64,000 nt of DNA from Paraburkholderia sabiae (GTDB taxonomy: Bacteria > Pseudomonadota > Gammaproteobacteria > Burkholderiales > Burkholderiaceae), in contig NZ_CP125295.1 of NCBI RefSeq assembly GCF_030412785.1, positions 620,001 to 684,000 of the forward strand, given 5' to 3'. Below, piece by piece: positions 1 to 64,000 of the stretch. The position numbers and the translations under genes are program-made. Each line of letters opens with the position of its first letter. Positions within the stretch are counted from its first letter, which is position 1. The notes below the pieces were generated by a model, which was not told the origin of the DNA, searched no databases, and saw nothing but the letters and a program-made list of their open reading frames with translations.

Positions 1-97
1 CAGCGATGCGTTCCGGGAGAGCGGCGAGCAGCGCGGCCACGTCGACCGATTGCGGGACGGACTGCGAGCCGTCAGGCGAGTGCTGGGCTGTATTCAA
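1..97 (-). CDS. Partial CDS, unknown product (N-terminal 32 codons)
   Basis: On the minus strand a frame opens at a TTG codon (97-95) and runs off the left edge. It begins MNTAQHSPDGSQSVPQSV and continues VDVAALLAALPERIA. A strong Shine-Dalgarno AAAGGAGG (plus 107-114) sits the right distance upstream, and no ATG or GTG lies in frame between it and the TTG, which is why I chose this start. It is divergent from ybaK. I do not recognise the family from 32 residues. Confidence 0.55.
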   Translation of the reverse strand, partial: MNTAQHSPDGSQSVPQSVDVAALLAALPERIA

Positions 98-186
98 CGA
101 TGCCTCCTTTGACGGCGGGAGTTTACGCTTCAACTTCATGGAAGACGCGTTCCGAACGATCGTGCCACAGCCCCGAGGCCCGCACA

Positions 187-204
187 ATTGGCCGTTCGGC
201 CAAT
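187..204. repeat. Perfect inverted repeat in divergent promoter region
   Basis: ATTGGCC-GTTC-GGCCAAT, 7-bp arms with a 4-base spacer, lies between the partial minus-strand gene and ybaK, immediately upstream of the ybaK -10 box. Its position fits an operator for one or both divergent genes; no regulator is implied by the sequence alone. Confidence 0.5.
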
Positions 205-227
205 GGCACGTCGGCTCGCGCGGACAT

Positions 228-233
228 TACAAT
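228..233 (+). promoter_or_regulatory. ybaK -10 box, probable leaderless start
   Basis: TACAAT ends only 6 bases before the ATG at 240, so transcription starting about 7 bases downstream would begin at or next to the start codon. No Shine-Dalgarno lies in that gap. No convincing -35 box is seen. Confidence 0.5.
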
Positions 234-239
234 GCGCCG

Positions 240-731
240 ATGAGCAAATCCAGACACGTTTCCGAAACGCCTGCCACGCAGTTTTTGCGTCGTCACAAGG
301 TCGAGTTCGGCGAGCATCCTTACGATTACGTCGACCATGGCGGCACGGAAGAATCCGCGCGGCAACTCGGCGTCGACGAGCATCACGTCGTCAAGACGCT
401 CGTGATGGAAGACGAGCACGCGAAGCCGCTGATCGTGCTGATGCACGGCGACCGCACGGTATCGACGAAAAATCTCGCGCGGCAGATCGGCGCGAAACGC
501 GTCGAGCCGTGCAAGCCGGAAGTCGCGAGCCGGCATTCGGGTTACATGATCGGCGGCACGTCGCCGTTCGGCACGAAGAAGACGATGCCCGTGTACGTCG
601 AATCGACCATACTCGAAATGGACCGGATCTATATCAACGGCGGGCGGCGCGGCTTTCTGGTGAGCATCGAGCCCGGCGTGGTTACGTCGCTGCTGTCGGC
701 GAAGGCTGTGCAATGCGCGAGCGTCGAATGA
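240..731 (+). CDS. ybaK: Cys-tRNA(Pro)/Cys-tRNA(Cys) deacylase, YbaK family
   Basis: The 163-residue protein is a single YbaK/aaRS-associated domain. In this family the enzyme hydrolyses Cys wrongly attached to tRNA(Pro), in the cytoplasm. The family core is visible: TPATQFL near the N-terminus, KTLVMEDE, a long central stretch with KNLARQIGAKRVEPC, and GYMIGGTSPFGTKK, the conserved glycine-rich substrate loop with its lysines. Length fits the family (about 155-165 residues). I chose the ATG at 240 because homology begins at MSKSRH; the open frame extends upstream to 6 but that part looks non-coding. The start is preceded by a -10 box rather than a ribosome binding site. Confidence 0.9.
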   Translation: MSKSRHVSETPATQFLRRHKVEFGEHPYDYVDHGGTEESARQLGVDEHHVVKTLVMEDEHAKPLIVLMHGDRTVSTKNLARQIGAKRVEPCKPEVASRHSGYMIGGTSPFGTKKTMPVYVESTILEMDRIYINGGRRGFLVSIEPGVVTSLLSAKAVQCASVE

Positions 732-753
732 GCGCGGTGGACTTTGCTTCCGC

Positions 754-784
754 TTGTAAAAGCACGTGAAGGGTTCGGTAGAAT
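754..784 (+). promoter_or_regulatory. Candidate promoter for plsY
   Basis: TTGTAA (754-759) and TAGAAT (779-784) are separated by 19 bases, about 105 bases before the plsY start. The spacing is long for sigma-70, so this is a moderate call. Confidence 0.35.
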
Positions 785-889
785 GTGCGCCGTTGCGGCG
801 GCGCGTGGTGCGCCGGCGCGTCTTGCGCATGCGGCACATGGAGACCAGCGTCGCCTGGTGCGCTTTCCGATACTGATAAGAGTTTCAAC

Positions 890-1519
890 ATGGAAAACCT
901 GATTGTCGCCGTCCTGGCCTATCTGATCGGCTCGGTGTCGTTTGCCGTGATCGTCAGCGCCGCGATGGGACTGGCCGATCCGCGCTCGTACGGCTCGAAG
1001 AACCCCGGCGCGACCAACGTGCTGCGCAGCGGCAACAAGAAGGCCGCGATTCTCACGCTGATCGGCGACGCGTTCAAAGGCTGGTTCGCCGTCTGGCTCA
1101 CGGGCCATTTCTCGGCGCAATTCGGACTCGACGACACGTCCGTCGCAATCGCCGCGATCGCCGTGTTTCTCGGCCACCTGTATCCGATCTTCTTCCGCTT
1201 CAAGGGCGGCAAGGGCGTGGCGACGGCGGCGGGCGTACTGCTCGCGATCAATCCCATTCTCGGTATCGCGACGCTGCTGACCTGGGTGATCGTCGCGTTC
1301 TTCACGCGTTATTCGTCGCTGGCGGCACTGTGCGCGGCGATCTTTGCGCCGCTGTTCGACGGCTTTCTGTTCGGCGCGAACGTGATCGCGCTGTCCATCG
1401 TGGCGATGAGCGCGCTGCTGATCTGGCGTCACCGCGCGAACATCGCGAAGCTGGTGGCGGGGCAGGAGAGCCGTATCGGCGACAAGAAGAAGGCCGAAGC
1501 GGCGGCGAACAAGCACTGA
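890..1519 (+). CDS. plsY: Glycerol-3-phosphate acyltransferase PlsY
   Basis: A 209-residue polytopic inner-membrane protein that transfers the acyl group of acyl-phosphate to glycerol-3-phosphate, the first step of phospholipid synthesis. Family motifs are present: [12 protein letters not shown] near residue 35 (phosphate-binding loop), GDAFKGW, and [18 protein letters not shown] near residue 104, the glycine/lysine-rich second motif. About five hydrophobic segments alternate with these loops and the C-terminus is Lys/Ala-rich and cytoplasmic. The start at MENLIV is taken because the first membrane helix begins directly after it; the longer upstream frame is not hydrophobic or conserved. Confidence 0.95.
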
Positions 1520-1568
1520 AACCGCAGTTGCGGTTCAGACTGTCACGCGCCGGCCAGTGAACCGGCGC
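1520..1568. terminator. Two hairpins in convergent plsY/yajQ gap
   Basis: AACCGCA/TGCGGTT (1520-1526 and 1529-1535) and GCGCCGG/CCGGCGC (1547-1553 and 1562-1568) are two inverted repeats between the converging genes. Neither is followed by a T-tract, so termination is inferred from position only. Confidence 0.35.
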
Positions 1569-1581
1569 ATGACGGCGAACA

Positions 1582-2067
1582 TCAATCGCGGAAGTTGTTG
1601 AAGTCGAGCGGCGTGTCGGTCACGTCCTTGCGCAGCATCGCGATCACGCTTTGCAGGTCGTCGCGCTTGGTGCCCGTCACGCGCACCGCGTCGCCCTGAA
1701 TGCTCGCCTGCACCTTGATCTTGCTGTCTTTCACGAGCTTGACGATTTTCTTCGCCAGATCGCCGGACACGCCTTTCTTCACGGTGACGACCTGCTTGAC
1801 CTTGTCGCCGCCGATCTTCTCGATCTTGCCGTAGTCGAGGAAGCGCACGTCCACGTTGCGCTTCGCCATTTTCGACACGAGCACGTCCTTCACCTGGCCG
1901 AGCTTGAATTCATCGTCGGCGAACGCGGTGAGTTCGCGTTCCTTCTGCTCGACGCGGGCGTCCGAGCCCTTGAAGTCGAAGCGCGTCGAGATTTCCTTGT
2001 TGGACTGCTCGATCGCGTTCTTCACTTCGATCATGTTCGCTTCGCTGACGACGTCAAACGATGGCAT
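1582..2067 (-). CDS. yajQ: YajQ family nucleotide-binding protein
   Basis: A 161-residue cytoplasmic protein of the UPF0234/YajQ family, some members of which bind cyclic di-GMP and act on transcription. The N-terminus [18 protein letters not shown] and the segment [12 protein letters not shown] are near-invariant family signatures, and the length is exactly typical. It is convergent with plsY and divergent from murB. Its regulatory role here is inferred from the family only. Confidence 0.93.
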
Positions 2068-2127
2068 TGCTTTCTCCCATTTGTTTCAAAGCGTGCGGCG
2101 CCAGAAGGCTGCGCGCGACGCACTCGC

Positions 2128-2133
2128 TATAAT
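2128..2133 (+). promoter_or_regulatory. -10 box upstream of murB
   Basis: A perfect TATAAT lies about 106 bases before the murB start in the yajQ/murB divergent region. No good -35 hexamer is visible. Confidence 0.4.
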
Positions 2134-2239
2134 CACGGACCGGTGTCATTTTACCGACGCCTTTCTCTTTTGCCCAAGGCTCGCGAGCGGCTTCCTTACC
2201 GCTTGCGCAGGTTCTGCCGGGCGTTTGCCACAACATCCG

Positions 2240-3280
2240 ATGTCCCAGTCCGAACCGCTTCCGTTTATCGCCGATTTTCCGCTCAAGCCGCACAATACCT
2301 TCGGTTTCGACGTGCGCGCGCGCCTTGCGTGCCGGATCGAAAGCGAGGCCCAGCTGCTCGCCGCCGTGCGCGATCCGCGTGTCGTGGGCCTGCGGCGGCT
2401 CGTGCTGGGCGGCGGCAGCAACGTCGTGCTGACGGGCGATTTCGACGGACTCGTGCTGCTGGTCGCGCTGCGTGGCCGCAAGCTCGTCCGCGAAGATAAC
2501 GACGCGTGGTACGTCGAAGCGGCCGCGGGCGAGAACTGGCACGAGTTCGTGTCGTGGACGCTTGCAGAGGGCATGCCCGGTCTCGAGAATCTCGCGTTGA
2601 TTCCCGGCACGGTGGGCGCGGCGCCGATCCAGAATATCGGCGCGTACGGGCTGGAAATGTGCGAGCGCTTCGCGTCGCTGCGCGCGGTCGAACTGGCGAC
2701 GGGCGAAACCGTCGAGTTCGACGCCGACGCGTGCCGCTTCGGCTATCGCGACAGCGTCTTCAAGCAGGAAGGGCGCGAGCGCTTCGTGATCGTGTCTGTG
2801 ACGTTCAGGCTGCCGAAAGCGTGGGTGCCGCGCGCCGGTTACGGCGATATCGCGCGCGAGCTGTCCGCCGTCGGTCTCGGCGACGCAACGCCGACGCCTC
2901 AGGCTATCTTCGACGCCGTCGTCGCCGTGCGGCGTGCGAAGCTGCCCGACCCGCTCGCGCTCGGCAACGCGGGCAGTTTCTTCAAAAATCCTGTCGTCGA
3001 GGCGGCGCAGTTCGACGCGCTGCTTGCCAAGGAGCCCGAGATCGTCTCGTATCGTCAGCCGGATGGGCGCGTGAAGCTCGCGGCGGGCTGGCTGATCGAC
3101 CGTTGTGGCTGGAAGGGGCGCGCGCTGGGCGCGGCAGGCGTGCATGAACGGCAGGCGCTGGTGCTCGTGAATCGCGGCGGCGCGACGGGCGCCGAAGTGC
3201 TGGCGCTCGCGAAGGCGATCCAGCAAGACGTGGCGCAGCGCTTCGGCGTGGAGCTGGAGGCCGAGCCGGTTTGTCTGTGA
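2240..3280 (+). CDS. murB: UDP-N-acetylenolpyruvoylglucosamine reductase MurB
   Basis: The 346-residue FAD enzyme reduces UDP-GlcNAc-enolpyruvate to UDP-MurNAc with NADPH in the second committed step of peptidoglycan synthesis. The FAD-binding half carries [17 protein letters not shown], then [24 protein letters not shown] around residue 115. The second half has FGYRDSVFK (substrate-binding Tyr, Arg) and [12 protein letters not shown] with the catalytic Ser. The NIGAYG-type long form resembles type I MurB (E. coli-like). The start at MSQSEPLPF is chosen where homology begins; the long upstream frame is unrelated. The transcript ends at the bidirectional terminator shared with argF. Confidence 0.96.
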
Positions 3281-3317
3281 GCGGATTCGAGCGTCTGCTT
3301 TGGACGCAAGCCTGAAA

Positions 3318-3354
3318 CAAAAAGCGCCGGATGTCGAATCCGGCGCTTTGTTTT
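3318..3354. terminator. Bidirectional rho-independent terminator, murB/argF
   Basis: A perfect 12-bp stem AAAGCGCCGGAT / ATCCGGCGCTTT (3321-3332 and 3338-3349) with a 5-base loop is flanked by A-rich and T-rich tracts, serving both converging genes. Confidence 0.85.
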
Positions 3355-3378
3355 GTGACGGCGCGTTGCCGTGCAGGC

Positions 3379-4308
3379 TCAGTGATTCAGCTTGCCGAGC
3401 AGCAGAAACTCCATCAGCGCCTTCTGCACATGCAGGCGGTTTTCGGCTTCGTCCCACACGACGCTCTGCGGCCCGTCGATCACCTCCGCGCTCACTTCCT
3501 CGCCGCGATGCGCGGGCAGGCAGTGCATGAAGAGGGCGTCCTTGTCGGCACGCGCCATCATGTCGGCGTCGACGCACCAGTCGGCGAACGCCTTCTTGCG
3601 TGCTTCGTTTTCTGCCTCGAAACCCATGCTGGTCCAGACGTCCGTGGTGACGAGGTCGGCGCCCTTGCAGGCTTCGTTCGGATCGTCGAATTCTTCGAAG
3701 AACGGCGCGCTTTCGGGCGCGACCATCGCGCGGTCGAGCTTGTAGCCCGGCGGCGTCGACAGGCGCAGCTTGAAACCGAGGATTTGCGCCGCTTCGATCC
3801 ACGTGTACAGCATGTTGTTCGCGTCGCCGACCCAGGCGACCGTCTTGCCGCGAATCGGGCCACGATGCTCGTAGTACGTGAAGATGTCGGCCAGCACCTG
3901 ACACGGGTGGTATTCGTTCGTCAGACCGTTGATGACGGGCACGCGCGAATTTTCCGCAAAGCGCTGAATGATGTCCTGGCCGAACGTACGGATCATGATG
4001 ATGTCGACCATCCGCGAGATGACCTGCGCCGCGTCTTCGATTGGCTCGCCGCGGCCGAGCTGCGTGTCGCGCGTGCTCATGAAGACGGCGTGACCGCCCA
4101 GCTGGAAAATGCCCGCTTCGAACGACAGGCGCGTGCGCGTCGAGTTTTTCTCGAAGATCATCGCGAGCGTGCGGTCGTGCAGCGGATGATACGTCTCGTA
4201 GTTCTTGAACTTGCGCTTCAGGATGCGCGCGCGTTCGAGCACGTACTCGTAGTCTTCCAGCGAGAAATCGTTGAACTGCAGATAGTGGCGGATAGTCTTG
4301 GCGGTCAT
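3379..4308 (-). CDS. argF: Ornithine carbamoyltransferase ArgF
   Basis: A 309-residue cytoplasmic enzyme joining carbamoyl phosphate and ornithine to make citrulline in arginine biosynthesis. The carbamoyl-phosphate site FEKNSTRTRLSFE is near residue 50, the second domain has HPCQVLADIFT and VAWVGDANNMLYTW, and the ornithine/transition-state motif MHCLPAHRGEEVS is near residue 268. Length is normal. No argG is adjacent, so it is a single arginine gene here. Confidence 0.96.
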   Translation of the reverse strand: MTAKTIRHYLQFNDFSLEDYEYVLERARILKRKFKNYETYHPLHDRTLAMIFEKNSTRTRLSFEAGIFQLGGHAVFMSTRDTQLGRGEPIEDAAQVISRMVDIIMIRTFGQDIIQRFAENSRVPVINGLTNEYHPCQVLADIFTYYEHRGPIRGKTVAWVGDANNMLYTWIEAAQILGFKLRLSTPPGYKLDRAMVAPESAPFFEEFDDPNEACKGADLVTTDVWTSMGFEAENEARKKAFADWCVDADMMARADKDALFMHCLPAHRGEEVSAEVIDGPQSVVWDEAENRLHVQKALMEFLLLGKLNH

Positions 4309-4770
4309 AAAACAAATACGGCGGGTTCACCCGGACGAAGATGCCGGACTGTGCCGCCGTTGTTTGTGGTAACTCAAATCAGCATAAAGGATTTTGAATG
4401 TTTTGACGAGTCAGCCAGAAGACATGTCGTGCCTGTCGGAATCTGCAAAGGTCTGTTCCGGGAGCCTTGTGTGCGGTGCGGAAAAACCCTGGCTGCGCTA
4501 TAATCTCAAAGTTTTCTCAAAGCCCGGCGGGCAGGCTCCTACGCTTGCAGGACATGGCTTCCGCGCATCCGCTGGCGCACTCGTATGCGCCGCGCCGTGT
4601 GCCATCATGGCTGCTGCCCGAGGTGTCCTGGCTGGTTGTTCGTGGCAGACGAACGGCATATCAACTGCTGCTTCGCGCGGTCGCGAGACGTGTTCAGACA
4701 GCGTTTTCAGGCAATATCCTCGCGGGCTTATCACCGGCAGATCGCTGGGCAGTCACACAGGGTTTCGTAC
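4309..4770. other. 462-bp divergent intergenic region with promoter and hairpins
   Basis: No convincing gene is seen. A perfect -10 TATAAT (4499-4504, plus) lies 266 bases before the DUF3579 start, implying an unusually long leader or a small RNA. A hairpin GGCGCA/TGCGCC occurs at 4574-4591 and another (TCGCG/CGCGA) near 4673-4686. Open frames crossing the region have no recognisable protein character. Confidence 0.4.
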
Positions 4771-5106
4771 ATGGCCGACACACCCCCAACCGAATATTTC
4801 ATTCAAGGCATTACGTCGAGTGGACGAAAGTTTCGTCCGAGCGACTGGTCGGAACGGCTGGCGGGCGTGATGTCGTGTTACGGTCCGGGCGCGAGAGGGC
4901 CGAATGCCCGTCTGCAGTATTCGCATTACGTGCGCCCCACGTTGCTCGGCGATCTGAAGTGCGTGATTGTGGATTCGCGGTTGCGGGACATCGAGCCGAT
5001 GGCTTTCGACTTCGTCATGAACTTCGCGAAAGACAACGATCTGCTCGTCACCGAGGCGTGCGAACTGCCGCCGGAACACGAAGCGCGCAAGGCACCGACA
5101 CGCTGA
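4771..5106 (+). CDS. DUF3579 family protein
   Basis: A 111-residue small, soluble, mixed-charge protein beginning MADTPPTEYFIQGITSSG. The conserved block KFRPSDWSERLAGVMSCYG and the later YSHYVRPTLLGDLKCVIVD match the betaproteobacterial DUF3579 family, which commonly sits beside argF. Its function is unknown. No signal peptide or membrane segment is visible. It is followed by a strong terminator at 5156-5178, and transcription probably starts far upstream near 4511. Confidence 0.85.
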   Translation: MADTPPTEYFIQGITSSGRKFRPSDWSERLAGVMSCYGPGARGPNARLQYSHYVRPTLLGDLKCVIVDSRLRDIEPMAFDFVMNFAKDNDLLVTEACELPPEHEARKAPTR

Positions 5107-5155
5107 GCGCCAGGTTTCCGGTGCGTCGACATCGGCGCAGGCAGTCGAACAATGG

Positions 5156-5178
5156 AACCCGCATCGGCGGGTTTTTTT
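5156..5178 (+). terminator. Rho-independent terminator of the DUF3579 gene
   Basis: AACCCGC-ATCG-GCGGGTT followed by a run of T to 5178. Confidence 0.85.
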
Positions 5179-5220
5179 GTGTCCGCTGGCTTTTGGTCAC
5201 TCAAGATCAAAGTGACGTGC

Positions 5221-5250
5221 AAAACAAAAAAGCCCGCCAAAGCGGGCTTT
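5221..5250 (-). terminator. Rho-independent terminator of rpsT
   Basis: Read on the minus strand, AAAGCCCGC/GCGGGCTTT (5229-5250) is followed by a T-rich tract (plus A-run 5221-5230). Confidence 0.85.
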
Positions 5251-5307
5251 CATGACGCAGCGGAAACAGGAAACAGCCCGCCTGAGCGAGCTGCCGGATT
5301 CGTGAAT

Positions 5308-5586
5308 TTACTGCGCTGCGGGCGCTTGCAGAGCCTTGACGGCTGCAGCGAGGCGGCTCTTATGGCGAGCTGCCTTGTTCTTGTGAACGATTTTCTTGTC
5401 GGCAATGATGTCCAGCGTCTTTGCCGATGCCTTGAAGATTTCAGCGGCTTGCGCTGCGTCGCCGGCATCGATTGCCTTGCGGACAGCCTTGACAGCCGTG
5501 CGGTACTTCGAGCGCAGCGCCGAGTTGTGCGAGTTTGCCTTGGCGGCTTGGCGGGCGCGCTTGCGTGCTTGTGCGGAGTTAGCCAT
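5308..5586 (-). CDS. rpsT: 30S ribosomal protein S20
   Basis: The 92-residue basic protein [21 protein letters not shown] has the S20 signature, with [14 protein letters not shown] and the late block [23 protein letters not shown]20 binds 16S rRNA early in 30S assembly. A ribosome binding site AAGGA precedes the ATG. The gene is a single-gene unit with a ~200-base leader and its own terminator; S20 is autoregulated at translation in E. coli, which makes the leader worth noting. Confidence 0.97.
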
Positions 5587-5656
5587 GACGGTTCCTTATC
5601 CTGTTCCTGTTTCCAGTGCCAGCCTTAGAAAGGGCAGGCGCTGCTTTTAGATCGAA

Positions 5657-5680
5657 CCCTTGAGAGCGATTGCTCAAGGG
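5657..5680 (-). promoter_or_regulatory. Hairpin in the rpsT leader
   Basis: A perfect inverted repeat CCCTTGAG/CTCAAGGG (5657-5664 and 5673-5680) lies 71-94 bases upstream of the rpsT start inside the predicted leader. It could be a regulatory leader structure; it lacks a clear T-run. Confidence 0.4.
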
Positions 5681-5789
5681 CGCAAATAGACAAAACGACT
5701 GAGAACTACCGTGAAATCTCGCCCGTTCTGGCCCGGGTTGCGTAGAGCAAAAACCGAGGCAAAAGGTTTAGCGAGCTTCGAAACCGGCG

Positions 5790-5819
5790 ATTATAGCAAC
5801 AAAATCAGATACGTGGCAA
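5790..5819 (-). promoter_or_regulatory. rpsT promoter
   Basis: On the minus strand TTGCCA (5819-5814), an 18-base spacer and a perfect TATAAT (5795-5790) form a good sigma-70 promoter about 200 bases before rpsT. Confidence 0.65.
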
Positions 5820-6035
5820 CCGCAGCGCGCGACGGCGTGGCGGATGGCCTGTCGCAGGCCGGGGCAGCGCGGTGCGGCTCTGGGAGCGCCGTGCCGTTGT
5901 GCGGGTGGACGCACGAGGTGTCGGCTGGTTTCCCGGTCGACACCTTTCGTTCACAAATTCGCCGTCAAATCGAACGCCTTTGCGGCAAATCGGTCCCAAA
6001 CCCTTCGAATCGCCACGAATCGTGGCCCTGACACA

Positions 6036-6063
6036 CTGACCGCCCCGGACGCACCCGTATAAT
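6036..6063 (+). promoter_or_regulatory. murJ promoter, nearly leaderless
   Basis: CTGACC (6036-6041), a 16-base spacer and a perfect TATAAT (6058-6063). The murJ ATG is at 6073, so the 5' leader should be only about 0-4 bases; no Shine-Dalgarno is present. Confidence 0.65.
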
Positions 6064-6072
6064 AAGCGCCCC

Positions 6073-7623
6073 ATGAATCTATTCCGAGCCCTGCTGACGG
6101 TCAGCGGCTTCACGCTGCTTTCGCGCGTGACCGGACTGGCCCGCGAGACGCTGATCGCCCGCGCTTTTGGCGCGAGCCAGTACACCGACGCGTTCTACGT
6201 CGCTTTCCGCATTCCGAACCTGCTGCGCCGCATTTCCGCCGAAGGCGCGTTTTCGCAGGCCTTTGTGCCGATCCTCGCCGAGTTCAAGAACCAGCAAGGT
6301 CACGACGCGACGAAGGCGCTCGTCGATGCCACCTCGACAGTGCTCGCCTGGGCGCTCGCCGTGATGTCGCTGCTGGGCGTGCTGGGTGCGTCGTGGGTCG
6401 TGATGGTGGTCGCCTCCGGTCTGCGCGGAGAAGGCCAGGCGTTCGCGCTCGCCGTGTCGATGACGCGGATCATGTTCCCGTACATCGTGTTCATCTCGCT
6501 GACGTCGCTGGCGTCGGGTGTGCTGAACACGTACAAGAATTTTTCGCTGCCCGCGTTCGCGCCCGTGCTGCTGAACGTTTCGTTCATCATCGCGGCCGTG
6601 TTCGTCGCGCCGCTGATGAAGGTGCCCGTGTACGCGCTCGCGTGGGCGGTGATCGCGGGCGGCATCGCGCAGTTCATCGTGCAGCTGCCGGGCCTCAAAA
6701 AGATCGACATGATCCCGCGCATCGGGCTCAATCCGCTGAAGGCGCTCGCGCATCGCGGCGTCAAGCGCGTGCTCGCGAAGATGGTGCCGGCGATGTTCGC
6801 TGTCTCTGTCGCGCAAATCAGCCTGATCATCAATACGAACATCGCGTCGCACATCGGGCCGGGTGCGGTGTCGTGGATCAATTACGCTGACCGTCTGATG
6901 GAATTCCCGACGGCGCTGCTCGGCGTCGCGCTCGGCACGATCCTGCTGCCGAGCCTGTCGAAAGCGCACGTCGATGCCGACGCGCACGAATATTCGTCGC
7001 TGCTCGACTGGGGCCTGCGCGTCACGTTTCTACTCGCCGCGCCGAGCGCTGTCGCGCTGTTCTTCTTCGCCGAGCCGCTCACGGCGACGCTGTTCCACTA
7101 CGGCAAGTTCGACGGCAACGCCGTCGTGATGGTGGGGCGCGCGCTGGCCGCCTACGGCGTCGGCCTGATCGGCCTCATCCTGATCAAGATTCTCGCCCCC
7201 GGCTTCTACGCGAAGCAGGACATCAAGACGCCTGTGAAGATCGGCGTGTTCGTGCTGGTCGTCACGCAGCTGAGTAACTATGTGTTCGTGCCGATCTTCG
7301 CGCATGCGGGGCTGACGCTCTCTGTGGGGCTCGGCGCTTGCGTGAACGCGCTGTGCCTGTTCATTGGCTTGCGGCGGCGCGGCATCTATATGCCGTCGGC
7401 GGGTTGGTCGGTGTTCTTCGTGCAGTTGATCGGCGCGTGCCTCGTGCTCGCGGGCGTGATGCACTGGTTCGCGATCAACTTCGACTGGATCGGCATGCAT
7501 GCCGAACCGCTGCGGCGCATGGTGCTCCTCGCGGCGTGCCTCGTGCTGTTCGCGGCGTTATATTTCGGTATGCTCTTGCTGATGGGCTTCAAGTACGCGT
7601 ATTTCAGAAGGCGAGTGAAGTGA
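6073..7623 (+). CDS. murJ: Lipid II flippase MurJ
   Basis: A 516-residue inner-membrane protein of the MVF/MOP superfamily, with about 14 hydrophobic helices, that moves lipid II across the cytoplasmic membrane for peptidoglycan assembly. The family N-terminus MNLFRALLTVSGFTLLSR with GLARETLIARAFGAS and AFYVAFRIPNLLRRISAEGAFSQAFVP is clear. Helix-loop blocks SWINYADRLMEFPTALLGVALGTILLPSLSKAH follow near residue 270. Length is typical. The stop codon overlaps a possible GTG start of the next gene, indicating coupling. Confidence 0.96.
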   Translation: MNLFRALLTVSGFTLLSRVTGLARETLIARAFGASQYTDAFYVAFRIPNLLRRISAEGAFSQAFVPILAEFKNQQGHDATKALVDATSTVLAWALAVMSLLGVLGASWVVMVVASGLRGEGQAFALAVSMTRIMFPYIVFISLTSLASGVLNTYKNFSLPAFAPVLLNVSFIIAAVFVAPLMKVPVYALAWAVIAGGIAQFIVQLPGLKKIDMIPRIGLNPLKALAHRGVKRVLAKMVPAMFAVSVAQISLIINTNIASHIGPGAVSWINYADRLMEFPTALLGVALGTILLPSLSKAHVDADAHEYSSLLDWGLRVTFLLAAPSAVALFFFAEPLTATLFHYGKFDGNAVVMVGRALAAYGVGLIGLILIKILAPGFYAKQDIKTPVKIGVFVLVVTQLSNYVFVPIFAHAGLTLSVGLGACVNALCLFIGLRRRGIYMPSAGWSVFFVQLIGACLVLAGVMHWFAINFDWIGMHAEPLRRMVLLAACLVLFAALYFGMLLLMGFKYAYFRRRVK

Positions 7624-7628
7624 TCACG

Positions 7629-8471
7629 ATGACCCGGGTTCTCGACTATTTCAGTGCGCTCGTCGCCGAGGACGATGGGCTTCCGCTCACGGAAGCGGCG
7701 CTTTCGCTTGCGCAGGACGCCTATCCCGATCTCGATATGCAAGCGGTGCTCGCTGAGATCGACGAACTCGCATTGCGCGTCAAGCGCCGCATTCCCGACG
7801 ACGCCGACATCCAGCAGCGCGTCGTCATTCTGAATCGCTACTTCTTCCGCGAGCTGGGTTTCGCGGCGAACGTCAACGATTACTACGATCCCGACAACAG
7901 CCACCTCAACATGGTGCTCAAGCGCCGGCGCGGCATTCCGATCTCGCTGGCAGTGCTGTATCTGGAGATGGCGTCGCAGGTCGATATTCCCGTGCGCGGC
8001 GTCGCATTCCCCGGACACTTCCTGCTGCGTGTCACGTTGCCCGAAGGCGACGCGATGATCGATCCGACTACGGGCCATCCGCTGACGGAAGCCGAGATGG
8101 TCGAGATGCTGGAGCCTTACGTGGCGAAGGCGGGCGAATCGGTGAGCCGCGCGCTGCGCATGCTGCTTCAGCCCGCGACGCGCCGCGAGATCATCGCGCG
8201 CATGCTGCGCAATCTGAAGGCGACGTATCTGCAGACGGAGCGCTGGCAGCGGCTGCTCGCCGTTCAGCAGCGTTTGGTGATCGCGCTGCCGGACAGCATC
8301 GAGGAAGTGCGCGATCGCGGCTTCGCGTATGCGCGGCTTGATTACTTGCGGCCCGCGCTCGAAGATCTCGAACGTTATCTCGGCGATCGGCCGGATGCCG
8401 AAGATGCGACTGTCGTTGAATCGCAATTGCTGGAGTTGCGGCAGCGCACACAGCACAACGACCGCGACTGA
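7629..8471 (+). CDS. SirB1 family transglutaminase-like/TPR protein
   Basis: A 280-residue cytoplasmic protein. The N-terminal two-thirds match the SirB1 (transglutaminase-like 2) domain: RYFFRELGFAANVNDYYDPDNSHLNMVLKRRRGIPISLAVLYLEMA, then VAFPGHFLLRV and a DPTTG block. The C-terminal ~100 residues look like TPR repeats (RWQRLLAVQQRLVIALP, YARLDYLRPALEDLERYL). The biochemical role of the family is unclear. Start is ambiguous: the ATG at 7629, or the GTG at 7620 that overlaps the murJ stop and is better spaced from the AAGG at 7608. It forms an operon with murJ and ends at the terminator at 8494. Confidence 0.85.
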   Translation: MTRVLDYFSALVAEDDGLPLTEAALSLAQDAYPDLDMQAVLAEIDELALRVKRRIPDDADIQQRVVILNRYFFRELGFAANVNDYYDPDNSHLNMVLKRRRGIPISLAVLYLEMASQVDIPVRGVAFPGHFLLRVTLPEGDAMIDPTTGHPLTEAEMVEMLEPYVAKAGESVSRALRMLLQPATRREIIARMLRNLKATYLQTERWQRLLAVQQRLVIALPDSIEEVRDRGFAYARLDYLRPALEDLERYLGDRPDAEDATVVESQLLELRQRTQHNDRD

Positions 8472-8493
8472 CCAGACCGCTTGCTGCAACCGG

Positions 8494-8527
8494 AAACGCC
8501 TGCGTAATCCAATACGCAGGCGTTTTT
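8494..8527 (+). terminator. Strong rho-independent terminator after murJ operon
   Basis: 13-bp perfect stem AAACGCCTGCGTA/TACGCAGGCGTTT (8494-8506 and 8513-8525) followed by T's. It also lies just past the converging SDR gene. Confidence 0.9.
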
Positions 8528-8553
8528 CATTTCAAGCGACACCCAAAACGCGC

Positions 8554-9312
8554 TTACTTCGGCTGCATCCGGATCGCGCCGTCGAGACGAATCACTTCGC
8601 CGTTGAGCATCGGGTTGTCGAAGATCTGCTTGACGAGCATTGCGTACTCGTTCGGCTTGCCGAGGCGCGGCGGGAACGGCACCATCGCGCCGAGCGCGTC
8701 CTGCACCTCTTGCGGCATGCCGAGCAGCATCGGCGTTTCGAAGATGCCCGGCGCAATCGTCATCACGCGGATTGCGTTGCGCGACAGATCGCGCGCGACC
8801 GGCAACGTCATGCCCGCGACGCCCGCTTTCGATGCCGCATACGCCGCCTGACCGATCTGTCCGTCGAACGCTGCGACGGACGCCGTGTTCACGATCACGC
8901 CGCGTTCGCCGAGCGCGTTCGGCTCGAGCTTCGACATCTCTGCCGCCGCGAGGCGAATCATGTTGAACGTGCCGACGAGATTGATCGACACCGTGCGCGC
9001 AAACGAATGCAACGGATGCGGGCCGTCCTTGCCGACCGTCTTCATGGCAGGCGCGACGCCCGCGCAATTGACGAGGCCGCGCAGCGCGCCGAGCTTCGTC
9101 GCGGCTTCGACGGCTTGTGCTGCATCGTCTTCGCGGCTCACGTCGCATTTGACGAACACGCCGCCCAGTTCCTTCGCGAGCGCCTCGCCGGCGTCGTGGT
9201 TCAGGTCCGCGAGCACGACCTTGCCGCCGTTCTCCGCGAACAGGCGCGCCGTCGCGGCGCCCAGGCCGGACGCGCCGCCCGTGACCAGAAACACGTTGTC
9301 CTTGATGTCCAT
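8554..9312 (-). CDS. SDR oxidoreductase, 3-hydroxyacyl-CoA dehydrogenase type II-like
   Basis: A 252-residue classical short-chain dehydrogenase. The NAD site is [13 protein letters not shown] (residues 10-22), the adenine Asp is in VLADLN, then NCAGVAP, and the catalytic Ser-Tyr-Lys set is in [23 protein letters not shown]. The C-terminal segment [39 protein letters not shown] matches the HSD10-like group that oxidises 3-hydroxyacyl-CoA or 2-methyl-3-hydroxybutyryl-CoA. Substrate is inferred from that resemblance. A ribosome binding site AAGGAG lies just before the ATG. It stands alone between two terminators. Confidence 0.88.
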
Positions 9313-9493
9313 GTCTTCTCCTTGATGGAATGCGTGATCGCGTGATTTGGAATTGTTGTCGCCGATCGATTTTAACGGGTCGCTCTCACGCGTCAAACCG
9401 CGCAAACGGCATAGGACGAATGACGCGTGTGCGTCGTTATTGAGCAGCTGCGCTCAGTGCTCCGAACGAACCACGCGAGCAATAAGCGCGCAA

Positions 9494-9520
9494 TAAAAAA
9501 CCCGCCGTAAAAGGCGGGTT
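9494..9520 (-). terminator. Rho-independent terminator of adk
   Basis: Minus-strand hairpin AACCCGCC/GGCGGGTT (9499-9506, 9513-9520) followed by a T-run (plus A-run 9495-9500). Confidence 0.85.
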
Positions 9521-9547
9521 CTTTTGTGTGCTGCGCGCGATGCGCGA

Positions 9548-10228
<681 letters not shown>

Positions 10229-10409
10229 CTATGTAAATTCTGTCTGGCGCGCCGCGCATCGATTATCTCTGCTGCAGTCAACGCTCTTGATTCTTTGTTG
10301 TCCGCTCTGATTGCCGGGCAGCTTTTCGCTGCCGGCTTCGCGCTGCACGTGTGAACGGCGCTGCGAAGCAAACGGCAAAACAGGCGAATTAAAAATACGG
10401 GCGAACGGT

Positions 10410-10435
10410 GATATCGATCAATGTGCATCGATATC
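10410..10435. repeat. Inverted repeat between kdsB and adk
   Basis: GATATCGAT and ATCGATATC, perfect 9-bp arms with 8 bases between, just downstream of the kdsB stop on the minus strand. No T-tract follows, so it may be an operator for adk or an mRNA-stabilising hairpin. Confidence 0.4.
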
Positions 10436-10458
10436 GGATGAATCGCGCGAACGATCGA

Positions 10459-11277
10459 TTATGCCATGCCTTTTTGCGCTGACGACCCGAAAAACGCCTG
10501 TACACGGGCAAGATCGTCGGGTGTGTCGACACCCGGCAGAGGCGCGTCGTGCGTGACGAGCACGGCGATGCGCTCGCCGTGCCACATGGCGCGCAGCTGT
10601 TCGAGCGCTTCGCTCTGTTCGATCGGCGAGATGGAGAGACTCGGGTAAGTACGGAGAAACTTCGCGCGGTACGCATACAGCCCGATATGCCGATGAACGG
10701 CGGCGGGCGCAGGCGGCGCAGGCATCTGCGCGACGTTCGGCCAGTGCGCCTGATACGCGTCGCGAGCCCACGGAATCGGCGCGCGCGAGAAGTACAGCGC
10801 AACGCCGCGCGCATCGAGCACGACCTTCACGACATTCGGATTGAAGACTTCGGCGGGATCGTGAATGGGATGCGCGGCCGTGGCGATCACGCAGCCGTCC
10901 GTTGCAGCAAGGTGCGACGCTACGCCGCGCACCAGCGCGGGATCGATCAGCGGCTCATCGCCCTGCACGTTGACGACGATCGTGTCGTCGCTCCAGCCGT
11001 AATGCGCGGCTACTTCCGCGAGACGGTCGGTGCCCGACGGATGATCGGCGCGCGTCATCATCACGTCGATGCCGTGTGCGCGCACGACATCGAAGACCTC
11101 TTGCGCATCGGTTGCGACCAGCACCTGCTGCGCGCCCGATTCGAGCGCGCGCTCCGCAACGCGCACGACCATCGGCTTGCCGCCGATATCGGCGAGCGGC
11201 TTGTTCGGCAGACGCGTCGAAGCGAGGCGCGCCGGGACCACGGCGATGAAGGGCGGAGTGTGCTGGGTGTCGTTCAT
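10459..11277 (-). CDS. kdsB: 3-deoxy-manno-octulosonate cytidylyltransferase KdsB
   Basis: A 272-residue cytoplasmic enzyme that activates Kdo with CTP for lipopolysaccharide inner-core assembly. Signature elements: [28 protein letters not shown] at the N-terminus (CTP loop), [16 protein letters not shown] near residue 80, [12 protein letters not shown] with the metal-binding Asp, and [15 protein letters not shown]. The ATG at 11277 starts [10 protein letters not shown], directly before the conserved core; the frame is open further upstream but lacks homology. It follows the Trm112-like gene and lpxK, giving an LPS cluster. Confidence 0.96.
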
Positions 11278-11405
11278 GGAAGTGACAGCGGCCTCGGCGA
11301 GGCTGAGAAAGACGCGCCGCCTCACAGGCGGCGCGGTATGCGAGTTCGTATTGCGACCGGCGTGCGAGGCGTCATCATGCGATGCCGCGTTGCACGCAAC
11401 GGCGC

Positions 11406-11609
11406 TCAGGCCACGGAGCCGGGGTTCAGATCGACAGGCGTGCCTTCGACCGTTTGCCGCGCTTCGTCGACGAGCATGACGGGAATGCCGTCGCGGATCG
11501 GGTAGGCGAGCTTGTCCGCGTTGCAGATCAATTCCTGCGCGGCGCGGTCGTAGCTGAGCGGACCCTTGCAGATCGGGCAAACGAGAATTTCAAGCAGGCG
11601 AGCGTCCAC
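11406..11609 (-). CDS. Trm112 family zinc-ribbon-like small protein
   Basis: A 67-residue protein translated from a [25 protein letters not shown], then [26 protein letters not shown]. This is the YcaR/UPF0434 (Trm112) fold. One CPIC knuckle is present, but the second has only one Cys, so zinc binding may be incomplete. The start overlaps the last 20 bases of lpxK and a GGAGA site precedes it, indicating translational coupling. The same trio, lpxK-ycaR-kdsB, occurs in many proteobacteria. Its exact role is not known; some relatives act as activators of methyltransferases. Confidence 0.85.
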
Positions 11610-12606
11610 GGACTTTCTCCACAACAAGTGCAATGAGGCGATGATCGAGCGTGGCTTCGACGGGAACGACCCAAAGCCGCGCGTCATGCCAGGACCCCAA
11701 TTTTACCGCATCCTTTTCGGTGATCAGGATCGCATCGGCGTCCACGTCGACGAACGGATTCGTGCTGAACGCATAGTGATCGGGCAACGCGCGCGTGTCG
11801 GGCGAGAGGCCCGCCGCGCGCAGCGTCGCGAAGAAGCGCTCGGGCGCGCCGATGCCCGCCGCGGCGAGCACGCGCTCGCCTTTGAATTGCGCGAGCGGGC
11901 GGCGCAGACGCGGATTGTCGAGATGCCACGCGTCGCCGGGCGCGAGATCGAGCGAGAAGGTGTTTGGCCACGGCGGCATCGCGCGGTCGTAGGGATTGTT
12001 GATCAGCGTGGCGTCGCGCTGGCGCGACAGCGGCTCGCGCAACGGTCCGGCAGGCAGCAGGAAGCCGTTGCCGCCCAGCCGGTGATCGAACACGACGATC
12101 TCCGCGTCGCGTTCCAGCCGATAGTGCTGCAAGCCGTCGTCGCTGACGATCACGTCGACATCGCGATGCGCCTTGCACAGCGCCTCGGCGGCCGCGACGC
12201 GATCGGGGCAGACGAACACGGGTGCGCCCGTGCGGCGCGCGATCAGCAGCGGTTCGTCGCCAGCTTGCGACGCCTTCGACGTCGGCGTGACGAGCGTCGG
12301 CTGCGTAATCTTCGCGCCGTAGCCGCGCGATACGACGCCAGGCGTGAAGCCTGCGCTGCGCAGCGCCTGCACCAGCGCGATCACCGTCGGCGTCTTGCCC
12401 GTGCCGCCGACCGTCACGTTGCCCACGATCACGACAGGCACGCGCACACGCACCGACTTCAGCCAGCCCAGTTTGAACGCCGCGCGTCGCCCGAGCGCGA
12501 CCGCGCCGAAGACGCACGCAAGCGGCGTCATCGCCCACGCGAGCGGACCGCGCTGCTGCCACTCGCGCGCGATACGCGTTTCGAGGCGGGAAGCGAGATC
12601 GCTCAT
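11590..12606 (-). CDS. lpxK: Tetraacyldisaccharide 4'-kinase LpxK
   Basis: A 338-residue inner-membrane-associated kinase that phosphorylates the 4' position of the lipid A precursor. The N-terminus has a short hydrophobic anchor ([16 protein letters not shown]), followed by [21 protein letters not shown], an LpxK-type Walker A loop near residue 62, then VVSRGYGAK and [38 protein letters not shown]-terminal [24 protein letters not shown] is typical. Often exbB-exbD or msbA lies directly upstream; here nothing does. Confidence 0.95.
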
Positions 12607-13198
12607 CGGCGGGCAGCCGGCTTGCGCGGCGCGTCAGACGGGACGGACAGGGCGGACACGGACATCAGCAGGCATCTCCGGGCGGTCGGTTGCATCGGCG
12701 GTTGGATGATCAAGGGAACCACGATACGTGGACAACAAGCGAACGCAACAAACGAACAACAAAGGACGGCAGCGGCGAAAAACCATTGGCTTGGATCGCT
12801 CGCGCGACGGGCGCCAGATTCCGCCAGAACCCGGCACTCTAGCGCGCGGGCGGCGTCGGCTGCAAGTCGGGACGGCGTTCAGAGGCCCGCCGCGCACGGC
12901 GAATGCTTTATTCATAGCCTGTGGATAACTTTGTGGAGAACCTGCCTTGCAATCTGTCGGAATGGCCGCCCCGCAAGCATCGCGTCGGCAAAAGGGAACT
13001 TTTAAAAGATGAAAAATCCATAAAAATCAATTGGTTAATTGGTATTAAGTGGGCTCTGGCGCGGTTTTGAGGTCGTCTTCCACGGCGCTCCCGACATGTG
13101 GACACTTTTAACAATCCGGCTAAAGACGTTGAGAACACGCTGGACCTGACTGGCCGATCGGTCTATCGTCTGTCCGGCCTGTCAAAACCATTCTTCGC
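12607..13198. other. 592-bp intergenic region between lpxK and xseA
   Basis: No supportable gene. It contains a single DnaA-box-like TGTGGATAA (12920-12928) followed at once by a second TTGTGGAGAA, and an AT-rich island at about 13000-13047 that stands out against the GC-rich background and contains the near-repeat AATTGGTTAATTGG. lpxK and xseA start divergently from this region. Confidence 0.5.
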
Positions 13199-14578
13199 AT
13201 GAATTCCGAAAGTCAGTTCTCGTCCCCTGTTGGTGCGGGCGGCGACGCCGTCGTTCCCGTCTCGGTGCTCAATCGCGCGATCGGGACCATGCTCGAACGC
13301 TCGTTTCCGCTCGTGTGGGTGTCGGGCGAAGTGTCGAACTTCACGCGCGCCGCGAGCGGGCACTGGTATTTCTCGATCAAGGACGCGCAGGCGCAGATGC
13401 GCTGCGTGATGTTCCGCGGCCGCGCGCAATACGCCGAATTCACGCCGCGCGAAGGCGACAAGATCGAAGTGCGCGCGCTCGTCACGATGTACGAGCCGCG
13501 CGGCGAACTTCAATTGAACGTCGAAGCGGTGCGCCGCACAGGTCAGGGCCGACTGTACGAAGCGTTCCTGCGGCTCAAGGCGCAACTCGAAGGCGAAGGT
13601 CTGTTCGATCCGCAGCGCAAGCGCGCGCTGCCCGCGCATCCGCGTTCGATCGGCATCGTCACGTCGTTGCAGGCGGCCGCGTTGCGCGACGTGCTGACTA
13701 CGTTGGCACGCCGCGCGCCGCACATTCCCGTGATCGTCTATCCGGCGCCCGTGCAGGGTGCAGGTGTCAGCGCGAAGCTGGCCGCGATGGTCGAAGCGGC
13801 GAACCGGCGGCGCGAAGTGGATGTGCTGATCGTGTGTCGAGGCGGCGGTTCGATCGAAGATTTGTGGGCGTTCAACGAAGAAGTGCTGGCGCGCGCGATC
13901 GCGGCGAGCGAGGTGCCCGTCGTGAGCGGCGTCGGTCACGAAACTGACTTCACGATCGCCGACTTCGCCGCCGACGTCCGCGCGCCGACACCGACGGGCG
14001 CCGCCGAACTCGTCAGCCCGCAACGCGTGCTGCTGTTGCGCGATCTCGATCATCGGCATGCGACGCTCGCGCGTGGCTTCGGACGCATGATGGAGCGACG
14101 CGCACAACAGCTCGACTGGCTCGCGCGGCGTCTCGTGTCGCCCGCTGAACGACTCGCGCGGCAACGCACGCACTTGCAGCAGCTGAGCGTGCGGCTCGCG
14201 TCGGCGGGTGCGCGGCCCGTGCGCGATGCGCGTGCGCGTTTCTCGCTCGTGCAGATGCGCTGGCAGCGCTGGCGTCCCGATCTCACGTCGCATCGTTCGA
14301 AAGTGACGGGCCTTTCAGAGCGCCTCGACCGTGCACTGTTGCGTCAACATGAAAGACACGTTGCGCGCGTGGAAACGCTTGCCGCGCGGCTCGAAGTATT
14401 GAGTCCGCAACGCACGCTCGAACGTGGTTACGCAGCCTTGCTCGATGCGCAAAACGGTCGCGCGGTGCGTGCGCCATCTGCATTGAAGCCGGGCCGGCGC
14501 ATGACCGTTCACCTCGCGGAAGGCTCGGCGGATATCGCGTTGTCGGATGTTCAGCCGCGTCTTACGGATGGCTTTTAA
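13199..14578 (+). CDS. xseA: Exodeoxyribonuclease VII large subunit
   Basis: A 459-residue catalytic subunit of exonuclease VII, which degrades single-stranded DNA from both ends together with XseB. An N-terminal OB fold ([48 protein letters not shown]) is followed by the nuclease core with [42 protein letters not shown] and [29 protein letters not shown]. The C-terminal half is a long coiled-coil-like helical region ending in the ERGYA block. xseB is not adjacent. Confidence 0.95.
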
Positions 14579-14696
14579 GTGCTGATCGCCACAGTAGTTT
14601 TGACCTTCGTATGACATGTGAAAACACGCTGCGCGAGCATTAATTACGCTGCGCGTGCAGCGCGTTTTCGCAATGAATGCCATAAAGGGCTTGCGT

Positions 14697-14725
14697 TTGC
14701 GGGGTTATTCCAAGTCGCCTACAAT
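14697..14725 (+). promoter_or_regulatory. sodB promoter
   Basis: TTGCGG (14697-14702), 17-base spacer, TACAAT (14720-14725), about 55 bases before the sodB start. Confidence 0.6.
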
Positions 14726-14785
14726 CGAGTGCTCCCACAGCGTTATCCGCAGACTCCCCATAAACAGATACAAAGGAATAGCACC

Positions 14786-15364
14786 ATGGAACATACGCTC
14801 CCGCCGCTGCCGTTCGCCAAGAACGCACTCGCTCCGCACATGTCGGAAGAGACGCTCGAGTTTCACTACGGCAAGCACCATCAGACCTATGTGACCAACC
14901 TGAACAATCTGATCAAGGGCACTGAGTTCGAAAGCCTGTCGCTGGAAGAAATCGTCAAGAAGTCGTCGGGCGGCGTGTTCAACAACTCGGCGCAAGTGTG
15001 GAACCACACGTTCTTCTGGAACAGCCTGTCGCCGCAAGGTGGCGGTGCACCGAAGGGCGCGCTCGCGGACGCGATCAACGCGAAGTGGGGTTCCTTCGAC
15101 AAGTTCAAGGAAGAGTTCACGAAGACGGCAGTCGGCACGTTCGGCTCGGGCTGGGCATGGCTCGTGAAGAAGGCTGACGGTTCGCTGGATCTGGTCTCGA
15201 CCAGCAATGCAGCTACGCCGCTGACCACGGACGCCAAGGCGCTGCTGACGATCGACGTGTGGGAACACGCGTACTACATCGACTATCGCAACGCACGTCC
15301 GAAGTTCGTCGAAGCATACTGGAACATCGTCAACTGGGCTTTCGCTGAAAAGAATTTCGCGTAA
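14786..15364 (+). CDS. sodB: Superoxide dismutase [Fe]
   Basis: A 192-residue cytoplasmic enzyme dismutating superoxide. Metal ligands are visible: His in [10 protein letters not shown] (near residue 27), His in [11 protein letters not shown] (near 74), and Asp/His in [16 protein letters not shown] (near 157-161). The [11 protein letters not shown] and [10 protein letters not shown] context favours the iron type over manganese, by family resemblance. An AAAGGAA ribosome binding site lies before the ATG, and a strong terminator follows at 15411. Confidence 0.96.
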
Positions 15365-15410
15365 GTTCCTGCAAGCATTCCTGGTGAAACCGGGAATGAC
15401 GGCATGACAA

Positions 15411-15442
15411 AAAAGCCCTCATTGATGAGGGCTTTTTCTTTT
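15411..15442 (+). terminator. Rho-independent terminator of sodB
   Basis: AAAAGCCCTCAT/ATGAGGGCTTTT stem with a 2-base loop, then TCTTTT. Confidence 0.9.
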
Positions 15443-15496
15443 GCGTGCTTTTATTGATTCGCTATCCGTATCAATATCGGCATGCTGTGCTGATGG

Positions 15497-15525
15497 AAAA
15501 ACGCCGCTCGAATGAGCGGCGTTTT
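15497..15525 (-). terminator. Rho-independent terminator of the NYN-domain gene
   Basis: AAAACGCCGCTC/GAGCGGCGTTTT (15498-15509, 15514-15525), read on the minus strand with following T's. Confidence 0.85.
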
Positions 15526-15548
15526 CGTTTTCGCGTGACGCGTATCGG

Positions 15549-16856
15549 TTACTCGGTATCGCTGGTTGCTTCCGTCTTGCGAGGACGGCGGCTGCGCGTC
15601 GCCGATTTGCGCGACGGTCGCTTTTTCGCAGCGGGCGCTGGCGTCGCCGAATCTTCTGCTTCGAACAACGGCGCTTGAGGCTCAGACGCCGCAACCGGCT
15701 CGGCGGCACGAGGCGTATCTGCGGGCGAAGCTTCGACGCCTTCGACGCGTTCCGTCTTCGCCTTCTTCGCTTTCTTCGCAGCGGGCTTGCGCGTACCGCG
15801 ATCCTTGCGACGCGTGTCGCTCTTTGCCTTCTCCGCAGGTTCGGTCGACACGACAAACGGCGTAACGTCAGTGACATCATCTGCCGGCAACTCTGCTTCG
15901 ACGACGGAGCCAGCAACGGCCGTTTCCTCCAGTTCGACGATCTCGGCAGCAGCCGGCATTGCGGCCCATTCGTCGCCCGTTTCGCGCGGCGCCACGACTT
16001 CGACGGGCGCAGCGCCAGCAGGCGCCGCGCTGCGATACACGAACGTGCCCGACTTCTCGTCGCGGCCCACTTCGAGCAGTCCGCGCGACTGCGCTTCTTC
16101 GAGCAGATTGCCGAATGCGCGAAAACCGTAGTACGTCTCGTTGAAATCGGGCTTGCGGCGCTTGATCGCGTTCTTCAGCACCGATGCCCAGATCTTGCCG
16201 CTGTCGCCGCGCTCGGACGCCAGTGCATCGAAAGTCTGCACGGCGAACTCGATTGCCTTCGTCTTGCGCGTCTCGAGATCTTCCTTGCGCTTCTCGCCTT
16301 CGGGCGCGCGCTTCGACGGCTGTTGTGCTGTCTGTTGCGCGGCCTTCGCGTTGTCGCGTTTGGCGGCGGCGCGCTGGTTTTCGCGCACGAGATCATCGTA
16401 GAAGATGAACTCGTCGCAGTTCGCCGTCAGCAGATCGGAAGTGGAGCGCTGTACGCCGACGCCGATCACCTGCTTCGCGTTTTCGCGCAGCTTCGACACG
16501 AGCGGCGAAAAATCCGAATCGCCGCTGATGATGACGAACGTGTTGACGTGCGACTTCGTATAGCAGAGATCGAGTGCATCGACGACGAGGCGAATGTCCG
16601 CGGAATTCTTGCCCGACTGCCGCACGTGCGGAATTTCGATCAGCTCGAAATTCGCTTCGTGCATCGCGGCCTTGAAGCCCTTGTAGCGGTCCCAGTCGCA
16701 ATACGCCTTCTTCACGACGATGCTGCCTTTCAGCAGCAGGCGCTCCAGCACCAGCTTGATGTCGAATTTTTCGTATTTCGCATCGCGCACGCCGAGCGCG
16801 ACGTTTTCGAAATCACAGAACAGCGCCATGCTGACGGTATCCTGGGATGACGCCAT
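15549..16856 (-). CDS. NYN-domain (PIN-like) protein with LOTUS/OST-HTH-like domain
   Basis: A 435-residue protein with three parts. Residues about 8-155 are a NYN nuclease-like domain: ALFCDFENVALG (Asp15), SADIRLVVDAL (Asp87, Asp93) and VIISGDSDFSPLV (Asp113, Asp115), the acidic residues expected to hold metal. Residues about 195-280 (ERGDSGKIWASVLKNAIKRRKPDFNETYYGFRAF and on) resemble an OST-HTH/LOTUS RNA-binding winged helix. The last ~150 residues are low-complexity, first acidic/Ala-rich, then Lys/Arg-rich tracts such as RKDRGTRKPAAKKAKKAK. An RNA-directed nuclease or RNA-binding role is inferred. It is a monocistronic gene with its own terminator. Confidence 0.85.
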   Translation of the reverse strand: MASSQDTVSMALFCDFENVALGVRDAKYEKFDIKLVLERLLLKGSIVVKKAYCDWDRYKGFKAAMHEANFELIEIPHVRQSGKNSADIRLVVDALDLCYTKSHVNTFVIISGDSDFSPLVSKLRENAKQVIGVGVQRSTSDLLTANCDEFIFYDDLVRENQRAAAKRDNAKAAQQTAQQPSKRAPEGEKRKEDLETRKTKAIEFAVQTFDALASERGDSGKIWASVLKNAIKRRKPDFNETYYGFRAFGNLLEEAQSRGLLEVGRDEKSGTFVYRSAAPAGAAPVEVVAPRETGDEWAAMPAAAEIVELEETAVAGSVVEAELPADDVTDVTPFVVSTEPAEKAKSDTRRKDRGTRKPAAKKAKKAKTERVEGVEASPADTPRAAEPVAASEPQAPLFEAEDSATPAPAAKKRPSRKSATRSRRPRKTEATSDTE

Positions 16857-16953
16857 ATGCTTCTCCAGTGAAGTGCAGGCTCGATCGTCTCACACAACGG
16901 GGCGTCGATCGAGTGTTTGCAAGGTGCTTGCGCCGAACTGCTCCGCGCTGCGC

Positions 16954-17553
16954 TCAGGCGCCGCCGAACGTCCCGTTCTCCGCAACCGCGCTGACGAATT
17001 CTTCCGTCGACCGCACGAAACCCATGCGCGGGAAAATATCCTCGACGGGAAAACGGTGCGTATCGCCGGACAAACCCGACATTGCGTCTTCGATGAAGAT
17101 CAGCTCGTAGCCTTGATCGAACGCGGCGCGTGCCGTCGACTCGACGCCGAAGTTCGTCGCGATGCCCGTCAGCGCAATGGTGCGAATGCCCCGGCGACGC
17201 AATTGCTGTTCCAGATCGGTGCCGAAGAACGCGCCCCATTGGCGCTTCGTCACGATCACGTCGCCGGCCTGCACGTTGCATTCGGGCACGAGGTCCGACG
17301 CTTGCGGCGGCGGAGCGGGCGCGTCGCGCGGACGCAGCGGCGCGTCGGCGGGCAAGGACAGCAGTTGCGCGACGTCGACGCGCACAAAAACCACGGTGCC
17401 GCCCGCCGCGCGCAACGCATCGGCGGCGCGCACGGAACGCGCGACCACATCCGCTGCCGAATGCGGCATCAGTTGCCGCCCGACGTTGCTGTGTTGCAGA
17501 TCGATCAGCACGAGGGCGGTGCTGCGCGGATCGATGGAAAGCGCTTGCGTCAT
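16954..17553 (-). CDS. Isochorismatase-fold hydrolase, catalytic Cys absent (YecD-like)
   Basis: A 199-residue protein of the cysteine hydrolase superfamily. The family triad is Asp-Lys-Cys; here Asp18 (LVLIDLQ) and Lys103 (VTKRQWGAFFGTDL) are present, but the nucleophile position in GIATNFGVESTAR is Gly136 rather than Cys. The TN-x-GVESTAR pattern matches the E. coli YecD-type subgroup, which also lacks the Cys, so this is a subgroup trait rather than a sequencing error. Activity is unknown. It is divergent from a TetR regulator 48 bases away, which probably controls it. Confidence 0.85.
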   Translation of the reverse strand: MTQALSIDPRSTALVLIDLQHSNVGRQLMPHSAADVVARSVRAADALRAAGGTVVFVRVDVAQLLSLPADAPLRPRDAPAPPPQASDLVPECNVQAGDVIVTKRQWGAFFGTDLEQQLRRRGIRTIALTGIATNFGVESTARAAFDQGYELIFIEDAMSGLSGDTHRFPVEDIFPRMGFVRSTEEFVSAVAENGTFGGA

Positions 17554-17567
17554 GCGTCACCTATATG

Positions 17568-17581
17568 TGAGGATGGCCTCA
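17568..17581. promoter_or_regulatory. Candidate TetR operator
   Basis: TGAGG-ATGG-CCTCA, a perfect 5-bp inverted repeat in the 48-base gap between the divergent hydrolase and TetR genes. Position and symmetry suit autoregulation. Confidence 0.45.
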
Positions 17582-17601
17582 GGTCATGATAGTCGATCAA
17601 C

Positions 17602-18213
17602 ATGAGTCTTGCCTCAGATAATCCGAAAGTGCGGCGCGTTCCGCAGCAGGAACGCGCGGCAAAGCGTGTCGACGCGCTGCTTGACGCCGCCGGCGACGTG
17701 ATCGCCGAGCGCGGCTTCGACGCGGCCACGATGACGGCGATCGCCGAACGTGCGGGCACGTCGATCGGTGCCGTCTATCAATACTTTCCGAACAAGGATG
17801 CGCTCGTTTTTGCGCTGCGCACGCGTTACGGCGATGAAATGGAGGCGCAGTGGAGCGCGTTGGGCGAGGCGGCGCAGGACGGCAGCGTCGATGAACTCGT
17901 CGATCGTATTTTCACGCTGATGACGGATTTCATGGCGGCGCGGCCCGCGTATCTGCCGCTGCTGTCGGTGACGCTGAATTTCAAACGCGATGCCGCCGCG
18001 CGCAACCGCTTGCGCGGTCGGTTCGCCGAACTGTTTCAGCGCTACAGCACAGCGTTATCGGACGACGACGCGTTTCGCGTCGCCGAAGTCGCGTTGCAGG
18101 TCGTGAAGAGTCTGAATCCGCTGTACGCCGCCGCGAAGCAGAAAGAGCGCAAGGCGCTGGTCGACGAGTACAAGCTGGTTGTATCGACGTATCTCGCCGC
18201 GCGCCTGCGCTGA
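17602..18213 (+). CDS. TetR/AcrR family transcriptional regulator
   Basis: A 203-residue repressor-like protein. Residues about 20-70 form the TetR HTH: RVDALLDAAGDVIAERGFDAATMTAIAERAGTSIGAVYQYFPNKDAL, with FPNKDALVFALRTRY closing the domain. The C-terminal ligand-binding half is helical (DELVDRIFTLMTDFMAARPAYLPLL). No ligand can be assigned. It is divergent from the isochorismatase-fold gene and convergent with the ClpP paralogue, 9 bases apart. Confidence 0.9.
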   Translation: MSLASDNPKVRRVPQQERAAKRVDALLDAAGDVIAERGFDAATMTAIAERAGTSIGAVYQYFPNKDALVFALRTRYGDEMEAQWSALGEAAQDGSVDELVDRIFTLMTDFMAARPAYLPLLSVTLNFKRDAAARNRLRGRFAELFQRYSTALSDDDAFRVAEVALQVVKSLNPLYAAAKQKERKALVDEYKLVVSTYLAARLR

Positions 18214-18222
18214 AACGTTGCT

Positions 18223-18876
18223 TCAGGTCGTAGCGTGCAGTGTATCGACCGGAAGCGGCACGCGCGCCGTCAGCACGTCGTCGACGAGACCATAAGTTTT
18301 TGCCGCATCCGCGGACATGAAGTTGTCACGATCCGTGTCCCTTTCGATCTGCGTAAGGCTTTGGCCCGTCCGCTCGGCGAGCAGACTGTTCAGGCGTCCG
18401 CGCAGATACAGCACTTCTTTCGCCTGAATCTCGACGTCGGACGCCGTGCCCTGGCCGCCGCCCGATGGCTGATGGATCATGATGCGCGCGTTCGGCAGCG
18501 CATAGCGCTTGCCCGGTGCGCCCGCCGCGAGCAGAAACGTCCCCATGCTGGCCGCGAATCCGGTGCAGAGCGTCGATACATCGGGCTTGATGAACTGCAT
18601 CGTGTCGAAGATCGCGAGGCCGTCATAGACCGAGCCGCCCGGCGAATTGATGTAAAACGAAATATCCTTGTCAGGATTCTCCGATTCGAGGAACAGCAAC
18701 TGCGCGACGATCAGGCTCGCCGACTGGTCGTTGACGGGCCCGACCAGAAACACGATCCGCTCGCGCAAGAGCCGAGAATAGATGTCGTAGGCGCGCTCGC
18801 CGCGGCTCGATTGCTCGATGACGGTCGGCACGAGATTGAAGCCGGAATTGGTCGGCGTAGAGAAGTGACGATGCAT
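18223..18876 (-). CDS. ATP-dependent Clp protease proteolytic subunit, paralogue
   Basis: A 217-residue ClpP-family serine peptidase with an intact triad: Ser in [16 protein letters not shown], His in [18 protein letters not shown] and Asp in [13 protein letters not shown]. The structural motif [24 protein letters not shown] is also present. It stands away from clpX and tig, with a short basic N-terminus ([17 protein letters not shown]) and GFAASMG instead of the usual GQAASMG, so I read it as a second ClpP. The ATG at 18876 has GAGGAA upstream. The minus-strand promoter at 18957-18931 matches the ECF41 pattern, suggesting control by the divergent sigma factor. Confidence 0.88.
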
Positions 18877-18930
18877 GCGTTCCTCGCTGATTGACTGAAG
18901 GGCCCGCGCGGTGCGGGATTTCAGTCGCAT

Positions 18931-18957
18931 GACGCGAAAGCGGGGCGCAGCGTGACA
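18931..18957 (-). promoter_or_regulatory. ECF41-type promoter for the ClpP paralogue
   Basis: Minus strand: TGTCACG (18957-18951), exactly 16 bases, then CGTC (18934-18931). This fits the TGTCACA-N16-CGTC pattern known for ECF41 sigma factors with one mismatch, 54 bases before the ClpP start. Confidence 0.6.
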
Positions 18958-18977
18958 AGGATATTTTTGCGTCGACG

Positions 18978-19004
18978 TGTCACAGCGCGGGCGGCCTGTC
19001 CGTC
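18978..19004 (+). promoter_or_regulatory. ECF41-type promoter for the sigma factor gene
   Basis: Plus strand: TGTCACA (18978-18984), exactly 16 bases, then CGTC (19001-19004). It matches the ECF41 promoter pattern exactly and lies 32 bases before the sigma gene start, suggesting autoregulation. Confidence 0.65.
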
Positions 19005-19036
19005 AAGCCGATGAACCAGCCACAGGAGCGGCACGC

Positions 19037-19996
19037 ATGGACCAGATGGACAGAGAGAAGTCGGCGGAATTCGAGGCGGTGCGCGCGAAGCTCTTCGCGC
19101 TCGCTTACCGGATGCTCGGCAGCCGCGCAGAAGCGGAAGACGTCGTCCAGGATGCATGGCTCAAGTGGCATGCTGCCGACGCGAGCGAATTGCGCTCGTC
19201 GGCCGCGTGGCTCACGACAATCACGACGCGGCTCGCGATCGACCGGTTGCGTCATCTGCAGATCGAGCGCACGACGCGTTCGGGCGGCTGGATGCCGGAC
19301 CCGTGGCTCGAAGGACTCGCGCCGTCGGCGGAAGATCTGGCGTTGCAGGCCGTGCAGATGTCATATGGCGTGATGTTGCTGCTCGAACGCCTGAAGCCCG
19401 AAGAGCGCGCGGCCTTCGTGCTGCACGAGGCATTCGAATGCGACTACGCGGAGATCGCGAAGATTCTCGCGAAGACGCCCGCGAATTGCCGGCAGATGGT
19501 GCACCGCGCGAAAGAGCGCCTGCAGCGTGAAGGCGTGCCGGCGAAACGCGCCGATCCCGCCGCGCATGCGCGTATCGTGGAGCGCTTGCGGGCGGCGATG
19601 GAAGCGCAGGATCGCGTGGGACTCGTTCGGCTCTTCTGCGACGTGCCGAGCGTGATCAGCGACGCGCCCGAAACCGTCGACGCTGTTGCGACGGCCGATC
19701 AGGTTGCCACCACGCTGTCGATGCGCGGCGGTGGCGATCAGATGGAAACGGTGTCGATGAACGGCATGAGCGCCGTGGCGTGGATGCGCAATGGCGAGAT
19801 CGACGCGTTGCTCGATATTTCGATCGACGAGGACGAGCGCATCGTCGCATTGCGCATCGTGACGGGCGCGCTGCGCCTCGCGCCCGCGACGCGCGTGTTC
19901 GGACGCGCGGCGATCATGCGGCTGCTGCAACCCGTCAGCAGCCAGGCCGCGTCAATTACGATGCGCGGCCACTTCCCAGTTGATATCGACGCATAG
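19037..19996 (+). CDS. ECF41-type RNA polymerase sigma factor with fused SnoaL-like domain
   Basis: A 319-residue sigma-70 family protein. Region 2 is FEAVRAKLFALAYRMLGSRAEAEDVVQDAWLKW; region 4 is LKPEERAAFVLHEAFECDYAEIAKILAKTPANCRQMVHRAKERL. Between them, GGWMPDPWLEG is a variant of the WLPEP-type motif of ECF41/SigJ. Residues about 190-319 form a SnoaL-like C-terminal extension that regulates the sigma factor in cis in this group, in place of an anti-sigma factor. The ATG at 19037 has AGGAG upstream; the ATG at 18977 lies inside the promoter and is excluded. The 3' end overlaps the converging EAL gene by 45 bases. Confidence 0.88.
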   Translation: MDQMDREKSAEFEAVRAKLFALAYRMLGSRAEAEDVVQDAWLKWHAADASELRSSAAWLTTITTRLAIDRLRHLQIERTTRSGGWMPDPWLEGLAPSAEDLALQAVQMSYGVMLLLERLKPEERAAFVLHEAFECDYAEIAKILAKTPANCRQMVHRAKERLQREGVPAKRADPAAHARIVERLRAAMEAQDRVGLVRLFCDVPSVISDAPETVDAVATADQVATTLSMRGGGDQMETVSMNGMSAVAWMRNGEIDALLDISIDEDERIVALRIVTGALRLAPATRVFGRAAIMRLLQPVSSQAASITMRGHFPVDIDA

Positions 19997-21226
19997 CACC
20001 TGCATGCCGCGCGCGGTTTCCGCCGCGATCGACGCCGTCACGCACAGGTGCGCTTCGTTGATCGACAGATAGGGCGGCGTCAGGTGCACCTGACCGGGTG
20101 CGCGCACGGCCTCGATGAAATACGGGCGGCGTTCCCAGCTCGCGCCTTCCGAATGCAGGAGCGGACGGAAGCGCTTGGCGCGTTGCGACGCGCGGCCGGT
20201 CGGCAGCACGTTGTCGCCGATCTGGCGGCCCGAGCCGTCGAGCAGAAAGCAGCGCGCCGTTTCGCGCAACGCGAGCAGCGGCGCGGTCGCGTCAGCCATC
20301 GTTTCGCCTTCGACCAGATGCGCGCTCGCCGATTCGAGAGCCGTGACGAACGGCGCGAGCCGCTCGGACTGCGCACGTTCGCGCGCGGCCACGCGTTGCC
20401 GCAGCGCCGCCGACAGTTCGTCCATCAGATTGACCGTCGCCTGACGCGCGACGGGCTCGACGCTCGGCGCGGCGAAGAAGGAGCCCTGCACGAAATCGAC
20501 GTTGCATTCGAGCGCGATCAACGCGTCGCGCTCCGTCGACAGACCGCCCATCAGCACGAGTTGCCCCGATTCATGCAGCATCGACACGATACCGGGCAGC
20601 ACGCGCTCGATATGCGAATGCTCGCTGGCTTGCGCGAGGATGCAGCGATCGAGCGTGACGATGTCGGGCCGCAGATTCCACACGCGGTCGATGTTCGAAT
20701 GCTTCGCGCCGAAACCGTCGAGCGCGATCAGAAAGCCGGACTTGCGCAGCGAATCGATGATTTCGGCGAAGCGCGTCGTTTCGCCGCCCGCCTGTTCGGA
20801 CACTTCGAGCACCACGCGTTGCGCGGGCAGGCCGAGCGCCTTGAGGCCGGCGAGTAGCGCGTCGCCGTAGCTCGTGTCCATCAGCGCAGCGGGATGGAGG
20901 CTCAGGAAGAGCCATTCGTCGTGGCTGTCGAATGCGTTGAAGTTGCCCAGATGCAGCGATTCGGCGAGACGACCGAGTTCGAGCAGATCGCCGCGCCGCG
21001 CGGCTTGCGTAAAGACTTCGGCGGACGGCACCTGCTTGCCGTTCTCGTCGTGAGCGCGCAGCGACGCGTGATAGCCGATCGCGCGGCGGTGAGAAACCGA
21101 GAAAACCGGCTGAAACACGCTGAAAACCGTGTAGCCGCCATACCGGACGGTGCGGCGCGAGCCTTCATCGCCCGCTACGGGGCGTGGAGGCTGGAAGCCG
21201 GGAGGATCGAGTTCGATCATGCTCAT
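19952..21226 (-). CDS. Degenerate EAL-domain protein with C-terminal sensor-like domain
   Basis: A 424-residue soluble protein. Residues about 35-275 follow the EAL phosphodiesterase fold (FQPVFSVSHRRAIGYHASLRAH ... VVLEVSEQ ... IALDGFGAKHSNIDRVWNLRPDIVTLDR), but key residues are changed: HAS replaces EAL, the DDFG pair reads DGFG, and the EGVET glutamate block reads MGGLSTE. It is probably not an active c-di-GMP phosphodiesterase. The C-terminal ~140 residues (RCFLLDGSGRQIGDNVL, PYLSINEAHLCVTASIA) look like a PDC/Cache-type sensor domain. Start is uncertain: ATG at 21226 or 21220, neither with a good ribosome binding site. Confidence 0.75.
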   Translation of the reverse strand: MSMIELDPPGFQPPRPVAGDEGSRRTVRYGGYTVFSVFQPVFSVSHRRAIGYHASLRAHDENGKQVPSAEVFTQAARRGDLLELGRLAESLHLGNFNAFDSHDEWLFLSLHPAALMDTSYGDALLAGLKALGLPAQRVVLEVSEQAGGETTRFAEIIDSLRKSGFLIALDGFGAKHSNIDRVWNLRPDIVTLDRCILAQASEHSHIERVLPGIVSMLHESGQLVLMGGLSTERDALIALECNVDFVQGSFFAAPSVEPVARQATVNLMDELSAALRQRVAARERAQSERLAPFVTALESASAHLVEGETMADATAPLLALRETARCFLLDGSGRQIGDNVLPTGRASQRAKRFRPLLHSEGASWERRPYFIEAVRAPGQVHLTPPYLSINEAHLCVTASIAAETARGMQVLCVDINWEVAAHRN

Positions 21227-21508
21227 CGTGTCGGTTATCGGTTGAAAAGCGGGCGTTGTGACGAGGCGGGCCGTGCATGGCCGCGAGAGATTCAAGTTTA
21301 CAGGATAGGGCAGCAAGAAACATGCGCATGACGAAACGCCGCGGGCTCTCTGCTGCTGTTCATGCGTGAGTTGCGCCTTGTTCGGCGCGTTCGCCTTTAA
21401 TTGTGCGCCGCAATCGCCAATGCTGTCATGCGCGTGAGAAACGAAGCGCACAGCGGTGGTGCGGCGCGCGCCCCATTAGCGTTCGAGCGTGACGCGCGGC
21501 GTGCGCAC

Positions 21509-22975
21509 TCAGGTGCGTTCCTGCGGATCGGCGCGCTTCGCGGGCTGCCGGATATCCGCCGATAGCTGCGCGAAAATCCACGACGTCGCGGCCGTAATCA
21601 GGCCGACGCAGAGGAACGTCGCGTGAAAGGCGGGCAGCGAGTTGGCGGCCGTCACGCGCGGCATCAGACCCGTGAACGTGGTGAGCAACGCGCCCGCGAC
21701 CGTAACGCCGAGGCTCATTGCGAGCATCTGCACGAGCGAGAAGAGGCTGTTGCCGCTGCTTGCGCCGCCCGTGCCGAGGTCTTTCAGCGTGAGCGTGTTC
21801 ATCGCGGTGAACTGCATCGAGTTGACGCCGCCGAAGAACGCCAGCTGCACGAGACGCAGCCACAGCGGCTGATGCTCGCTCGTCAGCGAGAAGCTCGCCA
21901 TCGCCAGACCGACGAGCACCGTATTCGACACGAGCACGCGTCGATAGCCGTACTTCATGATGAGCCGCGTGACGAGACGTTTCGACGACATGCCCGCCGC
22001 CGCGACGGGCAGCATCATCAGGCCGGCTTCGAACGCGCTGTAGCCGAGGCTCACCTGCAACAGCAGCGGAATCAGATACGGCATCGCGCCGCTGCCGATA
22101 CGCGCGAACAGATTACCCAGCAGACCGACGCTGAACGTGTGGATCTTGAACAGATCAAGCGAAAAGATCGGGTTGGACGCGCGCACTGCATGCAAACCGT
22201 AGGCGACGAAACAGCCAAGCGAAAGAATCAGCAGCATCAGCACGGTCGCGTGCTGGATCGCGAATTCGGTGCGTCCGTCGAGCGCCATCGAGATCGACAC
22301 CATGCCGACGATCAGCAGCACATAGCCTTTGATGTCGAAGCGCGCGGTATCGGGATTGCGGCTGTCGGGCATGTAGATGAACGTCGCGATCACGCCGATG
22401 ATGCCGACGGGCACGTTGATCAGGAAGATCCAGTGCCACGACGCGATCTTGACGAGCCAGCCGCCGAGCGTCGGGCCGATCAGCGGCCCGATCAGCCCCG
22501 GAATGGCGACGAACGACAGCGCGGGCAGATAGCGTTCCGCGGGAAACACGCGCAGCACGGCAAGCCGTCCGACGGGGAGCAGCATCGCGCCGCCGACGCC
22601 CTGCAGCACGCGATAGATCACGAGTTGCGTGAGCGTCTGCGCATTCGCGCAGAGAAGCGAACCGATCGTGAAGACGAGGATCGCGCTCATGAACACGCGC
22701 CGCGTGCCGAGCTTGTCCGCGAGCCACCCGGAGACGGGAATCATCACGGCCATCGTCAGCGAATACGCGATCACGACCGATTGCATATGCAACGGCAATT
22801 CGCCGAGACTGCGCGCCATCGCGGGCAGCGCCGTGTTGACGATGGTCGAATCGAGCGTCTGCATGAAGAAGCCCGTCGCGACGATCCACAGCATCACCGT
22901 CAGCGAGCGGGCCGTGGGCGTGGTTTTGCTCGTGTCGCTATGAGCGGTCGTTGCAGATTCGGTCGATTCGGACAT
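21509..22975 (-). CDS. DHA2 family MFS drug/proton antiporter
   Basis: A 488-residue inner-membrane transporter with about 14 predicted helices. The DHA2 signatures are clear: FFMQTLDSTIVNTALPAMARSLG in helix 1, SGWLADKLGTRRVFMSAILVFTIGSLLCA (motif A), IYRVLQGVGGAMLLPVGRL, and the antiporter motif C-like GLIGPLIGPTLGGWLV. It resembles MdtD more than EmrB. Single-subunit proton-driven drug efflux is inferred. There is no adjacent membrane-fusion protein, and the nearest regulators are not obviously linked. Confidence 0.9.
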   Translation of the reverse strand: MSESTESATTAHSDTSKTTPTARSLTVMLWIVATGFFMQTLDSTIVNTALPAMARSLGELPLHMQSVVIAYSLTMAVMIPVSGWLADKLGTRRVFMSAILVFTIGSLLCANAQTLTQLVIYRVLQGVGGAMLLPVGRLAVLRVFPAERYLPALSFVAIPGLIGPLIGPTLGGWLVKIASWHWIFLINVPVGIIGVIATFIYMPDSRNPDTARFDIKGYVLLIVGMVSISMALDGRTEFAIQHATVLMLLILSLGCFVAYGLHAVRASNPIFSLDLFKIHTFSVGLLGNLFARIGSGAMPYLIPLLLQVSLGYSAFEAGLMMLPVAAAGMSSKRLVTRLIMKYGYRRVLVSNTVLVGLAMASFSLTSEHQPLWLRLVQLAFFGGVNSMQFTAMNTLTLKDLGTGGASSGNSLFSLVQMLAMSLGVTVAGALLTTFTGLMPRVTAANSLPAFHATFLCVGLITAATSWIFAQLSADIRQPAKRADPQERT

Positions 22976-23077
22976 GAAGACGAGGCAGGGCGGCTGGGCG
23001 GGGAGCCCACATTCTAAGGAAAAAGCGCGAGATTCGTATCGATGTCAGCGCGAGCAAGTGCCGCGCCTCAGGTCGCG

Positions 23078-23100
23078 AGTGTATGATAGTGTCATACACT
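23078..23100. promoter_or_regulatory. Toxin-antitoxin operator
   Basis: Perfect 9-bp inverted repeat AGTGTATGA and TCATACACT around TAGTG, 19 bases before the antitoxin start. Ribbon-helix-helix antitoxins bind such sites to repress their own operon. A -10-like TATGAT (23082-23087) lies inside it. Confidence 0.7.
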
Positions 23101-23119
23101 ATTCGACGGAGCGGCCATC

Positions 23120-23398
23120 ATGGCAAGCACACGTTTGACCATCACGTTGACACCGGAACTGCTCGAGTTCGTTCGCGAGCGGAGCGCGGGTGGCGACTAC
23201 AACAACGACAGCGAAGTGATTCGCGACGGGCTGCGCCTTCTCAAAGCACGCGATCAGGCCGTCGAAGAATGGCTGCGCAAAGAAGTGGTGCCCGCGCATC
23301 TGCGGCTGAAGGCCGATCCTTCGCGCGCGCTGTCGGCCGACGATGTAGCGAAACAGCTCGCGGAACGTCGCAAAGCCCGAAAGAAACCGGCGGCATGA
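23120..23398 (+). CDS. ParD-like type II antitoxin (ribbon-helix-helix)
   Basis: A 92-residue protein. The N-terminal MASTRLTITLTPELLEFVRERSAGGDYNNDSEVIRDGLRLL is a ribbon-helix-helix DNA-binding domain of the ParD/CopG type; the rest is charged and probably disordered until bound to toxin (EEWLRKEVVPAHLRLKADPSRALSADDVAKQLAERRKARKK). Its stop codon overlaps the toxin start (ATGA), which guarantees coupling. The 23-base palindrome upstream is the likely autoregulatory site. Confidence 0.85.
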   Translation: MASTRLTITLTPELLEFVRERSAGGDYNNDSEVIRDGLRLLKARDQAVEEWLRKEVVPAHLRLKADPSRALSADDVAKQLAERRKARKKPAA

Positions 23399-23712
23399 GG
23401 CAATACAAGGTTGTATTCGCGCCGGAATTCATGGTTTCGCTGGATCGCATTCTGAGCTTCATGGAATTGACTGCGGCTTCTGAACATCATCTCGATCGCT
23501 ACCAGCACAATGTGCTGGAGTTCTGCCAAACGATGAGCTGCTTCCCATATCGCGGCAAGCCGCGCGACGATCTCGCGCCTGGCTTGCGGATTACCCATTA
23601 CCGGAACAACACGGTACTGCCGTATGCAGTGGACGAAGATTCCCAGACCATAGCGTTTCTCGGGGTGTACGCCGCGCGTCAGGACTACGAGAAGCTCATG
23701 ATGGGCGAATGA
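23395..23712 (+). CDS. ParE/RelE superfamily toxin
   Basis: A 105-residue protein. MRQYKVVFAPEFMVSLDRILSFM is the usual N-terminal strand-helix of ParE/RelE toxins, followed by FPYRGKPRDDLAPGLRITHYRNNTVLPYAVDEDSQTIAFLGVYAARQDYEKLM, which matches the central and C-terminal strands. ParE proteins poison DNA gyrase and RelE proteins cut mRNA; the sequence does not decide between them. The ATG at 23395 overlaps the antitoxin stop. Confidence 0.85.
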   Translation: MRQYKVVFAPEFMVSLDRILSFMELTAASEHHLDRYQHNVLEFCQTMSCFPYRGKPRDDLAPGLRITHYRNNTVLPYAVDEDSQTIAFLGVYAARQDYEKLMMGE

Positions 23713-23725
23713 ACGCGCGCCTTCA

Positions 23726-25138
23726 TCACCCCTTCAACCGCGCCGCCGCCTCAAAAAACGCCCGCGCCCGCGGCTCGTTCGCAAACGCCGCATTGATGCG
23801 AATCCACGGGCTAGGCTCCGCATTCGGCCTGAAATAGCTGCCGGGCGCCACCGTCACCCCGAGCGGCGCGCCGCATTCGACGAGCCGCTCCGCATCGTCG
23901 ATATGCGGCACGCGCGCCCACACGAACTTGCCGCCGATCGGATTTTCGAACACCTCCCAGCCGCTCATTTCGAGCGCCTGCACGGTTGCGCCTAGCGCGT
24001 CGCGCATACGCCGCCGCAACCGGTCCAGATGCTTGCGATACATCCCGCGTTCGAGCAGCGCCACCGTCACGGCTTCCGCGAAACGCGATCCGCCGATGCT
24101 CGTCAGCATCTTGATGTCGGCGAGATCCTTGATGGTCGCGTGGTCCGCGATCACGTAGCCGATCCGCAGCGACGACGACAAGGTCTTCGACAGCCCGCCG
24201 ATGTAAATCACATGTTCGAGCTGATCGAGCGTCGCGAGGCGATCGGTGGGATCGCTCTGGAAGTCCGCGTAGATGTCGTCTTCGATGATCTTGAAGTTGT
24301 GTTCGCGCGAGAGTTGCAGCAGACGGAACGAGATCGGCGGCGCGATCGTCGTGCCCGTCGGGTTGTGAAAGACGGAGTTGATGAAGAAGACCTTCGGCCG
24401 ATGCTGCTGCAACTGCTTTTGCATCGCGTCGAGATCGGGACCCGTGCGCGTGCGCGGAATGCCGACGAGCTTCACGCCATGCAGCTTCAGCAAACCGTTG
24501 AAATTGTAGTAGCCGGGATCCTCGACGAAGATCGTGTCGCCGGGCTTCAGCATGTAACGCATCAGCAGATCCATCGCCTGGCTCGCGCCGATCGTGATCA
24601 GGATCTGCGAGGCTTCCGCTTCGATGCCGAGCTGCGCGACGCGCGCCTGCAAATGCTCGCGCAGCGTCGCGTTTCCGAGCGGCGTCGCGTAGTCGATCAT
24701 GCTCGCGCCGTCGGTGCGCGACACGTGGCGGATCGCCTGCGCAAGGCTGTCCATGTCGCGCCACGATTCGGGGATGAAGCCGCTGCCGAGCTTCAGCGAT
24801 TCGCCCGGGTGATTGAACTGCTGCATGATGTGCACCGATTCGTCCTCGGCGCGGCGCGGGTCGGACGTACCCTGGCCGCTCATCGATGCGCGATGCCGCT
24901 CCGCCACGTAGAACCCCGAGCCGGGCCGCGAATCCAGATAGCCGAGCGACACGAGCCGGTCGTATGCCTCGATCACCGGGAAGCGGCTGATGTCGTTTTC
25001 GGTGGCGAACTGGCGGATCGACGGCAGCTTCGCGCCGGGATGCGCGGTGCGCGAGCGGATCCATTCCTGCACGCCGCTCACGATCTGCTCGGTGAGCGGC
25101 ACGCCGTTTTCGCGGTTCAGGTCGATGTCTAGCTTCAC
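23726..25138 (-). CDS. MocR-type regulator (GntR HTH fused to PLP aminotransferase-like domain)
   Basis: A 470-residue regulator. Residues about 5-80 are a GntR winged helix (GVPLTEQIVSGVQEWIRSR, KLPSIRQFATENDISRFPVIEAYDRLVSLGYLDSRPGSGFYV). Residues about 110-470 are a type I aminotransferase fold: HNPTGTTIAPP, EDDIYADFQ, and the PLP lysine in YIGGLSKTLSSSLRIGYVIA. MocR proteins sense PLP or amino-acid adducts. The start is a GTG with GGGAG seven bases upstream; the frame extends further but through the divergent operator region. It is divergent from the DUF2917 gene. Confidence 0.9.
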   Translation of the reverse strand: MKLDIDLNRENGVPLTEQIVSGVQEWIRSRTAHPGAKLPSIRQFATENDISRFPVIEAYDRLVSLGYLDSRPGSGFYVAERHRASMSGQGTSDPRRAEDESVHIMQQFNHPGESLKLGSGFIPESWRDMDSLAQAIRHVSRTDGASMIDYATPLGNATLREHLQARVAQLGIEAEASQILITIGASQAMDLLMRYMLKPGDTIFVEDPGYYNFNGLLKLHGVKLVGIPRTRTGPDLDAMQKQLQQHRPKVFFINSVFHNPTGTTIAPPISFRLLQLSREHNFKIIEDDIYADFQSDPTDRLATLDQLEHVIYIGGLSKTLSSSLRIGYVIADHATIKDLADIKMLTSIGGSRFAEAVTVALLERGMYRKHLDRLRRRMRDALGATVQALEMSGWEVFENPIGGKFVWARVPHIDDAERLVECGAPLGVTVAPGSYFRPNAEPSPWIRINAAFANEPRARAFFEAAARLKG

Positions 25139-25204
25139 AGGGTGTCTCCCTTCGGGCGCTCCGCCGGCCGTACGCAAACGCTCTGTCACGGTCGAAGCAC
25201 CAGC

Positions 25205-25268
25205 AACTGTCAGGTTTTCTGGCTGTACAGTTCTTTTGAAACTGTTCAGCACTGTGCATGTGACAGTT
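25205..25268. promoter_or_regulatory. Four AACTGT boxes as two inverted pairs
   Basis: AACTGT at 25205-25210 and 25240-25245 (plus) and ACAGTT at 25227-25232 and 25263-25268 form two inverted pairs with 16 and 17 bases between boxes. They lie in the divergent region between the MocR gene and DUF2917, where a MocR dimer would be expected to bind. Confidence 0.6.
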
Positions 25269-25322
25269 ATCTTCGCACGACAATAATGGATGCAAGCGAA
25301 AAAGCACTTCAAGGAGCGAGCG

Positions 25323-25634
25323 ATGCGTGAAATCCGTACTTTTGAACTCGAACACGGCGAGCCGGCCAGCGCCTGGCGGGTCGCGCAGCCGCTCGCCGTG
25401 AACGTGCTGGCAGGCGAACTCTGGTTGACGGTCGAGGGTGATGCCGACGATTACTGGCTCGCACCGGGCGAGTCGTTCGAACTGAAGCGCGGCGCGGTCG
25501 CGTGGATGAGCGCAGGGCGTGACGGCGTGCGGCTCTCGCTGACGGTGGCGAGCGGCCCGTCCGATACGGTGCGCGTCGAACGGCGCCGCACGCCGCGCTT
25601 TACCTGGATGCCGCGCTGGCTGCTCACGGCCTGA
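25323..25634 (+). CDS. DUF2917 family protein
   Basis: A 103-residue small protein beginning MREIRTFELEHGEPASAWRV, with LAVNVLAGELWLTVEGDADDYWLAPGESFELKRGAVAWMSAG. The repeating beta-strand pattern with GD and PGES turns resembles a small cupin-like barrel, and the family DUF2917 is common in Burkholderia next to MocR-type regulators. The function is unknown. Its promoter should lie among the AACTGT boxes upstream. Confidence 0.8.
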   Translation: MREIRTFELEHGEPASAWRVAQPLAVNVLAGELWLTVEGDADDYWLAPGESFELKRGAVAWMSAGRDGVRLSLTVASGPSDTVRVERRRTPRFTWMPRWLLTA

Positions 25635-25667
25635 ACCGCTGACGGCTCTCGTGTCGGTCAGTCCTGC

Positions 25668-26900
25668 TCAGTCCGCTTCGTACGCGCCGATGTATCTGGC
25701 GCGCGGACGGATCAGGCGCCCGTCGCTGGTCTGCTCCATCGCGTGCGCAATCCAGCCCGTCACGCGGCCGACCGCGAACAGCGTGAAGGCCGCGCCGGCG
25801 GGCAGACCGAGCACGCGTTCGATGGCCGCGAGCGCATAGTCGACGGTCGGCGCGGCGCCCGTCGTGTCGCGCACGGTGCGGGCGAGCCGTTGCACATCCG
25901 CGAGCGGCGAACGGCTGGGTGCGCATTCGTCGAGCAGATCGAGCAGCAGTCGCGCGCGCGGATCGCCGTCCGGATACAGCGGATGACCGAAACCCGAAAT
26001 CACCGGTCCCGGCGCGCTTTGTTCATGATGCGCGAGGCGAGTCGCCAGATAGCGGTCGAGATCGGCGGCGCGCGCGGCTTCGTCGAACAGTGCCGCGACG
26101 CGTGCCGTTTCCCCTCCATGCCTCGGCCCCGATAGCGCAGCAAGTCCGCCCGCGACCGCTCCGAACAGATGCGTGCCCGTCGACGTGATGCAGCGTACGG
26201 TGAACGTCGACGCATTCAGTTCATGATCCGCGCACGCGACGAGCGCCGCTCTCAACAGATTGATCTGCGCGCGGTTGCGCACGCCCCATGCGCCGGCGAG
26301 TTGCTTGTGAAGCGGTTCGTTCGACGGCGCCGTCGAAATCATCGCGCCCGCGAGCAGCCGCAGCAGCGCGCAGGCGTTGTCGAGTTGCGCGTCGCGGCCG
26401 AGCGCCCAGACACGCGGCATCTGCGCGGCAGCGGCGGGCAGCAGCACCAGCGCGCGATCGAGCGGCGCGCTGTCGCTCCAGAGCTTGAGCCACGCCGACC
26501 ATTGCGCGGCGGCGAGCGGCGCGGCGGGCGCGTCGGCGATGCGTCGCGCGCTGCATTCCCACAGCAACGCCGCTACTTCTTCCAGCGTCGCCGTGCGCGC
26601 GAGTTCGATCGCGTCGCGGCCGCGATACAACAGTTTGCCGTCGGCGATCAGCGTGATCGACGATTCGAGCACGGGCACGCCCCAGTCCAGCACCTTCTGC
26701 GCGACCTTGCCGGCGCGCTTGCCGTCTTCCTTGCGGCGCGCGAGACGCCGCACTTCGTCGGCGTCGTAGAGACGCCGCTTGCTGTTCGCGTCCGGCGCAG
26801 AGCGCAGCATGCCCCGGCTGACGTACGCGTAGAGCGTCGTGACGCTGATGCCGAGCATCGCGGCGGCTTCGTCGGCGGATAGGTAGCGTGTAGTGGACAT
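25668..26900 (-). CDS. Citrate synthase-like protein with N-terminal HTH
   Basis: A 410-residue fusion. Residues 1-60 form a MerR/excisionase-type helix-turn-helix (YLSADEAAAMLGISVTTLYAYVSRGMLR, RLYDADEVRRLARRKE). The rest is a citrate synthase domain: GGLAALSGPRHGGETARV carries the first catalytic His, ISGFGHPLYPDGDPRAR the second, TVDYALAAIERVLGLP the Asp, and LFAVGRVTGWIAHAMEQ the CoA-end motif. All three catalytic residues are kept, so it may be an enzyme, a regulator or both. It is divergent from a CoA-transferase, with an inverted repeat between them. Confidence 0.85.
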   Translation of the reverse strand: MSTTRYLSADEAAAMLGISVTTLYAYVSRGMLRSAPDANSKRRLYDADEVRRLARRKEDGKRAGKVAQKVLDWGVPVLESSITLIADGKLLYRGRDAIELARTATLEEVAALLWECSARRIADAPAAPLAAAQWSAWLKLWSDSAPLDRALVLLPAAAAQMPRVWALGRDAQLDNACALLRLLAGAMISTAPSNEPLHKQLAGAWGVRNRAQINLLRAALVACADHELNASTFTVRCITSTGTHLFGAVAGGLAALSGPRHGGETARVAALFDEAARAADLDRYLATRLAHHEQSAPGPVISGFGHPLYPDGDPRARLLLDLLDECAPSRSPLADVQRLARTVRDTTGAAPTVDYALAAIERVLGLPAGAAFTLFAVGRVTGWIAHAMEQTSDGRLIRPRARYIGAYEAD

Positions 26901-26926
26901 ATCGGGGAGCGAAAGCCAAACAAATG

Positions 26927-26951
26927 AATATATATTGATTATATGAATCAA
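26927..26951. promoter_or_regulatory. AT-rich operator candidate between citrate synthase-like and CoA-transferase genes
   Basis: Two adjoining palindromes: AATATATATT (26927-26936) and the perfect inverted repeat TTGATT-ATATG-AATCAA (26935-26951). The region is strikingly AT-rich for this genome and sits 26 bases upstream of the HTH-citrate-synthase start. Confidence 0.55.
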
Positions 26952-27016
26952 GATTGATCGTGGCGAGTCGCAATCCTAGACTGAGGCACGTCTCCTCTCC
27001 AGGAAGTCTGCTCGCT

Positions 27017-28411
27017 ATGACGCCCCAGCTCGCTCTCGATCATCTGTGGTCCGTTGCCGGCTGCGATCCGGCCTTGCTCGAATATGTGTCGATGGAGGGC
27101 AACGATCCGTCGCTGCCGTCCGTGTTTCGCGTCGGGACGCTGGCGAGCGCGTCGATTGCCGCGATGGCGCTCGCCGCCGCCGATTGCTTCCGCCTGCGCG
27201 CGGGCCGCATGCAACGCGTCGACGTGAACGTGCGACGCGCGCTGATCGCGTTTCGCAGCGAGCGGTATCTGCGTGTGAACGATGGCTTGCCGCAGGAGTT
27301 GCGTCATCCTGTGACGGGTTTTTATGCGACGCGCGATGGTCGATGGATCCAGTTGCACACGAATTTTCCGCATCATCTGCAGGGCGTGCTGAAGGTGCTC
27401 GGCTGCGACGGCGATCCTGGCGCGGTCGCCGAAGCGATTCGTAACTGGGACGGCGCGAAGCTCGATCAGACGCTCGCCGATGCCGGCCTGTGCGCCGCGC
27501 TGATCCGCTCGCCGCGCGAATGGGCGGCGCTGGATCAGGCGAAGGCGATCGCGAATCTGCCGCTGTTCGAAATCGAGCGGATCGGCGATGCGCCGCCCGA
27601 AGCGCCCGGACGCGGCGAGGCGCTGCGGCCGCTCGCGGGGACTCGGGTGCTCGATCTGTCGCGCATCATCGCGGGACCGGTGGCGGGACGCGCGCTCGCG
27701 CAGCATGGCGCGGACGTTCTGTTGATCAACGGTCCGCATCTGCCGAACATCGCGCCGCTCGTCATCGACAACGGACGTGGCAAGCGCTCGGCAACGCTTG
27801 ATTTACGCGAACTCAAGGCGCGCGAACAGCTACAGGCGCTCGCGAGCAAGGCCGATGTGTTTCTCCAGGCGTACCGTCCCGGTTCGCTTGCCGCGCGCGG
27901 TTTCGATCCCGAGACGCTGGCGCGCGTCAGGCCCGGCATCGTCTGCGTGTCGATTTCGGCTTACGGCCACGCGGGGCCATGGGCGATGCGGCGCGGCTTC
28001 GACAGCCTCGTGCAGTCGGCGAGCGGTATCGCGTACACAGAGAGCCGCGCGGCAGGCGTCGACGGGCCGAAGCACCTGCCGTGTCAGGCGCTCGATCACG
28101 CGACGGGTTATCTCGCCGCGTTCGGCGCGATGGTCGCGCTCGCGCGGCGTGCGCAGGAAGGCGGCAGCTGGCACGTGCGGCTGTCGCTGGCGCAAACGGG
28201 CCGCTGGCTGCAATCGATGGGGCAGATCGAGGACGGCTGGCGCGTGCCGGACGTCACCTATGAAAACGTGCAGGATGGTTTGCACGACGTCGATTCGCCG
28301 TTTGGCCGCGTGCGCGCGGCGGCGCCCGCCGAGTTGATGTCGGAGACGCCCGCGTTTTATGCGCGGCCGCCTGTGCCGATCGGTACTGACGCGGCGCGCT
28401 GGGAAACCTAA
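27017..28411 (+). CDS. CoA-transferase family III (CaiB/BaiF-like), domain order permuted
   Basis: A 464-residue protein. The usual N-terminal nucleotide/CoA-binding signature, LAGTRVLDLSRIIAGPVAGRALAQHGADVLLI, begins only near residue 212. It is followed by RGKRSATLDLRE, VFLQAYRPGSLAARGFDPETL and SAYGHAGPWAMRRGFDSLVQSASGIA, where the Asp of GFDSLVQ is the likely catalytic residue. The first 200 residues (RVDVNVRRALIAFRSERY, GFYATRDGRWIQLHTNFPHHLQGVLKVLG, SPREWAALDQ) instead resemble the region that normally comes after the catalytic half. Start ATG has AGGAAG upstream. CoA-donor and acceptor are unknown. Confidence 0.85.
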   Translation: MTPQLALDHLWSVAGCDPALLEYVSMEGNDPSLPSVFRVGTLASASIAAMALAAADCFRLRAGRMQRVDVNVRRALIAFRSERYLRVNDGLPQELRHPVTGFYATRDGRWIQLHTNFPHHLQGVLKVLGCDGDPGAVAEAIRNWDGAKLDQTLADAGLCAALIRSPREWAALDQAKAIANLPLFEIERIGDAPPEAPGRGEALRPLAGTRVLDLSRIIAGPVAGRALAQHGADVLLINGPHLPNIAPLVIDNGRGKRSATLDLRELKAREQLQALASKADVFLQAYRPGSLAARGFDPETLARVRPGIVCVSISAYGHAGPWAMRRGFDSLVQSASGIAYTESRAAGVDGPKHLPCQALDHATGYLAAFGAMVALARRAQEGGSWHVRLSLAQTGRWLQSMGQIEDGWRVPDVTYENVQDGLHDVDSPFGRVRAAAPAELMSETPAFYARPPVPIGTDAARWET

Positions 28412-28421
28412 GCGCTGGCGT

Positions 28422-29168
28422 CTACTTGCGCAGTTCCGCGACGAAATCGTAGTAGTCGTTGCGGCAGTAGGTATCGGTGAGTTCGATCGCGCGCTGGTCG
28501 GCCGTGTAGCCGACGCGCGTGATCAGCAGCAGTGCGTCGTTCGGCGCGATGCTCATCTGCTGCGCGATCTCGTCGCTCGCGTTGACGGCGCGGAAGTGCT
28601 GCAACGCCCGAACGATAGTCAGTCCTTTCTGTTCGAGATACGTGTACAGCGAATCGCCGATTGCCTGCGGATCGGGAATCACAGAAGCCGGGAAGGTCGA
28701 ATTCTCGACGGCCATCACGATGCCGTCCGCGAGGCGCAGCCGGCGCAGCCGCGTGACGGCGGCAGCGGGCGACAGTCCCAATTGGATCACTTCATCGCGA
28801 TTGGCGGGCACGATCTCGCGCGACAGCCATTGCGAACTCGGCGTGAAGCCGCGCCGGCGCAGCATTTCGCTGAAGCTCGACAGACGAGACAGCGGATCTT
28901 CATAGCGCGGCGTGATGAAACTGCCTGCGCCTTGCGAACGTCGGATCAAGCCCTGTTCGACGAGCAGCGCAATCGCCTTGCGCGCCGTGATGCGCGACAC
29001 GCCGAGCGCATCCGACAACACACGTTCCGACGGCAGCGCTTCGCCGGCGTTCCAGCGGTTCTCATGGATAGCGGTGCCGAGCTTGCGGGCGAGCTGAAGA
29101 TACAGCGGCGTATCGTTTTCCGGGTCCGGGCGCAGATCGCGCCAACGGTCTTCCGAGGCTGGGTTCAT
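28422..29168 (-). CDS. GntR family regulator with UTRA domain (HutC/NagR type)
   Basis: A 248-residue regulator. Residues about 20-85 form a GntR HTH (PLYLQLARKLGTAIHENRWNAGEALPSERVLSDALGVSRITARKAIALLVEQGLIRRSQGAGSFI). Residues about 95-245 form a UTRA ligand domain (SSFSEMLRRRGFTPSSQWL, LRLADGIVMAVENSTFPASVIP, TRVGYTADQRAIELTDTYCRNDYYDFVAEL). It is closest in feel to N-acetylglucosamine regulators, though no sugar genes are adjacent. It ends 10 bases from the converging CoA-transferase and is divergent from the aldo-keto reductase. Confidence 0.88.
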   Translation of the reverse strand: MNPASEDRWRDLRPDPENDTPLYLQLARKLGTAIHENRWNAGEALPSERVLSDALGVSRITARKAIALLVEQGLIRRSQGAGSFITPRYEDPLSRLSSFSEMLRRRGFTPSSQWLSREIVPANRDEVIQLGLSPAAAVTRLRRLRLADGIVMAVENSTFPASVIPDPQAIGDSLYTYLEQKGLTIVRALQHFRAVNASDEIAQQMSIAPNDALLLITRVGYTADQRAIELTDTYCRNDYYDFVAELRK

Positions 29169-29346
29169 GTGACGGACGCAAGTAGGGCAAGCGGCAATTC
29201 TATGACATTGGCGCGCGGCGTTATAGCGGGGTTTTGCCGGGACACGGATGCGTGTCGCGAACCGGCGCTACACTCGCTGGACGAGCCGCTGCATCGATAG
29301 CTACCCGGCGGCGCATCTTCAGAACACCATTAACGAGGACGCAACC

Positions 29347-30192
29347 ATGACGAACGACATCGCCAGCGTGACGCTGCCCGACGGCGAACGCATTCCGAAA
29401 CTCGGGCAGGGCACGTGGGAGATGGGCGAGCATCCGTCGCGCCGCAAGGCCGAAATCGAGGCAGTGCGCGGCGGCATCGAACTCGGCATGACGCTGATCG
29501 ATACGGCCGAAATGTACGGCGAAGGCGCGACGGAATCGCTGCTCGGCGAAGCGCTGCACGGACTTCGCGACGAGGTGTTTCTGGTCAGCAAGGTCTATCC
29601 GCACAACGCGAGCAAGCGTGGTGTGCAGCATGCGTGCGAGCAGTCGTTGAGGCGACTGAAGACCGATCGCATCGATCTGTATCTGCTGCACTGGCGCGGC
29701 TCGGTGCCGCTCGAAGAGACGGTCGCGGGCTTCGAGGCGTTGCGGCGCGACGGCAAGATTCGTCACTGGGGCGTGAGCAACTTCGACGTCGACGATATGG
29801 AAGAACTCGTCGATGTGGCGGACGGCGATGCCTGCGCGACAAACCAGATTCTCTACAACGTCGCGCGGCGCGGATCGGAATTCGATCTGCTGCCGTGGCT
29901 CGCGGACCGCAAGATGCCCGCGATGGCCTACAGTCCCGTCGATCACGCACGCCTGCCGAAGCGCTCGCCGCTCGACGATATCGCCGCTCGGCATGGCGTG
30001 TCGGTGATTCAGGTTGCGCTGGCGTGGGTGCTGCGGCAACCCGAGGTGTTCGCGATTCCGAAGTCAGGACGCATCGAGCATGTGCGCGACAACCGTCGCG
30101 CGCTCGACCTGCAGCTTTCCGCCGACGACCTCGCCGCCATCGATACGCACTTTCGGCCGCCGCGCAGCAAGCGGCCGCTCGAGATGCTTTGA
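29347..30192 (+). CDS. Aldo/keto reductase
   Basis: A 281-residue NADPH-dependent oxidoreductase with a TIM-barrel fold. The tetrad is visible: Asp and Tyr in LIDTAEMYGEGATESLLGEAL, Lys in VFLVSKVYPHNAS, His in IDLYLLHWRGSVP. Later blocks IRHWGVSNFDVDDMEEL and PEVFAIPKSGRIEHVRDN are family-typical. Substrate unknown; carbonyl reduction inferred. GAGG precedes the ATG at 29347. The frame is open from 29248 but lacks conserved residues there. Confidence 0.92.
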   Translation: MTNDIASVTLPDGERIPKLGQGTWEMGEHPSRRKAEIEAVRGGIELGMTLIDTAEMYGEGATESLLGEALHGLRDEVFLVSKVYPHNASKRGVQHACEQSLRRLKTDRIDLYLLHWRGSVPLEETVAGFEALRRDGKIRHWGVSNFDVDDMEELVDVADGDACATNQILYNVARRGSEFDLLPWLADRKMPAMAYSPVDHARLPKRSPLDDIAARHGVSVIQVALAWVLRQPEVFAIPKSGRIEHVRDNRRALDLQLSADDLAAIDTHFRPPRSKRPLEML

Positions 30193-30225
30193 GCGGCGCT
30201 TCGGGTCACGTGCGTAGGTGTCGAT

Positions 30226-30681
30226 TCAGTCGCACGCGTGATGCATATGCACCGAACCGAGCACGGCGACTTCGGCGGGCGTGCGCTTGAGCGAATCGGC
30301 GTTGACCTGGCCGGCGTCCTGAACGAATTCATCGACGATCGTCGAGACGGGCACGTCGCGCAGACACAGTGACACGCGCTGCGTTTCCTTCGCCGACAGC
30401 GACGTGCGCTGGCTCAGAAACAGCACGCCGTACTGATAGCCGTGGATGATGCCGCGCACTGCGCCGACGCATTGGCCATGCGCGACGTTGTCGGACTTCT
30501 GCTGGCAGGCTTGCGCAAGCGAATACGCGGAGAAGGTGGGATCGACGGGAGGGGCGGCTTGCGTTTGTGCCGCGTTTTGTGGTGCATTCTGCGCCTGAGC
30601 CAGCGACGCGCCACCGACCAGCGAAGCCATCAGCAGGCACGACGCGATGCGTGCAACGGGGCGGGGGAAGTGTCGTTGCAT
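30226..30681 (-). CDS. Rap1a/Tai family secreted protein
   Basis: A 151-residue exported protein. The N-terminal MQRHFPRPVARIASCLLMASLVGGASLAQAQ is a signal peptide cut after AQA. The mature part has the Rap1a/Tai pattern: SAYSLAQACQQK, GQCVGAVRGIIHGYQYGVL, VSLCLRDVPVSTIVDEFVQDA and VLGSVHMHHACD, with conserved Cys. Rap1a and Tai proteins are periplasmic immunity proteins against type VI secretion amidases. No effector or secretion gene is adjacent, so it may be an orphan or have another role. Confidence 0.75.
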   Translation of the reverse strand: MQRHFPRPVARIASCLLMASLVGGASLAQAQNAPQNAAQTQAAPPVDPTFSAYSLAQACQQKSDNVAHGQCVGAVRGIIHGYQYGVLFLSQRTSLSAKETQRVSLCLRDVPVSTIVDEFVQDAGQVNADSLKRTPAEVAVLGSVHMHHACD

Positions 30682-30826
30682 GTAGGAGGCCTCATATCGA
30701 ACGTGGAATAGATAGGAGGCGGGCGGGGCGGTTTGGTTCCGGTGCGCGGCTTTTCGCGCGCGATGTTCGATTGCTCTTGCGGTGAGTGCGCATGGGCATC
30801 GTGAAGTTGATGCATATCGGCCCTTG

Positions 30827-30865
30827 GGCGGTGACGTCCGACCGGGGGATCGGAACGTCACCGCC
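30827..30865. repeat. Inverted repeat downstream of the glycine-rich gene
   Basis: Perfect 11-bp arms GGCGGTGACGT and ACGTCACCGCC (30827-30837, 30855-30865), with further TCCGA/TCGGA pairing inside after one bulged base. It sits 80 bases past the stop of the glycine-rich gene. It lacks a T-tract, so its role as a terminator or mRNA-end hairpin is inferred. Confidence 0.45.
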
Positions 30866-30944
30866 GACGACGGCCAGACAGCGTCTCTATGCTGCGGGAT
30901 GGCTGACGTGGGAGAACGGCGCGGGGGCGCGCCGTCCGCCGGAT

Positions 30945-31913
30945 CTAATGTCCGTTGCCGCCGCCGTGACCGCCGCCCGAGCCGGAGCCTCCGCCGTAGC
31001 CACCGCCTTTGCCGAAGCCGCCGCCGAAACCGCCGCCGAAGCCACCGCTACCAAAGCCACCACCGAAGCCGCCACTGCCGAAGCCGCCGCCAGGTCCGCC
31101 GTGACCGCTGCCGCCACAACCGCAACCACCGTTGCCGCCGCCGCCGCCGTTACCACCGCCGCCGTTACCACCGCCGCCGTTACCACCGCCGCCGTTACCA
31201 CCGCCACCGTTACCGCCGCCGCCGTTGCCACCGCCGCCGTTACCACCGCCGCCGTTACCACCACCGCCGTTACCACCGCCGCCATTACCACCGCCGCCAT
31301 TACCGCCACCGCCGTTACCGCCGCCGCCGTTACCACCGCCACCGCTACCACCGCCACCGCTACCGCCGCCACCGCTACCGCCGCCGCCGTTACTGCCGCC
31401 GCCGTTACTGCCGCCGCCGTTACCGCCACTGCCACCACCACCAAACCCGCCACCTGAACCACCGCTCGAACCCGCCGCGGCCCCAAAGCCCCCACCGCCC
31501 GAACCTCCGCCGGACGATCCCGACGATCCCGACGATCCCGCAGACCCCGACGCACCCGCCCCAGCCGCCCCCGCACTAGCGCCACTGCTAGCCCTTCCGC
31601 CGCTGGGCGAGCAGTTGCCTGCATTGCCGATACATGTTCGAAGGAGAAAGACGGATGACGCATCATCGGCGGCCGTCGTCGCGCCGGCTTCCGCGCCCAT
31701 CGACCCAGCGTCGCCGTGCGCCGGTTGCGTCGCAGCCGACGCGCCGCTGGCAGGCAGTGGCGCATCGGCTGTAACGATCCACTTCGGGATCACGTCGTCC
31801 GTGGATGCGGCCTGAACGGATTGAGCCGCCATGAAAGCCCCCGCGCCAACCACAAGGGTTGCCGTACCCCGTATTGCCTTGTAGTAGTACGTATTAATTA
31901 TGCCGGTCTTCAT
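30945..31913 (-). CDS. Glycine-rich repeat secreted protein
   Basis: A 322-residue protein with a probable signal peptide (MKTGIINTYYYKAIRGTATL, cleavage near AQSVQA-AST). The mature N-terminus (about residues 36-115) is non-repetitive with one CIGNAGNCSP Cys pair. Then come Ala/Ser/Gly-rich blocks, a long tandem (GGGGN/S)n array, and a C-terminal GGFGSGGFGGGFG region. It resembles structural or cell-wall glycine-rich proteins. The function is unknown. A ribosome binding site AGAGG precedes the ATG. The opposite strand also has long open frames caused by the repeat; these are artefacts. Confidence 0.7.
   Translation of the reverse strand: MKTGIINTYYYKAIRGTATLVVGAGAFMAAQSVQAASTDDVIPKWIVTADAPLPASGASAATQPAHGDAGSMGAEAGATTAADDASSVFLLRTCIGNAGNCSPSGGRASSGASAGAAGAGASGSAGSSGSSGSSGGGSGGGGFGAAAGSSGGSGGGFGGGGSGGNGGGSNGGGSNGGGGSGGGGSGGGGSGGGGNGGGGNGGGGNGGGGNGGGGNGGGGNGGGGNGGGGNGGGGNGGGGNGGGGNGGGGNGGGGNGGGGGNGGCGCGGSGHGGPGGGFGSGGFGGGFGSGGFGGGFGGGFGKGGGYGGGSGSGGGHGGGNGH
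31129..31433. repeat. 15-bp tandem minisatellite in glycine-rich gene
   Basis: More than a dozen 15-base units, CCGCCGCCGTTACCA and variants on the plus strand, encode NGGGG or SGGGG on the minus strand. Unit length is a multiple of three, so copy-number change would shorten or lengthen the protein without frameshift. Confidence 0.85.
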
Positions 31914-32411
31914 CGCACCTCTCCCGACGAAACGACGCCCCCGCAGCCGTCATCCCGTGTTCACTGCTTATCGCGTTGTTCTGTGCCGGGCCGATCGGCA
32001 GCGGGCGAGCTTTTGTTGCTCTTCGTAGTCGCGGCGCGTGCCGTTATCCGTGGCACGTCGCGCGCTCCTGCCTCCCTTCCCGCCGCCTGCGGCTTCTTGT
32101 TTCTGCGTAACGTTCGACATCGAACGTGGGATCGACTGTCTTTTCTTTGCGCCGTTGCGTCGTTCGTGTACCGGCGCGAAGTCCCGGAGCTCAAGGTTTT
32201 TGTCGATCCCGACGCAACCCCATGCGTGAGCGTCATTTAGCGATAAACATGCCATTGCGCGCAGACGCCCGCCGCACGTGGCATTTGCGTGACCGCCATT
32301 TCGCGCACGCTGTAAAACGCGAGAAAAACGTTTCGGACCTGAAACGCGCGGGTCGAAACACGGCGTTTTTCGTTTCAACGCGCGATGCAGCAGCGAATCG
32401 GCAAGCGGGAA
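31914..32411. other. 498-bp intergenic region
   Basis: Lies between the start of the glycine-rich gene and the 3' end of the peptide ABC transporter operon. No open frame here has recognisable protein character. Near 32340-32390 there are interrupted inverted segments (CGCGCG and GAAAC/GTTTC), possibly an operon-end structure. Nothing else is seen. Confidence 0.4.
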
Positions 32412-34517
32412 TCAGTTGCGCCGTTGAAGCACGCGCAGTTCGTCGACGGGGATATGACAGCGGATACGATGACCGTCGCCGGCATCGGTGGAGGGCGGAT
32501 CCTGCTGCTCGCAGATCGCGCCGAGCTTGCGCGGACAGCGCGTATGAAACACGCAGCCCGACGGCGGCGCGGCAGGACTCGGCAGTTCGCCGGACAGATG
32601 GATGCGCTGCCGCTTCGCGTCGGCGGGTGTTTCGCCGTCGTGCAGATCGAGCGTCGGCACCGACGACAGCAGCGCTTCCGTATAAGGATGATGCGGACCG
32701 TCGAACACGGCCGCGGCCGGTCCGATCTCGAGCAGGCGCCCCACGTACAGCACGGCGATCCGATCGGACAGATAGCGCACGACGTTCAGATCGTGCGAGA
32801 TGAACACATAACTCACGCCGCGATCGCGCTGCAGATTGGCGAGCAGATTGAGGATTGCGGCCTGCACGGAGACATCGAGCGCGGAGGTCGGCTCGTCGCA
32901 CACGACGATGCGCGGATCGCCCGCAAACGCGCGCGCAATCGCGACGCGCTGCTTGAGTCCGCCCGACAGTTGCCGCGTGCGCGACGTCAGATAGCGATCG
33001 GGCAGCCGCACAGCCTGTGCGAGCGACTCGAGCCTTGCCTCGCGCGCGTCGCCGCGCAGCGCGGACAGACGCGATAGCGCGCGCCCGATCAGCCGCCGCA
33101 CCGAATGCGCGCGATTGAGCGCCGAATCGGGATTCTGAAACACGATCTGCAGCGACTTCACCTGATCGTCGTTGCGGCTCGTGACGCGCGCCGGCAGAGG
33201 CGCGCCGTCGAGTTCGAGCACGCTGCCTTCATCGGGCGAGACAAGCCCGAGCAGCAGCTTCGCGAGCGTCGTCTTGCCGCTGCCCGATTCGCCGACGAGA
33301 CCGAGCGTCTCGCCTTTCGCGAGTTCGAGCGACACATCGTCGACGGCACGCAGCGCCGCGCCCGCGACATGGAAAGTCTTCGAGACGTTTTCCGCGCGCA
33401 GCACGGGCGCGGCGTCGTACGCGATGCGCCCGTTCGCGGAGGCTTCGACGGGCGTCATGCGCGGCAAGTCGATGGCACGCTCGTGATAATGACAGCGCGA
33501 CATCTGATCGCCATGCTGCGCACTCACACGATAAGGCGGCGGCGCTTCGCGTCGGCAGCGGTCGTCGGCGAGACGGCAGCGTTCCAGATACACGCAGCCC
33601 TGCGTGATGGAACCCGGCTGCGGCAAGCTGCCCGCGATCGTATCCAGCCGGTCGGTGTCCTTGCTGCGTCCTACCGTCGGCAGGCAGCGCAGCAGGCCGA
33701 CCGTGTACGGATGCCGGGGCCGCGCGAATACATCCTGCGTCACGCCTTCTTCGACGAGCTTGCCCGCATACAGCACGCCGACGCGCTCGCACATCCTGCC
33801 GATCACGGCCAGGTTATGGCTGATGAACAGCACCGCCGTGTGGAATTCCTCGCGCAGCTGCGCGACGAGATCGAGCACTTCGGCTTCGACGGTTGCGTCG
33901 AGTCCCGTGGTGGGTTCGTCGAGAATCAGCAGCGCGGGTTTCGACGCGAGCGCCATCGCAATCACGACGCGCTGCTGCATGCCGCCCGACAGCTGATGCG
34001 GATAACTGTCCATCACGCGTTCCGGCTCGGCGATGCGCACCTTGCGCAAGATCTCTGCCGTCTGCCGCAGCGCGTCGTCGTAGGAAGCGCCCGAGGCTTC
34101 GAATGCTTCGGCGACCTGGCGCGCCACCGTCAGCGACGGATTGAGCGCGCGCGACGGATCCTGATACACCATCGATATGCTGTTCGCACGCAGCGTTCGC
34201 AAGGCGGCGGCATCGAGCGCATTCACGTCCTTGCCCGCGATCGAAATGCGGCCCGCCTTCACGCGTCCGTTGCGCGCCAGATAGCGCAGCGTCGCCATTG
34301 CAACCGTCGACTTGCCGCAGCCCGATTCGCCGACGAGCCCATACGATTCGCCACGCTTGATGCGAAACGATACGTCCTGCAGCACCTCGCGTTCGCGTCC
34401 TCGCGTGCGATACGCAACCGTCAGTCCGACGATGGTGAGCGCGTCCGACTGCTCGCTCTTCGATACGTCGAAGGCGGGGAACGAGGCGGGCGGCGGGGGA
34501 GGAGAGGGGCCGTTCAT
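32412..34517 (-). CDS. Peptide ABC transporter ATP-binding protein, two fused ATPase domains
   Basis: A 701-residue cytoplasmic ATPase with two nucleotide-binding domains in tandem, like YejF or GsiA. Domain 1 has VGESGCGKSTVAM, YPHQLSGGMQQRVVIAMAL and LLILDEPTTGLDATVEAEV, followed by the peptide-ABC C-terminal segment with Cys cluster (CVYLERCRLADDRC). Domain 2 has VGESGSGKTTLAKLLLG, RTRQLSGGLKQRVAIARAFAG, VVCDEPTSALDVSVQAA and again a Cys-containing tail (FHTRCPRKLGAICEQ). Start is the ATG at 34517, overlapping the permease stop by ATGA; a longer frame upstream only reads through the permease gene. Confidence 0.93.
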   Translation of the reverse strand: MNGPSPPPPPASFPAFDVSKSEQSDALTIVGLTVAYRTRGREREVLQDVSFRIKRGESYGLVGESGCGKSTVAMATLRYLARNGRVKAGRISIAGKDVNALDAAALRTLRANSISMVYQDPSRALNPSLTVARQVAEAFEASGASYDDALRQTAEILRKVRIAEPERVMDSYPHQLSGGMQQRVVIAMALASKPALLILDEPTTGLDATVEAEVLDLVAQLREEFHTAVLFISHNLAVIGRMCERVGVLYAGKLVEEGVTQDVFARPRHPYTVGLLRCLPTVGRSKDTDRLDTIAGSLPQPGSITQGCVYLERCRLADDRCRREAPPPYRVSAQHGDQMSRCHYHERAIDLPRMTPVEASANGRIAYDAAPVLRAENVSKTFHVAGAALRAVDDVSLELAKGETLGLVGESGSGKTTLAKLLLGLVSPDEGSVLELDGAPLPARVTSRNDDQVKSLQIVFQNPDSALNRAHSVRRLIGRALSRLSALRGDAREARLESLAQAVRLPDRYLTSRTRQLSGGLKQRVAIARAFAGDPRIVVCDEPTSALDVSVQAAILNLLANLQRDRGVSYVFISHDLNVVRYLSDRIAVLYVGRLLEIGPAAAVFDGPHHPYTEALLSSVPTLDLHDGETPADAKRQRIHLSGELPSPAAPPSGCVFHTRCPRKLGAICEQQDPPSTDAGDGHRIRCHIPVDELRVLQRRN

Positions 34518-35449
34518 GCGTCGACGGCTCCTTGCACGGCATCCGCGATCAGGTTCACGCCGACCACCAGCGAGGCGATCGCAGCGGCATCGAATACGAC
34601 CGTCCACCATGCGCCGCCCGCCATCAGCGTGTACGACTCGGAGAGCGCGAGGCCCCAGTCGGCGGAAGGCGGCTGGATGCCGAAGCCGAGAAACGACAGC
34701 GTCGCGACCGCGAAGATCGCGTAGCCGAGGCGCACCGTCGCTTCGACGATGATGGGTGGCAGCACGTTCGGCAGAATCTCGGCGAACATGATGTAGAACG
34801 CGTTTTCGCCGCGCAATTGGGCGGCCGCCACGTAGTCGAGATGCCGTTCTGCGAACACGGCGGCGCGCACCGTGCGGGCCGTGATCGGCGTGAACGTGAT
34901 GCCGATCACGAGGATCACCGTGAAGTTCGACGCGCCCACGGCCGCGAGCGCGAGCAGCGCGACGATCACGAGCGGCAGCGCGAGCACGGCATCGATCGCG
35001 CGTCCGACCACGTTGTCGACCCAGCCGTCGAAATAGCCGACGAAAAGACCGAGCGCCGTGCCCGCGAGCGTACCGAGCAGCGTCGCGAGCGGGGCGATCG
35101 TGAGGATGTCGCGCGCGCCGACGATCACGCGCGACAGCACATCGCGGCCGAGTTGATCGGTGCCGAACCAGTGACCTTGCGCGGGCGGCGTGAGCGAATT
35201 CAACGGATCGGACGCGTATGGATCGAGCGGCGCGATCCACAAGCCCGCAATCGCGCACACGATCCACCACAGCACGATCAGCGCGCCGACGATGAAGGTC
35301 GGCGAACGCAGCAATGCGCGCAGCACGTCGTGGCGGCTGTCGCGTGCGCGTGGGGTCGACGGCGGGACGGGCTTATCCGGTGTATCCGGCGTATTGGGCG
35401 TATTGGGCGTATTGGGCGTATTGGGCGTAGAAGGCGTCGTCGTACTCAT
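34514..35449 (-). CDS. Peptide ABC transporter permease (DppC-like)
   Basis: A 311-residue inner-membrane subunit. An unusual N-terminal tail (TPNTPNTPNTPNTPDTPDKP) precedes the OppC N-domain (LLRSPTFIVGALIVLWWIVCAIAGLWIAP, HWFGTDQLGRDVLSRVIVGAR). The binding-protein-dependent transport motif follows at DYVAAAQLRGENAFYIMFAEILPNVLPPI. About six helices. It overlaps both neighbours by 4 bases (ATGA), so the operon is tightly coupled. Confidence 0.93.
   Translation of the reverse strand: MSTTTPSTPNTPNTPNTPNTPDTPDKPVPPSTPRARDSRHDVLRALLRSPTFIVGALIVLWWIVCAIAGLWIAPLDPYASDPLNSLTPPAQGHWFGTDQLGRDVLSRVIVGARDILTIAPLATLLGTLAGTALGLFVGYFDGWVDNVVGRAIDAVLALPLVIVALLALAAVGASNFTVILVIGITFTPITARTVRAAVFAERHLDYVAAAQLRGENAFYIMFAEILPNVLPPIIVEATVRLGYAIFAVATLSFLGFGIQPPSADWGLALSESYTLMAGGAWWTVVFDAAAIASLVVGVNLIADAVQGAVDA
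35391..35426. repeat. Four tandem 9-bp repeats in permease N-terminus
   Basis: GTATTGGGC repeated four times, encoding (Asn-Thr-Pro)n in the cytoplasmic tail of the DppC-like permease. Unit length keeps frame. Confidence 0.85.
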
Positions 35450-36456
35450 TCGGTGCTCCCCACGCGCAGACGCGGATTGAGCAGCACGTACAGCCCATCG
35501 GCGACGAGATTGGCGACGGTATAGACGACGCCGACCGTCAGCACGCCCGCTTCGAGCATCGGAAAGTCCTTCGCTTTCGCGGCGTTGTAGATCAGCGAGC
35601 CGATGCCCTGATAGTGGAACAGCGTCTCCACCACGACGAGTCCGCCGATCATGTAGCCGAGCTGCGTCGCGGCGACGGTGATCGTCGGCAGCAATGCATT
35701 GCGCAGCACATGCCGGAAGATCACGATATGCGGCGGCAGTCCCTTGAGAATCGCGGTGCGCGTGTAGTCGGCATCGAGCGCTTCGACGGTGCCCGCGCGC
35801 GCCATTCGGGCGATATAGCCGAAGAACACGAACACGAGCGGCAGCACGGGCAGCACCAGATGCTTCAGTTGCGTGAAGATGCCGGCGCCGGGCGGATACG
35901 TCGCGTCGATGGGCAGCCATTGCAGCCACACGCCGAATATCAGAATCAGCACGATCGACGACACGAACTCGGGCACGACGGTCGCCGACAACCCCGCAAT
36001 GCTGATCGTGCGATCGAGCCAGCGTCCCGCATGCATCGCGGCCCACACGCCGCCCGCGATGCCGAGCGGCACGACCACGACGAACGCGAGCAGGCCGAGC
36101 TTCGCCGAATTTGCCAGCGCGCTACCGATGAACTGCGAGACGGGTTCACGGAAGATGTACGACGTGCCCATATCGCCTTGCACGAAATGCGTGATCCACT
36201 GCGTGTACTGCGTGAGAAGCGGCCGGTCCGCGCCCAGCTGATGATTGAGCGCGGCGACGGCGCGGGCATCGGCGAGCGGGCCGAGAATTGCACGGCCGAT
36301 ATCGCCTGGCAGCAACTGGCCGCCCGCGAACACGATCACCGACAGCAGCCACAGCGTGATCAGCGAAAGGCCGACGCGCGTCGCCACGAAGCGTGCGACA
36401 CGCGCCGCGCCGCCTGTGCCGCGAGCCACGGAGGATGAGGAAACCGTCGTCGACAT
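35446..36456 (-). CDS. Peptide ABC transporter permease (DppB-like)
   Basis: A 336-residue inner-membrane permease. FVATRVGLSLITLWLLSVIVFAGGQLLPGD is the first OppB helix, then LGADRPLLTQYTQWITHFVQGDMGTSYIFREPV. The permease EAA-like loop is VEALDADYTRTAILKGLPPHIVIFRHVLRNALLPTITV. About six helices, ending LVADGLYVLLNPRLRVG. It is the first permease after the substrate-binding protein in the operon. Confidence 0.93.
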   Translation of the reverse strand: MSTTVSSSSVARGTGGAARVARFVATRVGLSLITLWLLSVIVFAGGQLLPGDIGRAILGPLADARAVAALNHQLGADRPLLTQYTQWITHFVQGDMGTSYIFREPVSQFIGSALANSAKLGLLAFVVVVPLGIAGGVWAAMHAGRWLDRTISIAGLSATVVPEFVSSIVLILIFGVWLQWLPIDATYPPGAGIFTQLKHLVLPVLPLVFVFFGYIARMARAGTVEALDADYTRTAILKGLPPHIVIFRHVLRNALLPTITVAATQLGYMIGGLVVVETLFHYQGIGSLIYNAAKAKDFPMLEAGVLTVGVVYTVANLVADGLYVLLNPRLRVGSTE

Positions 36457-36487
36457 CGTTGTACCTGGCTCGCTGCGTTGCGCGCAA

Positions 36488-38173
36488 TCAGGCCGCGAGC
36501 GTCGCGCGATCGAAATACAGCTGCGCGATCGCCGTGAAGCGCACGCCGTTCAGCTGCTTGCGCGCGGCGATCAGCTGATCGTAGAAGAACGGGAAGATCA
36601 CGGGCGTTTCGTCGAGCAACAACGTCTGGATCTGCGCGGACACTTTCTTCTGCGCGGCGATATCGAGCGCCGCGACGTAGTCGGCGACCAGCTTGTCGTA
36701 CTGCGGATTCTTGAAGTGCGCGGCGTTCCACGTGCCGCCGCTCGTCAGCGGCGCGCTGAGGAACACGTTTGGCACGCCGCGGCTGCCGTAGTCGGTGATG
36801 CCGAGCGGCGAATCGAGCCAGTCCGATTTGCCCGGCGTGCCCGAACCGTAGTACTGCGACTGACTCTCCACCTTCAGATTGATGCGGATGCCGACGGCCT
36901 TCGCGTAGTTCTGCACGACGACGGCGAGGTCGGGAATCTCCATGTACTTTTCGGTCGTCAGCGTCACGTCGAAGCCGTTCGGCACGCCCGCCGCCGCGAG
37001 CAGCTGCTTCGCCTTCGCGACATCGATCTTGCGCTGCGGCACGCCTGCATCCGACGACGGAAACGCGGGCGCAAACGGGCTGTCGTTGCCGACCTGCGCG
37101 CGTCCCTTGAAGAGACCCTTGACGATCACATCGCGATCGAGCGACAGCGCGAGCGCCTGACGCACGCGCTTGTCCTTGAACTGCGGGCTGTCGACGCGCA
37201 TGTGAATCTGCCGGTGAGCGCTCGACTTCACGCCGATCACCTTGAACTCGGGGTTGTTCATCAAACCCTGGCCGCCCTGCACGGTGAAGGTGCCCATCAC
37301 GTCGGCCTGATGACCTTGCAGCGCGAGAATCTGCGCCTGCTGGTCCGCGTAGAACGTGAACTGCACGCGCTGCGGCAGCGCCTTGTCGCCCCAGTAGTCG
37401 GGATTGCGCACGAACGACGCGCCCACCTTTGCCTGATACTTTTCGAGCTTGAACGGACCCGTGCCGATGAAGGTTTTCTCGTAGTTGCCTGCATAGTTCG
37501 CGGGCAGGATCACGGCGTTGTAGTTGTCCGAAGAGACGTAGTACGGGAAGTTGCCGTTCGGCGCGTCGAGATGGAACGCGACGGTGTGATCGTCGACGAC
37601 CTTCGTGTTGCCCTTCGACAGCACGCCCTTCAAGGTCGACAGCGCAGCCGAACCGGCGGCGGGATCGGCGAGACGGTCGAACGTCGCGGCGACGTCCTTC
37701 GCGGTGAAGGCCTGGCCGTCGTGGAATTTCACGTTCTCGCGCAGCTTGAAGGTCCACACGTCGCCCTTGTCGTTCGGCTTCCATGACAGCGCGAGGGAGG
37801 GCTTGAGCGTCTGCTTTTCGCCGTCGTCGTCGATCAGGAATTCGCCCGTCTGATTGAGCAGGCAGAGGCTGGCGGCGTCGGTGACCGTCATCGGATCGAC
37901 GGCGCCCGCGGGCGTCAGATGCGCGACGCGGATCGTGGCGTTGGCGCCCGCTGCGCCTTGAGCGCGAGCGCTGCGCGGCGCCAGCAGGCCGCCGCCCGCG
38001 AGCGACATCCCCATCACGCTCGCATAGCGCAGCAGTTCGCGGCGCGTCAGACGGCCGGCGAGGAATTCGTCGATGGCGTGGTTGCCGTGGGCGTCGGCGC
38101 TGCGGCGCGTCGCGTCGAGTTCAACCGATTCGGCCAGGCGAGGCGCAAAACGCGGGTCCGCGGAATTCTTCAT
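36488..38173 (-). CDS. Peptide ABC transporter substrate-binding protein, Tat-type signal
   Basis: A ~561-residue family 5 solute-binding protein. About 45 residues precede a twin-arginine-like signal, LTRRELLRYASVMGMSLAGGGLLAPRSARAQ, and the mature protein has WTFKLRENVKFHDGQAFTAKDVAATFDRL, the family-5 signature, then FVRNPDYWGDKALPQRVQF and DYGSRGVPNVFLSAPL. The twin arginine suggests export in folded form. Start is uncertain (ATG at 38173, or 38209 with no ribosome binding site). It is the first gene of the transporter operon; peptide or peptide-like ligand is inferred. Confidence 0.85.
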   Translation of the reverse strand: MKNSADPRFAPRLAESVELDATRRSADAHGNHAIDEFLAGRLTRRELLRYASVMGMSLAGGGLLAPRSARAQGAAGANATIRVAHLTPAGAVDPMTVTDAASLCLLNQTGEFLIDDDGEKQTLKPSLALSWKPNDKGDVWTFKLRENVKFHDGQAFTAKDVAATFDRLADPAAGSAALSTLKGVLSKGNTKVVDDHTVAFHLDAPNGNFPYYVSSDNYNAVILPANYAGNYEKTFIGTGPFKLEKYQAKVGASFVRNPDYWGDKALPQRVQFTFYADQQAQILALQGHQADVMGTFTVQGGQGLMNNPEFKVIGVKSSAHRQIHMRVDSPQFKDKRVRQALALSLDRDVIVKGLFKGRAQVGNDSPFAPAFPSSDAGVPQRKIDVAKAKQLLAAAGVPNGFDVTLTTEKYMEIPDLAVVVQNYAKAVGIRINLKVESQSQYYGSGTPGKSDWLDSPLGITDYGSRGVPNVFLSAPLTSGGTWNAAHFKNPQYDKLVADYVAALDIAAQKKVSAQIQTLLLDETPVIFPFFYDQLIAARKQLNGVRFTAIAQLYFDRATLAA

Positions 38174-38396
38174 CGATGGTGGGTCCGATCCGTTCTGTTG
38201 GGACGCCATGCGCAAAGGCGCGGCGCTGCGGTGGTACTGCGATCACGATGCGGGATCAGTGTAAGCGATTGCCTCCCAATTAGGAGCATTCGCTACCGCG
38301 CACGGTTCCCTTCAGACGAATCCGAGGCGAGAGTTGTGTCGTGCGCACAACGGCACGGCGTCGGGACGCGTGTTCCGATGCTCGGGCGTCGGCGCG

Positions 38397-39413
38397 TTAG
38401 TGGGTGGCCGCAGCGGGCCGGCGCCAGCGATGAAACAGGATCGAGCCGATCCAGCACAGCATGAACACGCTGACGATGCCGTAGCCCAGCATCCCGAAGC
38501 GCTCGTTGACGGCCGCCACTGCGTCCCATGCGCCGCCGTTGAGTTCCAGCTTGTCTGCTAGCAATCCGAGTGCCTCGATGCCGCCGATCGCAATCGCCAC
38601 GACGGCCGACACGAACGTGATGCTGGCGTTGTAGTAGAGCTTGCGTTTCGGGTCGTCCATTGCCCAGCTGTACGCGTGGACCATGAGGACATTATCGGTG
38701 GAATCGACGAGCGTCATTCCTGCCGTGAAGAGCGCGGGAAACACGAGGATCGAGTAGAGCGGCAGGCCTTTGCCCGCTTCGGCGGCGGCAATGGCGAGCA
38801 GGCCGATTTCGGTGGCCGTATCGAAGCCGAGGCCGAACAGCACGCCGACGGGATACATGTGCCAGCTCTTCGTGACGAGCCTGAACAGCGGCTTGAGCGC
38901 GCGCGACAGCAGACCGGCGGGCGCGGCGCGCGCGGCATCTTCGTGCGTCAGTTGTCCGCCTTGCTGAACGTGCCGGTAGCGGCGCCACACGTCGCGCAGA
39001 ATGACGAGATTCACGCCCGCGAGCACGAGCAGAAACACGGACGACACGATCGTGCCGATGGTCCCGCCGACGGCATGAAGCGCCTCGAAGCGCCCGTGCA
39101 GCGACAGCGCCGTCAACGCGATGCCGACGGTGGCCGCGATCACGATGCTCGAATGCCCGAGCGAAAACGCGAGCCCGACGCCGAGCGGGCGCTTGCCTTC
39201 CTGCATCAGCTTGCGCGTGACGGCGTCGATGGCGGCGATGTGATCGGCGTCGACGGCATGGCGCAGACCGAATCCATACGCGAGCAACGCAGTGCCGAGC
39301 AGCAGCGGATAGTGGCGAAATGCGATCAGCGCCCACGCCCACGCGGCGAGATTGGCGGCGATCAGACCCACGTACAGCGTGACGAGGCGGGGGCGCAGGG
39401 AGGTCGGCGTCAT
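38397..39413 (-). CDS. Nickel/cobalt transporter, NiCoT family
   Basis: A 338-residue inner-membrane carrier. The signature helix-II motif is AYGFGLRHAVDADHIAAIDAVTRKLM (H-A-V-D-A-D-H), followed by GLAFSLGHSSIVI, and later WHMYPVGVLFGLGFDTATEIGLL and FTAGMTLVDSTDNVLMVHAYSWA, both characteristic. About eight helices. Ni versus Co preference cannot be told from the sequence. It lies 11 bases downstream of a His-rich cupin gene on the same strand, so the two should share a transcript. Confidence 0.93.
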   Translation of the reverse strand: MTPTSLRPRLVTLYVGLIAANLAAWAWALIAFRHYPLLLGTALLAYGFGLRHAVDADHIAAIDAVTRKLMQEGKRPLGVGLAFSLGHSSIVIAATVGIALTALSLHGRFEALHAVGGTIGTIVSSVFLLVLAGVNLVILRDVWRRYRHVQQGGQLTHEDAARAAPAGLLSRALKPLFRLVTKSWHMYPVGVLFGLGFDTATEIGLLAIAAAEAGKGLPLYSILVFPALFTAGMTLVDSTDNVLMVHAYSWAMDDPKRKLYYNASITFVSAVVAIAIGGIEALGLLADKLELNGGAWDAVAAVNERFGMLGYGIVSVFMLCWIGSILFHRWRRPAAATH

Positions 39414-39424
39414 GGGGGACGGGC

Positions 39425-39916
39425 TTAGTGATCGTGCGGGTGTTTGTGGATCGGGTCGACCCAGTAGACGGTTTCGGGTTGCTCGACGGCATCGATGTTG
39501 AGGTTCACGACGACGGCTTCGTTGTCGCTGCGCACGAGCACGCATTCGAGTGGATCGTCGGTGCTGGCGTTGATTTCCTGATGCGGCACGTAGGGCGGCA
39601 CGAAGATGAAGTCGCCGGGACCGGCTTCGGCGGTGAACTCCAGATGTTCGCCCCAGCGCATTCTTGCGTGGCCGCGGACGACGTAGATCACGCTTTCTAA
39701 TGCGCCGTGGTGGTGGGCGCCTGTTTTTGCGTTCGGGTGGATCGTTACCGTGCCGGCCCAGATTTTTTGCGCGCCTACGCGGGCGGCGTTGATTGCTGCG
39801 GCTCGGTTCATGCCTGGGGTTTGGGGGGTGTTTGTGTCCAGCTGGTCGCCTTTGATGACCTTCACGCCGTTGGTGCGCCAGTCTGTCGGCGCTTGATGAT
39901 CGTCGTCGTGGGACAT
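39425..39916 (-). CDS. Cupin protein with His-rich ends, upstream of NiCoT
   Basis: A 163-residue single-domain cupin. The first cupin motif is KTGAHHHGALESVIYVVRGHARMRWGEHLEF and the second DFIFVPPYVPHQEINAS; the three His plus Glu ligand set is present. Both ends are His-rich (MSHDDDHQ and HKHPHDH), unusual for this fold and suggestive of metal buffering. AAGGAG precedes the ATG. Coupling to NiCoT suggests a role in nickel or cobalt handling; this is inferred from context. Confidence 0.88.
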   Translation of the reverse strand: MSHDDDHQAPTDWRTNGVKVIKGDQLDTNTPQTPGMNRAAAINAARVGAQKIWAGTVTIHPNAKTGAHHHGALESVIYVVRGHARMRWGEHLEFTAEAGPGDFIFVPPYVPHQEINASTDDPLECVLVRSDNEAVVVNLNIDAVEQPETVYWVDPIHKHPHDH

Positions 39917-40070
39917 TTTTTTGTCTCCTTGCCGGTCGGTTTGCTTTGCCATTCTGGCATGGTCAAAATGTTGGTGCTTTTTGCTGCGGTGCGCTGGCAT
40001 CCGCGAGTTCGTCGCTGGCATCCGCGATTTCGTCTCTGTGCTTCATGCGTTGCCCCTGTGCGGGGCGGCA

Positions 40071-40104
40071 CCTACTTTTCTTTGCAGCGGCAAAGAAAAG
40101 TAGG
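40071..40104. repeat. Perfect hairpin in left arm of inverted repeat
   Basis: CCTACTTTTCTTTGC / GCAAAGAAAAGTAGG, 15-bp arms with a 4-base loop. Confidence 0.9.
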
Positions 40105-40456
40105 CAAAAGAAAGCCGCTTTTGTACCTCCGGTGCCTGCCGGGATAGCGTTTCAGCATGCCGCAGTTGAGCTATCGAGCAGCGACCTCCACACTCTGTAG
40201 AAAGCCCGCAGTCAACCGCGCACGGCGCGGAAACTCCACACACAATCCGGAGCACATACCGCCGCAATCAAACCGACGGCAAACACAAAAAAGCAAGCCG
40301 ACCGAATGTGCCCCAGGTGGATGTTATCTTTCGCGCCGCGCGCGCCTGACTGCGAGCTTTCTACGGAGTGTTGGAGTTGCTGCGCGACAGCTCAAAGACC
40401 GTGTGCCGTGCCGTTATCCAGGCAGGCACCGGAGGTTCAAGAGCGGCTTTCTTTTG

Positions 40457-40490
40457 CCTACTTTTCTTTGCCGCTGCAAAGAAAAGTAGG
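40457..40490. repeat. Perfect hairpin in right arm of inverted repeat
   Basis: The same 15-bp arms as at 40071-40104, with loop CGCT (reverse complement of AGCG), confirming that the two arms are inverted copies. Confidence 0.9.
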
Positions 40491-40561
40491 TGCCGCCCCG
40501 CACAGGGGCAACGCGTGAAGCACGGATACGAATTCGCGGATGCCAGCGCAGCAAAACAAAA

Positions 40562-40588
40562 AAGGCCCGTCCAAAAAGAACGGGCCTT
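40562..40588 (-). terminator. Rho-independent terminator of fusA
   Basis: AAGGCCCGT/ACGGGCCTT (40562-40570, 40580-40588) with a T-run on the minus strand. Confidence 0.85.
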
Positions 40589-40609
40589 CGCGCAGCGAAA
40601 ACAAAAAAC

Positions 40610-42715
40610 CTATTTGGATTTCGAATTAATAATAGCTTCGGACACGTTGTTCGGCGTCTCGGCGTACTGCTTGAACTCCATCGTGTAAGTAGCGCGCCCT
40701 TGCGTCAACGAGCGCAGCGAGGTGGAATATCCGAACATCTCGGAAAGAGGCACTTCAGCCCGCACGAGCTTGCCACCGCCGCCGGCAATATCCTCCATCC
40801 CCTGCACGATCCCGCGCCGCCCGGACAGATCGCCCATCACATTACCCATGAAGTCCTCAGGCGTCTCAACCTCAACAGCCATCATCGGCTCAAGCAGCAC
40901 CGGCTTCGCCTTGCGCATCGCTTCCTTGAACGCCATCGAGCCAGCCATGCGGAACGCGTTTTCGTTCGAGTCCACGTCGTGGTACGAACCAAACGTCAAC
41001 GTCACCTTCACGTCCACGACGGGATAACCCGCCAGCACGCCGGCCTTCAGCGTCTCCTGAATGCCCTTGTCGACAGCAGGAATGAACTCGCGTGGAATCA
41101 CGCCGCCCTTGATCGCGTCGATGAACTCGTAGCCTTTGCCCGGATCGGGTTCGAGCGAGATCACCGCGTGACCATACTGCCCGCGGCCACCCGACTGCTT
41201 GACGAACTTGCCTTCGACATCCTCGACCTTGGTGCGCACCGTCTCGCGATACGCGACCTGCGGCTTGCCCACCGTCGCCTCGACGCCGAACTCGCGCTTC
41301 ATCCGGTCGACGAGAATTTCCAGGTGCAGTTCGCCCATGCCCGAGATGATCGTCTGGCCGGATTCTTCGTCCGTCTGCACGCGGAACGACGGGTCTTCCT
41401 GCGCAAGGCGGTTCAGCGCGATGCCCATCTTCTCCTGGTCGACCTTCGTCTTCGGCTCGACGGCCTGCGAGATCACCGGCTCAGGGAAGATCATCCGTTC
41501 GAGGATGATGATGTTGTTCGGGTCGCACAGCGTGTCGCCCGTGGTCGCTTCCTTCAGACCGACAGCCGCCGCGATGTCGCCCGCGCGCACTTCCTTGATT
41601 TCCTTGCGCTCGTTCGCGTGCATCTGAAGGATACGGCCTAGGCGCTCCTTCTTTTCCTTCACCGGGTTGTAGACGGTATCGCCCGATTCGACGACACCCG
41701 AATACACGCGGAAGAAAATCAGCTGGCCGACGAACGGGTCCGTCATGATCTTGAACGCGAGCGCCGAGAACGGCTCGTCGTCGCTCGGATGACGCTCCGC
41801 TTCCTTGTCGTCTTCCGTGTGACCCAGAATGGCGGGCACGTCGACAGGCGAGGGCAGATAGTCGATCACGGCGTCGAGCATCGCCTGCACGCCCTTGTTC
41901 TTGAACGCGCTGCCGCACAGCATCGGCACGATCTCGTTGGCGATCGTGCGCTTGCGAATGCCCGCCTTGATCTCGTCTTCCGTCAGGCTCTCGTGGTCGG
42001 TCAGGTACTTTTCGAGCATCTCTTCGCTTGCTTCCGCCGCTGCCTCGACCATCTTTTCGCGCCACTCGTGCGCGAGTTCCTTCAGGTTGTCGGGGATCTC
42101 TTCGTACGTGAACTTGATGCCCTGGCTCTCGTCATCCCACACGATCGCCTTCATCTTCACCAGATCGACGACGCCCTGGAAATGCTCTTCCGCGCCGATG
42201 GGAATCTGGATGGGCACGGCCACGCCCTTCAGGCGCTCGCCGATCTGCTTCTGCACGCGGAAAAAGTCCGCGCCGACACGGTCCATCTTGTTGACGAACG
42301 CGATGCGCGGCACCTTGTACTTGTTCGCCTGACGCCACACGGTTTCGGACTGCGGCTGCACGCCGCCGACCGAGTCGTAGACCATGCACGCGCCATCGAG
42401 CACGCGCATCGAGCGCTCGACTTCGATCGTGAAGTCGACGTGTCCCGGCGTGTCGATGATGTTGATCCGGTGCTCCGGATAATTGCCGGCCATGCCTTTC
42501 CAGAAGGCCGTCGTGGCCGCCGACGTGATCGTGATGCCGCGCTCCTGCTCCTGTTCCATCCAGTCCATCGTCGCCGCGCCGTCGTGAACCTCGCCGATCT
42601 TGTGGGTCACGCCGGTGTAGAAAAGAATGCGTTCGGTGGTGGTGGTCTTGCCGGCATCGATGTGAGCACTGATACCGATGTTCCGATATCGCTCGATAGG
42701 AGTCTTGCGGGGCAC
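40610..42715 (-). CDS. fusA: Translation elongation factor G
   Basis: A 701-residue translational GTPase that drives ribosome translocation. GTPase motifs are [15 protein letters not shown] (P-loop), the [14 protein letters not shown] switch I region, DTPGHVDF and NKMDRVGA. Domains II-V follow in normal order ([42 protein letters not shown]). The best start is a GTG at 42715, because the GGAGG ribosome binding site lies inside an upstream in-frame ATGGAGG at 42727-42721. No rpsL, rpsG or tuf is adjacent, so this is outside the str operon and may be a second copy. Confidence 0.95.
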
Positions 42716-42896
42716 GTGAACCTCCATGAGTTGGCGCGCCGGTGAATGGCGCCGGGCCGTCCGCGGTCATCTGCTGCGCGGCCCGGACGATCTCGGTGCT
42801 GCTGGTGAGACTATAAGAATAGCGTGTCGCCCCCGCTTTTGCAGGAATCCTGCCAGGAAGGGCCCGGCGACCGCCGGACGTTGCGATGCAGCGGGC

Positions 42897-42933
42897 GCAA
42901 AAAAGCCGGCGCGCCTTTCGGCTGCGCCGGCTT
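42897..42933 (-). terminator. Rho-independent terminator of DUF192 gene
   Basis: AAGCCGGCGC/GCGCCGGCTT (42903-42912, 42924-42933) followed on the minus strand by T's. Confidence 0.85.
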
Positions 42934-42957
42934 GCGGCTTTTCGTCGGGCCGTGCGC

Positions 42958-43473
42958 TTATTGCGGCGCCGGCAGCCCCTGAATCTTCATACCGGGCTTG
43001 ATGCCCTTCGACGTGAACCAGCCCTTGCTCATTTCGAGCGCATAGACACCATTGTTCTTCGGACAATGGTTGTTGGTGGTTTCCGCCTGCATTTCGTCGA
43101 TGTCGGTGATCGTGCCGTCCGCGCGGATGAATGCGATCGACAGCGGAATCAGCGTGTTCTTCATCCAGAAGCAATGCACGGCGTTCTCGCCGAACACGAA
43201 GAGCATGCCTTCGTTCGGCTGGAGTTGCGAGCGGTACATCAGACCTTGCTCGCGATCGGCATCGTTCGCGGCCACGGCGGCGTCGATCACGAACATGCCC
43301 GCCGTGAGTTTTGCGCGTGGGAAATCGCCGGGCTGTTTCGCGCCCTGCGGCATCTGCTGCGCATGCGCATCTTGCGCGGACATCGCCGCGAACGACACAG
43401 CCGACAATGCGGCAACAGGCAATGCAACTGCAATCGCGAAGCGCGCGATCAACGAGCGCAATGAAAATCGCAC
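42958..43473 (-). CDS. DUF192 secreted protein
   Basis: A 171-residue exported protein from a GTG start, with AAGGAG seven bases upstream; longer frames lack a ribosome binding site. The N-terminus (MRFSLRSLIARFAIAVALP to AQDAHAQ) is a signal peptide. The mature part is DUF192: FVIDAAVAANDADREQGLMYRSQLQPNEGMLFVFGE, CFWMKNTLIPLSIAFI and ITDIDEMQAETTNNHCPKNNGVYALEMSKGW. The family is periplasmic or extracellular and of unknown biochemical role. It has its own terminator. Confidence 0.9.
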   Translation of the reverse strand: MRFSLRSLIARFAIAVALPVAALSAVSFAAMSAQDAHAQQMPQGAKQPGDFPRAKLTAGMFVIDAAVAANDADREQGLMYRSQLQPNEGMLFVFGENAVHCFWMKNTLIPLSIAFIRADGTITDIDEMQAETTNNHCPKNNGVYALEMSKGWFTSKGIKPGMKIQGLPAPQ

Positions 43474-43525
43474 GACGTAGCTCCTTGCTGAATATGACTC
43501 GCGAATGTTACGCGAGCGCGTCAAA

Positions 43526-43562
43526 AACAAAAAGGCAGAGGACCTTGCGGCCATCTGCCTTT
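43526..43562 (-). terminator. Terminator of the small Ala/Lys-rich secreted protein
   Basis: AAAGGCAGA/TCTGCCTTT (43531-43539, 43554-43562) followed on the minus strand by a T-rich tract. Confidence 0.75.
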
Positions 43563-43617
43563 CAACGCCGTAAGAACGGCAATTCTGCTAGTTCTTGACT
43601 GCGTTATTGCAACAAAC

Positions 43618-43812
43618 TTATTCCGACGCTGCCGAAGCTGCTGCTGCCGGAGCTGCCTTCTTGTGCGACTTCTTGTGCGAAACCTTCTTCGTTGCCTTGT
43701 GCGACGAAGCTGCTGCTGCCGGAGCTGCCGAAGCTGCTTCCGGTGCCGAAGCTTGTGCGAATGCTGCCGTTGCGAAGAGACCAGCGACCAGAGCGGCGAT
43801 CAGTTTGTTCAT
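43618..43812 (-). CDS. Small secreted Ala/Lys/His-rich protein
   Basis: A 64-residue protein. MNKLIAALVAGLFATAAFAQA is a clean signal peptide with cleavage after AFA. The mature part is low complexity: SAPEAASAAPAAAAS, SHKATKKVSHKKSHKKAAP, ending AAAASAASE. It resembles acid-shock-like alternating His/Lys repeats found in Burkholderia. The function is unknown. A hairpin terminator follows at 43526-43562. Confidence 0.75.
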   Translation of the reverse strand: MNKLIAALVAGLFATAAFAQASAPEAASAAPAAAASSHKATKKVSHKKSHKKAAPAAAASAASE

Positions 43813-44240
43813 TTTGCGAATCCTCAGCTTTAGATAAATAACCTAATGACCCGGTTAGATTGAGTCATGTCGTTAAACGTGCCATCCACCTTTCGGTTGA
43901 CATCCGCATCGAAGAAAATTTTCTTTGCGGCTGCTAGCGTTCAGACACCTTCGTGCACGTCGTTGGAGCGGCGTGCACCAAGGCTCTTGAGGCTGAATGC
44001 CGGACAGCTTCAGCGGCATCTGCGTGGACTAACGCATGAACGCGCGACGTGGTTGACGAAAATTTTCAGGAATTTTTTCGAAGCTGATAACGCGTCGCAG
44101 AGTGCGCGAATTAGCGGCGCTTTAGGGCGGCTTTTGTACTTTGCAAGCGCATTTTCAAATTGATGCAATTGCGTGAGAAACGCATGTCGATACAACGGCT
44201 TAGCGATTTATCGAAGCGTGATTTGCGGGTGCATGAATTG
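43813..44240. other. 428-bp intergenic region with GAAAATTTTC palindromes
   Basis: No supportable gene. Two palindromes share the core GAAAATTTTC: AAGAAAATTTTCTT at 43912-43925 and GAAAATTTTC at 44058-44067. The region is less GC-rich than its surroundings. It carries the upstream region of the small secreted protein and the 3' end of the pseudouridine synthase gene. Confidence 0.5.
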
Positions 44241-44810
44241 CTACGCGACGCCATCCCACGGTGCGCGCGCAGATAGCTCGAGGCTTTCGCCGGGCTGCAG
44301 CCCAAGCGAAAAAATATCGAGCGCACCGACGCCGACACGCACGAGACGCAGCGTCGGAAACCCGACGGCCGCTGTCATGCGGCGCACCTGGCGGTTCTTG
44401 CCTTCGGTGATCGACAGTTCGATCCATGTCGTCGGAATGGCCGCGCGATATCGGATGGGAGGCGTGCGATCCCATAGCGCGTCACCGGGTTCGACGAAAT
44501 CGGCGCGGCAAGGTCGCGTGACGTAATCGCCGAGATCGACGCCGCGCGTGAGCGCCTTTAGATGCTGTTCCGTTGGCGCGCCTTCGACTTGCGCCCAATA
44601 ACGCTTCACCAGTTTGTGCTTCGGCTCCGCGATGCGCGTTTGCAGCGCGCCGTCGTCGGTGAGCAGCAGCAGACCTTCGCTATCGGAGTCGAGACGGCCA
44701 GCGGGATAGACGCCGGGCACCTTCACCCAGTCGGCCAGCGACGCGCGTGTTTCGTGCGGCGAAAACTGACAGATCGTGCCGAAGGGTTTGTTGAGAGCGA
44801 GCAGAGTCAT
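44241..44810 (-). CDS. rRNA large subunit pseudouridine synthase, RluE-like
   Basis: A 189-residue RsuA/RluB/E/F-type pseudouridine synthase without an S4 domain. The catalytic Asp is in the family motif VYPAGRLDSDSEGLLLLTDDG, followed by KRYWAQVEG and ELSITEGKNRQVRRMTAAVGFPTLRLVRVGVGALDI. The short, S4-less form resembles RluE, which modifies U2457 of 23S rRNA in E. coli. Assignment to that position is inferred. Confidence 0.9.
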   Translation of the reverse strand: MTLLALNKPFGTICQFSPHETRASLADWVKVPGVYPAGRLDSDSEGLLLLTDDGALQTRIAEPKHKLVKRYWAQVEGAPTEQHLKALTRGVDLGDYVTRPCRADFVEPGDALWDRTPPIRYRAAIPTTWIELSITEGKNRQVRRMTAAVGFPTLRLVRVGVGALDIFSLGLQPGESLELSARAPWDGVA

Positions 44811-45133
44811 GCGCGAAAGAGGAGAGCCGGGCCAGCGATAACGAATAGCGAAATCTTAACGCATGCGTCGTCAAGCTCATTTCCACGTCTTATATAAGAC
44901 ATCGAATGTAAAACAGGTTCGAACAAGGAACAGCGTGCGCGAGGCCTCGTACGTGCACGCCCGGAGCGCGGCCTGGCGCCGGTGTGGGCTAGAATACCCG
45001 CCTGGCCGCTTGTTGCATCGGTATCCGGCATCAGCACTCGCATCGGCGTGACGCTGCGCCGCGCGCAAGAGAAGCGCCCCGGTTTTGCATTTCCAACCTG
45101 TTCTCACAGTACAGCTATCACTGGAGTCCGATC
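44811..45133. other. 323-bp divergent region upstream of icd
   Basis: Contains a candidate -10 TAGAAT at 44990-44995 (plus), 138 bases before icd, so icd would have a long leader. No other feature is recognised. Short open frames here lack coding character. Confidence 0.4.
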
Positions 45134-46390
45134 ATGGCGTATCAGCACATCACGGTTCCGGCTGACGGTGACAAGATCACTGTCAACCCGGATTTCTCGC
45201 TCAACGTTTCCGATCAGCCGATCATTCCGTACATCGAAGGCGACGGTACGGGTGTCGACATCACGCCCGTGATGATCAAGGTCGTCGATGCTGCCGTCGA
45301 AAAGGCATACGGCGGCAAGCGCAAGATCCACTGGATGGAAATCTACGCGGGCGAGAAGGCGACCAAGGTCTATGGTCCCGACGTGTGGCTGCCCGATGAG
45401 ACGCTGGAGGTCGTGAAGGATTACATCGTGTCGATCAAGGGGCCGCTCACGACGCCCGTCGGCGGCGGCATCCGTTCGCTGAACGTCACGCTGCGTCAGG
45501 AACTCGATCTGTATGTGTGTCTGCGTCCCGTGCAGTATTTCAAGGGCGTGCCGTCGCCGCTGCGCGAACCGGAGAAGGTCAATATGGTGATCTTCCGCGA
45601 GAACTCGGAAGACATCTACGCGGGTATCGAATGGCCGGCCGGGTCGCCTGAAGCGAAGAAGGTCATCCAGTTCCTGCGCGACGAAATGGGCGTGAAGAAG
45701 ATCCGCTTCCCGGACTCTTCGGGTCTCGGCGTGAAGCCGGTGTCGCGCGAAGGCACCGAGCGTCTGGTGCGCAAGGCGATTCAATATGCGCTCGACAACG
45801 ATCGTCGTACGGTCACGCTCGTGCACAAGGGCAACATCATGAAGTACACGGAAGGCGCGTTCCGTGACTACGGCTATGCGCTCGCGCAGAAGGAATTCAA
45901 TGCCGAGCTGATCGACGGCGGGCCGTGGATGAAGGTGAAGAATCCGAAGACGGGCAACGACGTCGTCGTGAAGGACGTGATCGCCGATGCGTTCCTGCAG
46001 CAGATCCTGTTGCGTCCCGCCGAATACGACGTGATCGCAACGCTGAACCTGAACGGCGATTACATCTCCGACGCGCTCGCTGCGCAGGTCGGCGGCATCG
46101 GCATTGCACCGGGCGCGAACATGTCCGACTCCGTCGCGATGTTCGAAGCCACGCACGGCACCGCGCCGAAGTATGCGGGCAAGGACTACGTGAACCCGGG
46201 TTCGGAGATTCTGTCGGCGGAAATGATGCTGCGGCATATCGGCTGGACGGAAGCGGCGGATACGATCCTGGCGTCGATGGAAAAGTCGATTCTGTCGAAG
46301 CGCGTTACGTACGACTTCGCGCGTTTGATGGAAGGCGCGACGCAGGTGTCGTGCTCGGGCTTCGGTCAGGTGATGATCGAGAACATGTGA
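45134..46390 (+). CDS. icd: NADP-dependent isocitrate dehydrogenase
   Basis: A 418-residue TCA-cycle enzyme making 2-oxoglutarate, CO2 and NADPH from isocitrate. Substrate-binding motif [57 protein letters not shown] has the phosphorylatable Ser of the AceK target. Later blocks are [47 protein letters not shown] and [29 protein letters not shown]. Length and motifs are those of the E. coli-type NADP enzyme. It ends at a strong terminator. Confidence 0.96.
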
Positions 46391-46421
46391 GCGCGATTCT
46401 GCGTTCTGAATGGCAGTGACG

Positions 46422-46449
46422 AAACCCCGGCGAGCGCCGGGGTTTTGTT
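46422..46449 (+). terminator. Rho-independent terminator of icd
   Basis: AACCCCGGC-GAGC-GCCGGGGTT stem with TTGTTTT following. Confidence 0.85.
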
Positions 46450-46531
46450 TTGTGCGTTCGCCCGAATGCGGCAACGTGACTGCGTTATGATCCGTTGTCT
46501 GTTTTCTTTGCTCCTGCTCGCATCCGCTCGC

Positions 46532-46873
46532 ATGAAATTGCTGTGGCGCATTGTCATCGTGTTGACGTTTTCTCTGCTCGGCATGCAGGGCGCGTTCGCT
46601 TGCGAGCATCATCATCATGATGTGTCTTCGGGTGTCGTCCCGGTGCATGCGGAAGCGGCACATTGCCTTGCGTCAACCAGCGATCGGGATTCCAGTTGCC
46701 ATCGCACGCATTCGTTGTGCTGCATGAGCGCGTGCGGCGTGCATTGCGGTGCGTTGCTATCGAGTGTCAGCGTGTCGGCGCACGCTGCGGCCTCCGAGAT
46801 TCACTTTGCCGATAGCGACGCGATGCGCGCGAGCGTCACACGTGCGCCGCCTGTTCGTCCGCCGATCGCCTGA
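46532..46873 (+). CDS. Small secreted His/Cys-rich protein next to multicopper oxidase
   Basis: A ~113-residue exported protein: MKLLWRIVIVLTFSLLGMQGAFA is a signal peptide and the mature part begins CEHHHHD. A run of Cys follows: CLASTSDRDSSCHRTHSLCCMSACGVHC. The C-terminal half is Ala-rich with HFADSD and a proline tail. It looks metal-binding and, being just upstream of a multicopper oxidase, probably takes part in copper handling. Start uncertain: ATG at 46532, or 46487 further upstream; neither has a clear ribosome binding site. Confidence 0.6.
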   Translation: MKLLWRIVIVLTFSLLGMQGAFACEHHHHDVSSGVVPVHAEAAHCLASTSDRDSSCHRTHSLCCMSACGVHCGALLSSVSVSAHAAASEIHFADSDAMRASVTRAPPVRPPIA

Positions 46874-47002
46874 CGGGTTCGTGTCAGCGCTGCTTCTCAT
46901 CGAACAGCGCGCAAGCGGGCGACACGCATCACGCTGTCGTCACACGATCCATGCGTTCGCGTGCAACACGATTGCCGCGCCGCATCAGCAAGGAAACGAT
47001 CC

Positions 47003-48631
47003 ATGATTCGCAGGGAATTTCTCGCCCGTACGTTGAGCGTTGCCGTTGCGTCGCTTTTCGCGCGCAATGTTTCCGCACAGCATTCAATGCACGACATGCA
47101 CGGCATGAGTGACATGGACGACATGCCGGGCATGTCGTCGTCGCACTCGTCGCACGCCAACCAACACGCCGCACAAGGAACGCCGAAGCTCGCGCCCGAA
47201 ACGGCGATTCCGTCCGGCGCGCCGCTCGCTGCGTTGCGCACATTGCGCAACGAAAGCAGCGAGCCGGGCGTATTCCGCGCGACGCTCGTCGCGCAACCCG
47301 TGCGCCGCCAGTTAATGCCGGGACATCCGACTGCTCTGTGGCTCTACGGCGATGCCGCCCAAGGGCCGATCGTCGGACCGCTCATCGACGTGCGCGAAGG
47401 CGACACCGTCGAAATCCGCTTCGTCAACCATCTGCCGCAACCGTCGACGATTCACTGGCACGGTCTGCCCGTACCGCCCGATCAGGACGGCAATCCGATG
47501 AACCCGGTCGCGCCCGGCGAAACGCACGTCTACCGATTCACCTTGCCGCCCGGCAGCGCGGGCACGTACTGGTATCACCCGCATCCGCACATGATGTCGG
47601 CGGAACAGGTGTTTCGCGGGCTGGCCGGGCCGATCGTCGTGCGTGCCGCCGACGATCCGCTCGCCGCGTTTCCTGAGCGTCACCTGTTCTTCACGGACCT
47701 GAAGCTGGCAAGCGACGCGTCCGTCGCGCCGAACGACATGATGGACTGGATGAATGGCCGCGAAGGGCAGTTCGTGCTGGTCAACGGCGCGCGCCGGCCG
47801 CGAATCGACGTCGCGCAGGATGAGCGCTGGCGTCTGTGGAATGGCGGCAATGCCCGCTATCTGAGATTGTCGCTGGGCGGGAACCGGACCTTCACGCAGG
47901 TCGGCACCGACGGCGGGCTGCTCGACAAGCCGCGCGACGGGCTGACGGAACTGCTGCTCGCGCCGGGCGAGCGGGCGGAGATCGTCGTGCGCGCCGGTGC
48001 GCAGGCGTCGACGGCGGTTCTCACGGCAGCCGCGTACGACCGCCGCAAGATGACGATGACGGAAGGCAAGAGTCTGCCCGCCGATCCCGCGAAGCCGCTC
48101 GCCGACGTGCGCTTCACGCCGTCGTCGACGGCTGCGGCGCGCACCGTGCCGCCGACATTGCGACCGATCGCCCCGCTGCTGTCATCCACTGACAGCGCGG
48201 CCGACAAAGCCCCGCGGAAATCGGTCGTCTTCTCGGAAGAAATGGACATGACGGCGATGCACCGTCCGGGCGCGACGATGTCGGCGCTGCCGCCCGGCAT
48301 GCAGTTCATGATCAACGGCGCGCGTTTCGATTCATCGCGCATCGCGCTGACGAGCCGGCGGGGCGAAGTCGAAGTCTGGTCGATCGAAAACCGCACCGAC
48401 ATGGATCATCCGTTCCATCTGCACGGCACGCAGTTTCAGGTGATCCGGCGGGAGCGGGGCGGCGTCGCGGTGCCCGAGCCGTATCTTGCATGGCGGGATA
48501 CCGTCAACGTGCAGCCCGGCGAGACGGTACGCATCGCGACGGTGCAGCGCGACGCAGGCGAGCGGATGTTCCATTGCCACATACTGGAACACGAGGATCT
48601 CGGCATGATGGCAACCCTCAAGGTTGTCTGA
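47003..48631 (+). CDS. Multicopper oxidase, Tat-exported, Met/His-rich N-terminus
   Basis: A 542-residue CueO/laccase-type periplasmic oxidase. MIRREFLARTLSVAVASLFARN is a Tat-like signal (RREFLA). Residues 25-55 are Met/His-rich (HSMHDMHGMSDMDDMPGM), typical of copper-resistance oxidases. The four copper-binding motifs are present: TIHWHGLP (near 150), YWYHPHPHMM (near 192), DHPFHLHGTQF (near 469) and MFHCHILEHEDLGMM (near 524). Start has AAGGAAACG upstream. It probably oxidises Cu(I) in a copper-tolerance pathway with the His/Cys-rich protein before it. Confidence 0.93.
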   Translation: MIRREFLARTLSVAVASLFARNVSAQHSMHDMHGMSDMDDMPGMSSSHSSHANQHAAQGTPKLAPETAIPSGAPLAALRTLRNESSEPGVFRATLVAQPVRRQLMPGHPTALWLYGDAAQGPIVGPLIDVREGDTVEIRFVNHLPQPSTIHWHGLPVPPDQDGNPMNPVAPGETHVYRFTLPPGSAGTYWYHPHPHMMSAEQVFRGLAGPIVVRAADDPLAAFPERHLFFTDLKLASDASVAPNDMMDWMNGREGQFVLVNGARRPRIDVAQDERWRLWNGGNARYLRLSLGGNRTFTQVGTDGGLLDKPRDGLTELLLAPGERAEIVVRAGAQASTAVLTAAAYDRRKMTMTEGKSLPADPAKPLADVRFTPSSTAAARTVPPTLRPIAPLLSSTDSAADKAPRKSVVFSEEMDMTAMHRPGATMSALPPGMQFMINGARFDSSRIALTSRRGEVEVWSIENRTDMDHPFHLHGTQFQVIRRERGGVAVPEPYLAWRDTVNVQPGETVRIATVQRDAGERMFHCHILEHEDLGMMATLKVV

Positions 48632-48676
48632 TTGCTGCCGTAGTTATCGTTAGAGGCATTGCCAACGCCAGAAACG

Positions 48677-48705
48677 AAAAAACCCGGCATGAAGCCGGGT
48701 TTTCA
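48677..48705. terminator. Terminator between multicopper oxidase and csp genes
   Basis: AACCCGGC/GCCGGGTT (48681-48688, 48694-48701) with A's upstream and T's downstream; strongest for the minus-strand csp gene. Confidence 0.8.
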
Positions 48706-48724
48706 AGGCTGCGGACCGAACGTA

Positions 48725-48931
48725 TCAGGCTGCGGACTGAATGTTCGATGCCTGTTTGCCCTTCGGGCCTTGAACGACCTCGAAGCTAACTTTCTGGCCT
48801 TCCTTGAGGGTCTTGAAACCGTTCATCTGGATAGCCGAAAAGTGTGCAAACAGATCCTCACCGCCTTCGTCGGGCGTAATGAATCCGAAACCTTTCGCGT
48901 CGTTGAACCACTTGACCGTACCAGTTGCCAT
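48725..48931 (-). CDS. Cold shock protein, CspA family
   Basis: A 68-residue single cold-shock domain: [35 protein letters not shown] with RNP1 (KGFGFI) and RNP2 (LFAHF), and [17 protein letters not shown]. It binds single-stranded RNA/DNA and unfolds RNA. It has a predicted leader of about 130 bases, as usual for cold-shock mRNAs. Its own terminator lies at 48677-48705. Which csp paralogue it is cannot be told. Confidence 0.94.
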
Positions 48932-49068
48932 ACCAACTTCCCCTGTAACTCAAAAGCTGCCACGAGCCCTCGAAAAGCTCAACGACCACGGGATGCAGTC
49001 GTCCCTCCTCACAAGCTCACCAACGGCATTTTTTCTTTAGACCGCTTATTGAAAAAAGTGCCAGCTTG

Positions 49069-49097
49069 ATTGTTGAGTCTCTTTATTCGAGTGTCAA
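49069..49097 (-). promoter_or_regulatory. csp promoter with long leader
   Basis: Minus strand TTGACA (49097-49092), a 17-base spacer and AACAAT (49074-49069). The predicted start near 49062 gives a ~130-base untranslated leader before the csp ATG at 48931. Confidence 0.65.
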
Positions 49098-49436
49098 GAA
49101 AATTTTGAGACGCGGAATTCTCCGTTGTAAAGAACCAATTTCCAGGGTTTCTCCCGCTTTTCTTATGTGCGGTGGCGCAAGCGGCGCGTCTTGAAAAGTC
49201 GCATAATCGACTCACATGCAGTGCAGAGGTGAGAAGCGGATGGCGCGATGGCGTGTCATCAGCCTGCTGGCCCGGGTTGTGCGATACTCGATCCGACTGC
49301 AGTCATCACGCTGCAACACAGATTGACCGGAGGGCCGCCGACCGCACGCGGCCCGGCGCAGAGCGCACCCGCGAGAGGCTGCTCCACAGGGCCGGAGGGA
49401 ACCGATGTCCGGCCAGCCGGTCGGGTTTTGACAGGA
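49098..49436. other. Intergenic region between csp and clpS promoters
   Basis: No gene recognised. There is a TTGACA at 49428-49433 but it is 25 bases from the clpS -10, so unlikely to be its -35. A short open frame here has no protein signature. Confidence 0.4.
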
Positions 49437-49464
49437 TTGCGGGCCTGTCCGAGTTGTTTAGAAT
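49437..49464 (+). promoter_or_regulatory. clpS promoter, probable leaderless start
   Basis: TTGCGG (49437-49442), 16 bases, TAGAAT (49459-49464). The clpS ATG is at 49471, only 6 bases after the -10, with no Shine-Dalgarno. Confidence 0.5.
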
Positions 49465-49470
49465 GGGTGT

Positions 49471-49785
49471 ATGGCGATTATCCCGGACAAGCAGGACAAC
49501 ACCGTACTGGAGCGGCAGGAACAAAAGCTGAAACCGCCTGCCATGTTCAAGGTGGTGCTGTTGAATGACGATTTCACGCCGATGGAATTCGTCGTGATGG
49601 TCGTGCAAGAGTATTTCAATAAAGATCGAGAGACCGCAACGCAGATCATGTTGAAGGTCCATCGCGAAGGCAGGGGAGTTTGTGGGGTCTACACGCGGGA
49701 CATCGCGTCGACCAAAGTCGAGCAAGTCGTTACCCACGCGCGGCAGGCAGGGCATCCGCTGCAGTGCGTGATGGAGGAAGCATGA
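49471..49785 (+). CDS. clpS: ATP-dependent Clp protease adaptor ClpS
   Basis: A 104-residue adaptor that hands N-degron substrates to ClpA. The core is [63 protein letters not shown], with the N-degron-binding residues around [10 protein letters not shown]. Length is typical. Its stop overlaps the clpA start (ATGA). Confidence 0.96.
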
Positions 49786-52082
49786 TTGCCCAGGAACTGG
49801 AAGTCAGCCTGCACATGGCGTTCATGGAAGCGCGCCAGGCGCGGCATGAGTTCATCACGGTCGAACATCTTTTGCTGGCGCTGTTGGACAATCCGACGGC
49901 GGCTGAAGTGCTGCGCGCATGCGCGGCCAACATTGAAGACCTGCGTCAGAACCTGCGCAACTTCATTCACGACAATACGCCGACCGTTCCGGGCACTGAC
50001 GACGTCGATACGCAGCCCACGCTGGGTTTCCAGCGTGTGATCCAGCGCGCGATCATGCACGTCCAGTCCACGTCGAACGGCAAGAAGGAAGTGACGGGCG
50101 CGAACGTGCTCGTGGCGATCTTCGGCGAGAAGGATTCGCACGCGGTGTATTACCTGCAGCAGCAGGGCGTGACGCGTCTGGATGTCGTCAATTTCATTTC
50201 GCACGGCATCGCGAAGACGAACAGCTCGGAAGCCGCGAAGTCGACGGATGCGAATGCGGAATCGGACGAAGCCGCTGCGCAAAAGGAAACGCCGCTTGCA
50301 CAATTTACGCAGAACCTGAACCAGATGGCGAAGGACGGCCGCATCGATCCGTTGATCGGACGCGAAGCGGAAGTCGAACGCGTGGTGCAGGTGCTGTGCC
50401 GTCGTCGCAAGAACAATCCGCTGCTGGTCGGCGAGGCCGGCGTCGGCAAGACGGCGATCGCGGAAGGTCTCGCATGGCGCATCACGCGCGGCGAAGTGCC
50501 CGACATTCTGGTGGACGCTCAGGTTTATTCGCTGGACATGGGCGCGCTGCTGGCGGGCACCAAGTATCGCGGCGATTTCGAGCAGCGCCTCAAGACGGTT
50601 CTGAAGGAACTCAAGGAACGTCCGAACGCGATCCTGTTCATCGACGAAATCCATACGCTGATCGGCGCGGGCGCTGCATCGGGCGGCACGCTGGACGCGT
50701 CGAACCTGCTGAAGCCGGCGCTGTCGTCGGGCACGCTCAAGTGCATCGGCGCGACGACGTTCACGGAATTCCGCGGCATCTTCGAAAAAGACGCGGCACT
50801 GTCGCGCCGTTTCCAGAAGATCGACGTGACCGAGCCGACCGTCGAGCAGACGGTGGCGATCCTGCGTGGCCTCAAATCGCGTTTCGAAGAGCACCACGGC
50901 GTGAAGTATTCGTCGGGGGCGCTGTCGGCGGCGGCTGAGCTGTCGGCGCGCTTCATCACGGATCGTCATCTGCCCGACAAGGCTATCGACGTGATCGACG
51001 AGGCGGGCGCAGCGCAACGCATCCTGCCGAAGTCGAAGCAGAAGAAGACCATCGGCAAGAGCGAGATCGAAGAGATCATCTCGAAGATCGCGCGCGTGCC
51101 GGCGCAAAGCGTGTCGCAGGACGACCGCAGCAAGCTGCAGACGCTCGACCGCGATCTCAAGGCCGTCGTGTTCGGTCAGGATCCCGCTATCGACGCGCTG
51201 TCGGCTTCGATCAAGATGGCGCGCGCAGGCCTCGGCAAGACGGACAAGCCGATCGGCGCGTTCCTGTTCTCCGGCCCGACGGGCGTCGGCAAAACGGAAG
51301 TGGCGCGGCAACTGGCGTTCACGCTGGGTATCGAGCTGATCCGCTTCGACATGTCGGAGTACATGGAGCGTCACGCGGTGAGCCGGCTGATCGGCGCGCC
51401 GCCGGGCTATGTCGGTTTCGATCAGGGCGGTCTGCTGACGGAAGCCGTCACGAAGAAGCCGCATTGCGTGCTGCTGCTCGACGAAATCGAGAAAGCGCAT
51501 CCGGATATCTACAACGTGCTGCTGCAGGTGATGGACCACGGCACGCTGACGGATAACAACGGTCGCAAGGCGGACTTCCGCAACGTCATCATCATCATGA
51601 CGACGAATGCGGGCGCCGAGTCGATGCAGAAGTCGACGATCGGTTTCACGACGCGCCGCGAAACGGGCGACGAAATGGCCGATATCAAGCGCATGTTCAC
51701 GCCTGAGTTCCGTAACCGTCTGGATTCGACGATCAGCTTCCGTGCACTCGATGAAGAAATCATCATGCGCGTGGTCGACAAGTTCCTGATGCAGCTGGAA
51801 GACCAGCTGCACGAGAAGAAGGTCGACGCGCTCTTCACCGACGCGCTGCGCAAGCATCTCGCGAAGCACGGTTTCGATCCGCTGATGGGCGCACGTCCGA
51901 TGCAGCGTCTGATCCAGGACACGATCCGTCGTGCACTGGCCGACGAACTGCTGTTCGGCAAGCTGATGAGCGGCGGCCGCGTGACGGTCGACGTCGATGC
52001 GGAAGACAAGATCCAGCTGACGTTCGACGAAAATTCGGCGCCGCCGCGCAATCCGAATCCGGAAGCAGTGGAAGTCGACTAA
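49782..52082 (+). CDS. clpA: ATP-dependent Clp protease ATP-binding subunit ClpA
   Basis: A 766-residue AAA+ unfoldase that feeds substrates to Clp[36 protein letters not shown] is the ClpA N-domain repeat region. First AAA+: [36 protein letters not shown]. Second AAA+: [54 protein letters not shown]. No coiled-coil middle insertion is present between the two AAA+ modules, which separates it from ClpB. The gene follows clpS with ATGA overlap. Confidence 0.97.
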
Positions 52083-52103
52083 GCGTCGAAACATCCGAAG
52101 CAA

Positions 52104-52144
52104 AAAGAACGGCGTGGGTTTCACAACCCACGCCGTTTTTATTT
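52104..52144 (+). terminator. Strong terminator after clpA
   Basis: 13-bp stem AACGGCGTGGGTT/AACCCACGCCGTT (52108-52120, 52125-52137) with a T-run. It also lies before the end of the converging dut operon. Confidence 0.9.
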
Positions 52145-52190
52145 GGCCGCTCGGCCAAGCAACGATTCAGAACGGATTCTGAGCGATGCC

Positions 52191-52637
52191 TCAGTGTTTG
52201 CCGGTGCTGCCGAAACCGCCTTCGCCGCGATCGCTCGTGTCGAATTCGTCGACGATATTGAACGTCGCCTGCACGACGGGGACGATCACCAGTTGCGCGA
52301 GACGCTCCATCGGATTCAGCGTGAACGTGGTCGTGCCGCGATTCCACGTCGAGATCATCAGTTGGCCCTGGTAGTCCGAGTCGATCAGACCGACCAGATT
52401 GCCCAGCACGATGCCGTGCTTGTGGCCCATGCCCGATCGCGGCAGGATCAGCGCCGCGTAGCCGGGATCGGCGAGATGGATCGCAAGGCCGGTCGGCACG
52501 AGTGCCGTCTGACCGGGTTCGAGCGTGAGCGGCGCATCGAGGCACGCGCGCAGGTCGAGGCCCGCGCTGCCCGTCGTGGCGTAGGCGGGAAGTTGTTCGC
52601 GCATGCGCGGGTCGAGAATCTTGAGGTCGAGTTTCAT
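52191..52637 (-). CDS. dut: Deoxyuridine 5'-triphosphate nucleotidohydrolase
   Basis: A 148-residue homotrimeric dUTPase that hydrolyses dUTP to dUMP, keeping uracil out of DNA. The five motifs are visible: [45 protein letters not shown] and [10 protein letters not shown] at the C-terminus. The ATG at 52637 starts MKLDLKILD directly before the fold; a longer frame adds non-conserved residues. It is the last gene of the ribF-to-dut strand. Confidence 0.96.
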
Positions 52638-52701
52638 GCAGTTCGGTGAGAGGTTGAAAAAATGGCGGCGCCCGTCATCGCAACGGAACACCGTAGTCGA
52701 T

Positions 52702-53706
52702 TCATGACTTGCCGAGATCGAACGCCTCGGCCAGCAGTTGATACGAACGCAGACGCGCGCGGTAGCTGCCCGCGACCGTGAGCACGATCAGTTCGTCCGC
52801 ATCGAATTGTTCCTGCAGCGCGCGCATGCGCTCCGTCACGGACTCGGGCGTGCCGATGATGCTGCGCGGCTTTTCCCGGTCGATGATCAGCTGCTCGCGC
52901 TCGCCATATTCCTGCGCGAGACCCTGCGCGATGGACGGCACGGGCGCGTTCAATCCGTATGCCATTTGCACGCGACGTAGATCGACGGCTTTTTCGAGGT
53001 CGGCAGCTTCCTGCTCTGTGTCCGCGCAGATCACGAACACCGCTGCCGCGAGATACGGCTTTTCCTCGTGGCCGGGCACGAAGCGCTCGCGATACGCTTG
53101 CGCGACCGAATGTCCGAAATGCGCATTGATGAAATGCGCGAATGAAAAGCGGATGCCGAGCTGCGCGGCCAGCATGCCGCCGAAATCGCTGGAACCGAGT
53201 ACCCACAATTGCGGACGCGTCTCGATCTGCGGCTGCAGCAGCACGCCGTGCGCGAGGTGATCGGACGGCAGCGCGCCGTCCATCAGCGCGACGAGTTCGC
53301 TCACCTGCTGCGGAAACAGTTCGCCGCGATTGTAGGCGCCCGCCGCGACGGCCTGCGCGGTGCGCATGTCGCCACCCGGCGCGCGTCCGACGCCCAGATC
53401 GACGCGATTCGGAAACAGCGCTTCGAGCATCATGAACTGCTCGGCAACCTTGAACGGGCTGTAGTACGGCAGCATGATGCCGCCGGAGCCGATGCGGATG
53501 CGCTTCGTCACGCTGCCGAGGCGCGCGAGCATCACTTCCGGGCACGGGTTCGACACGCCATAAAGCCCGTGATGTTCGGCGCACCAATAGCGCGTGAAGC
53601 CGAGGTCGTCGGCGAGTTGCGCGAGTTCGACCGTCGCGGCGATCGCGTCGGCAACCGTATGCCCGTCGATGACGGGCGTCTGGTCGAGCACGGAGAGCAG
53701 AGTCAT
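52702..53706 (-). CDS. LLM class flavin-dependent oxidoreductase
   Basis: A 334-residue luciferase-like monooxygenase-fold protein of the MsnO8/YhbW-type group. LSVLDQTPV at the N-terminus, then [73 protein letters not shown] are characteristic. The C-terminal part has [15 protein letters not shown] and [22 protein letters not shown]-dependent oxidation is inferred; substrate unknown. It sits between coaBC and dut, where many relatives have no gene. Confidence 0.9.
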
Positions 53707-53779
53707 GACAGCACCAGAACGTTAGCTGATGAAGAGCATTCGAGCGTGAACGTGGACGATGACGGCGAGCGCGGCGCGT

Positions 53780-55003
53780 TCAACCTGTCACGCTCCCCGT
53801 CACGCTCGCATCCGGCAGGCGCTTGGCGATTTCGGCGATGAGTGCACGCGCGAGCGTCTGCTTGTCCGCGCGCGGCAGCCGCGTCGTGCCGGCGGCTTCG
53901 AACAGCACGACTTCGTTGTCGTCGAGCCCGAAAGTCTGCGGGCCCAGATTGCCGATCAGAAGCGGCACGTTCTTGCGCTTGCGCTTCTCTTCGCCGTGAA
54001 TGTCGAGATCGCCGCTTTCCGCTGCGAAGCCGACGCAGAACGGCGCTTTCGGAAGCTTCGCGACGGCAGCCAGAATGTCCGGATTCTCGACGAACGAAAA
54101 CGACGGAATGGCGTGATCGGCCGTCTTCTTGATCTTGTGTTCGGCGACATGATCGACGCGCCAGTCCGCGACGGCCGCGACGCCGATGAAGATGTCGTAG
54201 CCGGGCACCGCGCGCATCACGGCGTCGTGCATCTGCTGCGCCGTCTGCACGTCTTCGCGATAGACGCCCCACGGTGTATCGAGTCCGACGGGGCCCGCGA
54301 CGAGATGCACGTCGGCTCCCGCCTGCTGCGCGGCGCGCGCGAGTGCGAAGCCCATCTTGCCGCTCGAACGGTTCGTGATGCCGCGTACGGGATCGAGCGG
54401 CTCGAAAGTCGGGCCTGCTGTCAGCAGCACGCGGCGGCCGGCCAGCGTCTTCGGCGTGAAGAACGCGGCGATCGCTTCATAGACGGCTTCCGGTTCGAGC
54501 ATGCGTCCGTCGCCGACTTCGCCACATGCCTGCGCGCCCGAATCGGGGCCGAGCAGTTCGATGCCGTCCGCGCGCAACTGCGCGACGTTGCGTTGCGTTG
54601 CCGGATTCATCCACATCTGCCGGTTCATCGCCGGCACGACGAGCAGCGGACAGTCGCGCGCGATGCACAGCGTCGACAGCAGGTCGTCGCACAGACCGTG
54701 CGCGAGCTTGGCGAGGAAATCGGTGGAGGCGGGGGCGATCACGATCGCGTCGGCTTCGCGCGACAGATCGATGTGCGGCATGTTGTTCGCGATGCGCGCG
54801 TCCCACTGGCTCGTGTAGACGGGGCGGCCGGACAGCGCCTGCATCGTGACGGGCGTGATGAACTGCGTGGCGGCTTCCGTCATCGCGATCTGGACCGTGG
54901 CGCCCGCTTTCACGAGCAGCCGCGTGAGTTCAGCGATCTTGTAGCAGGCGATCCCGCCTGTCATGCCGAGGACGATGTGTTTTCCGGCGAGTTCTGTGGC
55001 CAA
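53780..55003 (-). CDS. coaBC: Bifunctional PPC decarboxylase / PPC synthetase CoaBC
   Basis: A 407-residue coenzyme A biosynthesis enzyme in two domains. The N-terminal FMN decarboxylase (CoaC) has LGMTGGIACYKIAELTRLL, APASTDFLAKLAHG, PAMNRQMWMNPATQRN and SGAQACGEVGDGRM. The C-terminal CTP-dependent synthetase (CoaB) has LTAGPTFEPLDPVRGITNRSSGKMGFALA, VAAVADWRV and FCVGFAAES. Start is a TTG at 55003 with GGAGG six bases upstream; an in-frame ATG at 55024 has that site downstream of it and so is less likely. Confidence 0.94.
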   Translation of the reverse strand: MATELAGKHIVLGMTGGIACYKIAELTRLLVKAGATVQIAMTEAATQFITPVTMQALSGRPVYTSQWDARIANNMPHIDLSREADAIVIAPASTDFLAKLAHGLCDDLLSTLCIARDCPLLVVPAMNRQMWMNPATQRNVAQLRADGIELLGPDSGAQACGEVGDGRMLEPEAVYEAIAAFFTPKTLAGRRVLLTAGPTFEPLDPVRGITNRSSGKMGFALARAAQQAGADVHLVAGPVGLDTPWGVYREDVQTAQQMHDAVMRAVPGYDIFIGVAAVADWRVDHVAEHKIKKTADHAIPSFSFVENPDILAAVAKLPKAPFCVGFAAESGDLDIHGEEKRKRKNVPLLIGNLGPQTFGLDDNEVVLFEAAGTTRLPRADKQTLARALIAEIAKRLPDASVTGSVTG

Positions 55004-55152
55004 CTGATGCCTCCGACAAGACATGATGGCCGGCGCATCGGTGAAGCGCGCCGGCTTCGTACTGCAAGACTGCCAGGGCGCGGGCGCCGCGGTTCGAGGC
55101 CGCGATGCCTGCGCTGGCAATGCGGCCTCGAATGCGCCGCGTTGTTGTTATG

Positions 55153-55653
55153 TCAGCGTGTGCCGCGCACGCGCCGCAGTTCGTCGAACACCAGCAATGC
55201 CGCGCCGACCGTGATCGCGCTGTCCGCGAGATTGAACGCCGGCCAGTGCCACGCGCCGACGTGGAAATCGAGGAAGTCGATCACGTGGCCATACAGCAGC
55301 CGGTCGATCACGTTGCCGATCGCGCCACCCATGATCAGCGAGAGCGCCGTGCAGAACATCTTCTGATTGCCGTGACGCTTGAGCAGATAGCAGATCAGAA
55401 TGGCCGCCGCGACGCCGAGCGCCGTGAACGCCCAGCGCTGCCAGCCGCCCGCCATCGCAAGGAAGCTGAACGCGGCGCCGCGGTTGTAGACGAGCACGAG
55501 GTTGAAGAACGGCGCGATCGCATGCGACGAGCCGTACGCGAACACCTTCGCCACCGCAATCTTCGTCAACTGATCGAACAGGATCACGATGACCGCGACG
55601 CCCAGCCACGGCGCAAGCGAGCCGCCCGTCGATTTCGACAGCGTTCTGGACAT
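55153..55653 (-). CDS. lspA: Prolipoprotein signal peptidase LspA
   Basis: A 166-residue inner-membrane aspartic peptidase that cuts lipoprotein signal peptides. Four helices; the catalytic Asp pair is in [23 protein letters not shown] and [16 protein letters not shown], preceded by DQLTKIAV and [15 protein letters not shown]. The start ATG at 55653 overlaps the ileS stop by one base (TAATG), so the genes are coupled. Confidence 0.95.
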
Positions 55654-58490
55654 TATGCCGCGCTCCTCGTTTCGCCGTTGCCGAACAGGTTGCTGATGCA
55701 GCGGCCGCAGAGCGTCGGATGCTCGGCGTTTTCGCCCACTTCCTTGCGATAGTGCCAGCAGCGTTCGCACTTCAGATACTTCGACGTGATCACTTCGACG
55801 CCTTCTTCTTCGACGCTATCGACCTTCACGACCGTCGCGCCCGACGTGATCAGCACGAACTTGAGGTCGGCGCCGAGGCTCGCGAGCGCATCGTGACGCG
55901 CGCCGCTCGCGCGGATTTCGACTTCCGCCTGCAGCGACGAACCGATCTGGTTCGCGACACGCGCTTCTTCCAGCGCCTTCGTCACGTCGCTGCGCACTGC
56001 GCGCAGGAGCGTCCACTTGTCGAGCAGCGTCGCGGCTTCCGGCACGTCCGGATACGCGTGATACGTCTCGGTGTAGATGGTTTCGCTGTTCGGCTGGAAC
56101 ACCTTCCATGCTTCTTCGGCGGTGAACGACAGGAACGGCGCCATCAGACGCAGCAGGCCGTGCGCGATGTGATACAGCGCGGTCTGCGCCGAGCGGCGTG
56201 CGTTCGAATCGGGTGCCGTCGTGTACAGACGGTCCTTCAGCACGTCGAGATAGAAACCGCCCAGATCTTCCGAGCAGAACGTCTGCAGCTTCGCGACGAC
56301 CGGGTGGAATTCGTAGCGGTCGTAGTGCGACAGGATGTCCGCTTGCAGATTCGCGGTCAGCGCGACGGCATAACGGTCGATTTCCAGCCAGTCGCTGACG
56401 GGACGCGCATGCTTCTCGAAGTCGAAGTCCGACAGGTTCGCGAGCAGGAAGCGCAGCGTGTTACGGATGCGTCGATAGCTTTCCGTCACGCGCTTGAGAA
56501 TTTCTTCGGAGATGGCCAGCTCGCCCGAGTAATCGGTCGACGCGATCCACAAACGGATGATTTCCGCGCCCAGACGGTTCGACACCTCATGCGGATCGAT
56601 GCCGTTGCCGAGCGACTTCGACATCTTGCGGCCTTCGCCGTCGACGGTGAAGCCGTGCGTCAGCAGCGCGTTGTACGGCGGACGGCCGTCGAGCATCGAC
56701 GCCGTCAACAGCGACGAATGGAACCAGCCGCGATGCTGGTCCGAGCCTTCCAGATACAGATCGGCCGGGAACTGCAATTCGTCTTTGTGTGAGCCGCGCA
56801 GCACGTGCCAGTGCGTCGTGCCCGAATCGAACCACACGTCGAGCGTGTCGCGGTTCTTTTCGTACATGTTCGCGTCGTCGCCGATCAGCTCGCGCGGATC
56901 GAGCGTCTGCCATGCCTCGATGCCCGACACTTCGACGCGCTTCGCGACTTCTTCGAGCAGTTCGGGCGTACGCGGATGCAGGTCGCCTGTTTCCTTGTGC
57001 ACGAAGAACGCCATCGGCACGCCCCATTGACGCTGACGCGACAGCGTCCAGTCGGGACGGTTGGCGATCATCGCGAACAGGCGCTGCTTGCCCCACGACG
57101 GATAGAACGCCGTCGCCTCGATGCCTTCGAGCGCCGTCTCGCGCAGCGTCTTGTCGCTGTCGTTCGGCTTGATGTCCATGCCGGCGAACCATTGCGACGT
57201 CGCGCGGTAGATGATCGGCGTCTTGTGACGCCAGCAGTGCATGTAGCTGTGCAGGTACTTTTCGGTGCGCAGCAGCGTGCCCGCTTCGTCGAGCGCTTCG
57301 ACGATCTTCGGATTCGCGTCCCAGATCGACAGACCGCCGAACAGCGCGAGCGATTCGATGTAGCGGCCATCGCCCATCACCGGGCTGATGATGTCCGAGT
57401 CGGCCATGCCGTGTGCCTTGCACGACACGAAGTCCTCGACGCCGTATGCCGGCGACGAGTGCACGATGCCCGTACCCGTTTCCGTCGTCACGTAGTCGCC
57501 GAGATAGACGGGCGCTGTGCGCTTGTAGCCGGGATGCGCGGACGCGAGCGGATGGTTGAAGCGCAGATTCACGAGCTTCGCGCCGGGCGCTGTCGCGATC
57601 ACGTTGCCTTCGATGCCGTACGACTTCAGGCAGGCCTCGACGCGCTCTTCAGCGAGGATCAGCAGGCCGCGCGGCGTATCGACGAGTGCGTAGACGATTT
57701 CCGGATGCAGGTTCAGCGCCTGGTTGGCGGGGATCGTCCACGGCGTGGTCGTCCAGATCACGACGCCGCCTTCGTTGCGCGGCAGCGCGGCGAGACCGAA
57801 CGCCTGCGCCGTCTTCTCCGGCTCGGCGAACGTGAACAGCACGTCGATGGTCGGATCGGTCTTGTCCTTGTACTCGACTTCCGCTTCGGCCAGCGCCGAG
57901 CCGCAGTCGAAACACCAGTTCACCGGCTTCAGGCCGCGGAACACGTAGCCCTTTTCCATGATCTTCGCGAGTGCGCGGATTTCGCCGGCTTCGTTCGCGA
58001 AGTTCATCGTTTTGTACGGATTGTCCCAGTCGCCGAGCACGCCAAGACGGCGGAAGCCGGCCTTCTGCTTCTCGATCTGCTCGGTTGCGTAGGCGCGCGC
58101 CTTCGCCATCACTTCGGCGGCGGGCAGCGATTTGCCGAACTGTTTTTCGATCTGGATTTCGATCGGCATGCCGTGGCAGTCCCAGCCCGGCACATAGACG
58201 GCGTCGAAGCCCGCGAGATTGCGCGCCTTGACGATCATGTCCTTCAGGATCTTGTTCACCGCGTGGCCGAGGTGGATGTCGCCGTTCGCATACGGCGGGC
58301 CGTCGTGCAGGATGAACTTCTGGCGGCCCTTCGAGGCGGCGCGGATCTTCTCGTAGATCTTGCGCTCCTGCCATTCCTTGACCCATTGCGGCTCGCGCCT
58401 GGGCAGGTCGCCACGCATCGGGAAGGGCGTGTCGAGCAGGTTGACGGGGTATCGGGCCTGCGGTTTCGAATCGGCTTTCTTGTTGCTCAT
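55653..58490 (-). CDS. ileS: Isoleucyl-tRNA synthetase
   Basis: A 945-residue class Ia aminoacyl-tRNA synthetase. The HIGH motif is in [23 protein letters not shown]; the CP1 editing domain has the conserved [22 protein letters not shown] is in [16 protein letters not shown]. The C-terminal zinc finger is [12 protein letters not shown]...[12 protein letters not shown] with four Cys. ATG at 58490 starts [21 protein letters not shown]; the upstream frame is not conserved. The gene continues into lspA and coaBC on one transcript. Confidence 0.97.
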
Positions 58491-58679
58491 GGTGAGGTAG
58501 CGGTGAATACGATGTTGGGGCGCGGCATGCGCAAAGGCCTGAGTGGCGCCGGGCGAGGCGTCTGGCGGTGCGCCCGGCGTCGCGCACGATGCGAGGCCGT
58601 TGCATTGCTGCAGGCGGCGCCCGTCGATGCGCGGCGGACGGTACGTGCTTCGCTCAAGCGCCTGCACGTACCGCGGCGG

Positions 58680-59672
58680 TCATCTAATTCGATCGGTTGC
58701 CGACGTGGCGAAACCTGTAGAACGGCTGCCCGGCGCGTCGCCGATGGCTTCGAACCACGTGCGGGCGTTCGCGACGTCGCGCGCGATTGCTGCCGTCAGC
58801 GTTTCGAGATCGACGAACTTTTCCTCGTCGCGCAGCTTCTTGAGAAACTCGACGCGCACCAGCTTGCCATACGCGTCGCCGTGCCAGTCGAGCAGATGCA
58901 CTTCGAGCAGCACGCGGCCGGAATCGTCGACAGTGGGACGCAAGCCGAGACTCGCGACGCCCGGCAGCGGTTTGTCGTCGATACCGTGCACCTGCACGAT
59001 GAAAATGCCCGACAGCGCGGGACGCTTGTGCGCGATAGGCAGATTCAGCGTGGGAAAACCGAGATCGCGGCCGAGCTTCAGACCATGCACGACGTGGCCG
59101 CTGATCAGATAGTCGCGGCCCAGCGCGGCGCGTGCCGAGTCCAGATCGCCCGCGATCAGCGACATGCGCACGCCCGAACTGGAAATGCGCGCGCCGGACG
59201 GATCGGCGACAGTCGCCATCTGCTCGACTTCGAAACCGTACGACTCGCCCGCCGTTTTCAGCGAATTGAAGTCGCCCGCGCGCTTCGCGCCGTAGCGGAA
59301 GTCGTCGCCGATCATCACCCAGCGCGCGTGCAGGCCATTGACGATGATCCGCTCGACGAACGTATCCGGCGACTGGCTCGCGAACGTGTGATTGAAATGC
59401 TCGACCACCACGCGATCGACGCCGTTCATGCGCAGCGCTTCGAGCTTGTCGCGCAACATGGCGATGCGCGGCGGCGCGCTGGCGGGATTGAAGAACTCGC
59501 GCGGGTGCGGCTCGAAGGTCATCACGCAGACGGGCAGGCCGCGCGCGTCTGCGGCAGCGCGGACGCGGGCGAGCAACGCCTGATGTCCGCGGTGGACACC
59601 GTCGAAGTTGCCGATGGTCAGTGCGCACGGCGCACGGCTCTCGGCATTGGGAAGACCGCGGAAGACTCTCAC
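58680..59672 (-). CDS. ribF: Bifunctional riboflavin kinase/FAD synthetase RibF
   Basis: A 330-residue enzyme that phosphorylates riboflavin to FMN and adenylates FMN to FAD. The N-terminal nucleotidyltransferase is CALTIGNFDGVHRGHQALL with the HRGH motif, then VMTFEPHPREFF and VMIGDDFRYGAKRAGD and GARISSSGVRMSL. The C-terminal flavokinase has GRDLGFPTLNLPI and LGLRPTVDDSGRVLLEVHLLDWHGDAYG. A GTG at 59672 is the best start; upstream residues (from a TTG at 59711) are not conserved. ribF leads the ribF-ileS-lspA-coaBC order. Confidence 0.95.
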   Translation of the reverse strand: MRVFRGLPNAESRAPCALTIGNFDGVHRGHQALLARVRAAADARGLPVCVMTFEPHPREFFNPASAPPRIAMLRDKLEALRMNGVDRVVVEHFNHTFASQSPDTFVERIIVNGLHARWVMIGDDFRYGAKRAGDFNSLKTAGESYGFEVEQMATVADPSGARISSSGVRMSLIAGDLDSARAALGRDYLISGHVVHGLKLGRDLGFPTLNLPIAHKRPALSGIFIVQVHGIDDKPLPGVASLGLRPTVDDSGRVLLEVHLLDWHGDAYGKLVRVEFLKKLRDEEKFVDLETLTAAIARDVANARTWFEAIGDAPGSRSTGFATSATDRIR

Positions 59673-59719
59673 GATAGCGGGCGAAGGATTTGAGCGGGCC
59701 GGATGCCGCAAAACAATCG

Positions 59720-59725
59720 ATTATA
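59720..59725 (-). promoter_or_regulatory. ribF -10 box
   Basis: A perfect TATAAT on the minus strand (59725-59720), 47 bases before the ribF GTG start. No good -35 is visible. Confidence 0.45.
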
Positions 59726-59776
59726 AACGCACAGGGCTACAGACGGCGCCGCCGCGCGGATTGCGGCATGGCCGAA

Positions 59777-59785
59777 TGATAAAAT
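59777..59785 (+). promoter_or_regulatory. purN extended -10 promoter, probable leaderless start
   Basis: TGATAAAAT, an extended -10 (TGn-TAAAAT), ends 6 bases before the purN ATG at 59792. No Shine-Dalgarno lies in the gap, so the message probably begins at the start codon. Confidence 0.5.
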
Positions 59786-59791
59786 CCGCGC

Positions 59792-60457
59792 ATGAAAAAT
59801 CTCGTCATTCTGATTTCCGGACGGGGCAGCAACATGGAAGCCATCGTGCGCGCGTGCGCAAGCGAGGGCTGGCCGGCGCGTGTCGCCGCCGTGATTGCCA
59901 ACCGTCCCGATGCCGCCGGGCTTGCGTTTGCGGCGTCGCAAGGCATTGCCGCGGTGGTCGTCGACCACCGCCAGTTTCCTGACCGCGAAAGCTTCGACGC
60001 CGCGCTCGCGCGCGAAATCGACGGCTTCGCGCCCGATCTGGTCGTGCTCGCCGGCTTCATGCGCGTGCTGACCGATGGTTTCGTCGACCGTTACGCGGGC
60101 CGCATGATCAACGTGCATCCGTCCCTGCTGCCGAGCTTTCCGGGCCTCAAGACGCACCAGTCGGCGCTCGACGCGGGCGTGCGGCTGCATGGCGCGTCCG
60201 TACATTTCGTCACGCCGACGCTCGATCACGGCCCGATCGTGCTGCAATCGGCCGTGCCCGTGCTTTCCGGCGACGACGCCGCGACGCTCGCGGCGCGCGT
60301 GCTCGACACCGAACATGTTATTTATCCGCGCGCAGTGCGCTGGTTCGTCGAAGGGCGCCTCGCCGTCGACGGCCTGCGCGTCACCGTGACGCCGCCCGAG
60401 CCGCAGTGGCTCTTCATCGACACAATTAGCCAGAACACCGCCGGGGAGGGCGCATGA
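59792..60457 (+). CDS. purN: Phosphoribosylglycinamide formyltransferase PurN
   Basis: A 221-residue enzyme transferring a formyl group from 10-formyl-THF to GAR in purine synthesis. The N-terminal phosphate loop is ILISGRGSNMEAIVRA; the catalytic Asn-His-Asp triad is in MINVHPSLLPSFPGLKTHQSAL and TPTLDHGPIVLQ. Length is slightly above the E. coli enzyme (212). It overlaps the following methyltransferase by ATGA. Confidence 0.95.
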   Translation: MKNLVILISGRGSNMEAIVRACASEGWPARVAAVIANRPDAAGLAFAASQGIAAVVVDHRQFPDRESFDAALAREIDGFAPDLVVLAGFMRVLTDGFVDRYAGRMINVHPSLLPSFPGLKTHQSALDAGVRLHGASVHFVTPTLDHGPIVLQSAVPVLSGDDAATLAARVLDTEHVIYPRAVRWFVEGRLAVDGLRVTVTPPEPQWLFIDTISQNTAGEGA

Positions 60458-61713
60458 GACTGCATGGATTTTTGATCGGACAAACTGAGACTCTGCTTGC
60501 GGACGTCCTAAAGTTCACCGGCCCCGCCGATGCCGCAACCAGCCGCTTTTTCCGCGCGCATCCGAAGCTCGGCCACGGCGAGCGCGGTGTGATCGCGGAA
60601 GCCGTGTTTGCGGTCCTGCGCCGCCGGATGGAATTTGCGCATCTGGCAGAAAGCGGCACCGGTAGTCCGAACCGCCGCATGGCGCTGCTCGGATTGATGC
60701 AGACCGCGGGCCGTACGGCGCTGAAGCCGTTCGTGTCGGAAGCGGAAAACTCGTGGCTCGAGCATGTCTCGAAGATCGATCCGCAGAGTCTGCCGCTGCG
60801 TATCCGCATGAATCTGCCCGACTGGATCTATCAGGCGCTCAGCAACCGCTTCGAAGCCGAGGAAATCGCTCATCTGGCCGCCGCGCTGAACTATCCGGCG
60901 CCGCTCGATCTGCGCGCGAACCCGATCAAGGCGAGCCGCGACGACGTGCTCGGCGCGCTGTCGAAGGCGGGCATCGAGGCGGGCGCGACGCCGTACGCGC
61001 CGCTCGGCGTCCGCGTGGTCGGCAAGCCGCCGCTCACGAAGCTCGACGCGTTCCAGGACGGCTGGCTCGAAGTGCAGGACGAAGGCAGCCAGCTGCTTTG
61101 TACGCTGGTCGCGCCCAAGCGCGGCGAGATGATCGTCGATTTCTGCGCGGGCGCGGGCGGCAAGACGCTGGCACTCGGCGCGGCGATGCGCTCGACGGGC
61201 CGTCTGTACGCATTCGACATCTCCGACCGGCGTCTCGCCAAGCTCAAGCCGCGCCTCGCGCGCAGCGGCCTGTCGAACGTGAATCCGGTTCTGATCGACA
61301 GCGAACACGACGCGAAGATCAAGCGGCTTGCGGGCAAGATCGACCGTGTGCTGGTCGACGCGCCGTGCAGCGGCCTCGGCACGCTGCGCCGCAATCCCGA
61401 TCTGAAATGGCGCCAGTCGCCGGAATCGATCGCCGAACTGACGCCGAAGCAGCTGTCCATCCTGACGAGCGCCGCACGTCTCGTGAAGAAGGGCGGCCGT
61501 CTCGTCTACGCGACGTGCAGCATTCTCGACGCCGAAAACGAAGGCGTCGTGAAGCAGTTCCTCGCCGATCATCCCGATTTCGAACTGGTGCCTGCGCGCG
61601 ATGTGCTCGCCGAACAGCGCGTCGAACTGGAAATGGGCGACTTCCTGTCGCTGTGGCCGCACCGTCATTCGACGGATGGCTTCTTCGCGGCCGTGCTGGA
61701 GCGCCGCGGCTAA
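60454..61713 (+). CDS. RsmB-like RNA (cytosine-5) methyltransferase
   Basis: A 419-residue Fmu/NOL1-Nop2-sun type methyltransferase. The N-terminal 140 residues are helical, followed by a fold with LEVQDEGSQLLCTLVAPKRGEMIVDFCAGAGGKTLALGAAM (SAM site). Motifs IV and VI are RVLVDAPCSGLGTLRRNPDLKWR and GGRLVYATCSILDAENEGVV, each with the Cys used by m5C enzymes. The likely target is rRNA or tRNA, not decided by sequence. ATGA overlap with purN indicates coupling. Confidence 0.9.
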   Translation: MRLHGFLIGQTETLLADVLKFTGPADAATSRFFRAHPKLGHGERGVIAEAVFAVLRRRMEFAHLAESGTGSPNRRMALLGLMQTAGRTALKPFVSEAENSWLEHVSKIDPQSLPLRIRMNLPDWIYQALSNRFEAEEIAHLAAALNYPAPLDLRANPIKASRDDVLGALSKAGIEAGATPYAPLGVRVVGKPPLTKLDAFQDGWLEVQDEGSQLLCTLVAPKRGEMIVDFCAGAGGKTLALGAAMRSTGRLYAFDISDRRLAKLKPRLARSGLSNVNPVLIDSEHDAKIKRLAGKIDRVLVDAPCSGLGTLRRNPDLKWRQSPESIAELTPKQLSILTSAARLVKKGGRLVYATCSILDAENEGVVKQFLADHPDFELVPARDVLAEQRVELEMGDFLSLWPHRHSTDGFFAAVLERRG

Positions 61714-61799
61714 GCGCGTCACGCCAACGGGCCGCTTTCGGGCGGTCCGGCCGGTGCGCAGCTCGTGAATGACGTGTCGTGCCGGCTGCTGGAAACAAC

Positions 61800-63155
61800 A
61801 TGCAAAACCATCTCTTCTTTCACATGCTGGGCGACGTCGTGCGCGACTTCGGCCAGCCCGTGATCCTGTGGCAGGTCGGCGTGCTGCTCGGCACGCTGGC
61901 GCTTGCGTGGGTGCTCGCGCGTCTCGCGCGGCGTGCTTTGGATGCGCAGCGCGAAACCCGCTATAACGCGCTGCGATTCGGTGCGGAAGCGCTCAATCGC
62001 GCGCTCTTTCCGTTGCTCGGCGGCGTGCTCGTGTGGATCGCGCGGGCGATCGCGGGGCAGTTCATCCACACGTCGCTGCTCGATCTCGCGCTGGTGCCGC
62101 TGTTCGGCATCGGGCTGATCTACATCGTGTTCTATCTCGCGCGCCGCGTGTTCGGGCGCGACGGCAGCACGCATACGTGGCTGTCGCTGGTCGAGAAGGT
62201 CGTGTCGCTGATCGTCTGGGTTGGCATGGTGCTGACGGTCATGGGCATCCAGAACGACGTGCTCAAATGGATGGCGAGCGTGCAGTTCCGCATCGCCAAT
62301 ACGCACCTGACCTTGCTGTCGCTGCTGTCAGGGTTGCTGTGGGTGTGCGTGACGATGATCGTCGCGATGTGGCTCGGCGCGGCGCTCGAAGACCGGCTGA
62401 TGCGCGCAGGCGCGCTCGACGCGAACCTGAAAGTGGTGCTGTCGCGCGTCGGCCGGGCGCTGCTGATTCTCGCGGCGATTCTGATCAGTCTGTCGCTGGT
62501 CGGAATCGACATCACGGTGCTCGGCGTGTTTGGCGGCGCGCTGGGCGTGGGGCTTGGCTTCGGCTTGCAGAAGATTGCGAGCAACTACGTGTCGGGCTTC
62601 ATCATCCTGATCGACCGGTCGCTGCGGATCGGCGACACGATCAACGTGAGCGGGCTGCAAGGCATGGTCACGCAGATCCGCACGCGTTATACCGTCGTGC
62701 GCGGACTCGACGGGATCGAAACGCTGATTCCGAACGAAAAACTGATCACCGACGTCGTGCAGAACCAGTCGTCGTATCTGACACGCGGCAATGCGAAGGC
62801 GACGGTCCAGATCGCCTATTCGACGGATGTCGAGAAGGCGATGGCGTTGCTGGTCGAGGCGACGGCGGGTGTCGAGCGTGTGTTGCGGGAACCGGCGCCG
62901 ACGCCATATCTGGCGGGCTTCGGGCCGGACGGCATCAATCTGGAACTCGGTTACTGGATCGAAGACGCGGCGACGGGCACGTCGGGCGTGCGCTCGAACG
63001 TGAACCGCAACATCTGGCGGCTTTTCAAGGAAAACGGCATCGCGATTCCTTATGCGCAACGGGAAGTGCGCATTGTCGAGGGCAATAGCGACATCATGTC
63101 GCAGGCGGTAAGTGTGACTGGACGTGCCGCCAACGAACCGGGCAGCGCCGCCTGA
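61800..63155 (+). CDS. Mechanosensitive channel, MscS family
   Basis: A 451-residue inner-membrane protein with about four to five helices before the MscS channel core. The pore-lining helix and signature follow in LLILAAILISLSLVGIDITVLGVFGGALGVGLGFGLQKIASNYVSGFIILIDRSLRIGDTINV, then GLQGMVTQIRTRYTVVRGLDGIETLIPNEKLITDVVQN. It is longer than E. coli MscS (286) and closer to larger MscS/MscM relatives. The ATG at 61800 has GGAA upstream; a GTG at 61779 is an alternative. Confidence 0.9.
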   Translation: MQNHLFFHMLGDVVRDFGQPVILWQVGVLLGTLALAWVLARLARRALDAQRETRYNALRFGAEALNRALFPLLGGVLVWIARAIAGQFIHTSLLDLALVPLFGIGLIYIVFYLARRVFGRDGSTHTWLSLVEKVVSLIVWVGMVLTVMGIQNDVLKWMASVQFRIANTHLTLLSLLSGLLWVCVTMIVAMWLGAALEDRLMRAGALDANLKVVLSRVGRALLILAAILISLSLVGIDITVLGVFGGALGVGLGFGLQKIASNYVSGFIILIDRSLRIGDTINVSGLQGMVTQIRTRYTVVRGLDGIETLIPNEKLITDVVQNQSSYLTRGNAKATVQIAYSTDVEKAMALLVEATAGVERVLREPAPTPYLAGFGPDGINLELGYWIEDAATGTSGVRSNVNRNIWRLFKENGIAIPYAQREVRIVEGNSDIMSQAVSVTGRAANEPGSAA

Positions 63156-63354
63156 AACGGGCGTTCCCGGGGTCGAAAATGGCCGCTTCGACCCTCAATC
63201 GGCGCGTCTGCAGTTGATGCAGCACAACAAAATCCTTTTTTGTTACAGATACTTGGAACCGTTCGCGTAGAATAACGTCCAAAATCTTCAATTGCTTTCA
63301 CTTCCTTGACATCCGCCGTTGTATCCTTGCGCGAATGTCTTCGTTTCCAGGTAA

Positions 63355-64000
63355 ATGGCCTTGTTGAATTCCCTGCTTGATTTCCTTGCCCACGGCGCAT
63401 TGCGTTTTTCGTGGTGGCAAATCGTGTTGTGGACGCTCGCCGTCACGCACGTGACGATTATCGGCGTCACGGTCTATCTCCATCGCTGCCAGGCGCACCG
63501 CGCGCTGGATCTGCACCCCATCGCAAGTCACTTCTTCCGCTTCTGGCTGTGGATGAGCACGGGCATGCTGACGGGCCAGTGGGCCGCGATTCACCGCAAG
63601 CACCACGCAAAGTGCGAAACGGAAGAAGATCCGCACAGCCCGCAGACGCGCGGTATCTGGAAGGTGCTGCTCGAAGGCGCCGAACTGTATCGCACCGAAG
63701 CGAAGAACGAAGAAACGATGCGCAAGTTCAGCCACGGCACGCCGAATGACTGGCTCGAGCGCAACGTCTATACGAAGTATCCGATTCTCGGCGTGAGCCT
63801 GATGATGGTCATCGACGTCGCGCTGTTCGGCATCGTCGGTCTGACCGTGTGGGCCGTGCAGATGATCTGGATTCCGTTCTGGGCGGCTGGCGTCGTCAAT
63901 GGTCTCGGACACTTCTGGGGTTATCGCAACTTCAACTCGTCGGATGCGAGCACGAATCTGTTCCCGTGGGGCATCATCATCGGCGGCGAAGAACTGCACA
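63355..64000 (+). CDS. Acyl-CoA/fatty acid desaturase, cut by window end
   Basis: A frame of 215 codons from the ATG at 63355 runs off the right edge with no stop. It is a delta-9 type membrane desaturase: YLHRCQAHRALDLHP is the first histidine box, IHRKHHAKCETEEDPHSPQ the second, and the last visible residues GGEELH begin the third. Hydrophobic helices alternate with the boxes. Two His boxes are intact and the third is truncated only by the window. A diiron, membrane-bound introduction of a double bond in acyl chains is inferred. Confidence 0.88.
   Translation, partial: MALLNSLLDFLAHGALRFSWWQIVLWTLAVTHVTIIGVTVYLHRCQAHRALDLHPIASHFFRFWLWMSTGMLTGQWAAIHRKHHAKCETEEDPHSPQTRGIWKVLLEGAELYRTEAKNEETMRKFSHGTPNDWLERNVYTKYPILGVSLMMVIDVALFGIVGLTVWAVQMIWIPFWAAGVVNGLGHFWGYRNFNSSDASTNLFPWGIIIGGEELH

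Follow-up and report, generated by a model that had tools for sequence, protein, structure and literature searches.

In the 64,000-nucleotide window analyzed here (contig C1:620001-684000 of a 9.9 Mb genome), clpP2, encoding a second ClpP protease subunit, lies on the minus strand and is divergent from a gene for an ECF41-like sigma factor on the plus strand. The two genes quite probably form a dedicated sigma-protease module, in which the sigma factor would activate both itself and clpP2 from one bidirectional promoter. This reading of sigma autoregulation with clpP2 co-induction is based on the conservation of the promoter sites, the co-inheritance of the two genes and the published promoter motif of ECF41 sigma factors. 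The sigma factor that reads both sites is very probably the adjacent one, as judged from these sequences. The features of the locus are listed in Table 1.

Table 1. Coordinates of the clpP2-sigma factor locus in the window.
Feature	Position	Strand	Remarks
clpP2, second ClpP protease subunit	18223..18876	-	217 aa; stop codon included in the coordinates
clpP2 ribosome-binding site GAGGAA	18880..18885	-	From the sequence
clpP2-facing promoter TGTCACG-N16-CGTC	18931..18957	-	-35 element TGTCAC in 74, CGTCAC in 33 and GGTCAC in 1 of 108 loci
20-bp gap separating the -35 boxes	18958..18977	.	Conserved A/T tract at 18961-18968
Sigma-facing promoter TGTCACA-N16-CGTC	18978..19004	+	-35 element TGTCAC in 108/108 loci
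Sigma gene ribosome-binding site AGGAG	19024..19028	+	From the sequence
ECF41-like sigma factor gene	19037..19996	+	319 aa; stop codon included in the coordinates; Sigma70_r2 and r4_2 matched
Coding part of the sigma C-terminal domain	19553..19942	+	Residues ~173-302; from models, Foldseek, alignment and motif count
EAL-domain gene, convergent	19952..21451	-	3' end overlaps the 3' end of the sigma gene by 45 bases

The preliminary description of this DNA had reported two back-to-back 27-base sites with 16 bases between their elements, and both were found exactly where it had placed them, with a stronger case than it had made. The sigma factor most likely starts at the ATG at 19037, which is preceded by AGGAG, rather than at the GTG at 18977 of the longest open reading frame. 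Similarly, clpP2 most likely starts at the ATG at 18876, with GAGGAA upstream, because the ATG at 18930 of a longer frame abuts the -10 element; the longer product from 18930 could not be made from the clpP2-facing promoter. The -10 elements would then lie 32 and 54 bases from the start codons of the sigma gene and clpP2, respectively. The neighbors of the pair in the window include EAL and TetR genes, and neither an anti-sigma factor nor an unfoldase gene was present among the neighbors scanned.

A search of the genome for the one-sided pattern TGTCAC-N17-CGTC gave 25 matches, compared with seven for the reversed pattern used as a control, and therefore a lone site means little. A search for the two-sided core gave a single match in the genome, and among 399 genomes of the order only two, which belong to this genus, contained it; the reversed control had no match in those two genomes. 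Two of the 25 one-sided sites belong to the locus of the pair itself. Twenty others were checked, and all of them fall within some open frame of at least 100 aa, which means little in GC-rich DNA. One of the candidates, at C1:825105, recurs in seven of seven close genomes and was rejected as a target, being inside a conserved coding frame. As well, an intergenic TGTCAC-N17-CGTC is present at G000:C1:5449237-5449263 (L398 near base 2475, reversed), 361 bases before a frame which by eye resembles a DEAD-box helicase, and similar sites occur in several close relatives. The site may be an additional target or may belong to a different conserved element, and no target is claimed because the DNA following the site is equally conserved.

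The window's sigma factor was searched against 117 genomes of the same genus, and the best match, which had an E value of 1e-49 or better in 108 of them, was examined in each of these. In all 108 loci a divergent clpP adjoins the sigma gene, and the core GTCAC-N17-CGTC is present on both sides. The -35 boxes are separated by 20 bp in 91 loci, by 18-24 bp in 104 and by more in four. Among the 91 loci with a 20-bp gap, both -10 elements, TGTCAC on the sigma side and GTCAC on the clpP side reach 2.0 bits per column, while the two spacers average 0.5 and 0.6 bits. Such invariant elements around freely drifting spacers read as a promoter signature, rather than as coding or general conservation. The columns of the A/T tract in the gap carry 1.2-2.0 bits in the same loci, and this tract is possibly a common site for the alpha subunits of both RNA polymerases. 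The clpP-facing -35 element, which reads CGTCAC or GGTCAC in 34 of the 108 loci, speaks against the module. An alignment of the intergenic region from relatives had been proposed as a check, with loss of one site from a still paired locus as the outcome that would count against the idea; both sites were conserved in all 108 loci, and no such loss was seen within the genus.

According to Wecke 2012 (PMC3426412), the ECF41 motif is TGTCACA-16+/-1-CGTC, which was derived from transcription starts mapped by 5'RACE in two other species. Promoters of this type thus face both genes of the pair and are conserved, as had been suggested from the window.

Loci from other genera were taken from part of the matches (30, and 20 more). 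In two additional genera of the family, 13 loci were examined (11 and two, the latter in the genus of Pararobbsia silviterrae), and all of them possess a divergent clpP. Their clpP-facing sites are perfect in five loci and carry one mismatch in eight. The sigma-facing sites are perfect in five, carry one mismatch in five and carry two mismatches, as CGTAAC-N16-CGTC, in three, where autoregulation may have been lost. At L272, one of these three loci, a different position offers a further candidate that has one mismatch and a spacer of 17 bases. The distance from site to site is variable in another genus, where the -35 and -10 elements of each site are mostly still paired at N16. At seven control loci from other genera of the family (L278-L284), the sigma gene is not linked to clpP. 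In a second family (195 genomes), two of the best 30 loci are clpP-linked with both sites and 28 are not; the divergent pair is also present in Pseudoduganella flava, which groups with these two linked loci. The EAL and TetR neighbors of the window were not found around five loci (L140, L187, L274, L360 and L361), the flanks of which are partly short, and hence the unit seems to consist of the two genes themselves. An isochorismatase-fold gene immediately follows the linked sigma gene in Pseudoduganella flava (L140 6094-6843) and at L361 651-1385, where it is possibly an extra operon member. Isochorismatase genes also occur near the locus in the window, but were rejected as a third partner since identity is 22-27% over short stretches.

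A scan for the two-sided core over one genome per species (~85,000 species) matched at least 119 stretches. Sigma and ClpP lie on opposite sides in at least 61 of the stretches listed, and four more (L116, L121, L132 and L173) are apparently the same locus cut by the end of the sequence. Another 15 of those listed carry an ECF41-like sigma without a ClpP match (two pairs among the 15 share one sequence), and 39 carry neither sigma nor ClpP. Pfam scans of ten partners among the 15 found CMD in five, one of them below the cut-off, together with alpha/beta hydrolase, DoxX-like, short-chain dehydrogenase, flavodoxin-fold and epimerase matches. The back-to-back geometry with a gap of ~20 bp was observed at L119, L135, L145, L154, L180, L184, L206, L211, L215 and L223, where ECF41-like genes from several phyla face CMD, SDR, epimerase, DoxX-like, flavodoxin-fold or hydrolase genes. 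These partners indicate that ordinary ECF41 loci in other phyla also use this geometry.

The two genes have also been inherited together. In a tree of the first 215 residues of the sigma factor (74 rows, 36 linked to clpP and 38 not), the linked sigmas fall on one side of a branch with support of 100/100. In a ClpP tree of 61 rows, 35 linked ClpP2 are split from 26 housekeeping-type ClpP with support of 100/97, for which the program warned of two long branches that join; the rows of both trees are a subset of loci picked for spread. Ten genomes of the same genus that lack the sigma factor were examined. Nine of these have a single ClpP, and the tenth, G008, has a housekeeping ClpP and a fragment of ClpP2. 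In G008 (L390 2524-3369, contig G008:C9), a clpP piece corresponding to residues 103-219 of a relative abuts, head to head, a sigma piece corresponding to residues 165-346. Neither promoter pattern is left at the locus, as if a single deletion had taken out the intervening promoters together with the 5' part of each gene. The preliminary description had also suggested looking for clpP beside ECF41 genes: clpP accompanies all 108 linked loci, but no clpP match was found near any of 20 other ECF41 genes examined from the genus.

The sigma factor itself is best described, on its sequence, as a divergent offshoot of ECF41 and not an orthodox member, which would nevertheless work like ECF41. Its match to SigX4 (TIGR02957) over residues 11-277 scores 210.5 bits, below the curated cut-off of 323.25, and that to SigJ (NF007214) over residues 6-275 scores 205.9 bits, below the cut-off of 271, while the other ECF41 of the same genome passes both with 375.8 and 315.5 bits, respectively. 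The solved structure closest to it by sequence is SigJ (5xe7). A C-terminal extension of at least ~100 aa, as used to define the group, is present, since sigma2-sigma4 end at about residue 165 of 319. Linked sigmas of the genus range from 270 to 439 aa in length (L001 and L007-L113).

The extension of ECF41 sigma factors carries conserved motifs named DGGG and NPDKL. Both are absent from all 108 linked sigmas of the genus and from the linked sigmas of other genera that were checked. Ordinary ECF41 of the same genus (20 loci) and of the family (10 rows, with one gene twice) carry DGGG without exception (30 of 30) and NPDKL in all but one (29 of 30). None of them has clpP beside it. The second family repeats this division, with neither motif in the two linked sigmas, whereas DGGG occurs in 27 and an NPDKL-type motif in all of the 28 others. 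The linker motif WLPEP reads WMPDP in the window; the exact form occurs in 57 of the 108 linked sigmas, and W[LM]P[ED]P in 70. According to the alignment, the linked sigmas carry a further stretch, NR..G..A...LL, while ordinary ones end soon after NPDKL. The designation as an ECF41 sigma factor is therefore kept in part: the promoter motif and the extension agree with it, but the missing motifs and the scores under the curated cut-offs do not.

A fused SnoaL-like C-terminal domain, which had also been proposed, found no confirmation. Pfam gave no SnoaL match in the sigma factor up to an E value of 1. In a VIA-align view, the rows covered mainly residues 1-170. The models show helices, four strands and two more helices for the C-terminal domain, with low to moderate confidence. 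With the AlphaFold model of the whole protein, the top Foldseek match was the ECF41 sigma factor SigJ (E value 4e-11), for which the superposition was poor (TM 0.19, rmsd 25). The domain alone (mean pLDDT 64.8, 52 rows) had a best PDB match at an E value of 0.17 and no clear match to SnoaL, so that Foldseek on the domain was unconvincing.

ClpP2 is a regular ClpP by its profile matches (Pfam CLP_protease, E value 1.7e-83; TIGR00493, 324.9 bits, above the cut-off of 308.6) and is 74% identical to the other ClpP of the genome. The active site, consisting of Ser110, His135 and an Asp cluster, is present. Its columns do not vary across the 122 ClpP2 rows compared, which include one locus twice, and the residues also occur in L360 and L361. 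ClpP2 is likely to be an active protease in the cell. Ten positions set ClpP2 consistently apart from ClpP1, several of which are near the active-site His and in the SPGGSV(YD)G stretch.

Taken as a mechanism, the ECF41-like sigma factor would direct RNA polymerase to two similar promoters placed back to back. One of them would serve the sigma gene itself and provide positive autoregulation, while the other would drive clpP2, whose product is an additional ClpP that keeps its active site intact. An activating signal, acting directly or indirectly through an altered C-terminal domain, would release the sigma factor, and the amounts of sigma factor and ClpP2 would then rise together. ClpP2 may join a housekeeping unfoldase (ClpX or ClpA), and the amount or kind of degradation would change. 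Previous work on two ECF41 sigma factors showed that the neighboring gene is the target, and that these sigmas become active when the extension is shortened and inactive when it is removed (Wecke 2012, PMC3426412). By analogy, we infer a comparable behavior of the extension in the clpP2-linked lineage. In this group of soil bacteria, the regulator and additional protein destruction are thus probably switched on together.

The two promoters allow other readings. The inverted TGTCAC boxes form an inverted repeat with a spacing nearly fixed at 20 bp, and could be an operator for a dimeric repressor or activator instead of two promoters. This is extremely improbable, since at all 108 loci both sides keep CGTC 17 bases after GTCAC despite the drifting spacers, since each -35 element mostly keeps its own -10 element at N16 in the genus where the distance between the sites varies, and since the same arrangement precedes ECF41-like genes with CMD, SDR or epimerase partners in other phyla. 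The promoters might also be read by the other ECF41 of the genome (C2:426604), or by both sigma factors, with the adjacent one not being the main reader. The other ECF41, which is 35% identical to the adjacent sigma factor, could read the same motif and should recognize a similar one, and in the relatives G001, G042 and G083 sites TGTCACAAA...AACGTC lie at a distance of ~1.2 kb from it. We consider it very unlikely as the main reader, however, because none of the ten same-genus genomes that lack the adjacent sigma factor has an intact clpP2, and because the sigma and ClpP trees agree by eye in their main groups. The sites near the other ECF41, TGTCACAAACG...GAAACGTC at G083:C3:750798, G042:C3:510771 and G001:C3:1845099, are likely a separate ECF41 unit.

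Two further proposals concern ClpP2 rather than the promoters. ClpP2 may be a regulatory subunit in mixed rings with the housekeeping ClpP instead of a protease in its own right, which would be compatible with the promoter model and is a tentative possibility: the identity of 74%, the ten consistent differences and the lack of an unfoldase among the neighbors scanned favor it, while the invariant active-site residues do not. Somewhat less probable, and speculative, is a feedback loop which extends the co-induction model without excluding it. Here, ClpP2 with ClpX or ClpA would degrade the sigma factor through its Ala-ending tail and so end the response as a pulse, standing in for the control that was lost with DGGG and NPDKL. 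A precedent is sigma AntA, an orphan ECF sigma factor of Streptomyces which ClpXP degrades via a C-terminal Ala-Ala (PMC7142297). Of the linked sigmas, 99 of 108 end in Ala, as do 12 of 16 outside the genus. Of the 26 sigmas whose genes are free of overlap with the EAL gene, 20 have a terminal Ala, which mostly follows hydrophobic residues (LVLA, LALA, VVA, AIAA), and so do four of the five with an overlap of four bases or fewer. Only three of the 20 non-linked ECF41 of the genus end in Ala (20/26 against 3/20, Fisher p 7e-5, uncorrected for kinship).

Against this loop, 77 of the 108 loci, including the window, have a sigma tail that overlaps the EAL gene by more than four bases, and in 75 of them the overlap is exactly 45 bases. 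The tails of the 45-base overlap are of a common FPVDIDA type and antisense to conserved EAL codons, so their conservation proves nothing, and the conserved Ala-ending tail was dropped as proof of a degron. In the window (19952-19996), the codons for the sigma tail FPVDIDA are antisense to those for VDINWEV at the end of the EAL gene. Moreover, few tails end in Ala-Ala, and the tail in the window is polar before the last Ala. A broader form of the feedback idea is slightly more doubtful. It supposes that, before the two families separated, an ECF41-like lineage that had lost the regulatory motifs typical of the group adopted a duplicated clpP as a target of its own, and that ClpP2 feeds back on the sigma factor via the C-terminal tail, which would make a self-limiting switch whose activity is set by degradation capacity and not by a small ligand. 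Co-induction of the sigma factor and ClpP2 from the shared promoter region remains the preferred explanation.

In at least two families, an entire sigma sub-lineage is thus paired with a protease subunit. If the module operates as proposed, the pairing would tie a group of orphan ECF sigma factors, for which no anti-sigma factors are known, to regulated proteolysis. The pair is also an inexpensive system in which to ask what activates ECF41-type sigmas and what duplicated ClpP subunits of Proteobacteria do. No description of ECF41 paired with ClpP was found in the literature searched; the neighbor tables of the 2021 ECF reclassification, in which ClpP may be noted, lie outside it. The presence of two clpP copies has been reported for P. 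xenovorans, in an account that does not mention ECF (PMC12117332).

Compared with the ECF41 sigma factors that have COE partners (Wecke 2012, PMC3426412), the pair described here shares sigma2-sigma4 with a long C-terminal extension, the promoter TGTCACA-N16-CGTC and the divergent arrangement of sigma and target genes, both of which are often preceded by the motif. Unlike these systems, where the partner is a CMD, an oxidoreductase or an epimerase, the partner here is a Clp protease subunit at all 108 loci; about 30% of ECF41 are reported to have no COE neighbor (PMC3426412). The linked sigma also differs from ordinary ECF41 in lacking DGGG and NPDKL and in scoring below the SigX4 and SigJ cut-offs. 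The pair would work like ECF41, yet lacks several of the family features that were looked for.

The view of ClpP as a new partner, as put forward from the window, holds with respect to the COE partners, while control of clpP by an ECF sigma factor as such is already known. SigH of Corynebacterium glutamicum has clpP1, clpP2 and clpC among its targets, and differs in having the anti-sigma factor RshA and a wide stress regulon (PMC3489674). Sigma AntA, whose level is set by ClpXP via its Ala-Ala tail, is the model for the feedback loop, and differs in that its description in PMC7142297 carries, where AntA is treated, no statement of clpP control by it. A parallel in the use of second ClpP genes is clpP3clpP4 of Streptomyces, with the dedicated activator PopR; PopR is called a transcriptional activator and not a sigma factor, and, as in the loop considered above, the activator is itself degraded by ClpP (PMC7142297).
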